This document shows, one piece after another, positions 1 to 64,000 of a stretch of DNA of 64,000 nt (positions are counted from its first letter, which is position 1; each line of letters begins with the position of its first letter). Under the pieces are notes generated by a model, which was not told where the DNA came from, made no database searches, and saw only the letters and a program-made list of their open reading frames with translations. The position numbers were made by a program, and so were the translations under genes. The DNA comes from Streptomyces venezuelae (GTDB taxonomy: Bacteria; Actinomycetota; Actinomycetes; Streptomycetales; Streptomycetaceae), in contig NZ_CP029191.1 of NCBI RefSeq assembly GCF_008642335.1, positions 2,790,001 through 2,854,000 on the forward strand, in the 5' to 3' direction.

Positions 1-434
1 CGGACACGACCACCGGGCCGCAGGCGCGCGCGAGACGGGAGGGGACGTGGGGGTATGTGCGCACGGAGCACCGAGCGCACCCTGACAGCCAGAAGAGTCC
101 GACGCGGCGCAGGGATGGCGAGTACGCACATACCCCCGCGGCCCCGCACCCACAGACCGAGCACAGGCGCACCCACAGACCAGCAATAGGCGCACCCCGA
201 AGGGAACCCCCCGCCGCCCCCGCCCGTCCAAGCCGCACGCTGTCGGTGAGTCTCCGCACGGCGGTGTCGGCATCGCTGCTGGCTGCGAACGCTGACCACC
301 CTCTCCGCCGCCTGCGGCCGACAGCTCGCCGTCACCGGTGCGCCCCCCTCCAACAGCGCCGGTGACGGCCCCCCACAGGTAACCTTCAGCCCAGCCCAGC
401 CCAGCCCCAGCCCCAGCCAGCCGCAGGAGCACCC
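1..434. other. Non-coding region upstream of the GH3 gene
   Basis: No convincing gene is seen in these 434 bases. A frame at 57-365 is open, but its product is Arg/Pro/His-rich, low in complexity and has no ribosome-binding site. The region holds a spaced perfect inverted repeat (49-61 with 125-137) and, just before the gene, a short run of CCAGC-like repeats at about 388-420. The GH3 start is served by CAGGAG at 424-429. Confidence 0.6.
49..137. repeat. Spaced 13-bp perfect inverted repeat
   Basis: GGGGGTATGTGCG at 49-61 is exactly repeated in inverted orientation at 125-137, with 63 bp between the arms. The left arm runs into the palindrome GTGCGCAC at 57-64. It could be a pair of binding sites for a looping regulator or the remains of a mobile element. 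No regulator is assigned. Confidence 0.5.
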
Positions 435-2291
435 GTGTCCGCATCCGTCGACCCCGACCACCCGCTCCGCGCCCTCATCCGCACCATGTCCCTGGAGGAC
501 AAGGTCGGCCAGCTCTTCGTGATGCACGTGTACGGGCACACCGCCACCGACCCCGACCAGGCGGACGTCGACACCAACCTCCGCGAGCTCGGCGTACGCG
601 ACGCCGCCGAACTCATCGCCCGGTACAAACTCGGCGGCATCATCTACTTCGGCTGGGCCCACAACACCCGCTCCCCCCACCAGATCGCCGAACTCTCCGA
701 GGGCATCCAGAAGGCCTCCCCCGCCATCCCCGTCCTGATCTCCGTCGACCAGGAACACGGCGCCGTCGCCCGCATCGGCGCCCCCGCGACCCTCCTCCCC
801 GGCGCCATGGCCCTCGGCGCCTCCGGCTCGCACGAGCACGCCCGTGAGGCCGCCCGGATCGCCGGCGCCGAACTCCGCGCCCTCGGCATCCGCCAGAACC
901 ACGCCCCGGACGCCGACGTGAACGTCGACCCCGCCAACCCCGTCATCGGCGTACGCTCCTTCGGCGCCGACCCCGACGCCGTCGCCGGATTCGTGGCCGC
1001 CCAGATCGAGGGGTATCAGAGCGCGGGCATCGCCACCGCCGCCAAGCACTTCCCCGGCCACGGCGACACCACCGACGACAGCCACACCGAGCTGCCCCAC
1101 ATCCACCACACCCGCGAGGAGTGGGACCGCTACGACGCGCCCCCCTTCCGCGCCGCGATCGCCGCCGGCGTCGACTCCGTCATGACCGCCCACATCGTCG
1201 TGCCCGCCCTCGACCCCTCCGGCGACCCGGCGACCCTCTCCCGCCCGATCCTCACCGGCATCCTCCGCGAGGAGCTCGGCTACGACGGCGTCATCGCCAC
1301 CGACTCCCTCGCCATGCGCGGCGTCCGTACGAAGTACGGCGACGACCGCGTGGCCGTACTCGCGCTCAAGGCCGGCGCCGACCAGCTCCTCAACCCGCCC
1401 CGCCCCGACGCCGCCTGGAACGCGGTCATCGACGCCGTCCGGAACGGCGAACTGACGGAGGAGCGCATCGAGGAGTCCGTCCTCCGCGTGCTCCGCATGA
1501 AGGCGCGGGTCGGCCTCCTGGACCAGGTGTTGCAGGAGAACGGCACCCCGTCGACACCCCCCGCCCCCACCCCCTCCGTGGACGCCACCGTCGGCACCCC
1601 CGCCCATCTCGTCGCCGCCGACCACATCGCCGACGCCACGACGACCCTCCTGGTCAACACCGACGCGCTCCTCCCCCTCTCCCCCGCCGCCCACCCGCGC
1701 GTCCTGGTCGTCGGCGCGGACCCCCGTTCGCCGTCCGGCACCACGGGACCACCGACCACCGTCCTCGCGGGCGCCCTCAACAGCCACGGTTTCCGGGCCG
1801 TCGCCCTGCCCACCGGCACCGCGCCCGACGAGGCGACGATCGAGAAGGCGGTGGCTGAGGCGCAGGGCCAGGACGCCGTCCTCGTGGCGACGTACAACGT
1901 CACCACGCACGCCACCACCAGGGACAACACCCAAGCCGCCAACACCGCCCTGGACCGAACCCCCCACTACCGAACCCCCCACCCGCACGCCCGTGCCCAC
2001 CAAGCGACGGACCCGAGCGACGGGAGCGGCCAGGTCGCCCTCGTCACCGCCCTCAAAGCCACCGGCGTCCCCGTCATCACCCTCGCGATCCGCAACCCCT
2101 ACGACGTGGCCCACCTCCCGCCCGTCGACGCCGCCCTCGCCTCGTACTGCTGGACGGACGTCTCCCTGCGCGCCGCCGCACGGGTCATCGCGGGCCGGAC
2201 CGCCCCGCAGGGGCGACTCCCCGTGCCGGTACGGCGGGCGGACGATCCCGCTCAGGTGCTGTATCCGGTCGGGCACGGACTGACGTACTGA
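435..2291 (+). CDS. Glycoside hydrolase family 3, beta-N-acetylhexosaminidase-type
   Basis: This 618-residue protein is predicted to release N-acetylglucosamine from chitin or peptidoglycan fragments. The GTG start has CAGGAG seven bases upstream. The N-terminal barrel carries the NagZ-type motif KHFPGHGDTTDDSH near residue 205, whose His/Asp pair acts in acid-base catalysis, and the likely Asp nucleophile in IATDSL near residue 289. A GH3 C-terminal domain follows after a Pro-rich linker near residues 370-385. Simple NagZ enzymes are about 340 residues, so this is the longer two-domain form. No signal peptide is visible, so it is probably cytoplasmic and acts on imported sugars. A GH20 enzyme and glmS lie further along the window. 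Confidence 0.88.
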   Translation: MSASVDPDHPLRALIRTMSLEDKVGQLFVMHVYGHTATDPDQADVDTNLRELGVRDAAELIARYKLGGIIYFGWAHNTRSPHQIAELSEGIQKASPAIPVLISVDQEHGAVARIGAPATLLPGAMALGASGSHEHAREAARIAGAELRALGIRQNHAPDADVNVDPANPVIGVRSFGADPDAVAGFVAAQIEGYQSAGIATAAKHFPGHGDTTDDSHTELPHIHHTREEWDRYDAPPFRAAIAAGVDSVMTAHIVVPALDPSGDPATLSRPILTGILREELGYDGVIATDSLAMRGVRTKYGDDRVAVLALKAGADQLLNPPRPDAAWNAVIDAVRNGELTEERIEESVLRVLRMKARVGLLDQVLQENGTPSTPPAPTPSVDATVGTPAHLVAADHIADATTTLLVNTDALLPLSPAAHPRVLVVGADPRSPSGTTGPPTTVLAGALNSHGFRAVALPTGTAPDEATIEKAVAEAQGQDAVLVATYNVTTHATTRDNTQAANTALDRTPHYRTPHPHARAHQATDPSDGSGQVALVTALKATGVPVITLAIRNPYDVAHLPPVDAALASYCWTDVSLRAAARVIAGRTAPQGRLPVPVRRADDPAQVLYPVGHGLTY

Positions 2292-2363
2292 GAGCCCCAA
2301 AGCCCCCGCACGCCTGGCGTGCGCCCGCCGCGCCGGGTCACGCTGGGTGCACGCATCGGGGGG

Positions 2364-2990
2364 ATGGCCATGACTGCCTGCGACTCGGGATGGCCGCGTA
2401 CGGTCGGCGGGGCCGTCTGTGCCCTCCTGCTCACCGCGACCGTGACGGCCTGTCAGAAGCCGCCCGCGGCGGAAGAGTCGCCCGCGCCCTCCCGGCCCTC
2501 CGACACCGGCACCGCCTTCCTCGCCGTGGACGAGTGCAGTTCGCGGGGGCGCGAGTCGTTCACGGAGGTGCCGTGCGGCAGCGAACGGGCCGCGGCGCGG
2601 GTCATCGCGCGCTACGACGGCGAGGTCAGACAGGGCCCCGCCTGTCCCGCCCGTACGGACTTCGTGCTGCACGTCAGCGAGAGCAGGCCCGCCGTCGACG
2701 AGGACGGTGACGGCGAGGTGCCTCAGGGGTACGCCTGCATGCGGAACCTGGAGGCACCGCACCCCGGCGACCCCGGTCGCGGCGGCGGCCCGCGGACGGT
2801 CGTCGGCGACTGTGTGTACGGCGCGGGGCGCGGCGAGGTGCGGGAGACGGCCTGCGACGGCTCCGGCGAGCGGGCCCCGGAGTACCTGGTGTCGTCGGCG
2901 GTGCGGAAGCGCACCGAGTGCCCGGCGGCCACACAGCTCTACGTCAGCCTGGGTGGCACCCGCCCGGTGGGGTGCGCGGTGCGCGAGTGA
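2364..2990 (+). CDS. Putative secreted lipoprotein with duplicated Cys module
   Basis: A 208-residue protein with an N-terminal hydrophobic segment ending in a lipobox-like TATVTAC near residue 30, so it is probably a membrane-anchored lipoprotein. The mature part looks internally duplicated: each half has an early Cys (DEC or GDC), a second Cys, a (A/E)CPA motif and a final Cys near the end of the module. The start at ATG 2364 is chosen because it puts the signal directly at the N-terminus and follows a G-rich stretch; an upstream in-frame GTG or ATG would add an unlikely Arg-rich extension. The gene lies 72 bases after the GH3 gene on the same strand and converges with the S37 peptidase. 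I do not recognise the family. Confidence 0.65.
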   Translation: MAMTACDSGWPRTVGGAVCALLLTATVTACQKPPAAEESPAPSRPSDTGTAFLAVDECSSRGRESFTEVPCGSERAAARVIARYDGEVRQGPACPARTDFVLHVSESRPAVDEDGDGEVPQGYACMRNLEAPHPGDPGRGGGPRTVVGDCVYGAGRGEVRETACDGSGERAPEYLVSSAVRKRTECPAATQLYVSLGGTRPVGCAVRE

Positions 2991-3018
2991 CCCACAGGGC
3001 GGGCGACACGTCACCGCC

Positions 3019-4452
3019 TCACGGCCGCAGCGTCTGCTCCTTGCGCACGTCGCGCCGGTCCAGCTTCTTGTCGTACGCGGCCAGCGGCTTGCCCGAGGGA
3101 GAGGACACCCCGGCCCACGCCTGGATCCGCTGCGTCGCCTTCGCCTTGTCGGCGGCGACGAGCTGCGCCACGTTCGCGCCGTGGTTGGCGCCGGGGGCCG
3201 TGAAGACGTACGAGTCGTGCTTGGCGCCGCGCGCGGGGCGGAACGGTTCGGCACCCCACGGGTCGTACTCGCCGTACACGTACATCATCCGGTGCGCGTT
3301 GTGCCGCACCCAGCGGTCGACGTCCCGCATCGCGTACGGCTTGAACTTCATCGGGATGTCGCGCGGCACGAAGTTCCGCGGCGGCTGGTAGCCGTAGCGG
3401 CTGAGGTCGCCGAGCCAGGGCTGGCCGATGGTGGGCGCGCCGAGTTCCGTGCCGGCCTGGTAGTAGTACGGCGTGTAGGGCTCGAGGCCCTGGTCGGTGT
3501 AGGAGGACCAGCCGCCGACCGTGTCGACGTAGTCGAAGATCTCCTGGTCGGTCGCGGTGGCCGCGTCCGGGATCGTGCCGCAGGCGGTGGCGGCGGGCTG
3601 GTACTGCCAGAAGCCCCACACGAGGTCCATGACGACCGCTTCGAAGGCCTTGTCGAGCGTGCCGACCGTCTTGAAGGTGTAGCCCTCGGCCCCGGCGTAG
3701 GCGGCGAGTTTCGCGGACAGCGGCTCCCTGCGCACCAGCGCCTCGCGCTGCACGTCCTGGATCCGGGTGCGGCACTCGCGCGGGCCGACGCCGGCGAGGA
3801 ACTTGTCGTACGCCGAGTCCTCCTTGTCGACGACGTCGTTGGGGGCGACGTAGGCGACGACGCCGTCCATGTCACGCGGGTAGAAGCGCTCGTAGTACGT
3901 GGCGGTCATGCCGCCCTTCGAGCCGCCGGTGGCCAGCCACTTCTTGCCGTAGATCGACTTCAGCGCCTGGTGGATGCGGTGCTGGTCGCTCGCGGCCTGC
4001 CAGATGTCGAGCTTGGACCAGTCGGCGGGCTGGGGGCGCGAGGGCGTGAAGTAGCGGTACTCCATGGAGACCTGGTTGCCGTCGACGATCTGCGTCGGCT
4101 CGCGGCGGCTGGGGTTCGTGGAGACGCTGTAGCCGCTGGTGTAGAAGACCGTCGGGCGGTCGGTGTCCTTGTGCAGCACGGTCAGGCGCTGCTTGAAGGT
4201 GCCCTTGGACGGGTGCCGGTGGTCCACCGGCTGGGTGTAGTTGAGGACGAAGAAACGGTAGCCGGGGTACGGCTTTTCTTCGATCAGGCTCATGCCGGGT
4301 ATGGCGAGCAGCCTGTCCTTGATATCGGCGTTGTCGGTACTGTCCGCACGCTTCGTGATCGTCGCGCGGTCCGTGGCCGTCGCGGTCCCGGCCACGCCCA
4401 CGGTGCCTATCAGCACCACGAGCGACAGCACCCATCTGAGCGCCTTGCGCAT
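3019..4452 (-). CDS. Secreted tripeptidyl aminopeptidase-like serine peptidase (S37/PS-10 type)
   Basis: A 477-residue protein with a clear Sec signal peptide (about residues 1-26, ending ATATA). It has an alpha/beta-hydrolase-like catalytic part with the nucleophile motif GGSKGG near residue 174, followed by TATYYERFYP. The His near the C-terminus (GANHGAN) and an Asp in YGEYDPWG are candidates for the rest of the triad. This layout matches the PS-10/S37 peptidases that trim tripeptides from proteins outside Streptomyces cells. The start has an excellent GGGGAGGG sequence seven bases upstream. Annotators often label this family simply as aminopeptidase; the S37 assignment is from motif memory. 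Confidence 0.82.
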   Translation of the reverse strand: MRKALRWVLSLVVLIGTVGVAGTATATDRATITKRADSTDNADIKDRLLAIPGMSLIEEKPYPGYRFFVLNYTQPVDHRHPSKGTFKQRLTVLHKDTDRPTVFYTSGYSVSTNPSRREPTQIVDGNQVSMEYRYFTPSRPQPADWSKLDIWQAASDQHRIHQALKSIYGKKWLATGGSKGGMTATYYERFYPRDMDGVVAYVAPNDVVDKEDSAYDKFLAGVGPRECRTRIQDVQREALVRREPLSAKLAAYAGAEGYTFKTVGTLDKAFEAVVMDLVWGFWQYQPAATACGTIPDAATATDQEIFDYVDTVGGWSSYTDQGLEPYTPYYYQAGTELGAPTIGQPWLGDLSRYGYQPPRNFVPRDIPMKFKPYAMRDVDRWVRHNAHRMMYVYGEYDPWGAEPFRPARGAKHDSYVFTAPGANHGANVAQLVAADKAKATQRIQAWAGVSSPSGKPLAAYDKKLDRRDVRKEQTLRP

Positions 4453-4531
4453 GCACCCTCCCCTGTCGACACAGCAATGCCCCGGAACCTAACGGAGCAA
4501 CTGGGCCCGCACCAGGGGGGAGTTATGGACG

Positions 4532-4939
4532 TCAGCAGAGAATCCAGCCCGAACTGACCCCGCGGCCGCTGATCTTCCCCTTCACCCACACACAGCGGTG
4601 GCCCGCGTGGACCGTGACCGGGCCCGCGTGGTGGCTGTAGTGGCCCTTGTCGCGGGCGGGGCGGCCGCCGCGTGCCTTGATGCTGACGGACATCGACTTG
4701 CGGGCGCCGGTGCGCTTGGCGACGGCCACGGCGCAGACGTAGCCGCGGGATTTGAAGACGTCGACGCGGCCGGTGCTGAAGGGCAGGGTGCGCACCTTGC
4801 GGCCCGCGCAGAGGCCGTCGACGGCCTGCGCCGAGGAGGTGCCGGGGCCCGCGAGGGCGAGGAGTACGGCGGCTGCGAGCACGGCGGTGCCGAGCGTCAG
4901 CCGCCGTCGTATCCGACCGGTGCCGCGCCCACTGCTCAC
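4532..4939 (-). CDS. Small secreted protein of unknown function
   Basis: A 135-residue protein beginning at a GTG with GGGAGGGG upstream. Residues 1-38 form a signal peptide (Arg-rich, then an Ala/Leu core, then SSAQA). The mature part is basic and contains four cysteines (DGLC, YVCA, HRCV and the terminal C), which suggests two disulfide bonds in a small extracellular domain. The frame stays open far upstream inside the neighbouring ABC gene, but that extension is antisense-type shadow sequence. The gene lies between the S37 peptidase and the ABC exporter, all on the minus strand. No family is recognised. Confidence 0.68.
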   Translation of the reverse strand: MSSGRGTGRIRRRLTLGTAVLAAAVLLALAGPGTSSAQAVDGLCAGRKVRTLPFSTGRVDVFKSRGYVCAVAVAKRTGARKSMSVSIKARGGRPARDKGHYSHHAGPVTVHAGHRCVWVKGKISGRGVSSGWILC

Positions 4940-5055
4940 GGTTGCCCCTCCCGCCACTCCTGCCTCAACGTTCTGAGGTACGGACGCAGCCCGCGCCCCG
5001 CGCGGTTGCGGGATTCCCGCCCCTTTTTTCCGGCATCCGTCAGACCGACACCCGT

Positions 5056-8000
5056 TCAGGCCGCCTCGACCGGCTCCCCCACGAACGTCCGCCACAACCG
5101 CGCGTACCGCCCGTCCAGCGCGAGGAGCTCCTCGTGCGTGCCGTCCTCGGCGACGCGGCCGTGGTCCATCACGACGACGCGGTCGGCGCGGGCGGCCGTG
5201 GTGAGGCGGTGGGCGACGACCAGGGTGGTGCGCTTGCCCGCGATGCGGTCGGTGGCCTGGTTGACCTGCGCCTCCGTGGCGAGGTCGAGAGCTGCCGTCG
5301 CCTCGTCGAGGAGCAGGATGTCGGGGTCGACGAGTTCGGCGCGGGCCAGCGCGATCAGCTGGCGCTGCCCCGCGGAGAGGTTGCGGCCGCGCTCGCTGAC
5401 CTCGTGGAGGTAGCCGCCGTCGAGGGTGGCGATCATGTCGTGCGCGCCGACCGCGCGGGCGGCGGCCTCGACCTGGGCGTCGGTGGCGTCGGGGCGGCCG
5501 TAGGCGATGGCGTCGCGGACGGTGCCCGCGAAGAGGTACGCCTCCTGCGGGACGACTCCGAGGCGGTGTCGGTACGAGGTGAGGTCGAGGGAGCGCAGGT
5601 CCGTGCCGTCGACGGTGACGCGGCCCGCCGTCGGGTCGTAGAAGCGGGCGACGAGCTTCACGAGCGTCGACTTGCCCGCGCCGGTCTCGCCGACGAACGC
5701 GACGGTCTGTCCCGCGGGGATCCGCAGGCTTACGTCGCTGAGGGCCTCCTCGGGGTCGCCCTCGCCCGTGGCCGCGTACGCGAAGTCGACGTCCTCGAAG
5801 GCGATCTCGCCGCGCAGCGAGAGCACCTCCAGGGGCTCGTCCGCGGCCTTGGTCGACGTCGGCTCCTGAAGGAGTTCCTGGATGCGGCCGAGCGAGACGG
5901 ACGCCTGCTGGTAGCCGTCGAAGACCTGCGAGAGCTGCTGCACGGGGGCGAAGAACAGGTCGATGTAGAGGAGGTACGCGACGAGCGCGCCGGTCGTCAG
6001 GGTGCCGGCCTCGACCCGGCCCGCGCCGACGACCAGCACGGCGACGACGGCGACGGAGGACAGGAGCTGCACGAACGGGAAGTACACGGAGATCAGCCAC
6101 TGGCCGCGGATGCGGGCCTGCCGGTAGCTGTCGCTGTTCTCGGCGAACCGCTCGGCGCCCGCCCGCTCGCGCCGGAAGGCCTGCACGATGCGCAGCCCGG
6201 CGACCGACTCCTGGAGGTCGGCGTTGACGACGGACACGCGCTCACGCGCCAGCTCGTACGCCTTCACGCTCGACTTGCGGAAGAAGTACGTGCCGACGAT
6301 CAGCAGCGGCAGCGTCGCGAAGACGACGAGGGCGAGCTCCACGTCGATGACGAGCAGGGCGACCATGATGCCGAAGAAGGTGACGACGGAGACGAACGCG
6401 GTGACGAGCCCGGTCTGCAGGAACGTGGAGAGCGCGTCGACGTCGGTCGTCATCCGGGTCATGATGCGGCCGGTCAGCTCACGTTCGTAGTAGTCGAGCC
6501 CGAGTCGCTGGAGCTGCGAGAAGATCTTGAGCCGGAGCGAGTACAGGACCCGCTCGCCGGTGCGTCCGGTCATGCGCGTCTCGCCCGTCTGCGCCGCCCA
6601 CTGCACGACGACGGCGGCGAGCGCGAGCCCGGACGCGGTCCATACGGCGCCGAGCGCGAGATCGGAGACGCCCTCGTCGATGCCGTGCCGGATCAGGACG
6701 GGAAGCAGCAGCCCCATGCCCGCGTCGACGGCGACGAGGAGCAGGCTGAACAGCAGCGGGAGACCGAACCCGGCGAGCAGCCTGCGCAGCCCGTACGACT
6801 CCTCGGGCGTGACGGCCCGCGCCTCGTCGATGCCGGGGGTGTCGGTGGCCGGGGGCAGCGCGTCGACCTGGGCCAGCAGCTCGGGCGTGGACGGCATCCC
6901 GGCGAGGGCCGGGTCCTTGGCGCTGCCGGCCTCCCGGTCGCCGGTCCACAGGGCGGGCGTGATGCCGCGCTCCGCGTCGAACTCGGCGTCGAGCTCTTCG
7001 CGTACGGAGGTGTCCTCGGGCAGGTCGGCCGGGGGGGCGTGGCCGGGCGACACGCCGCCGAGCTCGTCGGGGTCGGTGAGCAGCCGCCGGTAGAGGGCGG
7101 AGCGCTCTTCCAGCTCCTCGTGCGTGCCGAGGTCGGCGAGGCGTCCTTCGTCGAGGACGGCGATGCGGTCGGCGAGGCCGAGGGTGGAGCGGCGGTGGGC
7201 GATGAGCAGGGTGGTCCGCCCCGCCATCACGCCGCGCAGGGCCTCGTGGATCTCGTGCTCCACGCGCGCGTCGACGGCCGATGTGGCGTCGTCGAGGACG
7301 AGGAGGCGGGGGTCGGTGAGGATGGCGCGGGCGAGGGCGATGCGCTGGCGCTGGCCGCCGGAGAGGGTGAGGCCCTGCTCGCCGACCTTGGTGTCGTACC
7401 CCTCGGGCAGTTCGGAGATGAAGCCGTGGGCCTGGGCGGCGCGCGCGGCGGTCTCGATCTCCTCGCGGGTGGCCTCCGGGTGGCCGTAGGCGATGTTGGC
7501 GCCGACGGTGTCGGAGAAGAGGAAGGAGTCCTCGGGGACGAGCCCGATGGCGGAGCGCAGCGAGTCGAGGGTCAGCTCGCGCACGTCGTGGCCGCCGATG
7601 AGGACGGCGCCGTGCGTCACGTCGTAGAAGCGCGGCAGGAGCAGCGAGACGGTCGACTTGCCGCTGCCGGAGGAGCCGACGACGGCGAGGGTCTCGCCGG
7701 GGCGGATCTCGAAGGAGAGCCCGTCGAGAACCGGGCGGTCGTCCTCGTACGCGAAGCTCACGTCGTCGAACTCGACGGTGGCCGGGGCGTCGGCGGGCAG
7801 CTCCTTGCGGCCGTCCCGCATGCTCGGCTCGGTGTCGATCAGTTCGAGGACGCGCTCCACGCCGGCGCGGGCCTGCTGCCCGACGGTGAGGACCATGGCG
7901 AGCATGCGCACGGGTCCGACGAGCTGGGCGAGATACGTGGAGAAGGCGACGAAGGTGCCGAGGGTGATGTCGCCCTTGACGGCGAGCCAGCCGCCGACGG

Positions 8001-8793
8001 CCAGCATGGCGACCTGGCCGAGCATGGGGACGGCCTGGAGGGCCGGGGTGTAGCGGGAGTTGAGGCGGATGGTCCGCAGCCGTCCCGCGAACAGCTTGCG
8101 GCCGACCTCGCGGAGCTTCCCGGTCTCCTGCTCCTCCTGCCCGAAGCCCTTCACCACGCGTACGCCGCTGACGGCGCCGTCGACCACTCCGGCGACGGCG
8201 GCGGCCTGGGCCTGCGCGTACCAGGTGGCGGGGTGCAGCCGGGAGCGGGAGCGGCGGGCGATGACCCAGAGGGCGGGGGCGACGGCGAGGGCGACGAGGG
8301 TGAGCGGCAGGGAGAGCCACGCCATGATCACGAGCGAGATCACGAAGAGCAGGATGTTGCCGATGGTCATCGGCAACATGAAGAGCAGACCCTGGATGAG
8401 CTGCAGGTCGCTGGTGGCGCGGCCGACGACCTGTCCGGTGGACAGCTCGTCCTGGCGCCGCCCGTCGAGCTTCGTGATCGTCCCGTACATCTCGGTCCGC
8501 AGGTCGTGCTGGACGTCGAGGGCGAGGCGGCCGCCGTAGTAGCGGCGGATGTAGGTGAGGACGTAGACGACGAGGGCGGCGCCGATCAGGGCGCCCGCCC
8601 AGGGGCCCATGGAGCGGCCGCCGCCCTGGCCGTCCTGGCCTATGACGTCATCGATGATCACCTTGGTGATCAGCGGCACGAGGGCCATGACGGCCATGCC
8701 GCCGAGCGAGGAGCCGAGCGCGAGCACGACATCCTTCGGATACCGCCACGCGTACCCGGTGAGTCGTCGTGCCCATCCCCGTTGCTCTGCCAC
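5056..8793 (-). CDS. Fused ABC exporter (TMD-NBD-TMD-NBD) with one degenerate ATP site
   Basis: A 1245-residue protein joining two complete ABC-exporter halves in one chain. Half one has a membrane domain (about residues 15-330) and an ATPase with Walker A GSSGSGKST near 373, signature LSGGQ near 475 and Walker B LVLDDATSAVD near 500. After a charged linker near 580-640 comes the second membrane domain and an ATPase with GETGAGKST near 1033, LSAGQ near 1137 and LLLDEATAALD near 1160. The first Walker B has Asp where the catalytic Glu is expected, and the second signature is LSAGQ. These two changes fall in the same composite site, as in heterodimeric exporters with one non-canonical site. The GTG start has GGGAGG upstream. 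Substrate unknown; lipid or drug export is typical. Confidence 0.9.
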   Translation of the reverse strand: MAEQRGWARRLTGYAWRYPKDVVLALGSSLGGMAVMALVPLITKVIIDDVIGQDGQGGGRSMGPWAGALIGAALVVYVLTYIRRYYGGRLALDVQHDLRTEMYGTITKLDGRRQDELSTGQVVGRATSDLQLIQGLLFMLPMTIGNILLFVISLVIMAWLSLPLTLVALAVAPALWVIARRSRSRLHPATWYAQAQAAAVAGVVDGAVSGVRVVKGFGQEEQETGKLREVGRKLFAGRLRTIRLNSRYTPALQAVPMLGQVAMLAVGGWLAVKGDITLGTFVAFSTYLAQLVGPVRMLAMVLTVGQQARAGVERVLELIDTEPSMRDGRKELPADAPATVEFDDVSFAYEDDRPVLDGLSFEIRPGETLAVVGSSGSGKSTVSLLLPRFYDVTHGAVLIGGHDVRELTLDSLRSAIGLVPEDSFLFSDTVGANIAYGHPEATREEIETAARAAQAHGFISELPEGYDTKVGEQGLTLSGGQRQRIALARAILTDPRLLVLDDATSAVDARVEHEIHEALRGVMAGRTTLLIAHRRSTLGLADRIAVLDEGRLADLGTHEELEERSALYRRLLTDPDELGGVSPGHAPPADLPEDTSVREELDAEFDAERGITPALWTGDREAGSAKDPALAGMPSTPELLAQVDALPPATDTPGIDEARAVTPEESYGLRRLLAGFGLPLLFSLLLVAVDAGMGLLLPVLIRHGIDEGVSDLALGAVWTASGLALAAVVVQWAAQTGETRMTGRTGERVLYSLRLKIFSQLQRLGLDYYERELTGRIMTRMTTDVDALSTFLQTGLVTAFVSVVTFFGIMVALLVIDVELALVVFATLPLLIVGTYFFRKSSVKAYELARERVSVVNADLQESVAGLRIVQAFRRERAGAERFAENSDSYRQARIRGQWLISVYFPFVQLLSSVAVVAVLVVGAGRVEAGTLTTGALVAYLLYIDLFFAPVQQLSQVFDGYQQASVSLGRIQELLQEPTSTKAADEPLEVLSLRGEIAFEDVDFAYAATGEGDPEEALSDVSLRIPAGQTVAFVGETGAGKSTLVKLVARFYDPTAGRVTVDGTDLRSLDLTSYRHRLGVVPQEAYLFAGTVRDAIAYGRPDATDAQVEAAARAVGAHDMIATLDGGYLHEVSERGRNLSAGQRQLIALARAELVDPDILLLDEATAALDLATEAQVNQATDRIAGKRTTLVVAHRLTTAARADRVVVMDHGRVAEDGTHEELLALDGRYARLWRTFVGEPVEAA

Positions 8794-8871
8794 TCGGTGC
8801 CTCCCGGTCGTCTGTCCTGCCGGAAGGCACCAACACCGTGACGAGCACTTTTCATCCCACCGCAACAAACC

Positions 8872-8931
8872 GCGCCCCCTAAGGGGCGCGGGGAACTGCG
8901 CGACAAGCCACGACGGAGCCGCAGCCGCACG
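8872..8931 (+). repeat. Dispersed Streptomyces intergenic repeat, copy a
   Basis: Contains the 20-mer GGGGCGCGGGGAACTGCGCG at 8883-8902, preceded by GCGCCCC, so GCGCCCC/GGGGCGC can form a hairpin, and followed by ACAAGCCACGACGGAGC. The same 20-mer occurs four more times in this window, always between genes. The copy lies between the serine hydrolase stop and the ABC exporter start. Confidence 0.8.
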
Positions 8932-8937
8932 GGCAGC

Positions 8938-9876
8938 TCAGGCGCCGGGCACCGCGACAAACGCCTCGCGAGGCGTGTCGGTCGGGGTGTACCGGTTCAC
9001 CGACGCGGCGCGGGGCGTCAGATCCTTGTGGATGGCCTTGGCCACCCCCTGAATCGTGGCGACGCCATAGTTCATCGTGCTGTTCCCGTGCGTGAGCACG
9101 GAGATCGTGTAGTCGTGGCCGCCACCCTTGAACGCGCCGATGCTGTGCACACGCCACCCGTGCGTCGACCGCTGCAGCCAGCCGTTCTTGACGTGGATGG
9201 AGACGCCGGAAGGCGTACCCGCGGGCGTGCCCCAGCGCTGGGAGGAGACGACCTTGCCCATCAGCTTGAGGATGTAGGCGCGCGCGTTGTCGCTCAGGAC
9301 GGAGTTCTTGGCGGTGATCAGTGCGAGGAGCTTCTGCTCGTCGGTGACGTTGATGCGGGTCAGGCCCCAGTAGCCGCCGGACCCGGGCACGGTCTTCGTC
9401 ATCTTCGCGGCCTTGAGGAACGCGTTGATCTTCCCCGTGCCGAGCTGCCGCCAGAGCTTGCTGGTCGCGTCGTTGTCCGACTTGGTGATCATGGCGTACG
9501 CGAGGTCCGACTCGCGCTCGGACAGCTTCCGATCGGTCTTCTTCGCGTCCCACAGGAGCGCCGCGAGGACGGTCGCCTTGACGACGCTCGCGGAGTCGAA
9601 CGAGGTGGACCCGCGCAGGGTGCAGGTCGTCTTCGTGGTGCGGTCGTAGAGGCCGACCGCGACCGTGCCCTTGCGGTTCTTGAGCGCCGCCGTGATGTCC
9701 TTCTTGAGCTTGGCGGCGAGGCCGGCCTGTGCGGAGGTGCAGGTGACCTGCGGCGCGGGCGCGGCGACGGCGGGCGCGGCGGTCGCGACCGCGCCGAGCG
9801 GCACGAGCACCCCGGCGGCGAGTCCCGCCGAGAGCACGCGGGCACGCCTGGATATACCGGATGTCCGGTGAGTCAT
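8938..9876 (-). CDS. Secreted class A beta-lactamase-like serine hydrolase
   Basis: A 312-residue exported protein. The N-terminus has paired arginines followed by a long hydrophobic Ala-rich segment, cleaved near AVAAPAP (about residue 37). The penicillin-binding fold motifs are S-V-V-K near residue 96 (nucleophile Ser and base Lys) and SDN near residue 131. The usual K-T-G triad is represented only by a looser FKGGG, and the class A omega-loop ExxxN is not evident, so a true beta-lactamase is doubtful. A cell-wall peptidase or other hydrolase is more likely. The start at 9876 is preferred because GGGA lies seven bases upstream; an in-frame ATG 12 bases earlier is possible. Its leader contains a perfect palindrome. 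Confidence 0.8.
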   Translation of the reverse strand: MTHRTSGISRRARVLSAGLAAGVLVPLGAVATAAPAVAAPAPQVTCTSAQAGLAAKLKKDITAALKNRKGTVAVGLYDRTTKTTCTLRGSTSFDSASVVKATVLAALLWDAKKTDRKLSERESDLAYAMITKSDNDATSKLWRQLGTGKINAFLKAAKMTKTVPGSGGYWGLTRINVTDEQKLLALITAKNSVLSDNARAYILKLMGKVVSSQRWGTPAGTPSGVSIHVKNGWLQRSTHGWRVHSIGAFKGGGHDYTISVLTHGNSTMNYGVATIQGVAKAIHKDLTPRAASVNRYTPTDTPREAFVAVPGA

Positions 9877-9904
9877 GGAGCTTCCCATCCCCTGTGTGCG
9901 AAAC

Positions 9905-9972
9905 GAGTGCGCCCCCGGCGCACTCACCCCGCATGACTCACCGGTACCGGTGAATGGTTGCACTGTTTTATA
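9905..9972 (-). promoter_or_regulatory. Candidate promoter/operator of the serine hydrolase gene
   Basis: On the minus strand a TATAAA-like hexamer lies at 9972-9967. Between it and the ATG at 9876 are a perfect 16-bp palindrome, TCACCGGTACCGGTGA (9938-9953), and a hairpin with 8-bp arms, GAGTGCGC/GCGCACTC (9905-9925). Only these are seen directly. A role as operator or leader RNA structure is inferred, and no clear -35 was found. Confidence 0.4.
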
Positions 9973-9996
9973 TGAAAATCTGCGCTGGTGCTTCCG

Positions 9997-11685
9997 TCAG
10001 CCCAGATGCGTGGGCGCGAACATCCGCAGCAGCGCCGGAAGCACCACGACCGAAGGGCCCGGCTCGGCCAGCGCCTTCGCGAGGTCGTCCCGGAGCGTCT
10101 CCGGCGACGACAGCACGCCCGGCACCCCGAAGGACTCCGCCAGCCTCACGAAGTCCGGCCGCGCCAGCTCCGTGGCCGTCGCCTCGCCGAACGCGTCGGA
10201 CATGTACTCGCGCAGGATGCCGTAGCCGCCGTCGTCGACGATCAGCCAGGTCACGTTCAACCCGTACTGCCGGGCCGTCGCCAGCTCCGCGATCGAGTAC
10301 ATCGCGCCGCCGTCGCCCGAGACGGCGAGCACCGGCCGGGAGGGGTCCGCGACGGCCGCGCCGAGGGCGGCGGGGAAGCCGTAGCCGAGGCCGCCCGCGC
10401 CCTGCGCCGAGTGCATCGTGTTGGGGCGCCGCGCGTCGAACGCGGACCACGCCCAGTACGCGAGGATCGTCATGTCCCAGAAGGACGGTGACGCGTCCGG
10501 CAGCGCCTCGCGGACGGCGGCGAGAACCTGCTGCTCCAGGGTGAGGTCCTGGGCGGCGATGCGCTCGCGGACCTTCGCGAGGACGGCCGACACGCGCTCC
10601 GGGGCCGACGGGTCCTCCCGCGGCTCCTCGATGGTCTCCAGGAGCGCCGAGAGCGCGGTCCGCGCGTCCGCGTGGATGCCGAGTGCCGGGTGGTTGGACT
10701 CCAGCTTCCCGGCGTCCGCCTCGATCTGGATCACCCGGCCGCGGGGCGCGAACGTGTGGTAGTTCGAGGAGAGTTCGCCGAGGCCGGAGCCGACGACGAG
10801 CAGGACGTCCGCGTCCTCGAGGAAGTCCGTGGTGTGGCGGTCCTCCAGCCAGGACTGGAGCGAGAGCGGGTGCTCCCACGGGAAGGCGCCCTTGCCGCCG
10901 AAGGTCGTGACGACGGGGGCGTTCAGAAGTTCGGCGAGCGTGCGCAGCTTGCCGGAGGCGTCCGAGCGCACGACACCGCCGCCCGCGATGATCGCGGGAC
11001 GCTCGGCGCGGGAAAGGAGGTCGGCGGCGACCGCGGTCAGCTCGGGGCGCGGCACGACCTCCTCGGGCGTCGCGTCCATCGCGGTGACGACGGGCAGCGT
11101 CGTCTCGGCGAGCAGCACGTCCTGCGGGATCTCCACCCAGACCGGGCCGTGCGGCGCGGTGAGCGCGGACTCCCAGGCCGCGGCGACGGCGGACGGGATC
11201 TGCGAGGCCGTGCGGACCGTGTGCACGGACTTCACGACGTCCCTGAACGAGGCCTGCTGGTCGCGGAGTTCGTGCAGATAGCCGTGGCGGCCGCCGCCGA
11301 GCCCGGCCACCGGGACCTGGCTGCCGATGGCGAGGACCGGAGAGGAGCCCGCGGCCGCCTCCTGGAGCGCGGCGAGCGAGGTGAGCGCGCCGGGCCCGGT
11401 GGAGAGGAGCAGCGGGGCGACCTCGCCGGTGATGCGGCCGTACGCGTCCGCCGCGAAGCCGGTGTTGTTCTCGACGCGGAACCCGACGTACGAGAGCGGG
11501 GAGCGCCGCAGCGCGTCGAACATGCCGAGCGCGTGCTGGCCGGGCAGGCCGAAGACGGTGGTCGCGCCGAGTCCGGCGAGGGTCTCCATGACGAGGTCGC
11601 CGCCGTTGCGCCCGGCGGGCGGGTTCAGGGCGGCCTCGGTCTGCGCGGCGGTGGGGCGCAGGACGATGTCGTGGTCGTGGCTCAC
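9997..11685 (-). CDS. Thiamine diphosphate-dependent decarboxylase/synthase (acetolactate-synthase-like)
   Basis: A 562-residue TPP enzyme with the N-terminal pyrimidine-binding domain ([15 protein letters not shown], catalytic Glu in [14 protein letters not shown] near residue 72), the central domain and the C-terminal pyrophosphate domain starting at GDGGAMYS near residue 455. The second half of the metal motif reads DDGGYG near 482 where most relatives have NN. The start overlaps the ureohydrolase stop by four bases (ATGA), so translation is coupled. The partnership with a ureohydrolase makes 2-ketoarginine decarboxylase (AruI-type) the most attractive guess, because AruI is about this length and feeds guanidinobutyrase. 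Acetolactate synthase proper is unlikely, since no small subunit is adjacent. Confidence 0.85.
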
Positions 11686-12665
11686 CGCTCGCTCACCGTC
11701 CCGCGCGCCTCCGCGATCTGCCTGCTCATGATCGTCGTCAGTTCGTACGCCGTGTGCGACGCGGCGACGGCCGTGATCTCCGCGTGGTCGTAGGCCGGGG
11801 CGACCTCGACGACGTCGGCGGAGACGAGGTTGCAGGAGGCGAGGCCGCGCAGGATCTCCAGGAGCTCGCGGGAGGTCATGCCGCCGGCCTCGGGGGTGCC
11901 GGTGCCGGGCGCGTGGGCCGGGTCGAGGCAGTCGATGTCGATGGAGATGTAGAGGGGGCGGTCGCCGATGCGCTGGCGGAGCTGGTCGGCGACCTCGTCG
12001 GCGCCGCGGCGGTAGATGTCCGCGGAGGTGACGATGCCGAAGCCCATCTTCTCGTCGTCGGTGAGGTCCTTCTTGCCGTACAGCGGGCCGCGCGTGCCGA
12101 CGTGGGAGAGCGCCTCGGTGTCGAGGATGCCCTCCTCGACGGCGCGGCGGAACGGCGTGCCGTGGGTGTACTCGGCGCCGAAGTACGTGTCCCAGGTGTC
12201 CAGGTGCGCGTCGAAGTGGAGCAGCGCGACCGGGCCGTGCTTCTTGGCGACCGAGCGGAGCAGCGGCAGCGCGATGGTGTGGTCGCCGCCGAGGGTCATC
12301 ATGCGGGCGCCGGAGCCGAGGAGGTCGTCGGCGGCGGCCTCGATGGTCTCCACGGCCTCGTTGATGTTGAACGGGTTCGCCGCTATGTCACCGGCGTCCG
12401 CGACCTGGGCGAGCGCGAACGGCGAGGCGTCCTGCGCCGGGTTGTAGGGGCGCAGGAGGCGGGAGGCCTCGCGGATCGCGTTGCCGCCGAAGCGGGCGCC
12501 GGGGCGGTACGAGACGCCGGTGTCGAACGGCACGCCGACGACCGCGATGTCCGTCTTGCCGCCGACCTCGTCGAGGCGGGGCAGCCGGGCGTACGTCGCC
12601 GGGCCCGCGTAGCGCGGGATGCGGGAGGAGTCGACGGGGCCGCGGGGCGTCTCGTTGCTGCTCAT
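11682..12665 (-). CDS. speB: Agmatinase-family ureohydrolase (agmatinase or guanidinobutyrase)
   Basis: A 327-residue binuclear manganese hydrolase that releases urea from a guanidino compound. All metal-binding motifs are intact: GGDHT near residue 123, HFDAHLDTW near 146 and [19 protein letters not shown] near 240. The length and the C-terminal [17 protein letters not shown] segment are typical of the agmatinase branch. That branch also includes guanidinobutyrase and proclavaminate amidinohydrolase, which cannot be separated by eye. The gene lies between a sodium symporter (61 bases upstream) and the TPP enzyme (four-base overlap), with a PucR regulator divergent from the operon. This suggests uptake and breakdown of agmatine or 4-guanidinobutyrate. 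Confidence 0.9.
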
Positions 12666-12726
12666 GGAGTGCCTTTCTTTGTGCGCGTCTGCACGCTTCG
12701 ATGCGCTTTGTGAGCGCTTTCCGACT

Positions 12727-14208
12727 TTACTGAGGTGTGGGGGCCGGTTCGGCCACGGGCTGTTCCGCGTCGGGCCCGGCGCCGCGCCCGGCGAGCCGCT
12801 CGCGCCAGGCCGCGAGGACCCGCGCGTCGGTCGGCTTCGTGGCGAGGGAGACGACGGCGTACACGGCGAGCGAGGTCAGCAGACCGTAGTAGACGGGCTC
12901 GTTGGCGAGGATCCCGTACCACCACATCAGGCCGATCACGGAGAGGCCGCCCGCGACGACCGCCGCGAGCGCGCCCGCCGCCGTCCCGCGCCGCCAGAGC
13001 AGTCCGCCGAGGATCGGCACCAGCAGGCCGCCGACGAGCAGGTTGTACGCGACGGTCAGGGCCTCGACGACGTCGTTGAGCGCGATGGCGATGACGATCA
13101 CGGCGACGCCCATGACGAGGATGAAGGCCCGGTTGCCCTTGACCTCGTCGTGCTCCTGACCAGCGTCCGACCTCCCCACCGCGCCGCGCAGCCGCGACCA
13201 GATGTCGTTGTTGGCGACGGTGGCGCAGGCGATGAGGGCGCCGGAGGACGTCGACATCACGGCGGCGAGCGCCGCGGCGAGGACGAGGCCGCGCACGCCC
13301 ATGGGCAGCTCGTCCTTGACGATGGTCGCGAAGGCCGCGTCGGCGCTCGGCAGCTTCGGGTACATGACCTTGGCGGCGGTGCCGATGACGGCGCCCGCGA
13401 TCGCGTACACCAGGCAGTACGTACCGGCGACGGTGCCTCCGTAGCGGGCGACCTTGTCGCTGCGGGCCGTGAAGACGCGCTGCCAGATGTCCTGCCCGAT
13501 GAGCATGCCGAACGTATAGATCAGCACATACGTGAAGATCGTCTCGCCGCCGACACCGAGCGGGTCGAAGTACTCGGTCGGCAGCTTGGCCTTCATCTCA
13601 CTGAAACCACCGGCCTTGACGACCGCGATGGGCAGCAGGAGCAGCAGCACACCGATGGTCTTCACCACGAACTGCACCATGTCGGTGAGCGTGATGGACC
13701 ACATGCCGCCGAGCGTCGAGTACGCGACGACGATCGAGCCGCCGATGATGATCGCCACGGTGCGGTTCAGGTCGAAGAGGACGTCGAAGATCGTGGCGTA
13801 CGCGATGGTCGAGGTGACCGCGAGCATCAGCGTGTACGCCCACATGACGACTCCGGAGATGACGCCCGCGCGCCCGCCGTAGCGCAGGTCGAGCATCTCG
13901 GAGACGGTGTAGACCTTCAGGCGCGCGATGCGGGCCGAGAAGAACACGCTCAGCGCGAGGAGCCCCAGGCCGATGGTGAAGACCATCCAGGCGCCGGAGA
14001 GCCCGTACTGATAGCCGAGCCCGACACCGCCGATGGTCGAGGCGCCGCCGAGGACGATGGCGGCCATGGTCCCGGAGTACATCCAGGGCCCGAGGCGACG
14101 CCCCGCGACGAGGAACTCGCTCTTGGACTTGGCGCGGCGCATGCCCCACCAGCCCATCGCCAGCATCCCGGCGAGATAGACGACGATCACTGTGTAGTCG
14201 ACGGCCAT
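12727..14208 (-). CDS. Sodium:solute symporter (SSS family)
   Basis: A 493-residue polytopic membrane protein with about 13 hydrophobic segments and the SSS-family features GxxSTxGGxxxG-like [16 protein letters not shown] near residue 55 and an S-T-S-S-G segment ([15 protein letters not shown]), typical of the sodium-binding region. The start codon has a textbook AAGGAGG six bases upstream, the best ribosome-binding site in this operon. It is the first gene of the symporter-ureohydrolase-TPP operon, so it probably brings in the substrate of that pathway. Substrate specificity cannot be read from sequence; amines, purine-related compounds and carboxylates are all known for the family. Confidence 0.88.
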
Positions 14209-14384
14209 GGGGGGCCTCCTTCGCGCACCTCGGTGGCGTGTCGTGCAGATGGGGTGAGGACCGGCCGCGGGGACATCCGCCCGTACCCGCGGCCTCCGGT
14301 CGGCACGACCTTAGGTGGCCGGAAAGCAACGCTGAAGTGTACGTTTCCTCTACTTTCCGCGCTCTGTACGGATGGAATGCCCAT

Positions 14385-15851
14385 ATGGCCGACCCCACGG
14401 CGCCCCCCACCCCGCCCGTGCCGCTCGCCGCGCTCCTCGCCCGCGAGGATCTGGGCCTGCGGCAGCTCGCCGGGCCCGACGCGCGGGCGGCGGGCACGGC
14501 CGTGCAGTGGGTGCACACCTCGGAGATGGCGGACCCGTACCCGTACCTCCTGGGCGGCGAGCTGCTCCTCACGGCGGGCGTGCACATCACGGACCCGACG
14601 GGCGCGGGAGGCTCGCTCGACGCCTATGTGGCCCGCATCGTCGCGGCGGGCGGCGCGGCCCTCGGCTTCGGCGTGGCGCCCGTGCACGACACGGTGCCGC
14701 GCGCCCTGGTGGCGGCCTGCGACCGCTACGGCCTGCCCCTCGTCGAGGTCCCCCGGCGGACCACGTTCAGCGGCGTCGCCCGCGCCGTCTGGCAGCTGAT
14801 GGCCGAGGCGCGCCACGCGGAGCTGCGCCGGGTCACGGAGGCGCAGCAGGGCCTCGCCACGGCGGCGGCGCGGACGGACCCGGTCCCGGCGGTCCTGCGC
14901 CAGCTGGCGTCGCGGCTCGGCGGCCTGGCCGTCCTCTACGGCCCGGACGGCACGGAGCTGCAGTCGGCGGGCGGCACACGGGAGACGGCACGTGACGCGC
15001 TCCGCGACCTGACGGGTGTGGTGCGCCGCGCCGCGCCCGCCACCCCGGCCTCCGCGGCCGACACGGCGGGCGCCACGCACCTGGCCGCGTACGCGCTGGG
15101 CGGCGGGCGTGGCTTCGCGCTCGGGGTCGCCACGGACCGCCGCGAGCCGGGCGACCACACGATCGCGGGGGCGGCGGTGGTACTGCTCTCGCTCCTGACG
15201 GGCGAACACCAGAGCACGTCGGAGGCGGCGCGCTCGGCGGCCCTGGTCCGCCTGCTCCTGGGGGCCCCGGCCGACACGGTGGGCGCGCTCCTCGGCACCG
15301 ACACGTGGAGGGTGGTGCACGCGCACGAAGACCGCACCACGACCCCCCTGTCGGCATCCGCGCTGGCCACGGCGCTGGGCACGGCGCTGTTCGACCCCAC
15401 CGAGGACCCGGTACGCCTCCTCCTCCCCGCCGACCGCGACATCACCCCCCTGGAGGGCTGGACCCTGGGCGCGTCCGCGCCGGCCACGGTGGCGGGCCTG
15501 GCGGCAGCGGACGCACAGGCGGCCCGCGCGTTGCGCCGCGCGGAGGCCACCCGCACGCCCCTGGTCCGCCAGCACGCCAACAAAGTCGCCGACCTGATCG
15601 CCCCTGAGGAGGCGGACGCCCACGCGTGCGTGCTCCTGTCCCCGCTGTCGGACAACGAGACCCTGCTGTCCACCCTCCGCACCTGGCTCTCCCTGCACGG
15701 CAGTTGGGACCGCACGGCGGTGGCCCTGGGAATCCACCGCAACACGGTCCGCCAACGCATCACCCGCTGCGCGTCCCTCCTGGGCACGGACCTGAACGAC
15801 CCGGACGTCCGCATGGAACTCTGGTTCGCCCTGGGCCGGACGATCACCTAG
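14385..15851 (+). CDS. PucR-family transcriptional regulator
   Basis: A 488-residue regulator. The N-terminal third resembles the PucR purine-catabolism domain (LAALLAREDLGLRQLAG, then LLGGELLLTAGVHI). A variable middle follows, and the C-terminus carries the family helix-turn-helix with SLHGSWDRTAVALGIHRNT-VRQRI near residues 435-460. These proteins typically control catabolic operons for purines, amines or amino acids. It is divergent from the symporter/ureohydrolase/TPP operon, with about 176 bases between the start codons, so it most likely regulates that operon. ATG 14385 is chosen because the PucR domain begins directly after it. Its ribosome-binding site is weak, so the exact start is uncertain. 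Confidence 0.85.
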   Translation: MADPTAPPTPPVPLAALLAREDLGLRQLAGPDARAAGTAVQWVHTSEMADPYPYLLGGELLLTAGVHITDPTGAGGSLDAYVARIVAAGGAALGFGVAPVHDTVPRALVAACDRYGLPLVEVPRRTTFSGVARAVWQLMAEARHAELRRVTEAQQGLATAAARTDPVPAVLRQLASRLGGLAVLYGPDGTELQSAGGTRETARDALRDLTGVVRRAAPATPASAADTAGATHLAAYALGGGRGFALGVATDRREPGDHTIAGAAVVLLSLLTGEHQSTSEAARSAALVRLLLGAPADTVGALLGTDTWRVVHAHEDRTTTPLSASALATALGTALFDPTEDPVRLLLPADRDITPLEGWTLGASAPATVAGLAAADAQAARALRRAEATRTPLVRQHANKVADLIAPEEADAHACVLLSPLSDNETLLSTLRTWLSLHGSWDRTAVALGIHRNTVRQRITRCASLLGTDLNDPDVRMELWFALGRTIT

Positions 15852-15866
15852 GAGAAGGCGCAGCTG

Positions 15867-15907
15867 AAGGGGCGCGGGGAACTGCGCGATCAGCCACAAC
15901 GCACCCG
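15867..15907 (+). repeat. Dispersed Streptomyces intergenic repeat, copy b
   Basis: The 20-mer GGGGCGCGGGGAACTGCGCG at 15869-15888, followed by ATCAGCCACAAC, lies just after the PucR gene. Same unit and orientation as the copy at 8883. Confidence 0.8.
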
Positions 15908-15950
15908 CACGGGCCCCCGCGCAGAGCACTCGTCCCGCAGAATGGGAGGC

Positions 15951-16739
15951 ATGCCGATACCCAGCCGCGCCGCGCTCGTCGATCACCTCGTCCGCACCCG
16001 CATCGCGGGCGACGTCGCCACGCCCCGCGACAACAACCTCAGCCACTACAGGAAGCTCGCGAACGGCGACCGCCACTACTGGCTGGGGCTCGAGCTCGGC
16101 GACCGCTGGACGGACGAGCAGGACGTCCTCGCGGTGATGGCCGAGCGCTGCGGCGTCATCGACGACCCGGAGCACCGGTACGGCCAGGACACGATCGACC
16201 CGGAGCTGACCGTCGACGCCCTGGAACGGATGGCCGCACGCCTGCGGAAGGCGGCCGCCGGCAAGGAGAGGGTGCTTTTCGCCACCGGCCACCCCGGCGG
16301 CCTGCTCGACGTGCACCGCGCGACGGCCTCCGCCCTGCGCGCCGCGGGCTGCGAGATCGTCGTGATCCCCGAGGGCCTGACCGCCGACGAGGGCATGGTC
16401 TTCCAGTTCGCGGACGTCGCGATGCTGGAGCGTGGCGCGACGCTGTGGCACACGCACTCGCCGGAGCCGATGAACGCGATCCTGGACGGCCTGGAGCGCG
16501 AGGGACGGCCGCAGCCGGACCTCGTCGTCGCCGACCACGGCTGGGCGGGCCGCGCGGGCCAGCGCGGCCTGGACTCCGTCGGCTACGCGGACTGCAACGA
16601 TCCCGCGCTGTTCATCGGCGAGGCCGAGGGCACCGTACAGGTGACGGTCCCGCTGGACGACCACGTGACGAGCCCGCGCCACTACGACCCGATGACGGCC
16701 TACCTGCTCGACGCGGCGGGGCTGACACCCGGCGCCTGA
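15951..16739 (+). CDS. Phosphatase-like protein, conserved in actinomycetes
   Basis: A 262-residue soluble protein. It has an Arg/Asn-rich start (TPRDNNLSHYRKLANGDRHYW), a Rossmann-like centre (RVLFATGHPGGLLDVHRA near residue 105) and a second half with VVADHGWAGRAGQRGLDSVGYADCNDPALFIGEAEG. The ATGHPGGL segment may bind phosphate. Similar Streptomyces proteins are often called phosphatase, but I cannot confirm a catalytic residue set. GGGAGG lies directly before ATG 15951, which is closer than ideal; an in-frame ATG at 15942 is the alternative. The 3' end overlaps the convergent CDF gene by 40 bases. Confidence 0.7.
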   Translation: MPIPSRAALVDHLVRTRIAGDVATPRDNNLSHYRKLANGDRHYWLGLELGDRWTDEQDVLAVMAERCGVIDDPEHRYGQDTIDPELTVDALERMAARLRKAAAGKERVLFATGHPGGLLDVHRATASALRAAGCEIVVIPEGLTADEGMVFQFADVAMLERGATLWHTHSPEPMNAILDGLEREGRPQPDLVVADHGWAGRAGQRGLDSVGYADCNDPALFIGEAEGTVQVTVPLDDHVTSPRHYDPMTAYLLDAAGLTPGA

Positions 16740-17683
16740 GCGGGGCCCGGGGTCGGGTCCAGGTAGACCCTGCGGACCGCGGGGAAGCGCGCCTGGATGC
16801 GGAGTGCCATCCGGTCGCAGGCCCGCTCGATGTCCGCCGCGCTGGACACGTCCCGGAAGTCGACCTTCGCGGCGACCAGGGCCTCCTTGGGGCCCTGGAG
16901 GAGCGTGGTCAGCTCCAGTACGTCCACCACGTGCGGGTCGGCGAGGAGTTCGGCGCGGACCGCCGCCCGCATCTCCGGCGGCAGCGGGCGCCCGATGAGG
17001 AGCTCGGAGTTGGCGTGCCCGAGGACCCAGGCGACGTACACGAGGAGCACGCCGATGCAGAGCGAGGCGATGCCGTCCCACACGCCGGACCCGGTGAGCT
17101 GCCCGCCGAGGAGGCCCGCCGCGGCGAGCACGAGGCCGACCAGGGCGGCGGAGTCCTCCATCACGACGGCCTTGACCGCGGTGTCGGGGGTGTGGCGCAG
17201 ATAGCGCTTGATGTGGACTCCGAAGCGGTCGGCCTCGCCGCGCGCCTGCTTGAGGCCGGTGCGCAGCGAGTAGCCCTCCAGGAGGAAGGCGATGCCGAGC
17301 ACGATGTACGAGATGAGGGGGTCGCCGGGGTCCTCGCCGTGGGTGAGGGTGTGGATGCCGTCGTAGACGGCGAAGACGCCGCCGCCGACGAACGTGGCGA
17401 CGGAGGCGAGGAGCGCCCAGATGTAGCGAGCGCCTCCGTAGCCGAGGGGGTGCTCCTCGTCGGCGGGCTTGTCGCTCGCCTTCAGGGAGACGAGCAGCAT
17501 CAGCTCGGTGACGGTGTCGGCGACGGAGTGCGCCGCTTCGGAGAGCATGGCGCTGGAGCCGCTGATGACGCCCGCGACGGCCTTGGCCAGCGCGATCCCG
17601 AGGTTGGCGACGGCGGCGACGATGACGGTGAACGTGCTCTCGCCGCCGTGCTCGCCGCCCGCCTCCGAAGGTTGCTCACTCAT
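16700..17683 (-). CDS. Cation diffusion facilitator (CDF) family metal transporter
   Basis: A 327-residue CDF protein that exports divalent metals such as Zn(II) or Fe(II) in exchange for protons. It has six predicted membrane helices. The metal-site motifs are in helix 2 (SEAAHSVADTVTELML, near residue 48) and helix 5 (MEDSAALVGLVLAA). A cytoplasmic C-terminal domain resembles the ferredoxin-like regulatory domain. The N-terminus before helix 1 is short and acidic. The gene lies 46 bases downstream of tesB on the same strand and its stop overlaps the convergent phosphatase-like gene. The start ATG lacks a strong ribosome-binding site. It carries the standard HxxxD and DxxxxxG metal residues. 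Confidence 0.85.
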   Translation of the reverse strand: MSEQPSEAGGEHGGESTFTVIVAAVANLGIALAKAVAGVISGSSAMLSEAAHSVADTVTELMLLVSLKASDKPADEEHPLGYGGARYIWALLASVATFVGGGVFAVYDGIHTLTHGEDPGDPLISYIVLGIAFLLEGYSLRTGLKQARGEADRFGVHIKRYLRHTPDTAVKAVVMEDSAALVGLVLAAAGLLGGQLTGSGVWDGIASLCIGVLLVYVAWVLGHANSELLIGRPLPPEMRAAVRAELLADPHVVDVLELTTLLQGPKEALVAAKVDFRDVSSAADIERACDRMALRIQARFPAVRRVYLDPTPGPAQAPGVSPAASSR

Positions 17684-17729
17684 GTATCGGACGGTATGTC
17701 CGATCAGCGGGAGACGCGAACGCCGGGCC

Positions 17730-18590
17730 TCACCGCGGGACCCGGACCACACCCTCCTGGATGACCGTCACCGCGAGCCGCCCGTCCTGCGTCCAGATCC
17801 GCGCCTGGCCGAGCCCGCGCCCGCCGGAGGACGACGGCGACTCCTGGTCGTAGAGGAGCCACTCGTCCGCGCGGAAGGGCCGGTGGAACCACATGGCGTG
17901 GTCGAGGGAGGCGCCGACCACGTCGCCGACGGCCCAGCCGCCCCTGCCGTGCGCGAGCAGCACGGAGTCGAGGAGCGTCATGTCGGAGACGTACGTGGCG
18001 AGGCAGACGTGGAGCAGGGAGTCGTCGGCCAGCTTGCCGTTGGCGCGGAACCACACCTGGGAGCGCGGTTCGCGGGGCTGCCCGACGGTGCCCCAGGGCG
18101 GTACGTCCGCGTAGCGCAGGTCGACGGCGGCGCGGGCCTCCACCAGCCGTTCGGCGACGCGCGCGGGCAGGTGGCGCGGCAGCATCTCGGCGGCGGTGGG
18201 CAGCGTCTCCGGGTCGGGTGCTTCCGGCATGCCGGTCTGGTGCTCCAGGCCCTCCTCGTACGTCTGGAAGGACGCGGAGAGGTGGAAGATCGGGTGCCCG
18301 TGCTGGACGGCGACGACGCGGCGCGTGGTGAAGGAGCGGCCGTCCCTGATGCGGTCGACCGTGTACACGATGGGCGCGCCCGGGTCCCCGGCGCGCAGGA
18401 AGTACGCGTGCAGGGAGTGGGCGGGGCGATCGTCGGGGACGGTGCGTCCGGCGGCGACGAGTGCCTGCGCGGCGACCTGCCCGCCGAAGACGCGGGGCAC
18501 GATGGACGGGCGGCTCACGCCCCGGAAGATGTCCTCCTCGATCTGCTCCAGGTCGAGCAGATCGAGGAGGCCCTCAAGTGCCTGGTTCAT
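17730..18590 (-). CDS. tesB: Acyl-CoA thioesterase II
   Basis: A 286-residue double hotdog-fold thioesterase that hydrolyses acyl-CoA to free acid and CoA. The N-terminal half has FRGVSRPSIVPRVFGGQVAAQAL and HAYFLRAGDPGAPIVYTVDRIRDGRSFTTR, which are hallmark TesB segments. The C-terminal half has SLDHAMWFHRPFRADEWLLYD with the catalytic-type Asp/His region, then QDGRLAVTVIQEG. Length agrees with E. coli TesB. It begins ten bases after the acyl-CoA dehydrogenase stop, so the two genes form an operon concerned with acyl-CoA turnover. Confidence 0.93.
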   Translation of the reverse strand: MNQALEGLLDLLDLEQIEEDIFRGVSRPSIVPRVFGGQVAAQALVAAGRTVPDDRPAHSLHAYFLRAGDPGAPIVYTVDRIRDGRSFTTRRVVAVQHGHPIFHLSASFQTYEEGLEHQTGMPEAPDPETLPTAAEMLPRHLPARVAERLVEARAAVDLRYADVPPWGTVGQPREPRSQVWFRANGKLADDSLLHVCLATYVSDMTLLDSVLLAHGRGGWAVGDVVGASLDHAMWFHRPFRADEWLLYDQESPSSSGGRGLGQARIWTQDGRLAVTVIQEGVVRVPR

Positions 18591-18600
18591 GAAGGCAGTT

Positions 18601-19758
18601 CTACAGGCCCATGTTCTTCGCGATGATCATCTTCATGACCTCGCTGGTGCCGCCGTAGATGCGGTTGACGCGGTTGTCCGCGTACAGGCGGGCGATGGGG
18701 TACTCGTTCATGAAGCCGTAGCCGCCGTGCAGCTGGAGGCACCGGTCGATGACACGGTGCGCGACCTCGGTGTTGAAGAGCTTCGCGGAGGCGGCCTCGG
18801 CGGCGGTCAGCTCGCCCGCGTCCAGGGCTTCGAGGGCGCGGTCGGCGACGGCCTCGGCGGCGTCCACCTCGGCCTGGCAGGCGGCCAGTTCGAACTTGGT
18901 GTTCTGGAAGGAGGCGACCGTCTTGCCGAAGACCGTGCGGTCCTGGACGTACTCCTTGGCGAACCGGACGGCGGCCTTGGCCTGTGCGTACGCTCCGTAG
19001 GCGATGCCCCAGCGCTCGGAGGGCAGGTTGCTCCCGAGGTAGTAGAAGCCCTTGTTCTCCTCGCCGAGAAGGTCCTCGACGGGCACCTTGACGTCGACGA
19101 ACGCGAGCTCGGCGGTGTCGGAGGTCTTCAGGCCGAGCTTGTCGAGCTTGCGGCCGATGGAGTAGCCCTCGGACTTGGTGTCGACGGCGAAGAGGGAGAT
19201 GCCGTAACGGCGGTCCTCGGCGGTGGGGGCGGAGGTCCGGGCACAGACGATCACGCGGTCGGCGTGGACGCCGCCGGTGATGAAGGTCTTGGAGCCGTTG
19301 AGGACGTAGTGGGTGCCGTCCTCGGAGAGCTTGGCCGTGCTCTTCATGCCCGCGAGGTCGGAGCCGGTGCCCGGCTCGGTCATCGCGAGGGCCCACATCT
19401 CCTCGGCGGAGACGAACTTCTCCAGGTAGCGCTTCTTCTGCTCGTCGGTGGCGAGCGCCTTGATGTAGGGCAGGGCGAGCAGCACGTGCACGCCGGAGCC
19501 GCCGAAGGTGACGCCCGCGCGGGCGGTCTCCTCGTACTGGATGGCCTCGAACTTGTGGGTGTCCAGGCCGGCGCCGCCGAACTCCTCGGGGACGTTGATG
19601 CCGAAGAGGCCGAGCTCGGCGAGCTTGTAGTAGAACTCGCGCGGCACCTGACCCGCGGCGAACCACTCGTCGTGGACGGGGACGACCTCGGCCTCGATGA
19701 AGGCGCGCAGGGTCTCCCGGAACGCCTCGTGGTCCTCATTGAAAACGGTACGGCGCAC
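18601..19758 (-). CDS. Acyl-CoA dehydrogenase
   Basis: A 385-residue flavoprotein that introduces an alpha-beta double bond into an acyl-CoA. Family features include EMWALAMTEPGTGSDLAGMK near residue 125, GSKTFITGG, FAKEYVQDRTVFGKTVASFQ near residue 235 and the C-terminal LHGGYGFMNEYPIARLYADN. At the usual catalytic Glu position the sequence reads IYGGTSE, not YEGTSE, so the base must come from another helix, as in long-chain and isovaleryl types. It is the first gene of the dehydrogenase-tesB operon. A TetR-type operator-like sequence (19794-19809) lies directly upstream. Confidence 0.92.
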   Translation of the reverse strand: MRRTVFNEDHEAFRETLRAFIEAEVVPVHDEWFAAGQVPREFYYKLAELGLFGINVPEEFGGAGLDTHKFEAIQYEETARAGVTFGGSGVHVLLALPYIKALATDEQKKRYLEKFVSAEEMWALAMTEPGTGSDLAGMKSTAKLSEDGTHYVLNGSKTFITGGVHADRVIVCARTSAPTAEDRRYGISLFAVDTKSEGYSIGRKLDKLGLKTSDTAELAFVDVKVPVEDLLGEENKGFYYLGSNLPSERWGIAYGAYAQAKAAVRFAKEYVQDRTVFGKTVASFQNTKFELAACQAEVDAAEAVADRALEALDAGELTAAEAASAKLFNTEVAHRVIDRCLQLHGGYGFMNEYPIARLYADNRVNRIYGGTSEVMKMIIAKNMGL

Positions 19759-19793
19759 GGAGAACTCCCTCTGCCTGCATCTGCCTACATCGA

Positions 19794-19809
19794 CTAAGCG
19801 CTTGCTCAG
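19794..19809. promoter_or_regulatory. Candidate TetR-type operator upstream of the acyl-CoA dehydrogenase
   Basis: CTAAGCGCTTGCTCAG is an imperfect palindrome around AAGCGCTTG, located 36 bases before the dehydrogenase start and 44 bases after the regulator stop. The A/T-flanked GCGCTTGCT core resembles sites of TetR regulators of acyl-CoA genes. Assignment to the neighbouring TetR gene is inference. Confidence 0.4.
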
Positions 19810-19852
19810 AGGAAGGTTACCCGGCAGTCACCAGAGCGTCCAGAGATACGGG

Positions 19853-20443
19853 TCACTCGGCGGCGGCCGCGAAGGCCCCCCGGGCCAGGCGGTGCAGGAG
19901 TTCCGCCATGGCCGCCCGGCTGGGCAGCATGTCGCGGCGGCTCAGGTGCGGCGTCGAGTTCAGCAGCCCGAAGACCGCGTGCACGGCCACGCGCGCCGTG
20001 TTCTCGGCGAGGTCCGGGTAGACCTTGCGGACGACGTCGACCCAGATCTCCACGTACTGCCGCTGGAGCTGGCGGACCAGCTTGCGGTCGCTGTCCCGCA
20101 GGCGGTCCAGCTCGCGGTCGTGCAGCGTGATCAGGGAGCGGTCGTCGAGCGCGAAGTCGATGTGCCCCTGGATGAGCGCGTCGAGAACCCGTTCGGGTGA
20201 TCCGCCCACGTCGGCCACGCAGTGCTTGCCGCCCGTCAGGAGCTGCCCGCTGATGCCGACGAGCAGCTCGGCGAGCATCGCGTCCTTGCCCGCGAAGTGC
20301 CGGTAGAGACCGGGCCCGCTGATGCCGACGGCGGCTCCTATCTCGTCGACTCCGACTCCGTGGAAGCCACGCTCGGCGAAGAGCCGGGCGGCCTCCTTGA
20401 GGATCTGCTCGCGCCGGGTGGGGGCGTCGGTTCTCGTGGCCAT
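19853..20443 (-). CDS. TetR family transcriptional regulator of acyl-CoA catabolism
   Basis: A 196-residue TetR protein. The N-terminal helix-turn-helix runs from about residue 12 to 58 (REQILKEAARLFAERGFHGV, then IGAAVGISGPGLYRHFAGKD). The ligand domain contains HDRELDRLRDSDRKLVRQLQRQYVEIW. It lies between the acyl-CoA dehydrogenase/tesB operon on its own strand and the divergent carboxylase operon, in the position expected for a repressor that senses a branched acyl-CoA. Two matching palindromes lie between it and the carboxylase gene. Confidence 0.9.
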   Translation of the reverse strand: MATRTDAPTRREQILKEAARLFAERGFHGVGVDEIGAAVGISGPGLYRHFAGKDAMLAELLVGISGQLLTGGKHCVADVGGSPERVLDALIQGHIDFALDDRSLITLHDRELDRLRDSDRKLVRQLQRQYVEIWVDVVRKVYPDLAENTARVAVHAVFGLLNSTPHLSRRDMLPSRAAMAELLHRLARGAFAAAAE

Positions 20444-20464
20444 GGAATTGATTCTAGACAGGGC

Positions 20465-20511
20465 GGTTAGCGCTCGTTAACCTGAAGGAAACGGGTTAAC
20501 GGTCATTAACC
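20465..20511. promoter_or_regulatory. Pair of palindromic operators between TetR and mccB
   Basis: Two 18-bp sites, GGTTAGCGCTCGTTAACC (20465-20482) and GGTTAACGGTCATTAACC (20494-20511), share the frame GGTTA-N8-TAACC and start 29 bases apart. The second has perfect six-base arms. They sit in the divergent gap between the TetR start (20443) and the carboxylase start (20531), and are the best candidates for TetR binding. Confidence 0.6.
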
Positions 20512-20530
20512 GAGCAAGGGGGCTCGACTG

Positions 20531-22162
<1,632 letters not shown>

Positions 22163-22169
22163 GGAACGA

Positions 22170-24119
22170 ATGACGATGTTCGACACGGTTCTGGTCGCCA
22201 ACCGGGGCGAGATCGCGGTCCGCGTCATCCGTACGCTGCGGGAGATGGGCGTCCGCTCGGTCGCCGTCTTCAGCGACGCGGACGCGGACGCCCGGCACGT
22301 GCGCGAGGCCGACACGGCGGTGCGGATCGGCCCCGCGGCCGCCACCGAGAGCTATCTGCGCGTGGACCGCATCCTGGAGGCGGCGGCGAAGTCCGGCGCC
22401 CAGGCGGTCCATCCGGGGTACGGATTCCTGGCGGAGAACGCGGAGTTCGCGCAGGCCTGCGCGGATGCGGGCCTCACCTTCATCGGCCCGCCCGCCGCCG
22501 CCATCTCCCTCATGGGCGACAAGATCCGCGCCAAGGCGACCGTGCAGGCGGCCGGCGTGCCGGTCGTCCCCGGCTCGTCCGGCAGCGGCCTGACGGACGC
22601 CCAACTGGCCGACGCGGCACGCGAGATCGGCACCCCGGTGCTGCTCAAGCCGAGCGCGGGCGGCGGCGGCAAGGGCATGCGCCTGGTCCGCGACGAGGCG
22701 CTCATCGCCGACGAGATCGCGGCGGCCCGGCGTGAGGCCCGCGCCTCCTTCGGCGACGACACGCTGCTCGTGGAGCGGTGGGTCGACCGCCCCCGGCACA
22801 TCGAGATCCAGGTCCTCGCGGACGGCCACGGCAACGTGGTGCACCTCGGCGAGCGCGAGTGCTCCCTCCAGCGCCGCCACCAGAAGATCATCGAGGAGGC
22901 GCCGAGCGTCCTGCTCGACGAGGCCACGCGCGCGGCGATGGGAGAAGCCGCGGTCCAGGCGGCCCGCTCCTGCGGGTACGCGGGCGCGGGCACGGTCGAG
23001 TTCATCGTCCCCGGCGGCGACCCGTCGTCGTACTACTTCATGGAGATGAACACCCGCCTCCAGGTGGAGCACCCCGTCACGGAGCTCATCACCGGCCTCG
23101 ACCTCGTCGAGTGGCAGCTGCGCGTGGCGGCGGGCGAGCCGCTGCCGTTCGCCCAGGACGACATCGCCCTCACCGGGCACGCGGTGGAGGCCCGCATCTG
23201 CGCCGAGGACCCGTCCCGCGGCTTCCTGCCCTCCGGCGGCACGGTCCTGGCGCTGCACGAGCCGCAGGGCGACGGCGTGCGCACCGACTCCGGCCTGAGC
23301 GAGGGCACGGAGGTCGGCAGCCTCTACGACCCGATGCTGTCGAAGGTCATCGCGTACGGCCCGGACCGCGCGACGGCCCTGCGCAAGCTGCGCGCCGCCC
23401 TCGCGGACACGGTCACCCTCGGCGTGCCGACGAACGCGGGCTTCCTGCGCCGCCTCCTCGCGCACCCGGCGGTCGTCGCGGGCGACCTGGACACGGGTCT
23501 GGTGGAGCGCGACGCGGACGGGCTCGTCCCGGAGGGCGTGCCCGACGAGGTGTACGAGGCGGCGGCCGCGGTCCGCGAGGACGCCCTCAAGCCCGCGGGC
23601 GGCGGCGACGGCTGGACCGACCCGTTCTCCGTGCCGAGCGGCTGGCGGCTCGGCGGCACCCCGGCGCCGGTCACGCACTGGCTGAAGGCCTCGGGACTCG
23701 AACCGGTCTCCCACCGCCTGCGCGGCACCGGCCACACCGTCACCGCCGACCGCGTGCGCGTCACCGTCGACGGCACCCTGCACACCTTCCGCCGCGCGGG
23801 CGACTGGCTGGGCCGGGACGGCGACGCGTGGCACGTCCAGGACCACGACCCGGTCGCCGCCTCCCTCACCGGCGCCGCGCACGCCGGGGCGGACGCGCTC
23901 ACCGCCCCCATGCCCGGCACCGTCACCGTCGTGAAGGTCTCCCCCGGCGACACGGTGGCCGCGGGCCAGAGCCTGCTCGTCGTCGAGGCGATGAAGATGG
24001 AGCACGTCATCTCCGCCCCGCACGCCGGCACCGTCACCGAGCTCGACGTCACCCCGGGCACGACCGTCGCCATGGACCAGGTCCTCGCCGTCGTCACCCC
24101 CGAGGAGGAGCAGGCATGA
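22170..24119 (+). CDS. mccA: Methylcrotonyl-CoA carboxylase alpha (biotin carboxylase plus biotin carrier) subunit
   Basis: A 649-residue protein combining biotin carboxylase and biotin carrier domains. The N-terminus [19 protein letters not shown] is the classic biotin-carboxylase start. The ATP-grasp region contains [14 protein letters not shown] near residue 168, [19 protein letters not shown] and [14 protein letters not shown] near residue 292. The carrier domain at the C-terminus has EAMKMEH, with the biotinylated Lys near residue 609. GAGGAA upstream supports the ATG start. The gene ends in an ATGA overlap with HMG-CoA lyase. The substrate is inferred from the neighbouring beta subunit and lyase. 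Confidence 0.92.
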
Positions 24120-25147
24120 CCAGCACCGAGCCGAACGCCGCGCCCGGCACCGCGGGGGACGAGCCGCTGGAGCTCGCGTCCGCACCGCTCCCCATGGTCG
24201 TGCCGACCCGCGGCCTGCCCACCCGCGTCCGCATCCACGAAGTGGGCGCCCGCGACGGCCTGCAGAACGAGAAGACGGTCGTCCCCACGGAGCTCAAGGC
24301 GGAGTTCATCCACCGCCTCGCCGACGCGGGCCTCACCACCGTCGAGGCGACCAGCTTCGTGCACCCCAAGTGGGTGCCCCAACTGGCCGACGCCGAGGAC
24401 CTCTTCCCGCTCCTCGGCGACCTCCAGGGCGTCCACCTGCCGGTCCTCGTGCCGAACGAACGCGGCCTCGACCGCGCCCTCGCCCTCGGCGCGCACCGCG
24501 TCGGCGTCTTCGCCAGCGCCACCGAGTCGTTCGCCCGCGCCAACCTCAACCGCACGGTGGACGAGGCGCTCGCGATGTTCGCGCCGGTGGTCGCCCGCGC
24601 GCGGGAGCAGGGCGTGCACGTGCGCGGCTATCTGTCGATGTGCTTCGGCGACCCCTGGGAGGGCGCCGTGCCGATCTCCAAGGTCGTCCGCGTCTGCCGC
24701 GCCCTGCTCGACATGGGCTGCGACGAGCTGAGCCTCGGCGACACGATCGGCGTGGCCACGCCCGGCCACGTCTCGGCGATGCTCGCCGCGCTCAACGCGG
24801 TGCAGGTGCCGACCGAGCGCATCGGCGTCCACTTCCACGACACGTACGGCCAGGCGCTCACCAACACCCTCGCCGCGCTGCAGCACGGCGTGACGACGGT
24901 GGACGCCTCCGCGGGCGGCCTCGGCGGATGTCCGTACGCGAAGAGCGCCACCGGCAACCTCGCCACCGAAGATCTCGTCTGGATGCTCCACGGCCTCGGC
25001 ATCGACACCGGGGTCGACCTCGTCCGTCTCAGCGCCACCAGCGCCTGGATGGCCGACCAGTTGGGCCGACCCAGCCCGTCCCGCACCGTCCGCGCCCTCA
25101 CGGCCCGCTCCCACGAAGAGCCGACCGCAGCCCCCCAGGAGCAGTGA
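24116..25147 (+). CDS. mvaB: Hydroxymethylglutaryl-CoA lyase
   Basis: A 343-residue aldolase-type enzyme that splits HMG-CoA into acetyl-CoA and acetoacetate, the last step of leucine degradation. The barrel begins with [17 protein letters not shown] near residue 38, where Arg and Asp bind substrate and metal. It continues with [19 protein letters not shown], the metal-binding [13 protein letters not shown] near residue 238 and the active-site cysteine loop [20 protein letters not shown] near residue 272. The ATG overlaps the mccA stop (ATGA). About 35 N-terminal residues before the barrel are Ala/Pro-rich and probably unstructured. Confidence 0.94.
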
Positions 25148-25153
25148 ACAACG

Positions 25154-26308
25154 ATGGACCACCGTCTGAGCCCCGAGCACGAGGAACTGCGCCGCACGGT
25201 CGAGGCCTTCGCGCACGACGTCGTCGCTCCCAAGATCGGCGACTTCTACGAGCGCCACGAGTTCCCGTACGAGATCGTCCGCGAGATGGGCCGCATGGGC
25301 CTGTTCGGCCTGCCCTTCCCGGAGGAGTACGGCGGGATGGGCGGTGACTACTTCGCGCTGGGCATCGCCCTGGAGGAGCTCGCGCGCGTCGACTCGTCCG
25401 TGGCGATCACCCTGGAGGCGGGCGTCTCCCTCGGCGCGATGCCGCTGCACCTCTTCGGCACGGAGGAGCAGAAGCGGGAGTGGCTGCCGCGGCTGTGCGC
25501 GGGCGAGGTCCTCGGCGCGTTCGGGCTGACCGAGCCGGACGGCGGCTCGGACGCGGGCGGGACGCGCACGACGGCGGTGCGCGACGGCGACGAGTGGGTG
25601 ATCAATGGCTCGAAGTGCTTCATCACCAACTCCGGCACGGACATCACCGGCCTGGTCACCGTCACCGCCGTCACCGGCCGCAAGGACGACGGGCGCCCGC
25701 TGATCTCCTCGATCATCGTGCCGTCCGGCACGCCCGGGTTCACGGTCGCCGCGCCCTACTCGAAGGTGGGGTGGAACGCCTCGGACACCCGCGAGCTGTC
25801 CTTCTCGGACGTCCGCGTCCCGGCGGCGAACCTCCTCGGCGAGGAGGGCCGGGGGTACGCCCAGTTCCTGCGCATCCTCGACGAGGGCCGGATCGCGATC
25901 TCCGCGCTGGCCACCGGTCTCGCCCAAGGGTGTGTGGACGAGTCGGTGAAGTACGCGCGCGAGCGGCACGCCTTCGGCCGGCCGATCGGCGCGAACCAGG
26001 CCATCCAGTTCAAGATCGCCGACATGGAGACGCGGGCGCACATGGCGCGCGTGGGCTGGTACGACGCGGCGTCGCGGCTGGTCGCGGGAGAGCCCTTCAA
26101 GAAGCAGGCGGCGATCGCCAAGCTCTACTCGTCGACGGTCGCGGTGGACAACGCCCGCGAGGCCACGCAGATCCACGGCGGGTACGGCTTCATGAACGAG
26201 TACCCCGTGGCCCGCATGTGGCGGGACTCGAAGATCCTGGAGATCGGCGAGGGGACGAGCGAGGTGCAGCGCATGCTGATCGCCCGGGAGCTGGGCTTCG
26301 CGAGCTGA
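25154..26308 (+). CDS. Acyl-CoA dehydrogenase, isovaleryl/short-branched type
   Basis: A 384-residue flavoprotein. Features are GAFGLTEPDGGSDAGGTRTT near residue 120, INGSKCFITNSGTD, YARERHAFGRPIGANQAIQF and IHGGYGFMNEYPVARMWRD. Near the C-terminus it reads IGEGTSEVQ, keeping the canonical catalytic Glu. This differs both from the other dehydrogenase in the window (IYGGTSE) and from mammalian isovaleryl-CoA dehydrogenase. It follows the HMG-CoA lyase by six bases with AGGAGC upstream. Context suggests isovaleryl-CoA oxidation for leucine degradation, but substrate choice is not decided by sequence. Confidence 0.92.
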   Translation: MDHRLSPEHEELRRTVEAFAHDVVAPKIGDFYERHEFPYEIVREMGRMGLFGLPFPEEYGGMGGDYFALGIALEELARVDSSVAITLEAGVSLGAMPLHLFGTEEQKREWLPRLCAGEVLGAFGLTEPDGGSDAGGTRTTAVRDGDEWVINGSKCFITNSGTDITGLVTVTAVTGRKDDGRPLISSIIVPSGTPGFTVAAPYSKVGWNASDTRELSFSDVRVPAANLLGEEGRGYAQFLRILDEGRIAISALATGLAQGCVDESVKYARERHAFGRPIGANQAIQFKIADMETRAHMARVGWYDAASRLVAGEPFKKQAAIAKLYSSTVAVDNAREATQIHGGYGFMNEYPVARMWRDSKILEIGEGTSEVQRMLIARELGFAS

Positions 26309-26356
26309 CCGCGAGCTGCTCGCGCGTCGTACCGCGAGGGGCCGCAGGACCGGGAG

Positions 26357-26378
26357 TTAGCTTAGGTTAACCTAAGCT
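26357..26378. promoter_or_regulatory. Iron box (DmdR/IdeR-type operator) of desE
   Basis: AGCTTAGGTTAACCTAAGCT (26359-26378) is a perfect 20-bp palindrome. The 19 bases at 26357-26375 match the DtxR-family consensus TWAGGTTAGSCTAACCTWA at 17 positions. It lies about 50 bases before the siderophore-binding lipoprotein, in the position expected for iron-dependent repression. Confidence 0.9.
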
Positions 26379-26429
26379 CTAATTCCGGCCAGCGGCCCCG
26401 CCGCGTACGTCACGAAAGCAGAGACCCAC

Positions 26430-27470
26430 ATGCGCCAGGTCCGCCTCCCCCAGCCGTCCCGCCGAGGCATCCTCGCCGCCGGCGGCGCCCTCGGCCTCAC
26501 CGCCACCCTCGCGGCCTGCGGCACCGAGAAGAAGGACGGGTCGGGCAAGACCGGGGGCGGCGGCAAGACCGGCCCCTGGAGCTTCAAGGACGACCGCGGC
26601 CAGACCGTGAAGCGCGACGCGACGCCGAAGAACATCGTGGCGTTCACGGGTGTCGCCGCGGCCCTGTTCGACTACGGCATCGAGGTCAAGGGCGTCTTCG
26701 GCCCGACGACGACCAAGGACGGCAAGGCCGACGTCCAGGCCGGCGACATGGACGTCAGCAAGCTGACGGTCATCGGCAACGCGTGGGGCCAGTTCAACAT
26801 CGAGAAGTACGCGGGCCTCGCCCCGGACGTGCTCATCTCCACGATGTTCGACGACAAGGGCACGCTCTGGTACGTCCCCGAGGAGAGCAAGGACAAGATC
26901 CTCAAGCTCGCCCCGAGCGTCGGCGTCAGTGTCTACGACCGCCAGCTCACGCACCCGCTGCAGCGCATCCAGGCGCTCGCCGAGTCGCTCGGCGCGGACG
27001 TGAAGTCCGACAAGGTCCTCAAGGCGAAGAAGCGCTTCGAGGACGCGTCCGAGCGGCTGCGCAAGGTCGCCAAGGCGCACAAGGACATCAAGGTCCTCGT
27101 CGGCTCCGCGAGCCAGGACCTGTTCTACGTCTCCGGCTCCAACCTCTCCGTCGACCTGGAGTACTTCAAGGCCCTCGGCGTGAACCTCGTCGAGCCGTCC
27201 GAGGCGGCCAAGAAGGAGTCCGGCGGCTGGTTCGAGAACCTGAGCTGGGAGAACGTCGACAAGTACCAGGCGGACGTCATCATGATGGACAACCGCACCT
27301 CGGCGATCCAGCCGGCCGACATCTCCAAGCCGACCTGGAAGAAGCTGCCCGCGGTCAAGGCCGGGCAGGTCATCCCGCGCATCGCGGAGCCGATCTTCTC
27401 GTACGACAAGTGCGCGCCGATCCTGGAGGACCTGGCGGACGCGATCGAGAAAGCGAAGAAGCTCAAGTAA
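26430..27470 (+). CDS. desE: Ferrioxamine-type siderophore-binding lipoprotein
   Basis: A 346-residue substrate-binding protein for an iron-siderophore ABC importer. The N-terminus has SRRGILAAGG, a hydrophobic core and the lipobox TLAAC (Cys near residue 30), so it is exported, possibly by Tat, and lipid-anchored. The mature domain has the FecB/FepB-type layout: VKRDATPKNIVAFTGVAAAL, a long helix around residues 190-215, and a C-terminal lobe with YQADVIMMDNR. The iron box directly upstream supports iron-repressed expression. Identification as desE rests on this fold and on its place after the leucine-degradation genes, as in S. coelicolor. The des biosynthetic genes expected next to it are absent. 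Confidence 0.82.
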   Translation: MRQVRLPQPSRRGILAAGGALGLTATLAACGTEKKDGSGKTGGGGKTGPWSFKDDRGQTVKRDATPKNIVAFTGVAAALFDYGIEVKGVFGPTTTKDGKADVQAGDMDVSKLTVIGNAWGQFNIEKYAGLAPDVLISTMFDDKGTLWYVPEESKDKILKLAPSVGVSVYDRQLTHPLQRIQALAESLGADVKSDKVLKAKKRFEDASERLRKVAKAHKDIKVLVGSASQDLFYVSGSNLSVDLEYFKALGVNLVEPSEAAKKESGGWFENLSWENVDKYQADVIMMDNRTSAIQPADISKPTWKKLPAVKAGQVIPRIAEPIFSYDKCAPILEDLADAIEKAKKLK

Positions 27471-27494
27471 CGACCATCGCCCGCCGAGGTCGGG

Positions 27495-29114
27495 TCAGGT
27501 GCCCGCGGGCCAGGGCACCTGCGGCGACGCGTAGTAGCCGATGCCCAGCGCGTCCCAGCGCGGCGCCTGCGCGGCGAGCCGCACCTTGTACGTGTCCCAG
27601 TCGTGCGTGGCCGCGGGCGACCAGCCGAGCTCGGCGATGCCGGGCAGCCGCGGGAACGCCATGTAGTCCAGGTGCGCGGACGTCGACAGGGTCTCCGTCC
27701 ACAGCGGCGCCTCGACGCCGATGACCGCGTCCTCGGGCGCGCCCTGGAGGTAGGTGGCCGGGTCCCAGTCGTAGGAGCGCTGCACCTCGACATAGCCCGC
27801 CCACGAGAGGCCGAGCGGGGTGTCCTTCGTGTACTTGTGGTCGATGTAGGCGCGGTCGGCCGGCGAGAGAAGCAGCTTGGTGCCGTTCTTCGCGGCGTTC
27901 ACGACCTGCTCGCGCTCGGCGGCGCCGGTCCTGTCGTAGCCCCAGTACTGTGCGACGGCGCCCTCGGCCGGGTGGGCGCCGGCCAGCTGGTGCCAGCCCA
28001 TCACCGTCTTGCCGTACTTGGCGACGATCGGCTGCACCTTGTCCATGAAGGCGACGAAGTCCTCATGGCTGGTGGAGTGCGCCTCGTCGCCGCCGATGTG
28101 GAGGTACTTGCCGGGCGTCATCGCGGCGAGCTCACGGATCACGTCGTCCACAAAGTCGTAGGTGACGTCCTTCTTGACGCACAGCGAGCTGAAGCCGACC
28201 TCGGTGCCGGTGTAGAGCGGCGGGGCGACGCCGTTGCAGTTGAGTTCGGCGTACGAGGCGAGGGCCGCGTTGGTGTGGCCCGGCATGTCTATCTCGGGGA
28301 CGACTTCCAGGTACCGCGACGCGGCGTAGTCGATGATCTCCTTGTACTGCGCCTTCGTGTAGTAGCCGCCCTTGCCGCCGCCGACCTGCGTGGAGCCGCC
28401 GTACGCCGCGAGGCGCGGCCAGGAGTCGATGGCGATGCGCCAGCCCTGGTCGTCGCTGAGGTGCAGGTGCAGCTTGTTCATCTTGTAGAGGGCGGCCTGG
28501 TCGATGTAGCGCTTGACCTGGTCGACGGTGAAGAAGTGCCGTGAGACGTCGAGCATCGTGGAGCGGTAGCCGTAGCGCGGCGTGTCCTTGACGGTGCCGC
28601 CCGCGATCCGCCAAGGACCGCGCTGTTTCGTCCTCTTCTCCACGGCGGCGGGCAGGTGCTGCCGCACGGTCTGTACGCCGTGGAAGAGGCCTGCGCCGCT
28701 CCAGGAGGTGATGGTGAGGGAGCCGCGGGCGGAGATGACGCGGTACCCCTCGTCGCCGAGCACCTTGTTCGCCGGGTCGGCGCTGATGCGCAGCCGGATG
28801 CCGTCGGATCCCTTGTCGCTGGTGACGGGGAGCCGGTAGCCGGTGGAGGGGCGAAGGACCGCGGCGAGGTACTCGGCGACGCGGCGCTCCTCGGCGTTGC
28901 CCTTGCCGACGCGGATGCGGGTCTTGGCGGTGATCTCGTAGCCGGGACCGCCCGGTTCGGCGGCCAGGGGCGCGGGCACGACCTGGCCGAGCGGTGTGGT
29001 GGCGGGGGCTCTCGCCGCTCCCGGGGCGGGTGCCGCGGCGAAGGAGGAGATTCCGGCTGCCGCCACGAGCAGGAGTGAACCGAGGATGCGTGTCGTTCTT
29101 CCGTGCGATCTCAC
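27495..29114 (-). CDS. Secreted beta-N-acetylhexosaminidase, GH20
   Basis: A 539-residue exported enzyme that removes terminal N-acetylglucosamine from chito-oligosaccharides. It has a signal peptide (about residues 1-35) and a GH20b-type N-terminal domain. The catalytic barrel contains LHLHLSDDQGWRIAID near residue 215, VVPEIDMPGHTNAAL and the catalytic Asp-Glu pair in YLHIGGDEAHS near residue 350, followed by VMGWHQL. The GTG at 29114 has GAAGGGA seven bases upstream and puts the signal peptide at the N-terminus. Its stop lies 24 bases from the convergent desE stop. A DasR-like sequence lies about 90 bases upstream. Confidence 0.93.
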   Translation of the reverse strand: MRSHGRTTRILGSLLLVAAAGISSFAAAPAPGAARAPATTPLGQVVPAPLAAEPGGPGYEITAKTRIRVGKGNAEERRVAEYLAAVLRPSTGYRLPVTSDKGSDGIRLRISADPANKVLGDEGYRVISARGSLTITSWSGAGLFHGVQTVRQHLPAAVEKRTKQRGPWRIAGGTVKDTPRYGYRSTMLDVSRHFFTVDQVKRYIDQAALYKMNKLHLHLSDDQGWRIAIDSWPRLAAYGGSTQVGGGKGGYYTKAQYKEIIDYAASRYLEVVPEIDMPGHTNAALASYAELNCNGVAPPLYTGTEVGFSSLCVKKDVTYDFVDDVIRELAAMTPGKYLHIGGDEAHSTSHEDFVAFMDKVQPIVAKYGKTVMGWHQLAGAHPAEGAVAQYWGYDRTGAAEREQVVNAAKNGTKLLLSPADRAYIDHKYTKDTPLGLSWAGYVEVQRSYDWDPATYLQGAPEDAVIGVEAPLWTETLSTSAHLDYMAFPRLPGIAELGWSPAATHDWDTYKVRLAAQAPRWDALGIGYYASPQVPWPAGT

Positions 29115-29203
29115 AAGCGGGTCCCTTCGACGGGCCGGTGTGGTCTGTGGTGCATCGCAATCGAACGGTTCCCATTGGCACCCAGGCCCCACAAGGGGTC
29201 AAG

Positions 29204-29215
29204 GGGTGTAGACCA
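29204..29215. promoter_or_regulatory. Possible DasR-responsive element
   Basis: GGGTGTAGACCA matches the core TGGTCTAGACCA at 10 of 12 positions, with the right half (TAGACCA) perfect. It lies in the divergent gap between the GH20 hexosaminidase and the DUF4429 gene, where GlcNAc-responsive DasR control would make sense. It is a near-match only. Confidence 0.35.
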
Positions 29216-29247
29216 TCTGTCCAAGGGCTCGGTGCGAGAATCCTCGT

Positions 29248-30144
29248 ATGGCGGAAATCATCCAGCGCGACGGGACCTGGACCTTCGACGGAGAAACGCT
29301 GCGCCTCGTGCCGGGCCACGACAAGAACGTGTCTTTGCTGCGCAAGGCACTGGGCGAACTCACGGTCCCGCTTGCCGCGTTGGCGGGCATCGCCTTCGAA
29401 CACGGCAAGAAGTCGGGGCGGCTGCGGCTGCGGCTGCGCGACGGCTCGGACCCGCTGCTCCAGGCGACGGGCGGCAAGCTGCCGGACGCCTCGGACCCGT
29501 ACCAACTGACGGTCGAGCCCGACCGGTACGGGGTGGCGGAGTATCTGGTCGACGAGGTGCGCAACGCCCATCTGCTCGAACAGGTGCCGACGACGCCCTG
29601 CGACGCGTACCTCCTGACGGGCCCTTCCGTGCCGCTGTCCGTCTCCGCGGGGGACGGCACGGCGAGCTTCGACGGGGAGACGGTCCGCCTGGAGTGGAAC
29701 TGGAAGACGGAGGACGCGAAGACGGCGGCGGGCACGCGGTCGCTGGCGCTCGCCGACGTCGAGGCCGTGGAGTGGCACCCCGCGGTCGGTCTGGAGAACG
29801 GCCACCTGCGGTTCACCGTGCGGAACGCGCCGACCAAGGCCCCGCCGAAGTACGACCCGAACGCCGTCGAGCTGTGGGGCTTCAAGAAGGACCCGCTGAT
29901 GGCGCTGGTGGCGGCCGCCGTCCAGGCACGCCTGCCGCACCCCGCCGCCCCCGCCGAGCCCGCCCCGAAGACGCTCGCGGGCCCGCCCGCCGAAGGCTCG
30001 CCGGCCGGAGCGCCGCAAGCCACCGCCGACGACCACGACGCGCTCCTGCGCCGCCTGCGGGAGCTGGGCGAGCTGCACCAGGCCGGGATCCTCACGGACG
30101 AGGAGTTCACGACGGCCAAGCAGGCGGTCCTGCGCCGCATGTGA
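29248..30144 (+). CDS. DUF4429/SHOCT domain protein
   Basis: A 298-residue soluble protein. Two related beta-rich modules are visible: the first starts at GTWTFDGETLRLVPGHDKNVSLLRKALG, the second at GTASFDGETVRLEWNWKTEDAK near residue 135, and each continues to a P-x-x-Y-D/YQLTVEP-like strand. This fits duplicated DUF4429 domains. The last 33 residues (LRELGELHQAGILTDEEF) form a SHOCT motif, a short C-terminal module often involved in oligomer or membrane-protein interactions. Function is not established. It is divergent from the GH20 hexosaminidase. Confidence 0.8.
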   Translation: MAEIIQRDGTWTFDGETLRLVPGHDKNVSLLRKALGELTVPLAALAGIAFEHGKKSGRLRLRLRDGSDPLLQATGGKLPDASDPYQLTVEPDRYGVAEYLVDEVRNAHLLEQVPTTPCDAYLLTGPSVPLSVSAGDGTASFDGETVRLEWNWKTEDAKTAAGTRSLALADVEAVEWHPAVGLENGHLRFTVRNAPTKAPPKYDPNAVELWGFKKDPLMALVAAAVQARLPHPAAPAEPAPKTLAGPPAEGSPAGAPQATADDHDALLRRLRELGELHQAGILTDEEFTTAKQAVLRRM

Positions 30145-30241
30145 GCGCCGATCGCGCCACGGAATGGCCCGTTCGACACGCCCCTGCCCGATTCCGGGCA
30201 GGATTCTTGCGAAGAGATGTCCGATACCCCAGGATCAACGA

Positions 30242-30499
30242 ATGCACGACGACCTGGTGGATCACCTCACCCGCAGCACCCCGCTCCAGCGGGGCGAAGC
30301 GCTGCGGGTCGTCCAGGACGTGCTCGCCTACTTCGACGAGACGACCGAACAGTTCGTCCGTCGCCGCCACCGCGAGCTGCAGGGTCAGGGCCTGCTGAAC
30401 GCGGCGATCTTCCAACAGATCTCGGCGGAACTCGAATACCGCGCGGTCGCGCCACCCGAGCTCACCCTCAGGCAGCTGCGCCGCATCGTCTACGGCTAG
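30242..30499 (+). CDS. Small conserved-looking protein upstream of glmS
   Basis: An 85-residue, mostly helical protein with many Arg, Glu and Gln residues and no membrane segment or signal. The tail SAELEYRAVAPPELTLRQLRRIVYG is well structured. Its stop lies ten bases before the glmS start, so it is probably co-transcribed with glmS. The start ATG has no strong ribosome-binding site. Codon use with G/C third positions supports it as a real gene. Function unknown. Confidence 0.65.
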   Translation: MHDDLVDHLTRSTPLQRGEALRVVQDVLAYFDETTEQFVRRRHRELQGQGLLNAAIFQQISAELEYRAVAPPELTLRQLRRIVYG

Positions 30500-30509
30500 G
30501 ACACCCTTT

Positions 30510-32327
30510 ATGTGCGGAATCGTCGGATACATCGGCAAGCGTGACGTCGCCCCGCTCCTCCTCGAAGGCCTCCAGCGCCTGGAGTACCGCGGCTACGACT
30601 CCGCGGGCGTCGTCATCACCAGTCCCAAGGCATCGGGCCTGAAGATGGTCAAGGCGAAGGGCCGCGTGCGCGACCTGGAGGCCAAGGTGCCCGCCCGTTT
30701 CAAGGGCACCACCGGCATCGCCCACACCCGCTGGGCCACCCACGGCGCCCCCTCCGACGAGAACGCCCACCCGCACATGTCGGGCGACAACAAGGTCGCC
30801 GTCGTCCACAACGGCATCATCGACAACGCCTCCGAGCTGCGCGCCAAGCTCACCGCCGACGGCGTCGAGTTCCTCTCCGAGACCGACACCGAGGTCCTGA
30901 CCCACCTCATCGCCCGCTCGCAGGCCGACAAGCTCGAGGAGAAGGTCCGCGAGGCCCTGCGGCACGTCGAGGGCACGTACGGCATCGCCGTGCTGCACGC
31001 CGACTTCAACGACCGCATCGTCGTCGCCCGCAACGGCTCGCCCGTCGTCCTCGGCATCGGCGAGAAGGAGATGTTCGTCGCCTCGGACGTCGCCGCGCTG
31101 GTCTCGCACACCCGCCAGGTCGTCACCCTCGACGACGGCGAGATGGCCACCATCAAGGCCGACGACTACCGCACCTACACGACCGAGGGCTCGCGCACGA
31201 CCGCGTCGCCGACCACCGTGGAGTGGGAGGCCGAGTCGTACGACATGGGCGGCCACGACACGTACATGCACAAGGAGATCTTCGAGCAGCCCGACGCGGT
31301 CGACCGCGTCCTGCGCGGCCGCATCGACGACCGCTTCTCCACCGTGCACCTCGGCGGCCTCAACCTCGACGCGCACGACGCCCGCAAGGTGCGCCGCGTC
31401 AAGATCCTCGGCTGCGGCACCTCGTACCACGCGGGCATGATCGGCGCCCAGATGATCGAGGAGCTGGCCCGTATCCCCGCCGACGCGGAGCCCGCGTCCG
31501 AGTTCCGCTACCGCAACCCGGTCGTGGACCCCGACACCCTCTACATCGCGGTCTCCCAGTCCGGCGAGACGTACGACGTCCTCGCCGCCGTCCAGGAGCT
31601 CAAGCGCAAGGGCGCCCGCGTCCTCGGCGTCGTGAACGTCGTCGGCTCGGCGATCGCCCGCGAGGCGGACGCGGGGGTGTACGTCCACGCGGGCCCGGAG
31701 GTCTGCGTCGTCTCGACCAAGTGCTTCACCAACACCACGGTCGCCTTCGGCCTGCTCGCCCTGCACCTGGGCCGCATCCGTGATCTGTCGGTCTCCGACG
31801 GCAAGCGGATCATCGAGGGCCTGCGCAAGCTGCCGGGACAGATCTCGGAGATCCTCAAGCAGGAGGACGAGATCAAGAAGATCGCCAAGCAGTACGCGGA
31901 GGCCCGCTCCATGCTCTTCATCGGGCGCGTGCGCGGCTACCCCGTCGCCCGCGAGGCCTCGCTGAAGCTCAAGGAGGTCTCGTACATCCACGCCGAGGCC
32001 TACCCCGCGTCCGAGCTGAAGCACGGCCCGCTCGCCCTCATCGAGCCCGCCCTGCCGACGGTCGCGATCGTCCCGGACGACGACCTGCTGGAGAAGAACC
32101 GCGCCGCCCTGGAGGAGATCAAGGCCCGCAGCGGCAAGATCCTCGCGGTCGCGCACCAGGAGCAGGAGAAGGCCGACCAGACCATCCTCGTCCCGAAGAA
32201 CGAGAACGAGCTGGACCCGATCCTGATGGGCATCCCGCTCCAGCTGCTCGCCTACCACACGGCGCTGGCGCTCGGCCGGGACATCGACAAGCCGCGCAAC
32301 CTCGCGAAGTCCGTGACGGTGGAGTAG
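30510..32327 (+). CDS. glmS: Glutamine-fructose-6-phosphate aminotransferase (isomerizing)
   Basis: A 605-residue enzyme that makes glucosamine-6-phosphate from fructose-6-phosphate and glutamine, the entry to cell-wall amino sugars. The mature N-terminal Cys (MCGIVGYIGKRD) is the amidotransferase nucleophile, with RWATHGAPSDENAHPH for glutamine binding near residue 73. Two SIS sugar-isomerase domains follow, with ILGCGTSYHAGMIGAQ near residue 305 and GRVRGYPVAREASLKLKEVS near residue 475. The ending KPRNLAKSVTVE is typical. Streptomyces often carry two glmS genes; this looks like the copy that sits near adpA. A strong terminator follows. Confidence 0.96.
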   Translation: MCGIVGYIGKRDVAPLLLEGLQRLEYRGYDSAGVVITSPKASGLKMVKAKGRVRDLEAKVPARFKGTTGIAHTRWATHGAPSDENAHPHMSGDNKVAVVHNGIIDNASELRAKLTADGVEFLSETDTEVLTHLIARSQADKLEEKVREALRHVEGTYGIAVLHADFNDRIVVARNGSPVVLGIGEKEMFVASDVAALVSHTRQVVTLDDGEMATIKADDYRTYTTEGSRTTASPTTVEWEAESYDMGGHDTYMHKEIFEQPDAVDRVLRGRIDDRFSTVHLGGLNLDAHDARKVRRVKILGCGTSYHAGMIGAQMIEELARIPADAEPASEFRYRNPVVDPDTLYIAVSQSGETYDVLAAVQELKRKGARVLGVVNVVGSAIAREADAGVYVHAGPEVCVVSTKCFTNTTVAFGLLALHLGRIRDLSVSDGKRIIEGLRKLPGQISEILKQEDEIKKIAKQYAEARSMLFIGRVRGYPVAREASLKLKEVSYIHAEAYPASELKHGPLALIEPALPTVAIVPDDDLLEKNRAALEEIKARSGKILAVAHQEQEKADQTILVPKNENELDPILMGIPLQLLAYHTALALGRDIDKPRNLAKSVTVE

Positions 32328-32366
32328 CCGGCGCGCACATCCGATACGCACACACCCTCCACATGT

Positions 32367-32408
32367 GAACGACCCCCTGTGCGTGCCACCAGCACACAGG
32401 GGGTCGTT
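32367..32408. terminator. Terminator after glmS
   Basis: GAACGACCCCCTGTG (32367-32381) pairs perfectly with CACAGGGGGTCGTTC (32394-32408) around a 12-base loop. The 15-bp stem is followed by CCGAAGG with no U-run, as is usual in Streptomyces. It could end transcription from either side. Confidence 0.85.
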
Positions 32409-32619
32409 CCCGAAGGGCCGGGGTCGCCCATTACCCCGACCCGCGCTCGCCTCGTCCGGTGGCCGTCACCCGCCGGTCCGAGACGCCGTTGTGACCCTTA
32501 TGTACCCTTCCCGGGGCCGCGAACCACCTCTACGCGCGAGTAGATTTATCTGTCCACAAAAGCACTACACAAGGCGAGTTGAGCCTCACGCGCCCCAACT
32601 TCCTGGGCGTGGAAGGGCG

Positions 32620-33144
32620 TTACGGAATGACGACGACGGGGCGCTGCGCACGGCGCGCGAGACGGCCCGCGACCGAGCCGAAAATGCGCCCCACGATGCC
32701 GTGCGTGGAGCCGACGACGATCGCGTCCGCGCTGTATTCGCGGCCGACCTCCTCCAGCTCGTGGCAGATGTCGCCGCCGCGCTCGACGAGGATCCACGGC
32801 ACCTCGGACAGGTACTCCGCGCAGGCCAGCTCGAGTCCGAGCACTTCCGTACGGTGATCGGGTACGTCGACGAAGACCGGGGGCTCGCAGCCCGCCCACA
32901 CCGTGGTGGGCAGCCGGTTGGCGACGTGAACGATGATCAGGCCCGAGCCGGAGCGGTGGGCCATTCCGATCGCATAGGCGAGGGCCCGCTCACTGGAGGT
33001 CGAGCCGTCGAAGCCGACGACGACACCGTGCAGGAAGGCGGGATCGCAGGAGTGACGCGGTTCTTCCGCCGCTCGGGGGGTCGCCGTGGGATCGGCGACC
33101 TGCCGTTTGCGGTCCGCGGGTTCGGAGAATTCGTGACCGGCCAT
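32620..33144 (-). CDS. Universal stress protein
   Basis: A 174-residue single UspA domain preceded by about 30 charged residues. The first strand and loop read VVVGFDGSTSSERALAYA near residue 40. The ATP-binding signature near the end is GSTHGIVGRIFGSVAGRLARR (a G-x2-G-x9-G-S/T type pattern), followed by QRPVVVIP, so nucleotide binding is likely. The start at 33144 is the best ATG, but the ribosome-binding site is weak. The gene is monocistronic, with long non-coding stretches on both sides, and the upstream gap probably carries its stress promoter. Confidence 0.88.
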   Translation of the reverse strand: MAGHEFSEPADRKRQVADPTATPRAAEEPRHSCDPAFLHGVVVGFDGSTSSERALAYAIGMAHRSGSGLIIVHVANRLPTTVWAGCEPPVFVDVPDHRTEVLGLELACAEYLSEVPWILVERGGDICHELEEVGREYSADAIVVGSTHGIVGRIFGSVAGRLARRAQRPVVVIP

Positions 33145-33509
33145 GGGTGTCTCGGCGAAGGAGTCCTCTGTGGGAGGGTCGGCTTTATCAGGTGATACAA
33201 CGTTCAGGACCTGGAAGGTCGTCCGGGAATCATCTTCCCAACCCCATACCCCCAAGGGTACGGCGACACTCCTCCTCTGCCCAGAGCCTGCGAAGAGCCC
33301 CGCTCGGAGCCCGTCCCTGGCCCCACAGGGCCTCCCGGCGTTCACCGGAGCATGCATGAGCCGCGCCCGTATGGCAATGGTTGCTGCCTCCTACAGGCGT
33401 TTTGCCCACCCGTCCGGCGCCACCCGGAGCCTCCCGCAGTGACTCGCCGACGTGCCCCGCGTTGGACAGCGCTGGACCGTCCTACGCCATATGCCACAGG
33501 GAGCACGCC
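33145..33509. other. Divergent promoter region between usp and a membrane protein gene
   Basis: A 365-base non-coding gap. An AT-richer stretch (TTATCAGGTGATACAACGTT, 33185-33204) lies about 45-60 bases before the usp start. I see no repeat, RNA gene or recognisable operator. Confidence 0.4.
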
Positions 33510-33932
33510 GTGCCTGGACCTTCGACCGCGTCCCCACCCTCCACCCGCTTCCCTTCTTCACCCGAGTCTTCACCCGAGCAAGGCACACCGGACCGCCGGC
33601 CCTCCGCGGTGCCCGCCCCTCGCACCCACGAGCCGTCGGCCGCGCCTCCGCAGGACTCGGTGAGCGACGTGGTCCGCTGGGCCGCGTTCAGCTGCGTCCT
33701 GGTCCCCGTCGTCCTTGTCGGGTACGGGGGCTCGCTGGCCGGCGCGACCGGCGCCGCTCTCGGGCTCGTGGCCGTCACCGGGGTGTGCCGGGTACTCCTG
33801 CGGCAGTCGGAGCGGGGCGCCGCGCGACTGCTTGCAGAACAGAACAGAGGGCACCGCGGGAGGCACCACAGGACGGGCGTGGGGGCGCACAGGGGCACCC
33901 GTCAGAGTGCCGATGGTGCACCGTTGGACTGA
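33510..33932 (+). CDS. Small membrane protein upstream of adpA
   Basis: A 140-residue protein. The first 55 residues are Pro/Ser/Thr-rich and probably disordered. Two adjacent hydrophobic segments follow (WAAFSCVLVPVVLVGYGG and ATGAALGLVAVTGVCRVLL), then a basic His/Arg-rich tail, so a two-helix membrane protein with cytoplasmic charged ends is likely. The GTG start at 33510 is chosen because CAGGGAG lies seven bases upstream. It sits in the slot before adpA that a hypothetical gene occupies in other Streptomyces. Function unknown. Confidence 0.65.
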   Translation: MPGPSTASPPSTRFPSSPESSPEQGTPDRRPSAVPAPRTHEPSAAPPQDSVSDVVRWAAFSCVLVPVVLVGYGGSLAGATGAALGLVAVTGVCRVLLRQSERGAARLLAEQNRGHRGRHHRTGVGAHRGTRQSADGAPLD

Positions 33933-34355
33933 CCAATTCACACACACGATCCCGTAGGTTTTCAGCCAACTTCCGGGGACCGTCGATTTCTTGGCCGAAC
34001 GCCCCCTCAACCCCCTTCCGACCAGGGCTGAAAGCCGCGCTCAGGCCGCCTGCACCCTACGGGGACCGGCCATGGAGCGGAGGCGCACTTCCCAGCAAGC
34101 CGCGCGAGTGCAACGCTTCGTGATCGAATGCTTCACGCCAAGTTGCCATGTCGACAATCTGCCGAGTGATGAACTGGTCACCCCGGCAGCACGGGACGCA
34201 GTAGATTCGATCTTGACTGTATTACGGCGGGGGACTGGTGGAGGACCGAGGGGAAACGTGCAGGAGCGACAAGCGAGGCAAGCGCGTCAAGCACGTCAAA
34301 AACGTCAAGCACGCCAGGAACAAGGAGCCGCGAAGCCCGAGGGGGGTTTAGCACC
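33933..34355. other. Long leader/promoter region of adpA
   Basis: A 423-base gap with lower GC than its surroundings. It includes TTGACT at 34213-34218, a possible -35 without a convincing -10, and a tandem 9-bp repeat at 34270-34314. A frame at 33991-34359 is open and ends in an ATGA overlap with adpA, but its base composition and Arg-Gln repeat tail argue against a gene. Long, heavily regulated upstream regions are known for adpA. Confidence 0.55.
34270..34314 (+). repeat. Five imperfect 9-bp tandem repeats in the adpA leader
   Basis: Units begin at 34270, 34279, 34288, 34297 and 34306 and read CAAGCGAGG, CAAGCGCGT, CAAGCACGT, CAAAAACGT and CAAGCACGC. The run ends 41 bases before the adpA start, and the 9-bp period equals three codons. 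Its role (protein binding or mRNA structure) is unknown. Confidence 0.7.
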
Positions 34356-35585
34356 ATGAGCCACGACTCCACAGCCGCGCCGGAGGCCGCGGCTCGGAAA
34401 CTCTCGGGGCGGCGCCGCCGGGAGATCGTAGCGGTGCTGCTGTTCAGCGGCGGACCAATTTTCGAGAGTTCCATACCGCTCTCCGTCTTCGGCATCGACC
34501 GGCAGGACGCGGGTGTCCCCCGCTACCGGCTGCTGGTCTGCGCCGGCGAGGAGGGTCCGCTGCGGACCACCGGCGGCCTTGAACTCACCGCACCACAGGG
34601 CCTGGAGGCGATCGGCCGCGCCGGCACGGTCGTCGTGCCCGCCTGGCGGTCGATCACATCGCCACCGCCACCCGAGGCGCTCGACGCGCTGCGTCGCGCG
34701 CACGAGGAGGGCGCCCGCATCGTCGGGCTCTGCACGGGGGCGTTCGTGCTCGCCGCGGCCGGACTGCTCGACGGGCGCCCGGCGACCACCCACTGGATGT
34801 ACGCGCCGACGCTCGCGAAGCGCTATCCGTCCGTCCACGTGGATCCGCGCGAGCTCTTCGTCGACGACGGGGACGTCCTGACGAGTGCGGGCACCGCGGC
34901 CGGAATCGATCTCTGTCTGCACATCGTGCGCACGGACCACGGCAACGAGGCGGCGGGCGCGCTCGCCCGCAGGCTCGTGGTGCCACCGCGCAGGGCCGGC
35001 GGCCAGGAGCGCTACCTCGACAGGTCTTTACCCGAGGAGATCGGCGCCGACCCGCTCGCCGAGGTCGTCGCCTGGGCGCTGGAGCATCTCCACGAACAGT
35101 TCGACGTGGAGACGCTGGCCGCGCGTGCGTACATGAGCAGGCGGACCTTCGACCGCAGGTTCCGCTCACTCACGGGCAGCGCGCCGCTGCAGTGGCTGAT
35201 CACCCAGCGGGTGCTCCAGGCGCAACGGCTCCTCGAGACCTCCGACTACTCGGTCGACGAGGTCGCGGGCCGCTGCGGCTTCCGCTCGCCGGTGGCGCTG
35301 CGCGGACACTTCCGACGCCAGCTGGGCTCGTCCCCCGCCGCCTACCGGGCCGCCTACCGCGCCCGCAGGCCACAGGGCGAGCGGGCGCTGGAGTCCGTGC
35401 CGGCGACGGCGCAGGCCATGCCCGCGCTGGTGGAGGCGGGACCGGTGCCGTCCCAGTCACGGCGTACGGCAGCCGCGAGCGCGCTCGGCCCCTCGACCTC
35501 GGTGCCGACCGATCCCGGCAAGCCGCACTCGGACGTGTACGCACCAGGACGTGCTCCTCTGCCCGGCCAGAGGAGCGCGCCGTAG
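34356..35585 (+). CDS. adpA: AdpA, A-factor-cascade AraC-family master regulator
   Basis: A 409-residue global activator of morphological differentiation and antibiotic production. The N-terminal part (residues 27-190) is a DJ-1/PfpI-like domain that mediates dimer formation, including [19 protein letters not shown]. The AraC helix-turn-helix pair lies at residues about 240-335 ([20 protein letters not shown], then [20 protein letters not shown]). Codon 225, in the linker, is TTA, making translation depend on bldA tRNA, as known for adpA. The Pro/Ala-rich tail is typical. Length agrees with known AdpA proteins (about 398-405). Oligoribonuclease follows after ten bases, as in S. coelicolor. 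Confidence 0.97.
35028..35030 (+). promoter_or_regulatory. In-frame TTA (bldA-dependent) codon in adpA
   Basis: Leu codon 225 of adpA is TTA, within the linker between the DJ-1-like and DNA-binding domains (RSLPEE). TTA is read only by the bldA tRNA in Streptomyces, so this codon links adpA translation to development. Confidence 0.95.
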
Positions 35586-35595
35586 GGTAAGACGC

Positions 35596-36198
35596 ATGAA
35601 CGATCGCATGGTGTGGATCGACTGCGAGATGACCGGGCTCTCGTTGACGGACGACGCACTTATCGAGGTGGCCGCACTGGTCACCGACTCGGAACTGAAC
35701 GTGCTCGGCGAAGGTGTGGACATCGTGATCCGCCCGCCGGACGCGGCGCTGGAGACCATGCCCGAGGTGGTGCGCACCATGCACACCGCCTCGGGGCTCC
35801 TCGACGAGCTGGCCGGCGGCACCACGCTGGCCGACGCCGAGGAGCAGGTCCTGGCGTACGTACGTGAGCACGTCAAGGAGCCGCGGAAGGCCCCGCTGTG
35901 CGGAAACTCCGTCGGCACCGACCGCGGCTTCCTGGCGCGGGACATGCGGACGCTGGAGGAGTACCTCCACTACCGCATCGTCGACGTCTCCTCCGTCAAG
36001 GAGCTGGCCCGGCGCTGGTACCCCCGGGCGTACTTCAACAGCCCGGACAAGAACGGCAACCACCGCGCGCTCGCCGACATCCGTGAGTCCATCGCGGAGC
36101 TCCGGTACTACCGCGAGGCGATCTTCGTCCCGCAGCCCGGCCCGGACTCGGAGACGGCGCGGACGATCGCCGCCAAGCACGTCCTGCCTGCGGAATAG
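35596..36198 (+). CDS. orn: Oligoribonuclease
   Basis: A 200-residue DEDDh exonuclease that degrades two- to five-base RNAs, including pGpG from cyclic di-GMP turnover. The acidic residues are in [11 protein letters not shown] (near residue 7), [15 protein letters not shown] (near 110) and [11 protein letters not shown] (near 158), with the catalytic His just before. It starts ten bases after the adpA stop, an arrangement shared with other Streptomyces, so part of its transcription may be under adpA control. Length is typical for the family. Confidence 0.96.
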
Positions 36199-36309
36199 CC
36201 CGCGAGGCAGCCCTGTGTACGGGGTCGGGAAAACGTGTGCGCGAGCACCCCTCCAGACCCTGTACACTTTTTCTCGGCCGGTCGGAAGAACGACAAAAGA
36301 CCGGGCATG

Positions 36310-36382
36310 GTGGGTGTAGCTCAGTTGGTAGAGCACCTGGTTGTGGTCCAGGTGGCCGCGGGTTCAAGTCCCGTCACTCACC
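36310..36382 (+). tRNA. tRNA-His (GTG)
   Basis: The cloverleaf folds cleanly. Acceptor GTGGGTG pairs with CACTCAC; the anticodon loop TTGTGGT carries GTG; the T arm is GCGGG-TTCAAGT-CCCGT. The G at 36309 can pair with C at 36382, matching the extra G-1 of tRNA-His, so the transcript may begin at 36309. CCA is not encoded. Confidence 0.97.
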
Positions 36383-36392
36383 CTGATCGATC

Positions 36393-36424
36393 AAGGTCCG
36401 GTCTGCGAAAGCAGACCGGACCTT
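36393..36424 (+). terminator. Terminator after tRNA-His
   Basis: AAGGTCCGGTCTGC (36393-36406), a GAAA tetraloop, and GCAGACCGGACCTT (36411-36424) form a perfect 14-bp stem followed by CTTCGTT, 10 bases after the tRNA. Confidence 0.93.
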
Positions 36425-36550
36425 CTTCGTTCCCCGGGCACGGCCCCGAGCGCGGTCCCGATCGTGACATCACGAAACAGCCACACCCCCCTCACATCCC
36501 CCACACATGGGCGGATGATGCGCTGAGAACGCACAACCGCAGGGGGACCC

Positions 36551-37228
36551 ATGAGCAACACCATGCCGCCACCGCCGCCCATGTATCCGCCGCAGCCCCC
36601 TCCGCCGAGGCGCGGGCCGAGCAACGCGGTCGTCATCGGGTCGGCCGCCGCGGTCATCGCGGCCGTCGTCGCGACGGGCATCGTCGTCGTCAACAGCGGC
36701 GACGACGACAAGAAGCCGGAGAAGACCGCCAGTGCCGCCGCGTCCGACAAGGCCGACGACGTCGTCGCGGACCAGGAGGAGCCGGCCGAGGAGACCGAGG
36801 CGGAGTCGGAGCCGGAGGGCACCGACGGGGAGGCGGCCGGACTCAACGACACCGTGGACTTCAGGGAAGACGTCCAGCTGAGCCTGTCGAAGTTCGCCCG
36901 GGGCACGTCCGGCCCCTACGGCTCGCCGGAGAACACCCCGTACGTCAAGTTCGTGGTGCGGGTGAAGAACAACGGCAAGTCGACCGTCGACACGTCGATG
37001 TTCACGGCCAGCTGCTCGTACGGCACGGCGGGTAAGTCGAGCGAATCGATCTTCGACTCGGACCAGGGCCTGAACGGCGGGCCCGACACGAAGCTGCTCG
37101 CGGGGCGGTCCCTCTCGGTGACGTGGGCGTGCGCGCTGCCGAAGGCCGAGAAGACGATCCAGATCGAGGTCTCGCCGGACATGGATCTGGAGGCGGAGGC
37201 CGCGATCTTCACGGGCGACGTGAAGTAG
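36551..37228 (+). CDS. Membrane-anchored protein with DUF4352-like extracellular domain
   Basis: A 225-residue protein with a Pro-rich cytoplasmic N-terminus (about residues 1-22), one membrane helix (NAVVIGSAAAVIAAVVATGIVVV cut near residues 25-47), an acidic Asp/Glu-rich stalk (residues 50-95) and an extracellular beta domain. That domain has VKFVVRVKNNGKSTVD and a Cys pair (FTASCSYG and VTWACALP), as in the DUF4352-type immunoglobulin-like fold common in Gram-positive surface proteins. The start is preceded by AGGGGGA. It is the first gene after tRNA-His. Function unknown. Confidence 0.75.
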   Translation: MSNTMPPPPPMYPPQPPPPRRGPSNAVVIGSAAAVIAAVVATGIVVVNSGDDDKKPEKTASAAASDKADDVVADQEEPAEETEAESEPEGTDGEAAGLNDTVDFREDVQLSLSKFARGTSGPYGSPENTPYVKFVVRVKNNGKSTVDTSMFTASCSYGTAGKSSESIFDSDQGLNGGPDTKLLAGRSLSVTWACALPKAEKTIQIEVSPDMDLEAEAAIFTGDVK

Positions 37229-37248
37229 CGGGGAAAGGCGGCGGGCCG

Positions 37249-37545
37249 TCAGTCGGCGTCGGGCGCGCGGCACCAGGCGCCGACGCGGCTGTCGACCCAG
37301 CGGGCGCGGGGGTGCGTGCAGTCCGGGCCGACGGGATGCCTGTCCAGGTAGACGTGGTGCGCCCGCACCGTGTCCATGTGGCGCTCGCACACGAAGGACG
37401 TCCTGATCCCGTCCGGGCCCTCGTGCTCCCACGCGATGTGCCACGCCCCCGCGGCCGCGCAGCGGACGGTGGTGCCGTCCGGGTGGTGGTCGACGACGCC
37501 GCAGCCGTCGCCGTCGCCCGGACCGCCGTACTCGGGAAAGTTCAT
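37249..37545 (-). CDS. Small conserved-looking Cys/His-containing protein
   Basis: A 98-residue protein with GAGGAA eight bases before the ATG. It has four cysteines and several histidines spread through the chain (CGVVDHH, VRCAAAGAWH, FVCERHMDTVRAHH, CTHPRARW), suggesting a small metal-binding, zinc-ribbon-like fold. There is no signal peptide or membrane helix, so it is probably cytoplasmic. It converges with the preceding DUF4352-like gene. A long in-frame extension beyond the start is shadow of the gene on the other strand. No family recognised. Confidence 0.6.
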   Translation of the reverse strand: MNFPEYGGPGDGDGCGVVDHHPDGTTVRCAAAGAWHIAWEHEGPDGIRTSFVCERHMDTVRAHHVYLDRHPVGPDCTHPRARWVDSRVGAWCRAPDAD

Positions 37546-37621
37546 GTGCAAGGTTCCTCGGCCGGGGGGTGCGGGGGCCGGATCACGCGCTCCGGTGCGG
37601 CAGACGGAGCATACTGCCGAC

Positions 37622-38248
37622 ATGGGATCCGATCCGCAGAACAGCCCTTCCGGCCCGGAGGACCGTCGGCGCGAGGAGGCGGCCGACGCCCGGGACCGGC
37701 TGGCCGACGCGCGCGAACGTAGGGCGGACGAGCGGGAGCGAGAAGCGGACGACCGGGAGGAGGCCGCCGACCGGCGGGAGGACGCCGCGGACGAGCGGGA
37801 GCGCCGCGTCGCCGACTGGGAGACGAGGGTCGACGACCGGGAGCGTGCCGCGGGCGCCGCTCCCCCCAGCAGGCGCCAGCGGTCGTACGAGCAGATCGAC
37901 CGGATCCAGAAGCTGCTGACGGCGAGCCAGGCGCGGCTCGACCGCAGCGAGTCGACGCTGCGCCGCGCGGACGCCGCGGACGCGCGGGAACAGGGCTCCG
38001 TCGACATGGAGTCGGCCGCCTCCACCTCGTGGCAGGCCGCCGAAGGACCCGATGCGCGGGATGTCCTGGAAGTCCGGGTGCGGCGTCTGCGGGAGCAGGC
38101 GTCGAAGGTCCTCGACGCGCTGTCCGGCGCGCAGGACAGGCTCGCCCGTGACCACGAGGAGAACGGCAGGCCGCAACTGGCGGCCGAGCACCGGCGAGAC
38201 GCCGGGCTGGCCCGCGAGATGTCGAAAGCCCTGCGCGCGGACCTCTAG
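37622..38248 (+). CDS. Low-complexity coiled-coil protein with Arg/Asp/Glu repeats
   Basis: A 208-residue, very charged protein. Residues 15-75 consist of about eight degenerate seven-residue units built on A-D-x-R-E-x-x (such as LADARER, RADERER, EADDREE, AADRRED, AADERER), which predict a continuous alpha-helical coiled coil. A second helical part covers residues 90-205, with SYEQIDRIQKLLTASQARLDR and LEVRVRRLREQASKVLDAL. No signal peptide or membrane segment is seen. The start has no obvious ribosome-binding site, but the third-position GC bias supports the frame. Roles in cytoskeletal scaffolding or stress are possible but unproven. Confidence 0.7.
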   Translation: MGSDPQNSPSGPEDRRREEAADARDRLADARERRADEREREADDREEAADRREDAADERERRVADWETRVDDRERAAGAAPPSRRQRSYEQIDRIQKLLTASQARLDRSESTLRRADAADAREQGSVDMESAASTSWQAAEGPDARDVLEVRVRRLREQASKVLDALSGAQDRLARDHEENGRPQLAAEHRRDAGLAREMSKALRADL

Positions 38249-38264
38249 GACCTGTGCCGAAGCC

Positions 38265-39320
38265 TCAGGACGAGGCCCGCTCCACGAGCCGGGTCGGGAG
38301 CACCAGCTGGCGCCGCTCCAGGCGCCGGGCAGCGGCGGGGCGGCTGTCCGCGATCTCGGCGAGGAGGAGGTCGATCATCGCGCGCCCCATCTCCTCGATG
38401 GGCTGGCGCACGCTCGTCAGCGGCGGGTCCATGTGGCGGGCGATCGCCGAGTCGTCGAAGCCGACGAGCGCCACGTCGTCGGGTATGCGGCGCCCCGCCT
38501 CGCGCAGCGCCTGGCGGGCGCCGGCCGCCATCACGTCGGAGCCCGCGAACACGGCGTCGATGCCGGGGCGGGCGGCGAGCAGCTCCCGCATCGCGCGGTG
38601 GCCGCCCTCCTCGGTGAAGTCGCCCGGCGCGATCAGCCGCTCGTCGACCTCGTGGCCCGCGTCCCGCAATGCGGCGCGGTAGCCGTCGAGGCGGCGCTGT
38701 GCTCCGTACACGTCGAGGCGTCCCGTGATGGTGGCTATGGCGGTGCGGCCGCGGGCCAGGAGGTGCTCGACGGCCGAGCAGGCGCCCGCGTAGTTGTCGG
38801 AGTCGACGGAGGGCAGGGCTTCCTCGGCGGAGCGGCGGCCGCTGATGACGGCGGGGATCTCCAGCTGGGAGAGCAGGTCGGGCAGCGGGTCGTCGGCGTG
38901 GACGGAGACCAGGAGGACGCCGTCGACGCGGTGGGCCGCGAGGTACTGGGCGAGGCGCTGGCGCCTGCGGTCGTTGCCCGCGAAGATCAGCAGGAGCTGC
39001 ATCTCGGTCTCGCTGAGCTCGGCGCCGACGCCGCGCAGGACGTCGGAGAAGTACGGCTCGGCGAAGAAGCGGGTCTCGGGCTCGGGGACGACCAGGGCGA
39101 TGGCGTCCGTGCGGTTGGCGGCGAGCGCGCGTGCCGCGGTGTTCGGTACGTATCCGAGCTCGGCCACGGCGGCCTCGACGGCGGTCCTTGTCGCCTCGCT
39201 CACCCGCGGCGACCCGTTGATCACGCGGGAGACCGTGCCCCGGCCGACCCCCGCCCGCGCCGCCACCTCTTCCAGAGTGGGCCGTCCGCCGCTGCGGCCG
39301 CGCGCCGCGTGAGCTGCCAT
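38265..39320 (-). CDS. cebR: LacI-family cellobiose/cello-oligosaccharide repressor CebR
   Basis: A 351-residue LacI-family repressor. The helix-turn-helix is at residues 14-36 (PTLEEVAARAGVGRGTVSRV), followed by the hinge helix YVPNTAARALAANRTDAIAL and a periplasmic-binding-protein-like sensor domain ending with VALVGFDDSAIARHMDPPLTSVRQP. It is divergent from a sugar ABC operon and a GH1 gene whose upstream regions contain TGGGAGCGCTCCCA-type boxes, the known CebR operator. It is therefore identified as CebR, which releases DNA on binding cellobiose. Confidence 0.9.
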   Translation of the reverse strand: MAAHAARGRSGGRPTLEEVAARAGVGRGTVSRVINGSPRVSEATRTAVEAAVAELGYVPNTAARALAANRTDAIALVVPEPETRFFAEPYFSDVLRGVGAELSETEMQLLLIFAGNDRRRQRLAQYLAAHRVDGVLLVSVHADDPLPDLLSQLEIPAVISGRRSAEEALPSVDSDNYAGACSAVEHLLARGRTAIATITGRLDVYGAQRRLDGYRAALRDAGHEVDERLIAPGDFTEEGGHRAMRELLAARPGIDAVFAGSDVMAAGARQALREAGRRIPDDVALVGFDDSAIARHMDPPLTSVRQPIEEMGRAMIDLLLAEIADSRPAAARRLERRQLVLPTRLVERASS

Positions 39321-39493
39321 AGTCCGCCTCCCGTCACACTTCCCCCGGCGAGGAATGTAACAGCCCGATCTTCACCGGGCCCCCGGGCCGATTCCAGCGG
39401 CGTCCCGTAACGGCCCGATAACCGAAGACATAACTCCCTGTCCGGTCCCTTGACACCCCCGGCGCGAGCCACGAGTCTTCAACTCATCACTTG

Positions 39494-39507
39494 TGGGAGC
39501 GCTCCCA
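39494..39507. promoter_or_regulatory. CebR operator upstream of cebE
   Basis: TGGGAGCGCTCCCA is a perfect 14-bp palindrome (extendable to GTGGGAGCGCTCCCAC, 39493-39508) and equals the known CebR box. It lies 116 bases before cebE and 174 bases before cebR, in the divergent gap. The rest of this 302-base gap shows no other gene or repeat. Confidence 0.95.
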
Positions 39508-39622
39508 CACTACCTGACACGTACACATCCCGCACGTTCCCCGCCCGAGCCGCAGAGTGAACCAACGGGCCCAGCAGTGCAGTTGGCCGGGGGGTCGGCA
39601 CGTCAGGCAACAGGAGGACGTC

Positions 39623-40945
39623 ATGCGCAGCAGCACTTTCCGCCGGTCCCGCAGGCCCCGTCGGCTCGTCGCGTACGCGGCCACGGCCGCGCTGGCCACG
39701 AGCCTGCTCGCCGCTTGTTCGAGCGACGACGAAGGCGGCTCGGCGGGCGACGGCAAGATCACGCTCAACGTCGGCACGTTCGGTGTGCTGGGCCTGAAGC
39801 AGGCCGGTCTCTACGACGAGTACGAGAAGTCGCACCCGAACATCACGATCAAAGAGAACGTGATCGAGCGGAACGACGCCTATTACCCGAAGCTGCTCAC
39901 CCAGCTGCAGTCCGGCGCGGGCGTCAACGACGTCGCGGCCATAGAGGTCAGCAACATCACCGAGGTCGTGCAGACGCAGGGCGCCAAGTTCGAGGACCTC
40001 GGCAAGGCGAAGGGCGTGGACAAGTCCACGTACCTCGACTGGAAGTGGAAGCAGGCGACGACCGAGGACGGCAAGACGATCGGCCTCGGCGTCGACATCG
40101 GCCCGACCGCGCTCTGCTACCGCAAGGACCTCTTCGAGAAGGCCGGTCTCCCCACCGACCGCGAGAAGCTCGCGAAGGAGTGGGCGGGCGACTGGGACAA
40201 GTACGTCGCGCTCGGCAAGAAGTACATGGAGAAGGCGCCGAAGGGCACCAAGTTCGTCGACTCCGCCTCCAGCGTCTACAACGCCGTCTTCGCCGGTGCC
40301 ACCGAGCGGTACTACGACAAGAGCGGCAAGGAGATCTACGAGGACAGCCAGGGCCGCAAGGACGCCTGGGACGCGGCGATGAAGGTCGCGCAGGGCGACA
40401 TGTCCGCCAAGCTGAAGCAGTTCGACCCGACGTGGGACCAGGGCTTCGCCAACGCCAGGTTCGCCACGGTGGCCTGCCCCGCCTGGATGGCCGGGTACAT
40501 CCAGGAGAAGGGCGGCGCGGAGGGCAAGGGTCAGTGGGACATGGCCAAGGCCCCGACCGACGGCAACTGGGGCGGCACGTTCCTCGGTGTGCCGAGCGCG
40601 GGCAAGCACAAGAAGGAGGCGACCGAGCTCGCCGTCTGGCTGACGCAGCCCGAGCAGCTCGCCAAGGTCTTCGCCAAGCAGGCGAGTTTCCCGTCGACCC
40701 CGTCGGCGTACGACACGCTGAAGCCGTCGGCGGCCACCAAGGCGTACTTCAACGACGCGCCCATCACGGAGATCTTCGCCGACATCGCGAAGAACACCCC
40801 TTCGGCGGTCTACGGCATCAAGGATGCCCAGATCGGCCAGTCCATCACGGACATCGGTGTGCTCCAGGTGGAGCAGCAGGGCAAGTCTCCCGATGAGGGC
40901 TGGGAGGCGGCCCAGAAGGAGATCAAGGATGTTCTGGGACAGTGA
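39623..40945 (+). CDS. cebE: Cellobiose/cello-oligosaccharide-binding lipoprotein
   Basis: A 440-residue extracellular sugar-binding protein for an ABC importer. The N-terminus is strongly basic (RRSRRPRRLV), then hydrophobic, then the lipobox SLLAAC near residue 32. The mature domain has the family-1 binding-protein pattern, with LYDEYEKSHPNITIKENVIE and later TFLGVPSAGKHKKEATELAVWL. CAGGAGG before ATG 39623 fixes the start; the frame open upstream is not used. It is the first gene of the ceb operon. The import ATPase (MsiK in Streptomyces) is encoded elsewhere. Confidence 0.92.
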   Translation: MRSSTFRRSRRPRRLVAYAATAALATSLLAACSSDDEGGSAGDGKITLNVGTFGVLGLKQAGLYDEYEKSHPNITIKENVIERNDAYYPKLLTQLQSGAGVNDVAAIEVSNITEVVQTQGAKFEDLGKAKGVDKSTYLDWKWKQATTEDGKTIGLGVDIGPTALCYRKDLFEKAGLPTDREKLAKEWAGDWDKYVALGKKYMEKAPKGTKFVDSASSVYNAVFAGATERYYDKSGKEIYEDSQGRKDAWDAAMKVAQGDMSAKLKQFDPTWDQGFANARFATVACPAWMAGYIQEKGGAEGKGQWDMAKAPTDGNWGGTFLGVPSAGKHKKEATELAVWLTQPEQLAKVFAKQASFPSTPSAYDTLKPSAATKAYFNDAPITEIFADIAKNTPSAVYGIKDAQIGQSITDIGVLQVEQQGKSPDEGWEAAQKEIKDVLGQ

Positions 40946-41955
40946 CGCACGTGTCCGAGACCGCTGAGTACGCCGAGACCGCGCCCCCCGGCAAGGGGGA
41001 CGCGGCCCCGGCCGCGACCGGGAGCAAGACCTCCCGTACGCCGTCGCCGTGGCGCAGCCGCCTGTACCGCTGGGACATCAAGGCGTCGCCGTACGTCTTC
41101 GTCGCGCCGTTCTTCCTCTTCTTCGGCGCCTTCGGCCTCTTCCCGCTCCTCTACACCGGCTGGGCCTCGCTGCACCGCCTAGAGCTCACCAACCTCGACG
41201 ACAGCACCTGGCTCGGCCTGGACAACTACACGAACCTGCTCCAGAGCGAGTACTTCTGGAACGCGCTCGGCAACACCTTCACCATCGGCGTCATCTCCAC
41301 CGTCCCCCAGCTGGCCATCGCGCTCGGCATCGCGCACCTGCTCAACTACAAGCTGCGCGGCTCCACCCTGTGGCGGGTCGCGATGCTCGCCCCGTACGCG
41401 ACGTCCGTGGCGAGCGCCTCCCTGGTCTTCACACTGCTGTTCGCGTGGGACGGCGGCATGGTCAACTGGCTGATCGGGTCGGTCGGCTTCGACCCCGTCA
41501 ACTGGCGTGAATCGTCGTGGGGTTCGCAGTTCGCGGTGTCGTCGATCGTCATCTGGCGCTGGACCGGGTACAACGCGCTGATCTACCTGGCGGCGATGCA
41601 GGCCGTGCCGCACGACCTGTACGAGTCGGCCGCGCTGGACGGCGCCTCGCGCTGGCAGCAGTTCCGGCACGTGACGATCCCGATGCTGCGGCCGACGATC
41701 CTGTTCACGGTCGTCGTGTCCACGATCGGCGCGACCCAGCTCTTCGGCGAGCCATTGCTGTTCGGCGGCACGGCCGGGTCGAAGGGCGGCGCCGACCACC
41801 AGTTCCAGACCTTGGGGCTCTATCTGTACGACCAGGGCTGGATCAACGGCCACTTGGGGCGCGCGTCGGCCGTCGCCTGGCTGATGCTCGTGATCCTGCT
41901 GCTCATCGCCGCGGTCAACATGCTGATCGCCCGACGCCTGAGGAAGGACCGATGA
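40942..41955 (+). CDS. cebF: Cellobiose ABC transporter permease (MalF-type)
   Basis: A 337-residue integral membrane permease. After a basic cytoplasmic N-terminus of about 45 residues it has six membrane helices, beginning [20 protein letters not shown]. The EAA loop that contacts the ATPase is [21 protein letters not shown] near residue 228. GTG 40942 overlaps the cebE stop by four bases (GTGA). It pairs with the next gene to form the pore for cellobiose and cellotriose uptake. Confidence 0.92.
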
Positions 41956-42830
41956 AGACGCGCACGGTGGTGCCGAAGGGCAAGGCGCGTCCCCTCGGCC
42001 GGAAGGCCGGCCGGACGATGCACGCGGGCCCCTTCACCTACGTGGTCCTCGCGCTGTTCACGGCGGTCTCGCTGGCGCCCCTGATCTGGACGGCCGTCGC
42101 CGCCTCGCGCACGAGCGGGCGGCTCGCCCAGACGCCGCCGCCCCTGTGGTTCGGCGGCAACCTGTTCAAGAACCTCGAACGGGCGTGGACGGAGGCGAGC
42201 CTCGGCGACGCGATGCTGAACACCACCATCGTGGCGGGCAGCATCACCATCGGCACGGTCCTGTTCTCCACCGTCGCCGGATTCGCCTTCGCCAAACTGA
42301 AGTTCAGGTTCAGCGGGGCGCTGCTCCTGCTGACCATCGGCACGATGATGGTGCCGCCGCAGCTCAGCGTCGTACCGCTGTACCTGTGGGTCGCGGACCT
42401 CCAGTGGACCAACCAGCTCCAGGCCGTCATCCTGCCGACGTTCGTGAGCGCGTTCGGGGTCTTCTTCATGCGGCAGTACCTGCTGCAGGCCCTGCCCGGC
42501 GAGCTGATCGAGGCGGCGCGGATGGACGGGGCGAGCAGCCTGCGGATCATCTGGCACGTGGTGTTCCCCGCGGCGCGGCCCGCGATGGCGGTCCTCGGGC
42601 TGCTGACGTTCGTCATGGCGTGGAACGACTTCCTGTGGCCGATCATCGCGCTGAACCAGTCGAACCCGACGGTGCAGGTGGCACTCAACTCCCTCGGCAC
42701 GGGGTACATCCCCGACCGGGCCGTCATCATGGCGGGCGCGCTGCTCGGCACGCTGCCGCTGCTGCTCGCGTTCATCCTGTTCGGCAAGCAGATCGTGAGC
42801 GGCATCATGCAGGGCGCGGTCAAGGGCTGA
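41952..42830 (+). CDS. cebG: Cellobiose ABC transporter permease (MalG-type)
   Basis: A 292-residue permease partner of cebF. It begins at ATG 41952 in an ATGA overlap with the cebF stop, with AGGAAGGA upstream. Six membrane helices are predicted. The EAA loop reads [22 protein letters not shown] near residue 195. The motif [14 protein letters not shown] is typical of MalG-type proteins. A hairpin follows this gene, separating it from bglC. Confidence 0.92.
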
Positions 42831-42846
42831 CCCCTTCGGAACGTTT

Positions 42847-42868
42847 CCGGGAGCCCGCAGGCTCCCGG
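42847..42868. terminator. Hairpin between cebG and bglC
   Basis: CCGGGAGCC (42847-42855) pairs with GGCTCCCGG (42860-42868) around a four-base loop, followed by ACTTCTCC. It probably ends or attenuates the cebEFG transcript ahead of bglC, which has its own CebR box. Confidence 0.75.
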
Positions 42869-42921
42869 ACTTCTCCCCGGCCCCCTTCTCCTCCGTATAC
42901 GTACGCCTCTTCCCCTATCCA

Positions 42922-42935
42922 TGGGAGCGCTTCCA
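42922..42935. promoter_or_regulatory. CebR operator overlapping the bglC ribosome-binding site
   Basis: TGGGAGCGCTTCCA differs from the perfect CebR box at one base. Its GGGAG also serves as the bglC ribosome-binding site and its last base is the A of the start codon, so repressor binding and translation initiation use the same bases. Confidence 0.9.
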
Positions 42936-44356
42936 TGCCTGAACCCATTACGTTTCCGGCCGACTTCCTCTGGGGCGCGGCCACCTCCGCGTACCAGATC
43001 GAGGGCGCCGTGCGCGAGGACGGCCGCACGCCCTCCATCTGGGACACCTTCAGTCACACGCCGGGCCGCACCGCGGGCGGCGACACCGGCGACGTCGCCG
43101 TCGAGCACTACCACCGCTACCGCGACGACGTGGCGCTCATGGCGGAGCTCGGCCTGAACGCCTACCGGTTCTCCGTCTCCTGGTCGCGCGTGCAGCCCAC
43201 CGGGCGCGGCCCCGCCGTCCAGCGCGGCCTGGACTTCTACCGGCGCCTGGTCGACGAGCTGCTCACCCGGGGCATCCGGCCCGCCCTGACCCTCTACCAC
43301 TGGGACCTGCCGCAGGAGCTGGAGGACGCGGGCGGCTGGCCGGTGCGCGAGACCGCGTACCGGTTCGCCGAGTACGCGGGCATCGTCGCCGAGGCGCTCG
43401 GCGACCGCGTCTCCTCCTGGATCACGCTCAACGAGCCCTGGTGCAGCGCCTTCCTGGGGTACGGCTCCGGCGTGCACGCCCCCGGCCGCACCGACCCGGC
43501 GGCCGCCCTGCACGCCGCCCACCATCTGAACCTCGCGCACGGCCTGGGCACGCAGGCGCTGCGCGCCGCCCTGCCGGCCCGCGCCCAGGTCGCGGTGAGC
43601 CTCAACTCCGCGGTGGTCAGGGCGGTCTCGGACGACCCGCGGGACCAGGACGCACGGCGGCGCATCGACAACCTGGCCAACGGCATCTTCCACGGCCCGA
43701 TGCTGCACGGCGCCTACCCCGCCGACCTGTTCGCGGACACCGCACGGGTCACCGACTGGTCCTGCGTGCGCGACGGCGACCTGTCCGCCGCGCACCAGCC
43801 GCTGGACGCGCTGGGCCTCAACTACTACACGCCGTCGCTGGTGTCGGCGGCCCCGGAAGGCCCCGGGAGCCGGCACGCCGACGGCCACGGGGCGAGCGAC
43901 CACTCCCCCTGGCCAGGCTCCGACGACGTCGCCTTCCACCAGACGCCGGGCGAGCGCACCGAGATGGGCTGGACCATCGACCCGGCCGGACTGCACGAGC
44001 TGATCATGCGGTACGCGCACGAGGCACCGGGGCTCCCGCTGTACATCACGGAGAACGGCGCGGCGTATGACGACAAGCCCGACCCGGAGGGCCGCGTCCA
44101 CGACCCGGAGCGCATCGCCTACCTGCACAAACACCTGGCGGCGGTCCGGCGGGCCATCGCCGACGGCGCGGACGTCCGCGGCTACTACCTCTGGTCGCTC
44201 ATGGACAACTTCGAGTGGTCCTACGGCTACGGCAAGCGCTTCGGCGCGGTGTACGTCGACTACGCGACGCAGGTCCGCACGCCGAAGTCGAGCGCCCACT
44301 GGTACGCGTCGGTCGCGGGCGCCGGGGAGCTGCCGCGCGAGTACGCCGCGGACTGA
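42935..44356 (+). CDS. bglC: Beta-glucosidase, GH1
   Basis: A 473-residue cytoplasmic enzyme that splits imported cellobiose into glucose. GH1 signatures are [16 protein letters not shown] at residues 10-25, [14 protein letters not shown] near residue 118, the acid/base Glu in [16 protein letters not shown] near residue 168, and the nucleophile Glu in [12 protein letters not shown] near residue 372. No signal peptide is seen, which agrees with intracellular hydrolysis. Its own CebR box covers the start region. This is the last gene of the ceb locus. Confidence 0.95.
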
Positions 44357-44470
44357 TCTGCGGGGACCGGCGGCCCCGGGAGTCGAGTGGCAGCTCGCCA
44401 CCCGGCTCCTTAGGTTGCCCATATGGAATATAGGGTTCACATACCAACAGACCGGGCACGGTGAGCGCTG

Positions 44471-46150
44471 GTGGGTGTACTCCGTGATCACCCCGAGTTC
44501 GCGCTGTTCATCTGCCTCGCCCTGGGCTACCTCGTGGGCAAGGTGCGCGTCGGCCCCATCACCCTGGGCGGCATCTGCGGCACGCTGATCGTCTCGCTGC
44601 TGCTCGGCGCCTGGGCCAAGGTGGTCGTCTCCGACGACGTCAAGACGATCTTCTTCGCGCTCTTCATCTTCTCCCTCGGCTATCTCGCGGGCCCGCAGTT
44701 CTTCTCCCACCTCAACCGCGAGAGCCTCCGCTTCTTCGCGCTCTGCGGCATCGAGCTGGTCTGCGTCCTCGGCATCGCGTTCGGCCTCGCCAAGGCCTTC
44801 GACCTGGACGTCGGCACGGCGTCGGGCATCCTGGCCGGCGCGGCCACCGAGTCGGCCGTCGTCGGTACGGCGACCGAGGCCATCGGCAAGCTCGACGGCC
44901 TCACCCCGGACCAGATCACCCAGTACCAGGGGCACGTGGCCACCGCGTACACGGTCTGCTACCTCTTCGGCCTGATCACCATCGTGCTCTACACCAGCCA
45001 GATCATGCCGATGATGCTGCGCATCAACCTGCGGGACGCCTCGCGCGAGCTGTGGGAGAAGATGCGCGGCTCGGGCGGCGGCCTGGAGCCCGACGAGCGC
45101 CAGGCACTGCCGGGCATGGTCGGCCGCACCTATCTGGTGACCACGGCCGACGGCGGGACCGTCGGCGACCTGGAGTCGGATCTCGACGGCCGGGTCACCG
45201 TCGAGGCCGTCAAGCGGGGCAGCAAGAACCTGACGCCCGCGCCCGGCCTGGCGCTCACCCTCTCCGACCTGGTCCTGGTGGTCGGCCGCCGCGCCAACGT
45301 CATCGAGTCCGGTCAGCTCATCGGCCCCGAGACCCCCGGCATCCCCGGCGTCGACACCCCGCTGGCCACCGCCCAGGTCGCCGTCACCGACAAGTCGTCG
45401 GACGGCATGAGCGTGGACGACCTCCAGCGCGAGCATCCCGAGTTCATCAAGGACGGCGTGTACGTCACCGACGTACTGCGCGGCGACCAGCATCTGCCCG
45501 CGGCCGGCGGCACCACCGTGCACCGCGGCGACGTGCTCACCCTGGTGGGCGCCCGCTCCGGCCTGAACAAGCTGGTCGCGAGGATCGGCTCGGTCGTCAG
45601 GAACGACGCCACCGACTTCATCTACCTGGGTCTGGGCATCGCCGCCGGTTCCCTGCTCGGGCAGGTCGTCGTGCACTTCGGCGACGTACCCATGTCGCTG
45701 GGCACGGGCGGGGGCTGTCTGATCTCCGGGCTGCTCTTCGGCTGGTTCCGCTCCCGCAAGCAGACCTTCGGGGCGTTCCCGCCGCAGGCCGCGAACACCC
45801 TCAAGGACATGGGCCTGGCGATCTTCATCGCCTGTACGGGGCTCGTGTCAGGGCCGCAGGCCTGGCCGCTGCTCAAGGAGTACGGGGCGCTGCTTCCGTT
45901 CGCCGGGATCGCGATGGTCCTGGTGCCCGCGACGATCTCGCTCCTCGTCGGCCGCAAGCTCCTGAAGATCGAGAAACCGCTCCTGATCGGTGCCATCGCC
46001 GGCCAGCAGTGCTCGACCCCGGCGATCACCTCCGTCACCCAGGTGGCCCAGAGCTCGGTCCCGCTGCTGGGCTACACGATCACGTACGCCCTCTCGAACT
46101 TCCTGCTCCCCCTGACCGGGCCGATTCTCGTCGGCGTACTCGGCGCCTGA
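44471..46150 (+). CDS. aspT: AspT-family aspartate:alanine antiporter-like transporter, first copy
   Basis: A 559-residue membrane protein of the aspartate-alanine exchanger (AAE) family. It has two blocks of membrane helices (about residues 5-180 and 375-559) flanking two cytoplasmic TrkA-C/RCK-like domains. The family motif GxxxGAxTES-like GILAGAATESAVVGTATEAIG lies near residue 115, and the second block repeats it as GQQCSTPAITSVTQVAQ. The GTG start has only a weak ribosome-binding site. Followed by a second exchanger after 24 bases and aspartate 4-decarboxylase, it probably swaps aspartate for alanine. Proteins of this type are often annotated only as YidE/YbjL. Confidence 0.88.
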   Translation: MGVLRDHPEFALFICLALGYLVGKVRVGPITLGGICGTLIVSLLLGAWAKVVVSDDVKTIFFALFIFSLGYLAGPQFFSHLNRESLRFFALCGIELVCVLGIAFGLAKAFDLDVGTASGILAGAATESAVVGTATEAIGKLDGLTPDQITQYQGHVATAYTVCYLFGLITIVLYTSQIMPMMLRINLRDASRELWEKMRGSGGGLEPDERQALPGMVGRTYLVTTADGGTVGDLESDLDGRVTVEAVKRGSKNLTPAPGLALTLSDLVLVVGRRANVIESGQLIGPETPGIPGVDTPLATAQVAVTDKSSDGMSVDDLQREHPEFIKDGVYVTDVLRGDQHLPAAGGTTVHRGDVLTLVGARSGLNKLVARIGSVVRNDATDFIYLGLGIAAGSLLGQVVVHFGDVPMSLGTGGGCLISGLLFGWFRSRKQTFGAFPPQAANTLKDMGLAIFIACTGLVSGPQAWPLLKEYGALLPFAGIAMVLVPATISLLVGRKLLKIEKPLLIGAIAGQQCSTPAITSVTQVAQSSVPLLGYTITYALSNFLLPLTGPILVGVLGA

Positions 46151-46174
46151 CGAGGCGCGTCCGGAGCGTAGAAA

Positions 46175-47878
46175 ATGATCGATTTCCTCAATCGGAACAT
46201 CTTCCAGCCCCATCCCGAGCTGCTCGTCTTCATCACCGTGGCGATCGGCTTCCTCTTCGGGAAGCTGCGCTACAAGGCCATCGGGCTCGGCGCGGTCACC
46301 GGCTGCCTCATCGCGGGGCTGCTGCTCGGCGCGCAGTTCAAGGTCGAGATCGACGGGACGGTGAAGAACCTCTTCTTCACGATGTTCCTCTTCGCCCTCG
46401 GCTACAAGGTCGGCCCGCAGTTCTTCCGCGGCCTGAAGAAGGACGGCCTCCCGCAAGTCCTCAACGCGGTCGTCGTCTGTGTGACCGGCCTGCTCATCTG
46501 CTGGGCCTTCGCCGCGATGCTCGGCTACGGACCCGGACTCTCGGCGGGGCTCCTCGGCGGCGCGCTCACCCAGTCCGCCGTCATCGGCGTCGCGGGCGAC
46601 GCGATCTCCCATCTGCCGGGGCTCAGCTCCGCGCAGGCCAAGAGCGAGTCGAACCTCGTCGCCATCGGATACGCGGTGACGTATCCCCTCGGCACGATCC
46701 TCTGCGCGATGCTGCTCGCCAACGTCCTGCCCAAGCTCTACCGCAAGGACCTCGCGGCCGAATCCGCGGCGCTGGCCAAGGAGCTGGACGCCCCCGGCGA
46801 CAACCCCGACCTCGCCGAGGGCTACTACGAGGTCGTCCTGCGCGCCTACACCATCCAGCGCCCCGACCTCGCGGGCCGCACCATCGAGGACTTCGAGAAC
46901 CAGCAGCGCGAGCTGGGCCGCCGGGTCTACATCACCCGCGTCCGCAGGGAGGGGAACATCCTCGACCACGATCAGCGGCTCGCCCTGCGCGAGGGCGACG
47001 TCGTGGCGCTGAGCGCGCTGCGCGGCTCGCTCGTCGAGTTCGACGCCCGCACGCACATCGGCGCCGAGACCGACGACGTCGAACTCCTCGGCTACCAGAC
47101 CGAGTCACTGCACGTCGTGGTCTCCGAGAAGGAACACCTGGGCAGGACCATCGGGGACCTGCGGCGCGAGCCGTTCATGGTCGGTGTCTACGTCGACAAG
47201 CTGTACCGCTCCGGCGCCGACTTCCCGTACCACCTCTCGACGAAGCTGGAGCGCGGCGACACCCTGATCCTCTCCGGCCCCAGACGGCTGGTGGACCCGG
47301 CGGGCAAGGCACTCGGCAAGCCCGTCCCGACGTCCTTCGCCACCGACATGATCTGGGTGGGCCTCGGCATCTTCCTCGGCGGCTGCATCGGCATCCCCGC
47401 GCTGACCGCGGGCGGCGTGCCGATCTCGCTCTCCACGTCCGGCGGCGCGCTGATCATGGGTCTGGTCTTCGGCTGGATCCGCGGCAGGTATCCGACGTAC
47501 GGGAACGTCCCGCCCGGTGCCCAGTGGTTCATGGACACGCTCGGGCTCTGCCTGTTCGTGGCGGTCGTCGGCATCAACGCGGGGCCGAGCTTCACCTCCG
47601 GCCTGTCGACGGCGGGCTGGGGCCTGCTCCTGTTCGGCGCGATCGCCACGGTGGTCCCGCTGATCGTCGGCTTCGTCTTCGGGCACTACGTCCAAAAAAT
47701 CCGCTTCCCGATCCTGATGGGCGTCCTCGCGGGCGGCCAGACGACCACCGCGGCGATCGGCGCGATCAACGAATCGTCCCGGTCCCAGATCCCGACGCTC
47801 GGCTACACGATCCCGTACGCCGTCGGAAACGTGCTCCTGACCATCTGGGGCGCCGTCATCGTCCTGCTCCACCACTGA
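46175..47878 (+). CDS. aspT: AspT-family aspartate:alanine antiporter-like transporter, second copy
   Basis: A 567-residue paralogue of the preceding protein with the same layout: helix block (residues 8-180), two TrkA-C-like domains (residues 205-375, including GYYEVVLRAYTIQRPDLAGR), then a second helix block. The transport motifs are GLLGGALTQSAVIGVAGDAI near residue 126 and GGQTTTAAIGAINESSRSQ near residue 520; both differ from the first copy (TQS for TES). GGAGC lies nine bases before the ATG. The two copies may form a heteromeric exchanger or have different substrates. Confidence 0.88.
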   Translation: MIDFLNRNIFQPHPELLVFITVAIGFLFGKLRYKAIGLGAVTGCLIAGLLLGAQFKVEIDGTVKNLFFTMFLFALGYKVGPQFFRGLKKDGLPQVLNAVVVCVTGLLICWAFAAMLGYGPGLSAGLLGGALTQSAVIGVAGDAISHLPGLSSAQAKSESNLVAIGYAVTYPLGTILCAMLLANVLPKLYRKDLAAESAALAKELDAPGDNPDLAEGYYEVVLRAYTIQRPDLAGRTIEDFENQQRELGRRVYITRVRREGNILDHDQRLALREGDVVALSALRGSLVEFDARTHIGAETDDVELLGYQTESLHVVVSEKEHLGRTIGDLRREPFMVGVYVDKLYRSGADFPYHLSTKLERGDTLILSGPRRLVDPAGKALGKPVPTSFATDMIWVGLGIFLGGCIGIPALTAGGVPISLSTSGGALIMGLVFGWIRGRYPTYGNVPPGAQWFMDTLGLCLFVAVVGINAGPSFTSGLSTAGWGLLLFGAIATVVPLIVGFVFGHYVQKIRFPILMGVLAGGQTTTAAIGAINESSRSQIPTLGYTIPYAVGNVLLTIWGAVIVLLHH

Positions 47879-47896
47879 TCCCCGGAGGAACGAGTC

Positions 47897-49546
47897 GTGC
47901 CCAAGACCACCTTCACCCGCGCGGAAATCCAGTCCTTCGCCCAGCTCAGCCCCTTCGAGCTGAAGGACAAGTTCATCCAGATCGCCCAGGCGGTGCAGGC
48001 CGACAAGCCGGGCCAGAAGGAGACGTCCAGCGTCCAGATGCTCAACGCGGGCCGCGGCAACCCCAACTGGATCGCCACCGGCCCCCGCGAGGCGTTCTAC
48101 GCGCTCGGCTACTTCGCCCTCGCGGAGTCGAGGAGGGTGTGGACCGCCGACGACCTCGGCGGCATGCCGGAGAAGAGGGGATCGGGCGCCCGCTTCGACA
48201 CCTTCGTGCGGCAGCACCCGGACCTGCCCGGCATCGAGCTGCTCCAGAAGTGCGTCGAGTACGCCGTCAAGCGGTTCGGCTTCGACCGGGACGACTTCGT
48301 CCACGAGCTGACGGACAGCTCGGTCGGCGACAACTACCCCGTCCCCGACCGGATGCTGACCCACGCCGAGCGGATCGTGCGCGGCTACATCGCCGACGAG
48401 ATGTTCGACCACAAGCCCCCGCCGGGCAACCTCAGCCTGTTCGCCACCGAGGGCGGCACGGCCGCGATGTGCTACATCTTCGACTCGCTCATGAAGAACG
48501 GGGTCCTGCACAAGGGCGACAAGATCGCCCTGATGGTGCCGGTGTTCACGCCGTACGTCGAGATCCCCGAGCTCGACACGTACGAGTTCGACGTGGCGTA
48601 CGTCGAGGCCAGCATGTTCGCCGAGGCGGGCGTGCGCGAGTGGCGCTACCCGGAGGAGGAGGTCGCCAAGCTCGCCGACCCCGACATCAAGATGGTCTGC
48701 CTGGTCAACCCCTCCAACCCGCCCTCGCTGGCGCTGAGTCGGCGGGTCGCGGACCAGCTCCAGCAGATCGTCGCCACGTCGAACCCGAACCTGCTCATCG
48801 TGACGGACGACGTGTACGGAACGTTCGTCGAGGGCTTCCGGTCCGTCGCCGCCGACCTGCCGCGCAACACGCTGCTCGTCTACTCGTACTCCAAGCACTA
48901 CGGCGCCACCGGCTGGCGGCTCGGCGTGATCGGGCTGAACGACGACAACGTCATCGACGAGCTGATCGCGGCGCTGCCGCAGCCGGAGAAGGACCGGCTC
49001 GCCAAGCGGTACGGCACGCTGACGCTGGAGCCGGAGAAGATCAGGTTCATCGACCGTCTGGTCGCGGACTCCCGGCAGGTGGCGCTGAACCACACCTCGG
49101 GGCTGTCCCTCCCCCAGCAGACGATGATGGTGCTCTTCTCCCTCTTCGACATGCTCGACGAGGGGCAGGCGTACAAGCTGCGCATCCGCGCGATCGTGCG
49201 GCAGCGGCTCGAACTGCTCCTGGAGGGCGCCGGGATGAAGATCTCGGACGATCCGCACCGGGCGGCCTACTACATCGAGCTCGATCTGCTCGCCGAGGCC
49301 GAACGCACCCACGGCAAGGACTTCGCCGACTTCCTGGAGAAGAACTACGAGCCGGTCGACCCGCTGTTCCGCCTCGCCGAGCAGACGCACGTGGTGCTCC
49401 TGAACGGCGGCGGCTTCGAAGGACCCGAATGGTCGGTGCGGGTGTCGCTCGCGAACCTCGACGACCTCGACTACCTGAAGATCGGGCATCACCTGCGGTC
49501 GATCTTCAACGACTACGCGTCGGAGTGGGAGGCGTCGAAGGCGTAG
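47897..49546 (+). CDS. aspD: Aspartate 4-decarboxylase (bifunctional with aspartate aminotransferase activity)
   Basis: A 549-residue PLP enzyme that converts aspartate to alanine and CO2. The N-terminal segment LSPFELKDKFIQIAQ and MLNAGRGNPNWIATGPREAF is specific to aspartate 4-decarboxylases, and the length (about 530-550) agrees. The fold-type I aminotransferase core contains LFATEGGTAAMCYIFDSL, KMVCLVNPSNPPSLALS and the Schiff-base Lys in YSYSKHYGATGWRLG near residue 334. GGAGGAACG before the GTG start is a good ribosome-binding site. With the exchangers it forms a proton-consuming aspartate/alanine cycle. Its end overlaps the convergent GH18-like gene by 41 bases. Confidence 0.95.
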   Translation: MPKTTFTRAEIQSFAQLSPFELKDKFIQIAQAVQADKPGQKETSSVQMLNAGRGNPNWIATGPREAFYALGYFALAESRRVWTADDLGGMPEKRGSGARFDTFVRQHPDLPGIELLQKCVEYAVKRFGFDRDDFVHELTDSSVGDNYPVPDRMLTHAERIVRGYIADEMFDHKPPPGNLSLFATEGGTAAMCYIFDSLMKNGVLHKGDKIALMVPVFTPYVEIPELDTYEFDVAYVEASMFAEAGVREWRYPEEEVAKLADPDIKMVCLVNPSNPPSLALSRRVADQLQQIVATSNPNLLIVTDDVYGTFVEGFRSVAADLPRNTLLVYSYSKHYGATGWRLGVIGLNDDNVIDELIAALPQPEKDRLAKRYGTLTLEPEKIRFIDRLVADSRQVALNHTSGLSLPQQTMMVLFSLFDMLDEGQAYKLRIRAIVRQRLELLLEGAGMKISDDPHRAAYYIELDLLAEAERTHGKDFADFLEKNYEPVDPLFRLAEQTHVVLLNGGGFEGPEWSVRVSLANLDDLDYLKIGHHLRSIFNDYASEWEASKA

Positions 49547-50612
49547 TCCGGGACTTGTACGCGGCGAACGCCTTCGTGAACTCCAGCGGCTGCTGCTCGA
49601 CCGACGAGCACGTCGGCTGCGCGGAGCCGGAGGCGCCGCCCTCGCAGGCCTTGTCGCGGGTCGAGGACCACATCGACAGCCAGGCGAGGTCCTTCTCCTG
49701 GGCGAACTGCACGAGTTCGGCGGCGTCGTCGGTCGTGAAGACCTCCGTCGCCACGTCGTTGACGCCGATCATCGGGGTGACGGCGACGGCCTGCCAGGCG
49801 GCCTTGTCGGAGAGGCCGAGGGCCGTCTTCACCTGCTTCTGCGTGGCGGTCGCCGCCTGGACGGCGTATGCGCCCATGTCGCCGCTGTAGGACGGCCCGT
49901 AGTCCATGGCCATGATGTTCACCGCGTCGACCCGCACGCCGTTCTTCTTCGCGTCGGCGAGCAGGTCGACACCGGGCCGGGTCAGCCCTTCGGGCATCAC
50001 GGGCAGCGTGAACGACACGTTCAGGCCCGGGTGCTCCTTCTGCAGCCGCGCGATCGCCTGGGCGCGGCGGGTGTTGGCCGCGGTGTCGGGGAGTGCGGCG
50101 CCCTCGATGTCGAAGTCGACCTTGGTCAGTTCGTACGCGTCGACGACCTTGCCGTAGGCCTTGGCGAGGGCGTCGGCGCTGTCGCACTTGAGGCCGAGCT
50201 CGGAGCCCGCGGCCCCGCCGAAGGAGACGCGGACGTCGCCGCCCTCGGCGCGCAGGCCGTCGATCTGCGCGGCGACCTTGTCGTCACCGAGGCCGGTGGC
50301 GCCGCCCCAGAGCGGCTCGCAGCCGCCGCCGGAGGTGACGAAGGCGAGGTTGAACTCCTTCACGCCGGTCTTCTGGGCGGTGCCGAGGAGGTCGTATGCG
50401 GGGGCGAGGGAGGTGTCGACGAAGGGGGCGAACGTGGCGGGGGCGGGGGCTTCAGTGCTGCCCGCGGCCTCGGTGGGCTTCTTCGCCGGGCTCTTCGTCG
50501 CCAGCGCCGTGCCGGAGAAGAGGAAGGCGCCGCCTCCGACGAGGGACGCGGCGACGAGTCCGCCGATGACCTTGGACCGGGTGCTCACCGTGCGCCGGTG
50601 CGTGCTGCTCAT
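49506..50612 (-). CDS. Secreted GH18-like chitinase-type protein
   Basis: A 368-residue exported protein. It has a signal peptide (about residues 1-38), a Pro/Ala/Thr-rich linker, and then a GH18 barrel with FAPFVDTSLAPAYDLL, FNLAFVTSGGG, VRVSFGGAAGSELG and the catalytic-type motif TKVDFDIEGAAL near residue 170. Here the final Glu is the expected proton donor and the two Asp residues are in place. VNIMAMDYGPSYSGDM and LAWLSMWSSTRD match later GH18 strands. It lacks a visible carbohydrate-binding module; the C-terminus is Pro/Thr-rich. CAGGAA precedes the ATG. A bacterial chitinase of the ChiD/ChiB-like branch is likely. Confidence 0.85.
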   Translation of the reverse strand: MSSTHRRTVSTRSKVIGGLVAASLVGGGAFLFSGTALATKSPAKKPTEAAGSTEAPAPATFAPFVDTSLAPAYDLLGTAQKTGVKEFNLAFVTSGGGCEPLWGGATGLGDDKVAAQIDGLRAEGGDVRVSFGGAAGSELGLKCDSADALAKAYGKVVDAYELTKVDFDIEGAALPDTAANTRRAQAIARLQKEHPGLNVSFTLPVMPEGLTRPGVDLLADAKKNGVRVDAVNIMAMDYGPSYSGDMGAYAVQAATATQKQVKTALGLSDKAAWQAVAVTPMIGVNDVATEVFTTDDAAELVQFAQEKDLAWLSMWSSTRDKACEGGASGSAQPTCSSVEQQPLEFTKAFAAYKSRTTPSTPPTPTRSR

Positions 50613-50747
50613 CGCGTTCCTGCCTTAGCTGTGCGGGGGTGGGGGTGCGATCAAGCTAGCTGCGCGGGAAACGACAAAAGGGTTATCCGGGCGCCGAGTT
50701 GAGGATCTTAGGGTGCGCTTAAGGGAGGGATGGGGGCTGATTAAGGG

Positions 50748-50927
50748 CTAGGGCCTGTGTCGAAAGTCCCGTCGTCCGCCCGGAGGGCGGGCCCGGCGGC
50801 GTCCGGTGCGTGCGATCGCAAGGCGGAGGGTCGCCCCGATACTGGTTGTATCGGGGTGTCCCGACAACGCGGCGAGGGCGCGTGCCGGGCGTCGCCGGGC
50901 AGGCGGGACTTTCGACACAGGCCCTAG
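50748..50927. mobile_element. Non-autonomous inverted-repeat element (MITE-like)
   Basis: A 174-bp unit (50751-50924) is bounded by 21-bp perfect terminal inverted repeats starting GGGCCTGTGTCGAAAGTCCC and flanked on both sides by CTAG (50748-50751 and 50924-50927), consistent with a TA or CTAG target duplication as in IS5-type elements. It contains no gene; an internal hairpin CCCCGATAC/GTATCGGGG lies near its centre (about 50835-50860). The rest of the 380-base gap around it (50613-50992) shows only promoter-length sequence. Confidence 0.8.
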
Positions 50928-50992
50928 GGAACGCCGACGACGCCGTCGGCGCACGACAGGCGGCCCGGGACCATCCCGGAGAACCTGGAGAC

Positions 50993-51478
50993 ATGACTCG
51001 TACGCACCGTAGAGCGCTGATCACAGGAATCGTTCTTCTCGCGACGACGCTGCCCGCCTGTCCGTCGCCCTCGTGGGCCGCGCCCGCTCAGTGGCGCCCC
51101 CGCCCGGCCGACCTGATCCAAGAGGTCAACCGGCGGCGGGCCGGAGCCGGCTGCCGGCCCGTGCGGCTGCGGGTCTCCCTGAGCCGGGCCGCTCAGCGGC
51201 ACAGCACCGACATGTCGCGCCACAAGCGCCTCAGCCACACCGGCTCCGACGGCAGCCGCCCGCCGGGACGCATGCGGGCCGCCGGATTCCGGGCCGGTCC
51301 GACCGGCGAGGTCATCGGGTCGGGACCGGACACGGCACGCGCCGCCGTACGGATGTGGCTGCGCAGCCCGTCCCACCGGACCGTCGTCCTCACCTGCCGC
51401 TACACCGACGCGGGCGTCGGCGTGGCGCGTGGTCCCGGCGGCCCGTGGTGGACGCTGGACCTGGCCGCACGCCGCTGA
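50993..51478 (+). CDS. Secreted CAP/SCP-domain protein
   Basis: A 161-residue exported protein. The N-terminus RTHRRALITGIVLLATTLPAC is a signal peptide whose LPAC resembles a lipobox, so lipid anchoring is possible. The mature domain is a short CAP (PR-1-like) fold: ADLIQEVNRRRAGAGCRPVR, RAAQRHSTDMSRHKRLSH, the GENI-like segment GEVIGSG, and VRMWLRSPSHRTVVL, then GVGVARGPGGPWWTLDLA. The conserved His residues are present, though the GENI motif is altered. CTGGAG lies before the ATG. The gene starts about 65 bases after an inverted-repeat element that may carry its promoter. Confidence 0.85.
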   Translation: MTRTHRRALITGIVLLATTLPACPSPSWAAPAQWRPRPADLIQEVNRRRAGAGCRPVRLRVSLSRAAQRHSTDMSRHKRLSHTGSDGSRPPGRMRAAGFRAGPTGEVIGSGPDTARAAVRMWLRSPSHRTVVLTCRYTDAGVGVARGPGGPWWTLDLAARR

Positions 51479-51499
51479 GGGGCGCGGGCGGGCACCGCC

Positions 51500-52888
51500 T
51501 CAGGCCGTGCCGGCCGGGCGCTTGCGGCGGCGTACCGCGGGGCCCCGGTGCCCTCGGCGGCCCTCGCCGGGGCGGCGGGCGTCCAGCTGTATCCAGAGGC
51601 GGACCTCCGTGCCGCCGAGGACCGAGCTGCCGATGCGCAGGTCGCCGCCCGTGGACTCGGCGAGTCGGCGCACGATGTCGAGGCCGAGGCCCGTGGAGCC
51701 GTCCTCGCCGGAGCCCGAGCCCCGGGCGAGCGCGGCCTCGGGGTCGGCGATGCCGGGGCCCGCGTCGGAGACGAGCACGATCACGGCGTCCTCGCCGTTG
51801 TGGACGTCCACCGAGAACGCCGTGCCCTCCGGGGTGTGCCGGAAGACGTTGCCGAGCAGCGCGTCGAGGGCGGCGACCAGGTCGGGGCGGGCCACGGGGA
51901 TGCGGACGGGACGGTCGACGCCCGCGACCCGGGCCTCGCGGCCCTCGTCCTCGGCGAGCGCCGACCAGAACGCCATGCGCTCCCGGATGACCTCGGCGGC
52001 GTCGCAGCCCGTGCCCGGGCCCGCCGTCGCCGTCTGCGGTTTCGCGTCGCGGGCGGTGCGGATGATCGTGTCGACCTCGCGCTCCAGCGTCTCGACGGCG
52101 GTACGGGTCTGCTCCGCCGCCGGGCCCTCGCCGAGCGAGGCCGCGTTGAGCCTGAGCACGGTGAGCGGGGTCCGCAGGCGGTGGGAGAGGTCGGCGGCGA
52201 GCTCCCGTTCGTTGGCGAGGAGTTGGACGACCTGGTCGGCCATCGAGTTGAACGCGACGGCGGCGAGGCGCAGTTCGGTGGGCCCCTCCTCCGGCACGCG
52301 CGCCCCCAGCTTGCCCTCACCGAGGTCGTGCGCGGCGCCCACCAGACGTTTGGCGGGCTGCACCATGCGTACGCCGAGCCGGTCCGCGACGGCCACCGAG
52401 CCGATGATCAGGGCGATGCCGACGCCCGCGAGGACCACCCACGCCGTGGTCACGCCGTTGCTGACCTCGGCCTCGGGGACGTAGATCTCCACGACGGCCG
52501 TGCCGGAGCTGAGCGCGGTCGGCTGGAGCACGACGAAGCCGCCGGGAACCCCGGTGGTCCTGGCCCGGCCCTCCTTGCGGGTGGCCTCGACCGCGCGCGC
52601 CCCGGCCCGCGGGTCGCCGACCTCGAACGCCTCGGCGTCCCCGACGGCCGGCACGTACACGGCCATCCGTCCGTCGCCGCCCGCCTCCGACGAGGCGACG
52701 GCCCGGGTGAGCTCCTCGCGGTCGGTGGTGATGGAGAGCGTGGGGCCCATGCCCGCGCCGTGGCGTTCCGCGTTCGAGATGGCCCGGTCCCTCGCCATCT
52801 CCTTGACGACGAGCCCGAGCGGCACCGCGAAGGCCACCACGACCATCGTGGTGACGGCCAGGCAGACCTTGACCAGGGCCCATCTCAC
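51500..52888 (-). CDS. Two-component sensor histidine kinase
   Basis: A 462-residue membrane kinase. It has two membrane helices (about residues 5-25 and 155-178) enclosing an extracellular sensor of about 130 residues, then a HAMP linker (VRMVQPAKRLVGAAHDLGEG). The HisKA domain has the phosphorylated His in ADLSHRLRTPLTVL near residue 235, and the ATPase domain has NVFRHTPEGTAF, VSDAGPGIAD and GSTGLGLDIVRRLAE. The GTG start overlaps the response-regulator stop by four bases (GTGA), so the pair is translationally coupled. The C-terminus is basic. The signal is unknown. Confidence 0.93.
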   Translation of the reverse strand: MRWALVKVCLAVTTMVVVAFAVPLGLVVKEMARDRAISNAERHGAGMGPTLSITTDREELTRAVASSEAGGDGRMAVYVPAVGDAEAFEVGDPRAGARAVEATRKEGRARTTGVPGGFVVLQPTALSSGTAVVEIYVPEAEVSNGVTTAWVVLAGVGIALIIGSVAVADRLGVRMVQPAKRLVGAAHDLGEGKLGARVPEEGPTELRLAAVAFNSMADQVVQLLANERELAADLSHRLRTPLTVLRLNAASLGEGPAAEQTRTAVETLEREVDTIIRTARDAKPQTATAGPGTGCDAAEVIRERMAFWSALAEDEGREARVAGVDRPVRIPVARPDLVAALDALLGNVFRHTPEGTAFSVDVHNGEDAVIVLVSDAGPGIADPEAALARGSGSGEDGSTGLGLDIVRRLAESTGGDLRIGSSVLGGTEVRLWIQLDARRPGEGRRGHRGPAVRRRKRPAGTA

Positions 52889-53589
52889 GGCTGTGGCTCC
52901 GGCACCGGCGGCTCCAGCTTCACGCCGACGCCGCGCAGCGTGTGCAGATAGCGCGGGCGGGCGGCCGTTTCGCCCAGTTTCCTGCGCAGCCACGACAGAT
53001 GTACGTCGATGGTCTGGTCGTCGCCGTAGCTCTGCTGCCAGACCTCGGCGAGCAGTTCCTTGCGGGGTACGACGACGCCGGGCCGCCCGGCGAGGAAGGC
53101 GAGCAGGTCGAACTCGCGCCGGGTCAGGTCGAGCCGCACGCCGTCCAGCTCGGCCTGGCGCCGCAGCGGGTCGATGGAGAGCCCGCCGACCTGGAGGACG
53201 TTCCTCGGCGGCACCTCACCCGCCGTGGTGCGCGCGCGGCGCAGCACGGCGGCCATGCGGGCGGACAGGTGCTCCACGGAGAACGGCTTGGTGAGGTAGT
53301 CGTCGGCGCCGTCGTTGAGGAGCCGGACGATCTCCGCCTCGTCGTCCCGCGCGGTCGCGATGATCACGGGGACGTCCGTGATGCCGCGGAGCATCTTCAG
53401 CGCCTCCGACCCGTCGAGGTCGGGCAGCCCGAGATCCAGGATCACCACGTCGAAACCGAAATGGGCGACCTCCCGCAGCGCCTCCAGGGCGGTGCCGACG
53501 CTGCGCACGGTGTGCGCCGCCTCGGTCAGATGCCGGATGAGAGCGGAGCGTACGAACTGGTCATCCTCGACGACGAGCACACTTGCCAT
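52885..53589 (-). CDS. Two-component response regulator, OmpR/PhoB type
   Basis: A 234-residue regulator. The receiver domain (residues 1-120) has acidic residues in VLVVEDDQFVR and the phosphorylated Asp in VVILDLGLPDLDG near residue 51, with Lys in YLTKPFSVEHL. The C-terminal winged helix (residues 140-228) has LTRREFDLLAFLAGRPGVVV and DDQTIDVHLSWLRRKLGE. The ATG at 53589 is preferred because the receiver fold begins directly after it; the frame remains open further upstream. It is the first gene of the operon with the kinase and is divergent from a secreted protein gene that may be its target. Confidence 0.93.
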   Translation of the reverse strand: MASVLVVEDDQFVRSALIRHLTEAAHTVRSVGTALEALREVAHFGFDVVILDLGLPDLDGSEALKMLRGITDVPVIIATARDDEAEIVRLLNDGADDYLTKPFSVEHLSARMAAVLRRARTTAGEVPPRNVLQVGGLSIDPLRRQAELDGVRLDLTRREFDLLAFLAGRPGVVVPRKELLAEVWQQSYGDDQTIDVHLSWLRRKLGETAARPRYLHTLRGVGVKLEPPVPEPQP

Positions 53590-53677
53590 GGGCGGCACCG
53601 TACGCCATACGGCGGAACGCGCTCGGGCCGGTGCCCCGCGGGACAGGACCGTACCGGGTCGTGCAGTATGGCCCGCG

Positions 53678-54223
53678 ATGCACAGAGGACTCGTACACGG
53701 AATCGCCTGGTCGCTCGCCACGGGCGCGGCGGTCACGCTCTCCTGGTGGGGCGTCCACACGGTGATGGCGGGCACGGCGTACGACCCGCCGCGCGCCCTG
53801 CCGCTGGCCGCGGACGACGGCGGCGACCGGGACGAGGCGGAGCCGCTCGCCTCCTCGACGCACCGCAGCGCGGAGTCCTCGCCGTCGACCGGGCCCAAGA
53901 AGTCGAACCCCCCGCCGAAACCGTCGAAGGCCCCTACGGCATCCGGCACGCACTCCGAGCGGCCGACCCGGCCGGACCCCACGAAGCCGGGTACCGCCAC
54001 CGGCACGGTGAAGGGCTACAGCACCCCGGGCGGCCGGGTCGTGTTCGACCTCGGCAAGGACGCGGCGACGCTGGTCTCGGCGACCCCGGCGACGGGCTGG
54101 TCGGTGCAGACATGGAAGCAGGACAAGTGGATCCGCGTGGAGTTCACGGGCGGCGCGGCGAGGGTGTCGGTGTTCTGCACGTGGCACGACACGGCGCCGC
54201 GGGTGGAGATCGACAAGTACTGA
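53678..54223 (+). CDS. Secreted protein divergent from the two-component system
   Basis: A 181-residue protein with an N-terminal hydrophobic segment (residues 8-30, GIAWSLATGAAVTLSWWGVH) that is either a signal peptide or anchor. A Pro/Ser/Lys-rich linker (residues 45-110) follows, then a small beta domain, GGRVVFDLGKDAATLVSATP and WSVQTWKQDKWIRVEF, with one Cys (VSVFCTWHD). The gene starts 89 bases from the response regulator in the opposite direction, so it is a candidate target or sensor partner. No strong ribosome-binding site is seen. Function unknown. Confidence 0.68.
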   Translation: MHRGLVHGIAWSLATGAAVTLSWWGVHTVMAGTAYDPPRALPLAADDGGDRDEAEPLASSTHRSAESSPSTGPKKSNPPPKPSKAPTASGTHSERPTRPDPTKPGTATGTVKGYSTPGGRVVFDLGKDAATLVSATPATGWSVQTWKQDKWIRVEFTGGAARVSVFCTWHDTAPRVEIDKY

Positions 54224-54233
54224 GGCCTCTCGG

Positions 54234-55094
54234 TCACCGGAAGACCGACGGGGGCGGGGCGGGTGAGGCGACGGCGGCGGCGTCGGTGACGGCCGCGGCT
54301 CCCCCGCTGAAGTCGAGGAGTCCCCGGCCGTGTTCGACGCGGCCGGGGTGGGGGTCGCCGGCGCAGCGCCGGGTCAGTTCGGCGACGGGCAGCGGACGGT
54401 CGGAGGCGAGCAGCACGGCGTTGCCGAAGCGCTTGCCGCGGAGCACGGCGGGGTCGGCGGCGAGGGCGAGTTCGGGGAAGAGCGCGGCGGCGGTGGCGAG
54501 CTGGCCGCGCAGGTGCGCGAGCGGGGGCCCGTCGGCGAGGTTGGCGACGTAGTACCCGCCGGGTTTCAGGGCCCTGCGGACGTCGGCGAGGAATTCGGTG
54601 CTGGTGAGGTGGGCGGGGGTACGGGCCCCGCTGAAGACGTCGGCGATGACGAGGTCCGCCCATCCGTCCGCGACTTTGGCGAGGCCTTCGCGGGCGTCGG
54701 TGCCGCGCACGCGGACGCGCGCCTGGGGGTCCAGGGGCAACTCGCGACGGACGAGCTGGACCAGGGCGGTGTCGCGCTCGACGACCTGCTGGGTGGAGCG
54801 GGGGCGGGTCGCGGCGACGTAGCGGGCGAGGGTGAGGGCGCCGCCGCCGAGGTGCAGGGCGTGGACGGGCTTGCCGGGCGGGGCGACGAGGTCGGCGATG
54901 TGCCCGATCCTGCGCTGGTACTCGAAGTCGAGGTACGCGGGTTCGTCGAGGTCGACGTGCGACTGCGGCGCACCGTCGACGAGCAGCGTCCAGGCGCGGG
55001 GCCTGTCCCGATCCGGTATGAGCTCGGCGAGCCCCCCGTCGACTTCCTCGACAACGGCTTCCCGCGCCTCCCGGCCCCGCTTGTTCCTCGCCAT
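54234..55094 (-). CDS. Spermidine synthase-like SAM-dependent protein
   Basis: A 286-residue protein with the spermidine-synthase Rossmann fold. SAM binding is suggested by HALHLGGGALTLARYV near residue 78 and VVERDTALVQLVRREL near residue 103, and the catalytic-region strand by WADLVIADVFSGARTP near residue 145, followed by RRALKPGGYYVANLADG. The N-terminal beta extension QSHVDLDEPAYLDFEYQRRIGHIADL fits the family. True spermidine synthases keep an acidic active-site pattern that I cannot confirm here; a methyltransferase is also possible. It converges with the secreted protein gene (10-base gap). Confidence 0.82.
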   Translation of the reverse strand: MARNKRGREAREAVVEEVDGGLAELIPDRDRPRAWTLLVDGAPQSHVDLDEPAYLDFEYQRRIGHIADLVAPPGKPVHALHLGGGALTLARYVAATRPRSTQQVVERDTALVQLVRRELPLDPQARVRVRGTDAREGLAKVADGWADLVIADVFSGARTPAHLTSTEFLADVRRALKPGGYYVANLADGPPLAHLRGQLATAAALFPELALAADPAVLRGKRFGNAVLLASDRPLPVAELTRRCAGDPHPGRVEHGRGLLDFSGGAAAVTDAAAVASPAPPPSVFR

Positions 55095-55179
55095 CAGCCC
55101 ATTATCGGCGCAGGGGGGCGGCGGGGCCCGCCGTGGGGCGGGAGGGGGGACGGGCCGGTGCTGAGCGGGGCGGCGGGGG

Positions 55180-55668
55180 TCAGCGGCAGTTGTCCGCGGC
55201 TTCGATCGTGCGGGCCGCCCGGCCGAGCGCTTCCCGCAGGGCGTCCGGGTCGGTCACCGGGTCGGTCTCGCCGTCCGGGGGGAGCAGCCAGCCCGTGCCC
55301 GCGACCGGCGGGTCGGGGACGACGGGGCCCGCGGGTCCCGGCTCCGGGTCCGCGTACACACTCATGCCGCGCCCGAACGTCTGCGTACACGCGCTGCCCG
55401 GCAGGTCCCAGCCGTCGGCGGTGCCGGGCGGCACGAGGAAGCCGAGGGTGTCGCAGCCCCCGTCGTGCAGGACGGGCCCGATCGTGTCGGCCGCGCCACG
55501 GCGCAGGATGTCGACCGCTTCGAGGCCCTGTCTGGCCGGGACGGTGACCAGGTCGCAGCACTCGTCGTCGCAGGGCTCCGCGCCGGGCGGCGGGGCGCTG
55601 CCCTCCGGCGTGGGCCAGTGCCGCGCCGTGGTGTGGGAGTCGTTGTTCTCCGTGCCGATCTCCAACAA
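55180..55668 (-). CDS. Cys-rich hypothetical protein with TTG start
   Basis: A 162-residue acidic protein. The TTG start is supported by GAGGAGGGG about six bases upstream, the strongest ribosome-binding site nearby. It has a cluster of cysteines (EPCDDECCDLV) near residue 35 and more at GGCDTL, GSACTQ and the end (DNCR). The central part contains IGPVLHDGGCDTLGFLVPPGTADGWDLPGSAC. There is no signal peptide or membrane helix. It is divergent from the TPR regulator, with 291 bases between the starts. I do not recognise the family. Confidence 0.68.
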   Translation of the reverse strand: MLEIGTENNDSHTTARHWPTPEGSAPPPGAEPCDDECCDLVTVPARQGLEAVDILRRGAADTIGPVLHDGGCDTLGFLVPPGTADGWDLPGSACTQTFGRGMSVYADPEPGPAGPVVPDPPVAGTGWLLPPDGETDPVTDPDALREALGRAARTIEAADNCR

Positions 55669-55827
55669 GGAAACCCCTCCTCGCCCGTGCGGCAGCCGCC
55701 CTGCTCCCGCTCGTCATGGTTCAACGCGGCGAGACGTCAACAGGCACTGCGGCGCGCCGCCGCAAAGGATGGCAGTTCATGGCGGATCGCGGGTGAGATA
55801 TCCGTTTTGTAGCCAAACCCTGCGTGG

Positions 55828-55849
55828 CGTACCCGTCACAGCGGGTACG
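55828..55849. promoter_or_regulatory. Inverted repeat in a divergent promoter region
   Basis: CGTACCCG-TCACAG-CGGGTACG forms perfect eight-base arms around a six-base spacer. It lies in the 291-base divergent gap between the Cys-rich gene (start 55668) and the TPR regulator (start 55960). The form is operator-like; no regulator assigned. Confidence 0.45.
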
Positions 55850-55959
55850 TTCGTGCTCCGCCGGAACAGGGGCAGGCCCGCGAGATCCCGTGCGCGGGCG
55901 CGGCGTGCCAGTGCGCGAGCGCGTACGGTCCGGCACGATCCGCACGAGAGGGTCCGGCC

Positions 55960-57345
55960 ATGCCGTCGTCACCGATGACATCGTCAACTCGGTCCAAACG
56001 ACCGAACCTTGCCTTCCGGCAGCTCCGCGGACAGCGCTCGCCCGGCGAGTTCGCCGCGGCGGTCCGGCGGGCCGCCCGCGAGATCGGCGAGCGGGTCAGC
56101 TGCGACGCGCGCTACGTGGGGCGTGTGGAGGCGGGCGAGATCCGCTGCCCCAACTACGCCTACGAACGCGTGTTCCTGCACATGTTCCCCGGCCGGACCC
56201 TCGCGGACCTCGGGTTCGCCCCCCGCGCGCTGGTGCGCGGCAGGGGGGCGCGCGAGCGAACCGAGCCGGAGGCCCAGCAGACCCCGTACGCGGTCCAGAC
56301 ACACGAGGAGAGCGACGTGCGGCGTCGCGCGTTCATGACCGGCTCGACGGCCACCGTGGCCGCGGCCCTGGGGCCCATCGGCCTCGCACTCGGCGACCCC
56401 GCGGAAGCGGCCGCCCCGCACGGCAGACGGATCGGCGACACGGAGGTCCACGCGATCGAGGAGGCCGTGCGCAGGATCAGGCTGCTCGACGACCGGCACG
56501 GCGCCGACGGGCTCTACCGCCGCGCCGCCGCCCCCCTGCGCGCCGCCTACGCCCTGCTCGACGCGGGGACCACGGTCCGCCGGTCCACTTCGGACCGGCT
56601 GCACGCGGGCGCCGGTGAGCTGGCGATCTCCGTCGGCTGGCTGGCGCACGACTCGGGCCGCTTCGACGACGCCCGCTCGCACTACGCCGAGGCCCTGGCG
56701 ACCGCCCGCGTCTACGGCGACGCCGCCCTGGAGGCGCACGCCTTCTGCAACACGGCGTTCCTGGCGCGCGACGCCGGGCGCCCGAGGGAGGCGGTGCGGG
56801 CGGCGCAGGCGGCCACCCGCGCCGCCCGGCACCTCGGCTCGCACCGGCTCAGCTCCCTCATCGCGCTGCGCGAGGCGGGCGGCTGGGCGGGGCTCGGCGA
56901 CCGCGCGGGCTGCGAGCAGGCGCTGTCCCGCGCCCACGCCCTCTTCGACCGGGGCGCCGGGGACGACGATCCGGAGTGGATGAGCTTCTTCGGCCCGGCC
57001 GAGCTGGCCGGCCTGGAGGCGCAGTGCTGGTCGGCGCTCGGCGACTGGGGGCGGGCCACGGGACACGCCCGGCTCGCCGCGTCCGTGGCGGCCGCGCAGA
57101 CCCCGCAGTTCGCCCGGAACATCGCGCTCTACACCGCGGAGCTCGCCGACGACCTGGCCCGCTCGGGCCGCCCCGACGAGGCGGCCGACGCGGGGCTGCG
57201 GGTCCTCGCGCTCCTCGGCGAGGTGCAGTCCTCACGCATCCACTCGATGCTCGCCACGACGGCACGGCTGCTCCTGCCGCACCGCAGCGCCACCGGGGTG
57301 GGCGAGTTCCTGGAGAAGCACGCGGCCCTGCCGCGCACGGGATGA
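55960..57345 (+). CDS. Transcriptional-regulator-like protein with TPR domain (NsdA-like architecture)
   Basis: A 461-residue protein. Residues 15-90 look like a divergent helix-turn-helix (GEFAAAVRRAAREIGERVSC, VGRVEAGEIRCPNY, then FPGRTLADLGF). An internal RRRAFMTGSTATVAAALGPI near residue 125 resembles a Tat signal but lies mid-protein, as in NsdA-type Streptomyces regulators. The C-terminal 270 residues are helical TPR-like repeats with alternating Ala/Leu and aromatic positions. GAGAGGG precedes the ATG. Proteins of this architecture in Streptomyces act as regulators of development and antibiotics; whether this one does is inferred only. Confidence 0.8.
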   Translation: MPSSPMTSSTRSKRPNLAFRQLRGQRSPGEFAAAVRRAAREIGERVSCDARYVGRVEAGEIRCPNYAYERVFLHMFPGRTLADLGFAPRALVRGRGARERTEPEAQQTPYAVQTHEESDVRRRAFMTGSTATVAAALGPIGLALGDPAEAAAPHGRRIGDTEVHAIEEAVRRIRLLDDRHGADGLYRRAAAPLRAAYALLDAGTTVRRSTSDRLHAGAGELAISVGWLAHDSGRFDDARSHYAEALATARVYGDAALEAHAFCNTAFLARDAGRPREAVRAAQAATRAARHLGSHRLSSLIALREAGGWAGLGDRAGCEQALSRAHALFDRGAGDDDPEWMSFFGPAELAGLEAQCWSALGDWGRATGHARLAASVAAAQTPQFARNIALYTAELADDLARSGRPDEAADAGLRVLALLGEVQSSRIHSMLATTARLLLPHRSATGVGEFLEKHAALPRTG

Positions 57346-57350
57346 CCCCG

Positions 57351-57944
57351 CTACGCGAGGTGGCCCGTCTCGTTCCACGCCTCGATGGCGGGCTCTCCGT
57401 AAGCCCAGCCCAGGACCGAGAGGGACGTCGGGTTGAGGCGGATACGGGCGGCGAACTCGATGCCCAGGCCGAGCCAGCGCGCGCCGATGACCCGCAGGAT
57501 GTGCCCGTGCGCGAAGACCAGCACGTCGCGGTCGGCGCTCCTGGCCCACTCCACGACCTCGTCCGCGCGCGCGGCGACCTCCGCCAGCGTCTCGCCCTCG
57601 GGCACGCCGTCGCGCCAGATGAACCAGCCGGGGCGGACCGCCTGGATGTCGGCTGGGGTCATCCCGTCGTACGCGCCGTAGTCGAACTCCATGAGCGCGT
57701 CCCAGGTGGTGGCACGGTCGCCGAAGCCCGCGATCTCGCAGGTCTCCCGCGCGCGGGACAGCGGACTCGTGCGCACCTCGACATCCGGGAGGCCGTCGTA
57801 GGGCGCGCGGTGCAGCCGCTCACCGAGGAGCTTCGCGCCGCGCCGGCCCTCTTCGAGGAGGGGGATGTCGGTCCTGCCGGTGTGCTTCCCGGACAGCGAC
57901 CACTCCGTCTGTCCGTGCCGGGCCAGCAGGATGCGGGGTGCCAT
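57351..57944 (-). CDS. Histidine phosphatase family protein (phosphoglycerate-mutase-like)
   Basis: A 197-residue enzyme with the histidine-phosphatase motif [10 protein letters not shown] near residue 8, where His accepts the phosphate. The partner residues are in [18 protein letters not shown] near residue 60, [14 protein letters not shown] near residue 80, and the second catalytic His in [19 protein letters not shown] near residue 148. Small size and absence of extra domains fit the broad-specificity phosphatase branch. GGAGAGATCC upstream of the ATG supports the start; an in-frame extension upstream is not needed. The gene converges with the TPR regulator (5-base gap). Substrate unknown. 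Confidence 0.92.
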
Positions 57945-58200
57945 GGGGATCTCTCCAAGTCGTACACATGCCGTTCCGGACACGAACGCCGGTGACACTT
58001 TTGATGCTTTTTCGGGACAGGGGGCGACTGGCCCCCTCCATCATCACCCACCCGTGACAGCGCACCGGCCCCGCCTGGCAACCCGGTCACCGATCTCTGC
58101 GTCTAAGACGACCGGGGGATGCCTCGACCACCCTGGCGTGCGCCGTAAAGTGAGGCCGCGGTATACGCCGCATGAACAGAGACGATGGGGGACCCACCGG

Positions 58201-59175
58201 ATGCCGAAGACCGACGTGCCGGGCACCACGGGCATAACCGGGCACCGGCTCCGCTGGTGGACCGAGCTGCCGCTGATCGTGCTGGTGTACGCCGCGTACT
58301 CCGCCGGCCGGCTGATCGTGCGGGGCGACGTCGCCGGCGCGATCGACCACGGCGTGGGGATCCTCAAGGCCGAGCAGTTCCTGCGTCTCAACGCCGAGAG
58401 CCCGCTGAACCGCCTGTTCACCGCCAACGCCTGGATCGGTGTCCCCGCGGACTTCTGGTACGCCTCGCTGCACTACCTCGTCACGCCCGCCGTGCTCGTC
58501 TGGCTGTTCCGCAGCCACGCGGTCCGCTACCGGGCCGCACGCGCGTGGCTGATGATCTCCACCATGATCGGCCTGATCGGCTTCACGCTCCTGCCGACCT
58601 GTCCGCCCCGGCTCCTGAGCAAGGGGTACGGCTTCGTCGACACCATGGCGCAGTACAGCGACTTCGGCTGGTGGGGCGGCGAGGCGAGCGCGCCGCGCGG
58701 GCTCGGCGGGATGACCAACCAGTACGCGGCGATGCCGAGCCTGCACGTCGGGTGGGCGCTGTGGTGCGGTGTGATGCTGTGGCGGTGCGGGCGTGCCCCG
58801 CTCACCAAGGTGGCCGCCGTCGGCTACCCGCTGATCACCACGATCGTGGTCATGGGCACCGCGAACCACTACTTCTTCGACGCGCTCGCGGGCGCCGCCG
58901 TGATGGGTGTCGGCCTGCTCCTCGTGCGGCCCGTGCAGCGGCTCACCGAGCCCGTGATGGACCGCCTGCGGGCGCGTTTCCTGCGCAGTCCCGAGACCTC
59001 ATCCGCCACAGAGTCCTCGATTGTCGGTGCCGGATGCCAGACTTCGACAGGTGAGCGAATTCCCCGACAGCGCAAGCAGAGTGCCCCCCAGGGCGCCGAG
59101 TCGAGTGCCCGCCCAGCCGAGGCAGGACGACCGGCCGACGTCTCGGGGGACGGCGCTCCGGCACCAGCTCACTGA
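58201..59175 (+). CDS. PAP2-family membrane phosphatase/inositol phosphotransferase-like protein
   Basis: A 324-residue membrane protein with five to six helices. The PAP2 signature is split: PSLHVGWALWCGVMLWR near residue 180 and TANHYFFDALAGAAVMG near residue 222, giving the His/Asp catalytic pair, with LLPTCPPRLL earlier. This pattern matches the Aur1/Ipt1-like inositol phosphorylceramide-type branch, which acts on lipid or polyprenyl phosphates. The C-terminal 80 residues are hydrophilic, rich in Ala/Ser/Glu, and overlap the next gene by up to 125 bases. AUGGGGGA before the ATG is a suitable ribosome-binding site. Confidence 0.85.
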   Translation: MPKTDVPGTTGITGHRLRWWTELPLIVLVYAAYSAGRLIVRGDVAGAIDHGVGILKAEQFLRLNAESPLNRLFTANAWIGVPADFWYASLHYLVTPAVLVWLFRSHAVRYRAARAWLMISTMIGLIGFTLLPTCPPRLLSKGYGFVDTMAQYSDFGWWGGEASAPRGLGGMTNQYAAMPSLHVGWALWCGVMLWRCGRAPLTKVAAVGYPLITTIVVMGTANHYFFDALAGAAVMGVGLLLVRPVQRLTEPVMDRLRARFLRSPETSSATESSIVGAGCQTSTGERIPRQRKQSAPQGAESSARPAEAGRPADVSGDGAPAPAH

Positions 59176-60304
59176 GTTGCGCGGCGCCGACCTGCCCCCG
59201 CGTCCCCTGGACGCCCGGGCGCTGGCCGCCCTCGCGGCCAACCCTGGGTGCAGACGCCGCGCGCTGCTCGACGGCGCGGGCGTGGACAAGACGGCGCTCG
59301 CGGAGTCCCTTGGCTCCCCCTCCGGCTTCGGGCAGTCCCAGTTCGCGTTCATGCGAGGCAACGCCTTCGAGGCGAAGGTCAAGGCCGACGGCGGCGCCGA
59401 GCTGCTGCGCCTGACGCACGGCACGCTGGGCGGCGGTCCCGAACCCGTGCCGGGCGAGGCCGCCGTGCCCGACCTGTCGGCGGCGGGCCCCGAGGGGCGT
59501 GCCGCGCGGACCGCGCTCGCGCTCCGGGAAGCCACCGGGTCGGGCGGCTGGACGCTCCTGGACCACCCGATGCTGGCGCTGGACGTCGCGGGCACGCCCG
59601 CGTTCCTGGAGCCGGACGCGGTGGTGGTCCATCCGGACGGCGGCTGGACCGTCGTCGAGATCAAGTCCTTCCCGATGATCGACGGCTCGGCGGACGCGGC
59701 GAAGGTCGGCGGGGCGGCACGCCAGTCCGCGGTGTACGCACTGGCCCTTGAGCAGGTCGCCGCGCGCATGGACCCGACGCCCCCGGTCCGCAACCACGTG
59801 CTCCTCGTCTGCCCGAAGGACTTCTCCAACCTGCCGACCGCGTCCGCGGTCGACGTCCGCAAGCAGCTGTCGGTGACCCGCCGCCAGCTGGCCCGCCTCA
59901 CCCGCGTCGAGGACATCGCGGCGGAGCTCCCGGAGGGCACCACGTTCGACGTGCGGCGCCCCGCGGCGGAGCTGTCGGCGGCGGTCGAGTCGGTTCCCGC
60001 GACGTACGCCCCCGAATGCCTGGCCGCCTGCGAGCTGGCCTTCCACTGCCGGGCGCGGGCCCGCCAGGAGGGCGAGGTGACGTCCCTGGGCCGCGCGATC
60101 CGCGGCGAGCTCGGCGGGCTGACGTCCATCGGCGACGTCCTGGCGGCCGCCCGCGGCGAGACGGGCGACCCGGACGACCCGGCGGTGGCCACGCTGCGCA
60201 GAGCGGCGGGGCTGCGGCGTGAGGCGCTCGCGGGCGTCGGCTCCCCGGGCAGTGGGGCGACCCTGCACGACGCACTGGCGGAAGAGGGGCAACCGTGTCG
60301 CTGA
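59051..60304 (+). CDS. PD-(D/E)XK nuclease with a Fe-S type cysteine pattern (Cas4/Dna2-like)
   Basis: About 417 residues, the first gene of a three-gene operon. Active-site motif: EPDAVVVHPDG near residue 187 and VVEIKSF near residue 203, fitting the D...ExK core of RecB/Cas4-type nucleases. One cysteine near residue 66 (NPGCRRRALLDG) and three near residues 323-333 in CLAACELAFHC recall the four-cysteine 4Fe-4S clamp of Cas4, AddB and Dna2, but the spacing is CX3CX5C rather than the usual CX2CX5C. The start is uncertain: GTG 59051 overlaps the PAP2 gene by 125 bases, and GTGs at 59081 and 59105 are alternatives. It likely cuts DNA ends together with the helicase. Confidence 0.75.
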   Translation: MSEFPDSASRVPPRAPSRVPAQPRQDDRPTSRGTALRHQLTELRGADLPPRPLDARALAALAANPGCRRRALLDGAGVDKTALAESLGSPSGFGQSQFAFMRGNAFEAKVKADGGAELLRLTHGTLGGGPEPVPGEAAVPDLSAAGPEGRAARTALALREATGSGGWTLLDHPMLALDVAGTPAFLEPDAVVVHPDGGWTVVEIKSFPMIDGSADAAKVGGAARQSAVYALALEQVAARMDPTPPVRNHVLLVCPKDFSNLPTASAVDVRKQLSVTRRQLARLTRVEDIAAELPEGTTFDVRRPAAELSAAVESVPATYAPECLAACELAFHCRARARQEGEVTSLGRAIRGELGGLTSIGDVLAAARGETGDPDDPAVATLRRAAGLRREALAGVGSPGSGATLHDALAEEGQPCR

Positions 60305-61911
60305 TCGACAACCTCGCCCGGCTGGAGGCGGTCACCACCGGCCGCGCCCAACCGCGCGCGACCGTGCGGCACCGGCACATCTCGCAGCGCCCCCTGGTGC
60401 TCGTCCCCCTCACCACCGCCGGTGAGGCGGGCGCGCCGCTCGGCGCGCTCGTCGGGACGGAGCGGACCTCCCCGCGGCTCCTCGTCGTGCCCCAGCCCCG
60501 CGACCGCGACCTGCGCTTCGCGTTCCTCGCGCAGCTCGCCGAGATCGTCCTGCCGTACGTGGAGGCGTACGGCGAGGACGTCGAGGCCGCCGAGCGCAAC
60601 GAGACCGACCCGGAGACGGGCAAGCGCGTCAAGGTCGAGGTCGAGCTGTGCGCGGACGCCCCGCAACTGATCGTGCCGAGCCGCGCGGGCATCGACTTCG
60701 TCCGGCTCCTCGGCCGCTCCACGCGTTTCCGCCGCACCGCGGAGCAGGACCCCGAGGCGCCGTATCCCGCGCCGCCCCGCGTCCCCCTCCTCGGCCGCTG
60801 GCTGACGCACTTCGGCGAGCGCGCCCGCGTTCCCGGGTCTTGCCTGCTCACCGCCATGACCGAGCTGCTGTCCCGGCACTGGGCGACGGGCCAGTCCAGT
60901 CTGGAGGACCAGCACCTGGGCGCCCTGCTCGCCTGGATCGAGGCGCCCGAGGGCACGTCCGGCGCCGAGGCCGCGCTCCGCGCCGAGCTGGCCCGCGACG
61001 CGGCCGGGCAGCTCCTGTGCCCGCCCGCGGGCCCGGCCACGGACCCGGCGTTCGACAACGACCTGCTGGCCCCCGCCATGGAGCGGTACGACCGCGCGCG
61101 CAGCGCCCTCGCGGCCGCCGAGGACGGCGTCGAGGCCGACGAGCGGCTGGCGCGCCTGACCGCCGCCGAGCGGGAGATCCACGCCCTGATCGAGAGCAGG
61201 ACCCGCCCCACCTGGGACGCGGTGTGGCGCGGCCTCGACGCCCTGTGCACGCTCCCCGAGGCGCCGCACGCCGCGGACCGGTGGACCCGCGACCGCTGGT
61301 CGTTCACCGCCCACCGCGACCGCATCACGGCCGGCGAGCCCCCGCAGCCGCGCGTCGACGACGCGGTCACCGCGGCCAACAAGCTGGCCACGCGCGAGCG
61401 CGAGCAGGCCCGTCTCGACGCCCAGGAGGCCCTGGACGACCCCCTGGTGATGGCGGGCCGCCGCCTCGCGGGAGAGGCCTTCGTCGGCGAGGTGACGGAG
61501 GTCGTCATGGCGTACAGCGAGGCGAAGAGCCCGCGGCCGCGCCCGCTCGTCACCGTCCGCACGGACGACCGCCCGCACCTCGGCGAGCGCACGAAGGTGT
61601 ACCGCGCGCTGGGCGGGAAGCCGCAGACAGCGGAGTTCGTGGCGTACGACGGCGAGAGCGAGGACAGCGGCAGCGGCAGCGGCAAGGACACCGTCGTGCT
61701 GCGGATCACCGACAAGATGGGCCGCGGCAAGGAGCCCGAGCCGGGGTCCGTGCCCGGCAAGGGCGACCGGATCTGCTGGACGCTCTTCGAGCACGAGCAG
61801 CGCGGCGGCCCGAAGCTGCCCGATCCGGAGGAGACGCCGTGGACGCACGGCGGGCCGCCGTCGGCCGCCGCGGAGAGCCCCGACCCCGTGACCGCGGAGG
61901 ACACCCTGTGA
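60295..61911 (+). CDS. Unknown protein of a nuclease-helicase operon
   Basis: A 538-residue soluble protein; I do not recognise its family. GAAGAGGGG precedes the GTG start, which overlaps the nuclease stop by ten bases. The N-terminal half is mixed alpha/beta (residues 35-130 strand-rich); residues 255-300 and 345-400 are helical. The C-terminal part (residues 405-490) is beta-rich (RPRPLVTVRTDDRP, DTVVLRITDKMGRG, GDRICWTLFEHEQ) after a Gly/Ser-rich linker (GSGSGSGK). Such a beta module may supply the domain-1B/OB-like barrel that Dna2/Upf1-type helicases carry in one chain; this is a guess. The stop overlaps the helicase start by one base. Confidence 0.78.
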   Translation: MSLIDNLARLEAVTTGRAQPRATVRHRHISQRPLVLVPLTTAGEAGAPLGALVGTERTSPRLLVVPQPRDRDLRFAFLAQLAEIVLPYVEAYGEDVEAAERNETDPETGKRVKVEVELCADAPQLIVPSRAGIDFVRLLGRSTRFRRTAEQDPEAPYPAPPRVPLLGRWLTHFGERARVPGSCLLTAMTELLSRHWATGQSSLEDQHLGALLAWIEAPEGTSGAEAALRAELARDAAGQLLCPPAGPATDPAFDNDLLAPAMERYDRARSALAAAEDGVEADERLARLTAAEREIHALIESRTRPTWDAVWRGLDALCTLPEAPHAADRWTRDRWSFTAHRDRITAGEPPQPRVDDAVTAANKLATREREQARLDAQEALDDPLVMAGRRLAGEAFVGEVTEVVMAYSEAKSPRPRPLVTVRTDDRPHLGERTKVYRALGGKPQTAEFVAYDGESEDSGSGSGKDTVVLRITDKMGRGKEPEPGSVPGKGDRICWTLFEHEQRGGPKLPDPEETPWTHGGPPSAAAESPDPVTAEDTL

Positions 61912-63275
61912 TGCCGCTCGCCCCGCCCGCGGGCGCCTCCTTCGACCCCGGCGCCGAGGCCGCGCGCGCCACGGAGGCGATCCTCCACGACACGCTGCAC
62001 GGCACGCACCGCGGCGTCGTGGTCGACTCGCCGCCCGGCGCGGGCAAGTCGACGCTCGTCGTCCGCGCGGCCCGTGAGCTGGCCGCGGCGGGCCACCCGC
62101 TGATGGTCATCGCGCAGACGAACGCGCAGGTCGACGACCTCGTCCTGCGGCTCGCCGAGAAGGACCCCGAGCTGCCGGTGGGCCGCCTGCACAGCAGCGA
62201 CCCCGACCCCTACGACAAGGCGCTCGACGCCCTCGCGAACGTCCGCACGTCGACGAAGGCGGGTGACCTCGCCGGTCTGGACGTCGTCATCTCCACGGCC
62301 GCGAAGTGGGCGCACGTCAAGGTCGACCAGCTCGACGGGCCGTGGGGGCACGCGATCGTCGACGAGGCGTACCAGATGCGGTCGGACGCGCTGCTCGCCG
62401 TGGCAGGGCTGTTCGAACGGGCGCTGTTCGTGGGCGACCCGGGGCAGTTGGACCCGTTCTCGATCGTCGGCGCGGAGCAATGGGCGGGGCTCTCGTACGA
62501 TCCGTCGGCCTCGGCGGTGGCGACGCTCCTCGCCCACAACCCCGACCTGCCGCAGCACCGCCTGCCGGTGTCCTGGCGGCTGCCTGCGTCGGCGGCGCCG
62601 CTGGTCTCCGACGCGTTCTACCCGTACACGCCGTTCCGCAGCGGCACGGGTCCGGGGGACCGCTCGCTGGGCTTCGCGGTCGCGTCGGACGGTTCGGGCC
62701 CCGACCGGGTGATCGACGAGGCGGCGGAGTCCGGCTGGGGCCTGCTCGAACTCCCGGCGCGCAACACGCCGCGCACGGATCCGGAGGCGGTACGGGCGCT
62801 GGCCCAGGTCGTCCGCCGCCTCCTGGACCGCGGCGGGGCGGCGACGTCGGAGCGCGACCCCGACCCCACCCCTCTCACCGCGGACCGGATCGCGGTCGGC
62901 ACGGCCCACCGGGACCAGGCGGCGGCGGTCCGCGCGGCGTTGGCGGACCTGGGGGTCCTGGACGTCACCGTGGACACGGCGAACCGTTTGCAGGGCCGCG
63001 AGTACGACGTCACAGTCGTCCTCCACCCGCTCTCGGGCCGCCCCGACGCGACGGCGTTCCACCTGGAGACGGGCCGCCTCTGCGTCCTGACGTCCCGGCA
63101 CCGGCACGCGTGCATCGTGGTCTGCCGCGCGGGCGTCACGACCCTCCTGGACGACCACCCGTCGACGGAACCGGTCCAACTGGGCGTCACGGTGAAATTC
63201 CCCGACGGCTGGGAAGCGAACCACGCGGTCCTGTCCCGCCTGGCGGAACACCGGGTGGCCTGGCGGCCTGCGTAG
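61911..63275 (+). CDS. SF1 DNA/RNA helicase of Upf1/Dna2 type
   Basis: A 454-residue superfamily 1 helicase. Motif I is VDSPPGAGKST near residue 42, motif II IVDEAYQM near residue 151, motif III LFVGDPGQLDPFS near residue 172, then VSWRLP near residue 218. Motif V is TANRLQGREYDVTVV near residue 355 and motif VI LTSRHRHACIVV near residue 392 (Thr-Ser-Arg-x-Arg arginine finger). The set is complete and resembles Upf1/Dna2 helicases, but the protein is short and has no visible 1B barrel or nuclease domain. It overlaps the preceding gene by one base (TGATG), so the three proteins are probably made together. Confidence 0.9.
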   Translation: MPLAPPAGASFDPGAEAARATEAILHDTLHGTHRGVVVDSPPGAGKSTLVVRAARELAAAGHPLMVIAQTNAQVDDLVLRLAEKDPELPVGRLHSSDPDPYDKALDALANVRTSTKAGDLAGLDVVISTAAKWAHVKVDQLDGPWGHAIVDEAYQMRSDALLAVAGLFERALFVGDPGQLDPFSIVGAEQWAGLSYDPSASAVATLLAHNPDLPQHRLPVSWRLPASAAPLVSDAFYPYTPFRSGTGPGDRSLGFAVASDGSGPDRVIDEAAESGWGLLELPARNTPRTDPEAVRALAQVVRRLLDRGGAATSERDPDPTPLTADRIAVGTAHRDQAAAVRAALADLGVLDVTVDTANRLQGREYDVTVVLHPLSGRPDATAFHLETGRLCVLTSRHRHACIVVCRAGVTTLLDDHPSTEPVQLGVTVKFPDGWEANHAVLSRLAEHRVAWRPA

Positions 63276-63298
63276 GACTCCGTCTGCGGCTGGTAGGC

Positions 63299-63545
63299 GG
63301 CTGAGCGCGCAGTTCCCCGCGCCCCTGAAGGGGCGCCCCCGGCACCCCCATAGCGGCGCGGGCCCACAAGAGTCTTTAGGGGCGCGGGGAACTGCGCGAC
63401 CAGCCACGTACCAGCCGCGGACGCATCTGCCGAGACCCCCGCAGACGCGGCCGCGGCTCTTCGCGGGCTGAGCGCGCAGTTCCCCGCGCCCCTGACGGGG
63501 CGCCGCCACGTACCAGCCGCGGACGCATCCACGGAGAGCCCCCGT
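63299..63545. repeat. Cluster of dispersed intergenic repeats, copies c, d and e
   Basis: This non-coding patch after the helicase gene holds three copies of the 20-mer GGGGCGCGGGGAACTGCGCG: inverted at 63306-63325, direct at 63379-63398 and inverted at 63473-63492. CACGTACCAGCCGCGGACGC also occurs twice (from about 63405 and 63508). The inverted neighbours can form hairpins such as GCGCCCCTGAAGGGGCGC (63320-63337). The rest of the 328-base gap shows no gene. Confidence 0.85.
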
Positions 63546-63603
63546 CGCCCCCTTGTGCGGCAAGGGACAATGGGAGACGGCCGACGTACGAGGAGGAACA
63601 GAT

Positions 63604-63954
63604 ATGGCGGAGCCCGAGCGGCCCCGGACCGAACAGCGCATGCGCCCCGCGCCCCTGCTCTTCGAACCCGCGGAGGCCGGCGCCGACCCGGAGCACTTCT
63701 TCGACCTGGAGTCGATAGAGGACCCGCGAGAGCTGCTCGACCGCGCCACCGAGCTGACACACGCGTTCCGCGCCGCCACGGACCGGTCCGTCGAGTTCCA
63801 GGCCATCGCGGCCGCCCAGCTCGCCGACCCACGCCGCTTCGACCGGCTCACCCCCGCACTGATCGCGGAGCGCGCGGAGTGGACCGAGGACTACGCGAAG
63901 AAGATGGTCGAGTTCGGCCGGGGTCTGCTGCGGGGCGGCGCCGAGCACCCGTAG
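63604..63954 (+). CDS. Small helical hypothetical protein
   Basis: A 116-residue acidic protein with a clear GAGGAGGAA before the ATG. The first 30 residues are Pro/Arg-rich and probably disordered; the remainder is helical (DPRELLDRATELTHAFRAAT, QAIAAAQLADPRRFDRLT and EWTEDYAKKMVEFGRG). There is no signal, membrane helix or metal-binding pattern. Third-position GC bias supports it as a real gene. No family is recognised, and only 46 bases of the window follow it. Confidence 0.75.
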   Translation: MAEPERPRTEQRMRPAPLLFEPAEAGADPEHFFDLESIEDPRELLDRATELTHAFRAATDRSVEFQAIAAAQLADPRRFDRLTPALIAERAEWTEDYAKKMVEFGRGLLRGGAEHP

Positions 63955-64000
63955 CGCCTCGTGGGCCGCTTCAGGACTCCATAAGCGGAGGGGGCATCTG

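Follow-up and report, generated by a model that had tools for sequence, protein, structure and literature searches.

A candidate split DNA2/Bad-like helicase-nuclease encoded by three conserved genes of Streptomyces venezuelae

Bad from Geobacillus stearothermophilus is already known as a single-chain protein which combines an Fe-S nuclease, a central domain of unknown structure and an SF1B helicase, and whose gene in Geobacilli adjoins a type III Mod-like gene (PMC7430649). Eukaryotic DNA2, also a single chain, joins an iron-staple nuclease, a 1B barrel and an SF1 motor. TM0106-type RecB nucleases (TIGR03491 and fused relatives) combine a nuclease with an RNase H-like part and an SF1 helicase, and AddAB, AdnAB and RecBCD are multi-subunit DNA-end helicase-nucleases whose motors are of the UvrD type. 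The genes analyzed here, designated A, B and C, would provide the elements of DNA2 as three chains, with an added RNase H-like domain in B. With Bad they share the order of parts and, in some loci, the proximity to type III restriction-modification (R-M) genes, whereas Bad is one chain and A-B-C are three. The operon was not found in the titles and abstract beginnings of the literature searched, a collection that leaves out most subscription journals and bioRxiv.

The window, that is, the whole stretch of 64,000 nucleotides that was analyzed (NZ_CP029191.1, positions 2,790,001 to 2,854,000), carries the three genes on its forward strand. Gene A (59051..60304) starts with GTG and encodes 417 aa; a second possible start is the GTG at 59105, and close homologues use either position. 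Gene B (60295..61911; GTG start, 538 aa) overlaps A by 10 nt, and gene C (61911..63275; ATG start, 454 aa) overlaps B by 1 nt. These extents and overlaps agree with an earlier sequence-only reading of the same DNA, which had seen in the locus a three-gene operon for a possible split Dna2-like machine. A scan of positions 57800-64000 revealed no promoter-like site, and one terminator-like site against 1.0 expected.

The product of A is predicted to be an 'iron-staple' PD-(D/E)XK nuclease of the kind found in Cas4, AddB, EXO5 and DNA2. Its ExK catalytic motif (E203-I-K205; 59657..59665, forward strand) has D189 upstream and Q225xxxY229 downstream, and E203, K205, D189, Q225 and Y229 were invariant in all 29 aligned rows. 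The same was true in the 29 aligned homologues for E107 and for four cysteines, C67 and the three of C323-x3-C327-x5-C333 (60017..60049, forward strand), which would form an Fe-S staple; from this pattern we infer an Fe-S cluster in A. The nuclease core and four-cysteine pattern pointed out by the sequence-only reading recur throughout these homologues, and RecB-family nuclease motifs with such a predicted staple are shared with DNA2 and Bad. Structure prediction, which that reading had chosen as a test, returned a PD-(D/E)XK fold resembling nucleases of the Cas4/EXO5/AddAB type, and the predicted fold matches the nuclease domains of AddAB, AdnAB and RecBCD. No Pfam family was found for A at E 1 or better, so that it was not placed in Cas4 (PF01930); A and B had no match above curated family cut-offs, and their sequence profiles gave nothing convincing against the PDB.

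Gene C encodes an SF1 motor core of the Upf1/DNA2 type, a further feature shared with DNA2 and Bad. The protein matched AAA_11 (3.9e-13) and AAA_12 (1.1e-7) in Pfam, and DNA2 was its best PDB sequence match (5e-7). Motifs I, Ia, II, III, V and VI, with residues P41PGxGK46, D151EAxQM, G175DPGQ, Q361G and S395RH, were each retained by 95% or more of 31 aligned rows. The UvrD family was absent from the 15 Pfam matches of C at E 1, which sets this motor apart from the UvrD-type SF1A motors of RecBCD, AddAB and AdnAB. C partially and weakly resembles Mokosh (MkoC 3e-8, MkoA 5e-8) and other SF1 defence helicases in PADLOC; A and B matched no PADLOC model and no PLD nuclease was found, and the set was not assigned to Mokosh. 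Other helicase matches of C (E 3.4e-16 and weaker) were set aside as different proteins, several of them long fused proteins similar to the RNase_H_2 part of protein D, described below; in 17 of their loci, ORFs were compared with the profiles of A and B, and no match to either was obtained. Relatives of C were found neither in viral contigs, searched with a distant C, nor in phage records, searched with the C of the window. C has no room for an N-terminal 1B domain of its own.

In the AlphaFold2 model of B (pLDDT 87.3, pTM 0.85), residues 31-250 (60385..61044, forward strand) adopt an RNase H-like fold similar to the exonuclease of family-B DNA polymerases, predicted to be inactive and modelled without the acidic pair of that fold. 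Residues 251-501 (61045..61797, forward strand) comprise long helices, read as a stalk, and a beta-barrel (394-501) that we interpret as a helicase domain 1B provided in trans; the model of this C-terminal portion matches senataxin, Sen1 and Dna2 (Dna2 456-570) in their barrel region. The B proteins of the two main clades are homologous (hhalign, E 1.8e-20 over 434 columns), and in a metagenomic database protein, P0351, B is fused to the initial portion of C, the sole and partial B-C fusion seen. Since A is a predicted nuclease, C a DNA2-like core and B is modelled with the missing 1B barrel, A, B and C look like one three-chain DNA2/Bad-type enzyme; the modelled barrel, together with P0351, lends support to the split machine proposed earlier. 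The parts also correspond to those of the TM0106 type, although TIGR03491 had no match in the genome of the window and did not appear among the family matches of A, B and C, which were not placed in that family. Protein D, encoded downstream of C in 11 loci of the scattered clade (RNase_H_2 above the cut-off, PDDEXK_1 below), resembles the TM0106 type and, by eye, retains a DxE that B lacks; hhalign of A and of B against D gave nothing.

The A-B-C unit is conserved beyond Streptomyces. Of 296 genomes of the phylum, 13 had strong matches to A, and these same 13 had those to B and C (B in G307 and G390 being counted through a profile search). The three genes were found in 38 of 42 examined entries (34 distinct loci), with identical order and strand in each. 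Together with the correlated distances given below, we take this association to exceed chance. Co-occurrence in other genomes, the other test chosen by the sequence-only reading, was in this way confirmed. Throughout the 38 entries A, B and C were separate genes, with nuclease and helicase on different chains. The A-B overlap was 4 nt in 21 and 10 nt in 8 of the 34 distinct loci, with approximate boundaries, because genes in these loci were called with a home-made script based on ORFs and codon GC and their starts were chosen by script. The profile search also gave two marginal B matches (G523 and G264). Some forks of the tree were open, and its outgroup branch was long. A weak A match in G328 (3.7e-4) was not a relative, the protein there being, by eye, a UvrD-type helicase-nuclease. 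A candidate two-gene form (L067/L068), with A and B fused in 896-952 aa beside a C-like gene, was rejected, hhalign of the fused protein being too weak (P 0.017 to A, 0.007 to B).

When the Streptomyces core locus is set aside, 18 of 21 loci have an extra gene, g0, before A, and in nine of these 18 it is adjoined by a divergent SbcD-SbcC pair. Wadjet genes were present in the examined DNA of five of the 21. Ten chosen neighbours of the scattered clade and ten of accessory loci were analyzed with PADLOC; the matches are examples and not rates, since the neighbours were chosen. In the scattered clade they were type III R-M (L043), HEC-06/Orf5 (L044), HEC-05 with a ThsA-like SIR2 protein (L048), and AbiTii with Azaca ZacABC (L049); among the accessory loci, type III methyltransferase models matched in L108 and L109. 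Further neighbours were named by eye: integrase, TraA, transposase, cysteine synthase, murI, rph, rdgB, arsC and aquaporin, as well as DUF262 in L046 and SIR2 in L050.

These neighbourhoods bear on whether the set could be devoted to housekeeping repair only, as a second actinobacterial enzyme for DNA-end resection or flap processing whose proximity to defence genes would result from island traffic. The copy in the window is present in 129 of 132 genomes of the genus and is partly syntenic, a second lineage sits among housekeeping genes (cysteine-synthase, murI, rph and rdgB-like, by eye), and the core-locus neighbours gave just three weak hits among ten. Against this, SbcCD, g0-A-B-C and Wadjet are adjacent on two plasmids (in L144, a linear plasmid of Streptomyces sp. 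NBC_01244, they stand in a row), Wadjet also lies near three chromosomal or contig loci, type III R-M neighbours occur in two separate clades, and the scattered clade is distributed sporadically. We consider this explanation unlikely. The suggestion that the system may be core rather than mobile holds for the copy in the window, but among its relatives some lie near defence genes and some are carried by plasmids. Given the defence neighbours of some copies and the housekeeping neighbours of another lineage, DNA-end processing both in defence and outside it fits best.

It seems improbable that A, B and C work apart and the operon provides only a shared transcript. In G343, C is unlinked from A-B and lies about 36 kb away, and the partners g0, D, SbcCD and a UvrD-nuclease vary among loci, as independent functions would allow; but G343 still retains all three genes, the pairwise distances of A, B and C covary (Spearman 0.88-0.90, 31 loci), and the motor core C lacks the 1B part present in the model of B. 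A Upf1/senataxin-like motor and nuclease removing RNA-DNA hybrids is less probable still: Sen1 and senataxin are also matched by the B barrel, and AAA_11/AAA_12 are common to Upf1-type helicases, but A has motifs and a predicted fold of the Cas4, AddB and EXO5 families, which act on DNA, DNA2 is the best PDB match of C, and SbcCD, Wadjet, R-M and the UvrD-nuclease are all DNA-acting partners.

We therefore regard a split DNA2/Bad-like helicase-nuclease for DNA ends, employed in foreign-DNA destruction by accessory copies and core in Streptomyces, as the probable identity of A-B-C. The observations entering this model are gene order, conservation, co-occurrence, motifs and neighbourhoods; its folds are predicted, and assembly of the complex, polarity, substrate, activity and biological role are what we infer. 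C would contribute two RecA-like motor domains, B would complete the motor with its 1B barrel and stalk, and the inactive RNase H-like domain of B would probably guide or scaffold DNA. The iron-sulfur nuclease A would cut the single strand fed by the motor, with entry most likely at free 5' ends or single/double-strand junctions, so that the set would process or degrade DNA ends. For the accessory copies, foreign DNA may be opened or sensed by SbcCD, Wadjet or type III restriction and would then be degraded from its ends by A-B-C, while in Streptomyces one copy may have been fixed as a core gene set handling broken or incoming linear DNA. More tentatively, SbcCD, the three-chain DNA2-like machine and Wadjet could be one immunity module, a bacterial counterpart of Mre11-Rad50 and DNA2 resection in which Wadjet would linearise circular invaders and SbcCD and A-B-C would destroy the linear DNA; the core copy could then be a domesticated descendant.

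With this analysis, an unannotated core gene set of Streptomyces acquires a predicted structure and role; it would represent a DNA2-like machine that nature has dissected into three parts. The modelled B may also offer a hint to the unexplained central domain of DNA2-like enzymes, perhaps an RNase H-like fold plus helicase domain 1B, and it becomes testable whether, in bacteria, DNA2-type end processing acts on foreign DNA in concert with SbcCD and Wadjet.

The three genes lie on the forward strand as gene A, for the PD-(D/E)XK nuclease (59051-60304, GTG start, with GTG 59105 as a possible alternative), gene B, for the middle subunit (60295-61911, GTG start), and gene C, for the SF1 helicase core (61911-63275, ATG start), and the overlaps of 10 and 1 bases claimed in the sequence-only reading are borne out (A/B 10 nt, B/C 1 nt). 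Neither A nor B gave anything above cut-off in Pfam, NCBIfam or PADLOC. C was matched by the Pfam families AAA_11 (3.9e-13) and AAA_12 (1.1e-7), and its best sequence matches in the PDB were DNA2 chains (5e-7) and SMUBP-2 (6e-6). The SF1 motif set attributed to the third gene also stands, since P41PGxGK46, Q69TN, D151EAxQM, G175DPGQ, Q361G and S395RH, which we take to be motifs I, Ia, II, III, V and VI, are conserved in 95% or more of the 31 rows. Helicases of this class normally have an N-terminal 1B domain, for which C has no room because its start is only around 40 residues before Walker A.

According to its published description, the Geobacillus protein Bad runs in a single chain from an Fe-S nuclease, through a conserved central domain said to lack known homologues, to an SF1B helicase. 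It is a DNA looping motor with 5'-3' unwinding, and in those Geobacilli that its authors examined its gene has a type III Mod-like neighbour (PMC7430649). As far as that description goes, the parts encoded by A-B-C follow the same order, but in three chains instead of one. A-B-C is best read as a three-chain form of the DNA2/Bad-like helicase-nucleases, with complex, activity and role putative.

Co-occurrence of the three genes, on which the idea of a split machine had been made to depend, was found: among 296 genomes of the phylum the A, B and C sets are the same 13. A was matched in 14, of which genome G328 was rejected as a relative; B was found in 11 by single sequence, with G307 and G390 added by profile; C reached E <=1.7e-45 in 13, the next match being at 3.4e-16. 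The pairwise distances computed for A, for B and for C are correlated. With 396 genomes, the B profile was strong in 16 (best E per genome <=4e-101) and marginal in two; the marginal matches, L140 (G523) and L141 (G264), belong to one family, f42 (E 5e-4 and 1e-3), and fall at roughly one place (positions 51-127 and 51-111). All three genes were present in order on one strand in 38 of the 42 entries examined (34 distinct). In L015 C is ~36 kb distant, and the fetched sequences of L047, L052 and L059 start inside B. With start codons chosen by script, the A-B overlap was 4 nt in 21 of the 34 distinct loci, 10 nt in 8 and otherwise in 5, with extremes of a 174-nt gap and a 211-nt overlap, the latter probably due to a misplaced start. 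A metagenomic database protein of 789 aa, in which B is joined to the first part of C, could be a read-through product.

Among the best 120 of 149 matches, relatives of B come from Micromonospora, Nocardia, Sphaerisporangium, Actinoplanes and Actinomadura, and a scan of genome contigs with the distant C as query gave 26 loci, among others in Arthrobacter, Acidimicrobiia, Palauibacter, Planctomycetales, Acidobacteria and Chloroflexota records. In Actinomycetospora and Nocardioides, C-like helicases have as neighbours proteins of 896-952 aa with a nuclease-like four-cysteine N-terminus, as judged by eye (L067:3163-5853, L068:2978-5836); these proteins are possible A-B fusions, the similarity being weak. 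A C-like helicase was also seen on 48 plasmid records, mostly of Rhodococcus and Mycobacterium; one Rhodococcus example (L080, helicase at 5833-7131) has AAA and VWA genes upstream and no A or B match.

The guess of a conserved core Streptomyces system agrees with the spread of A, which, any copy counted, was matched in 129 of 132 genomes from the same genus and, elsewhere in the order, in 7 of 15. The window's genome (a single 8.05-Mb contig, window at 2790001-2854000) has one C match. By home-made gene calls, the window genes at 54234 and 55960 have homologues at all six core loci fetched, that at 57351 at four, and the PAP2-type gene at two. The latter (57865-59175, same strand) extends 125 nt into A, or 71 nt with GTG 59105, and its homologue is directly 5' of A in L118 and L122. 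A small gene 3' of C (63604-63954, ~116 aa) resembles by eye the post-C gene of L118 and had no PADLOC match; with ten core-copy neighbours as input, eight of them window genes and two from L118, PADLOC yielded three weak matches. The 20-base G+C-rich element GCGCAGTTCCCCGCGCCCCT has five exact copies in the window (8882, 15868, 63307, 63378 and 63474) versus 0 expected, with both orientations among the three directly after C. A tree of 40 C proteins gathers the 11 core copies into a single group (92/99), nested among other Streptomyces-type copies and placed with the L108-L112/L042 group (85/91), some forks being open.

Outside the core locus, 21 loci were compared (L039-L042, L079, L081, L104-L117 and L144), some being near-copies of each other. 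Directly upstream of A, 18 of them carry a further gene, g0 (e.g. L079:2318-3163), whose product measures 281-324 aa in the four that were translated. No g0 turned up in L039, L116 or L117, nor in the six core loci or the window's genome, and the three scanned had no Pfam family above cut-off. A divergent SbcD-SbcC pair adjoins g0 in nine of the 18 (L041, L104-L107, L113-L115 and L144), with remnants in L079; Pfam backs both SbcC and an SbcD-type phosphoesterase in L041, SbcC in L114 and an SbcD-type phosphoesterase in L106. The only SbcD-like match in the window's genome is 31% identical and distantly located. Wadjet genes are annotated in L079 and L144 and detected by PADLOC in L106, L107 and L115; PADLOC also matched type III methyltransferase models in L108 and L109, and PD-Lambda-1 in L112. 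On the linear plasmid L144 (Streptomyces sp. NBC_01244) the gene order is SbcC-SbcD / g0-A-B-C-JetA-JetB-JetC-JetD, JetA-C being assigned from DUF3375, DUF4194 and ATP-binding annotations. We infer that this set plausibly forms a defence against two DNA shapes, because Wadjet cleaves circular and not linear DNA and the Rad50 complex recognises linear ends (PMC10586767).

Defence genes also adjoin sporadically distributed A-B-C relatives, the scattered clade: type III Mod and Res (L043), a HEC-06/Orf5-type protein (L044), HEC-05 and a ThsA-like SIR2 protein (L048), and AbiTii with Azaca ZacABC (L049). A UvrD-PDDEXK gene is present with L043-L047, with Pfam support for L037/L043 and L044. Against a purely defensive A-B-C, 10 of 11 further scattered-clade loci inspected by eye lie amid housekeeping-like genes, the eleventh, L047, adjoining the UvrD-nuclease and an unnamed protein, and no defence gene was seen by eye in L055. 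A fourth gene, D, follows C in 11 scattered loci; by eye it is TM0106-like in Acidimicrobiia-type loci (L036 and 11 of L051-L063), and in L036 (1559-3253), where C and D overlap by 17 nt, RNase_H_2 was above cut-off and PDDEXK_1 below. The core Streptomyces copy plus the housekeeping-like scattered loci makes two lineages in which A-B-C is fixed in ordinary chromosomal surroundings, which also argues against a role in defence only. This putative three-chain helicase-nuclease is a core system of Streptomyces, and copies elsewhere lie in defence neighbourhoods.
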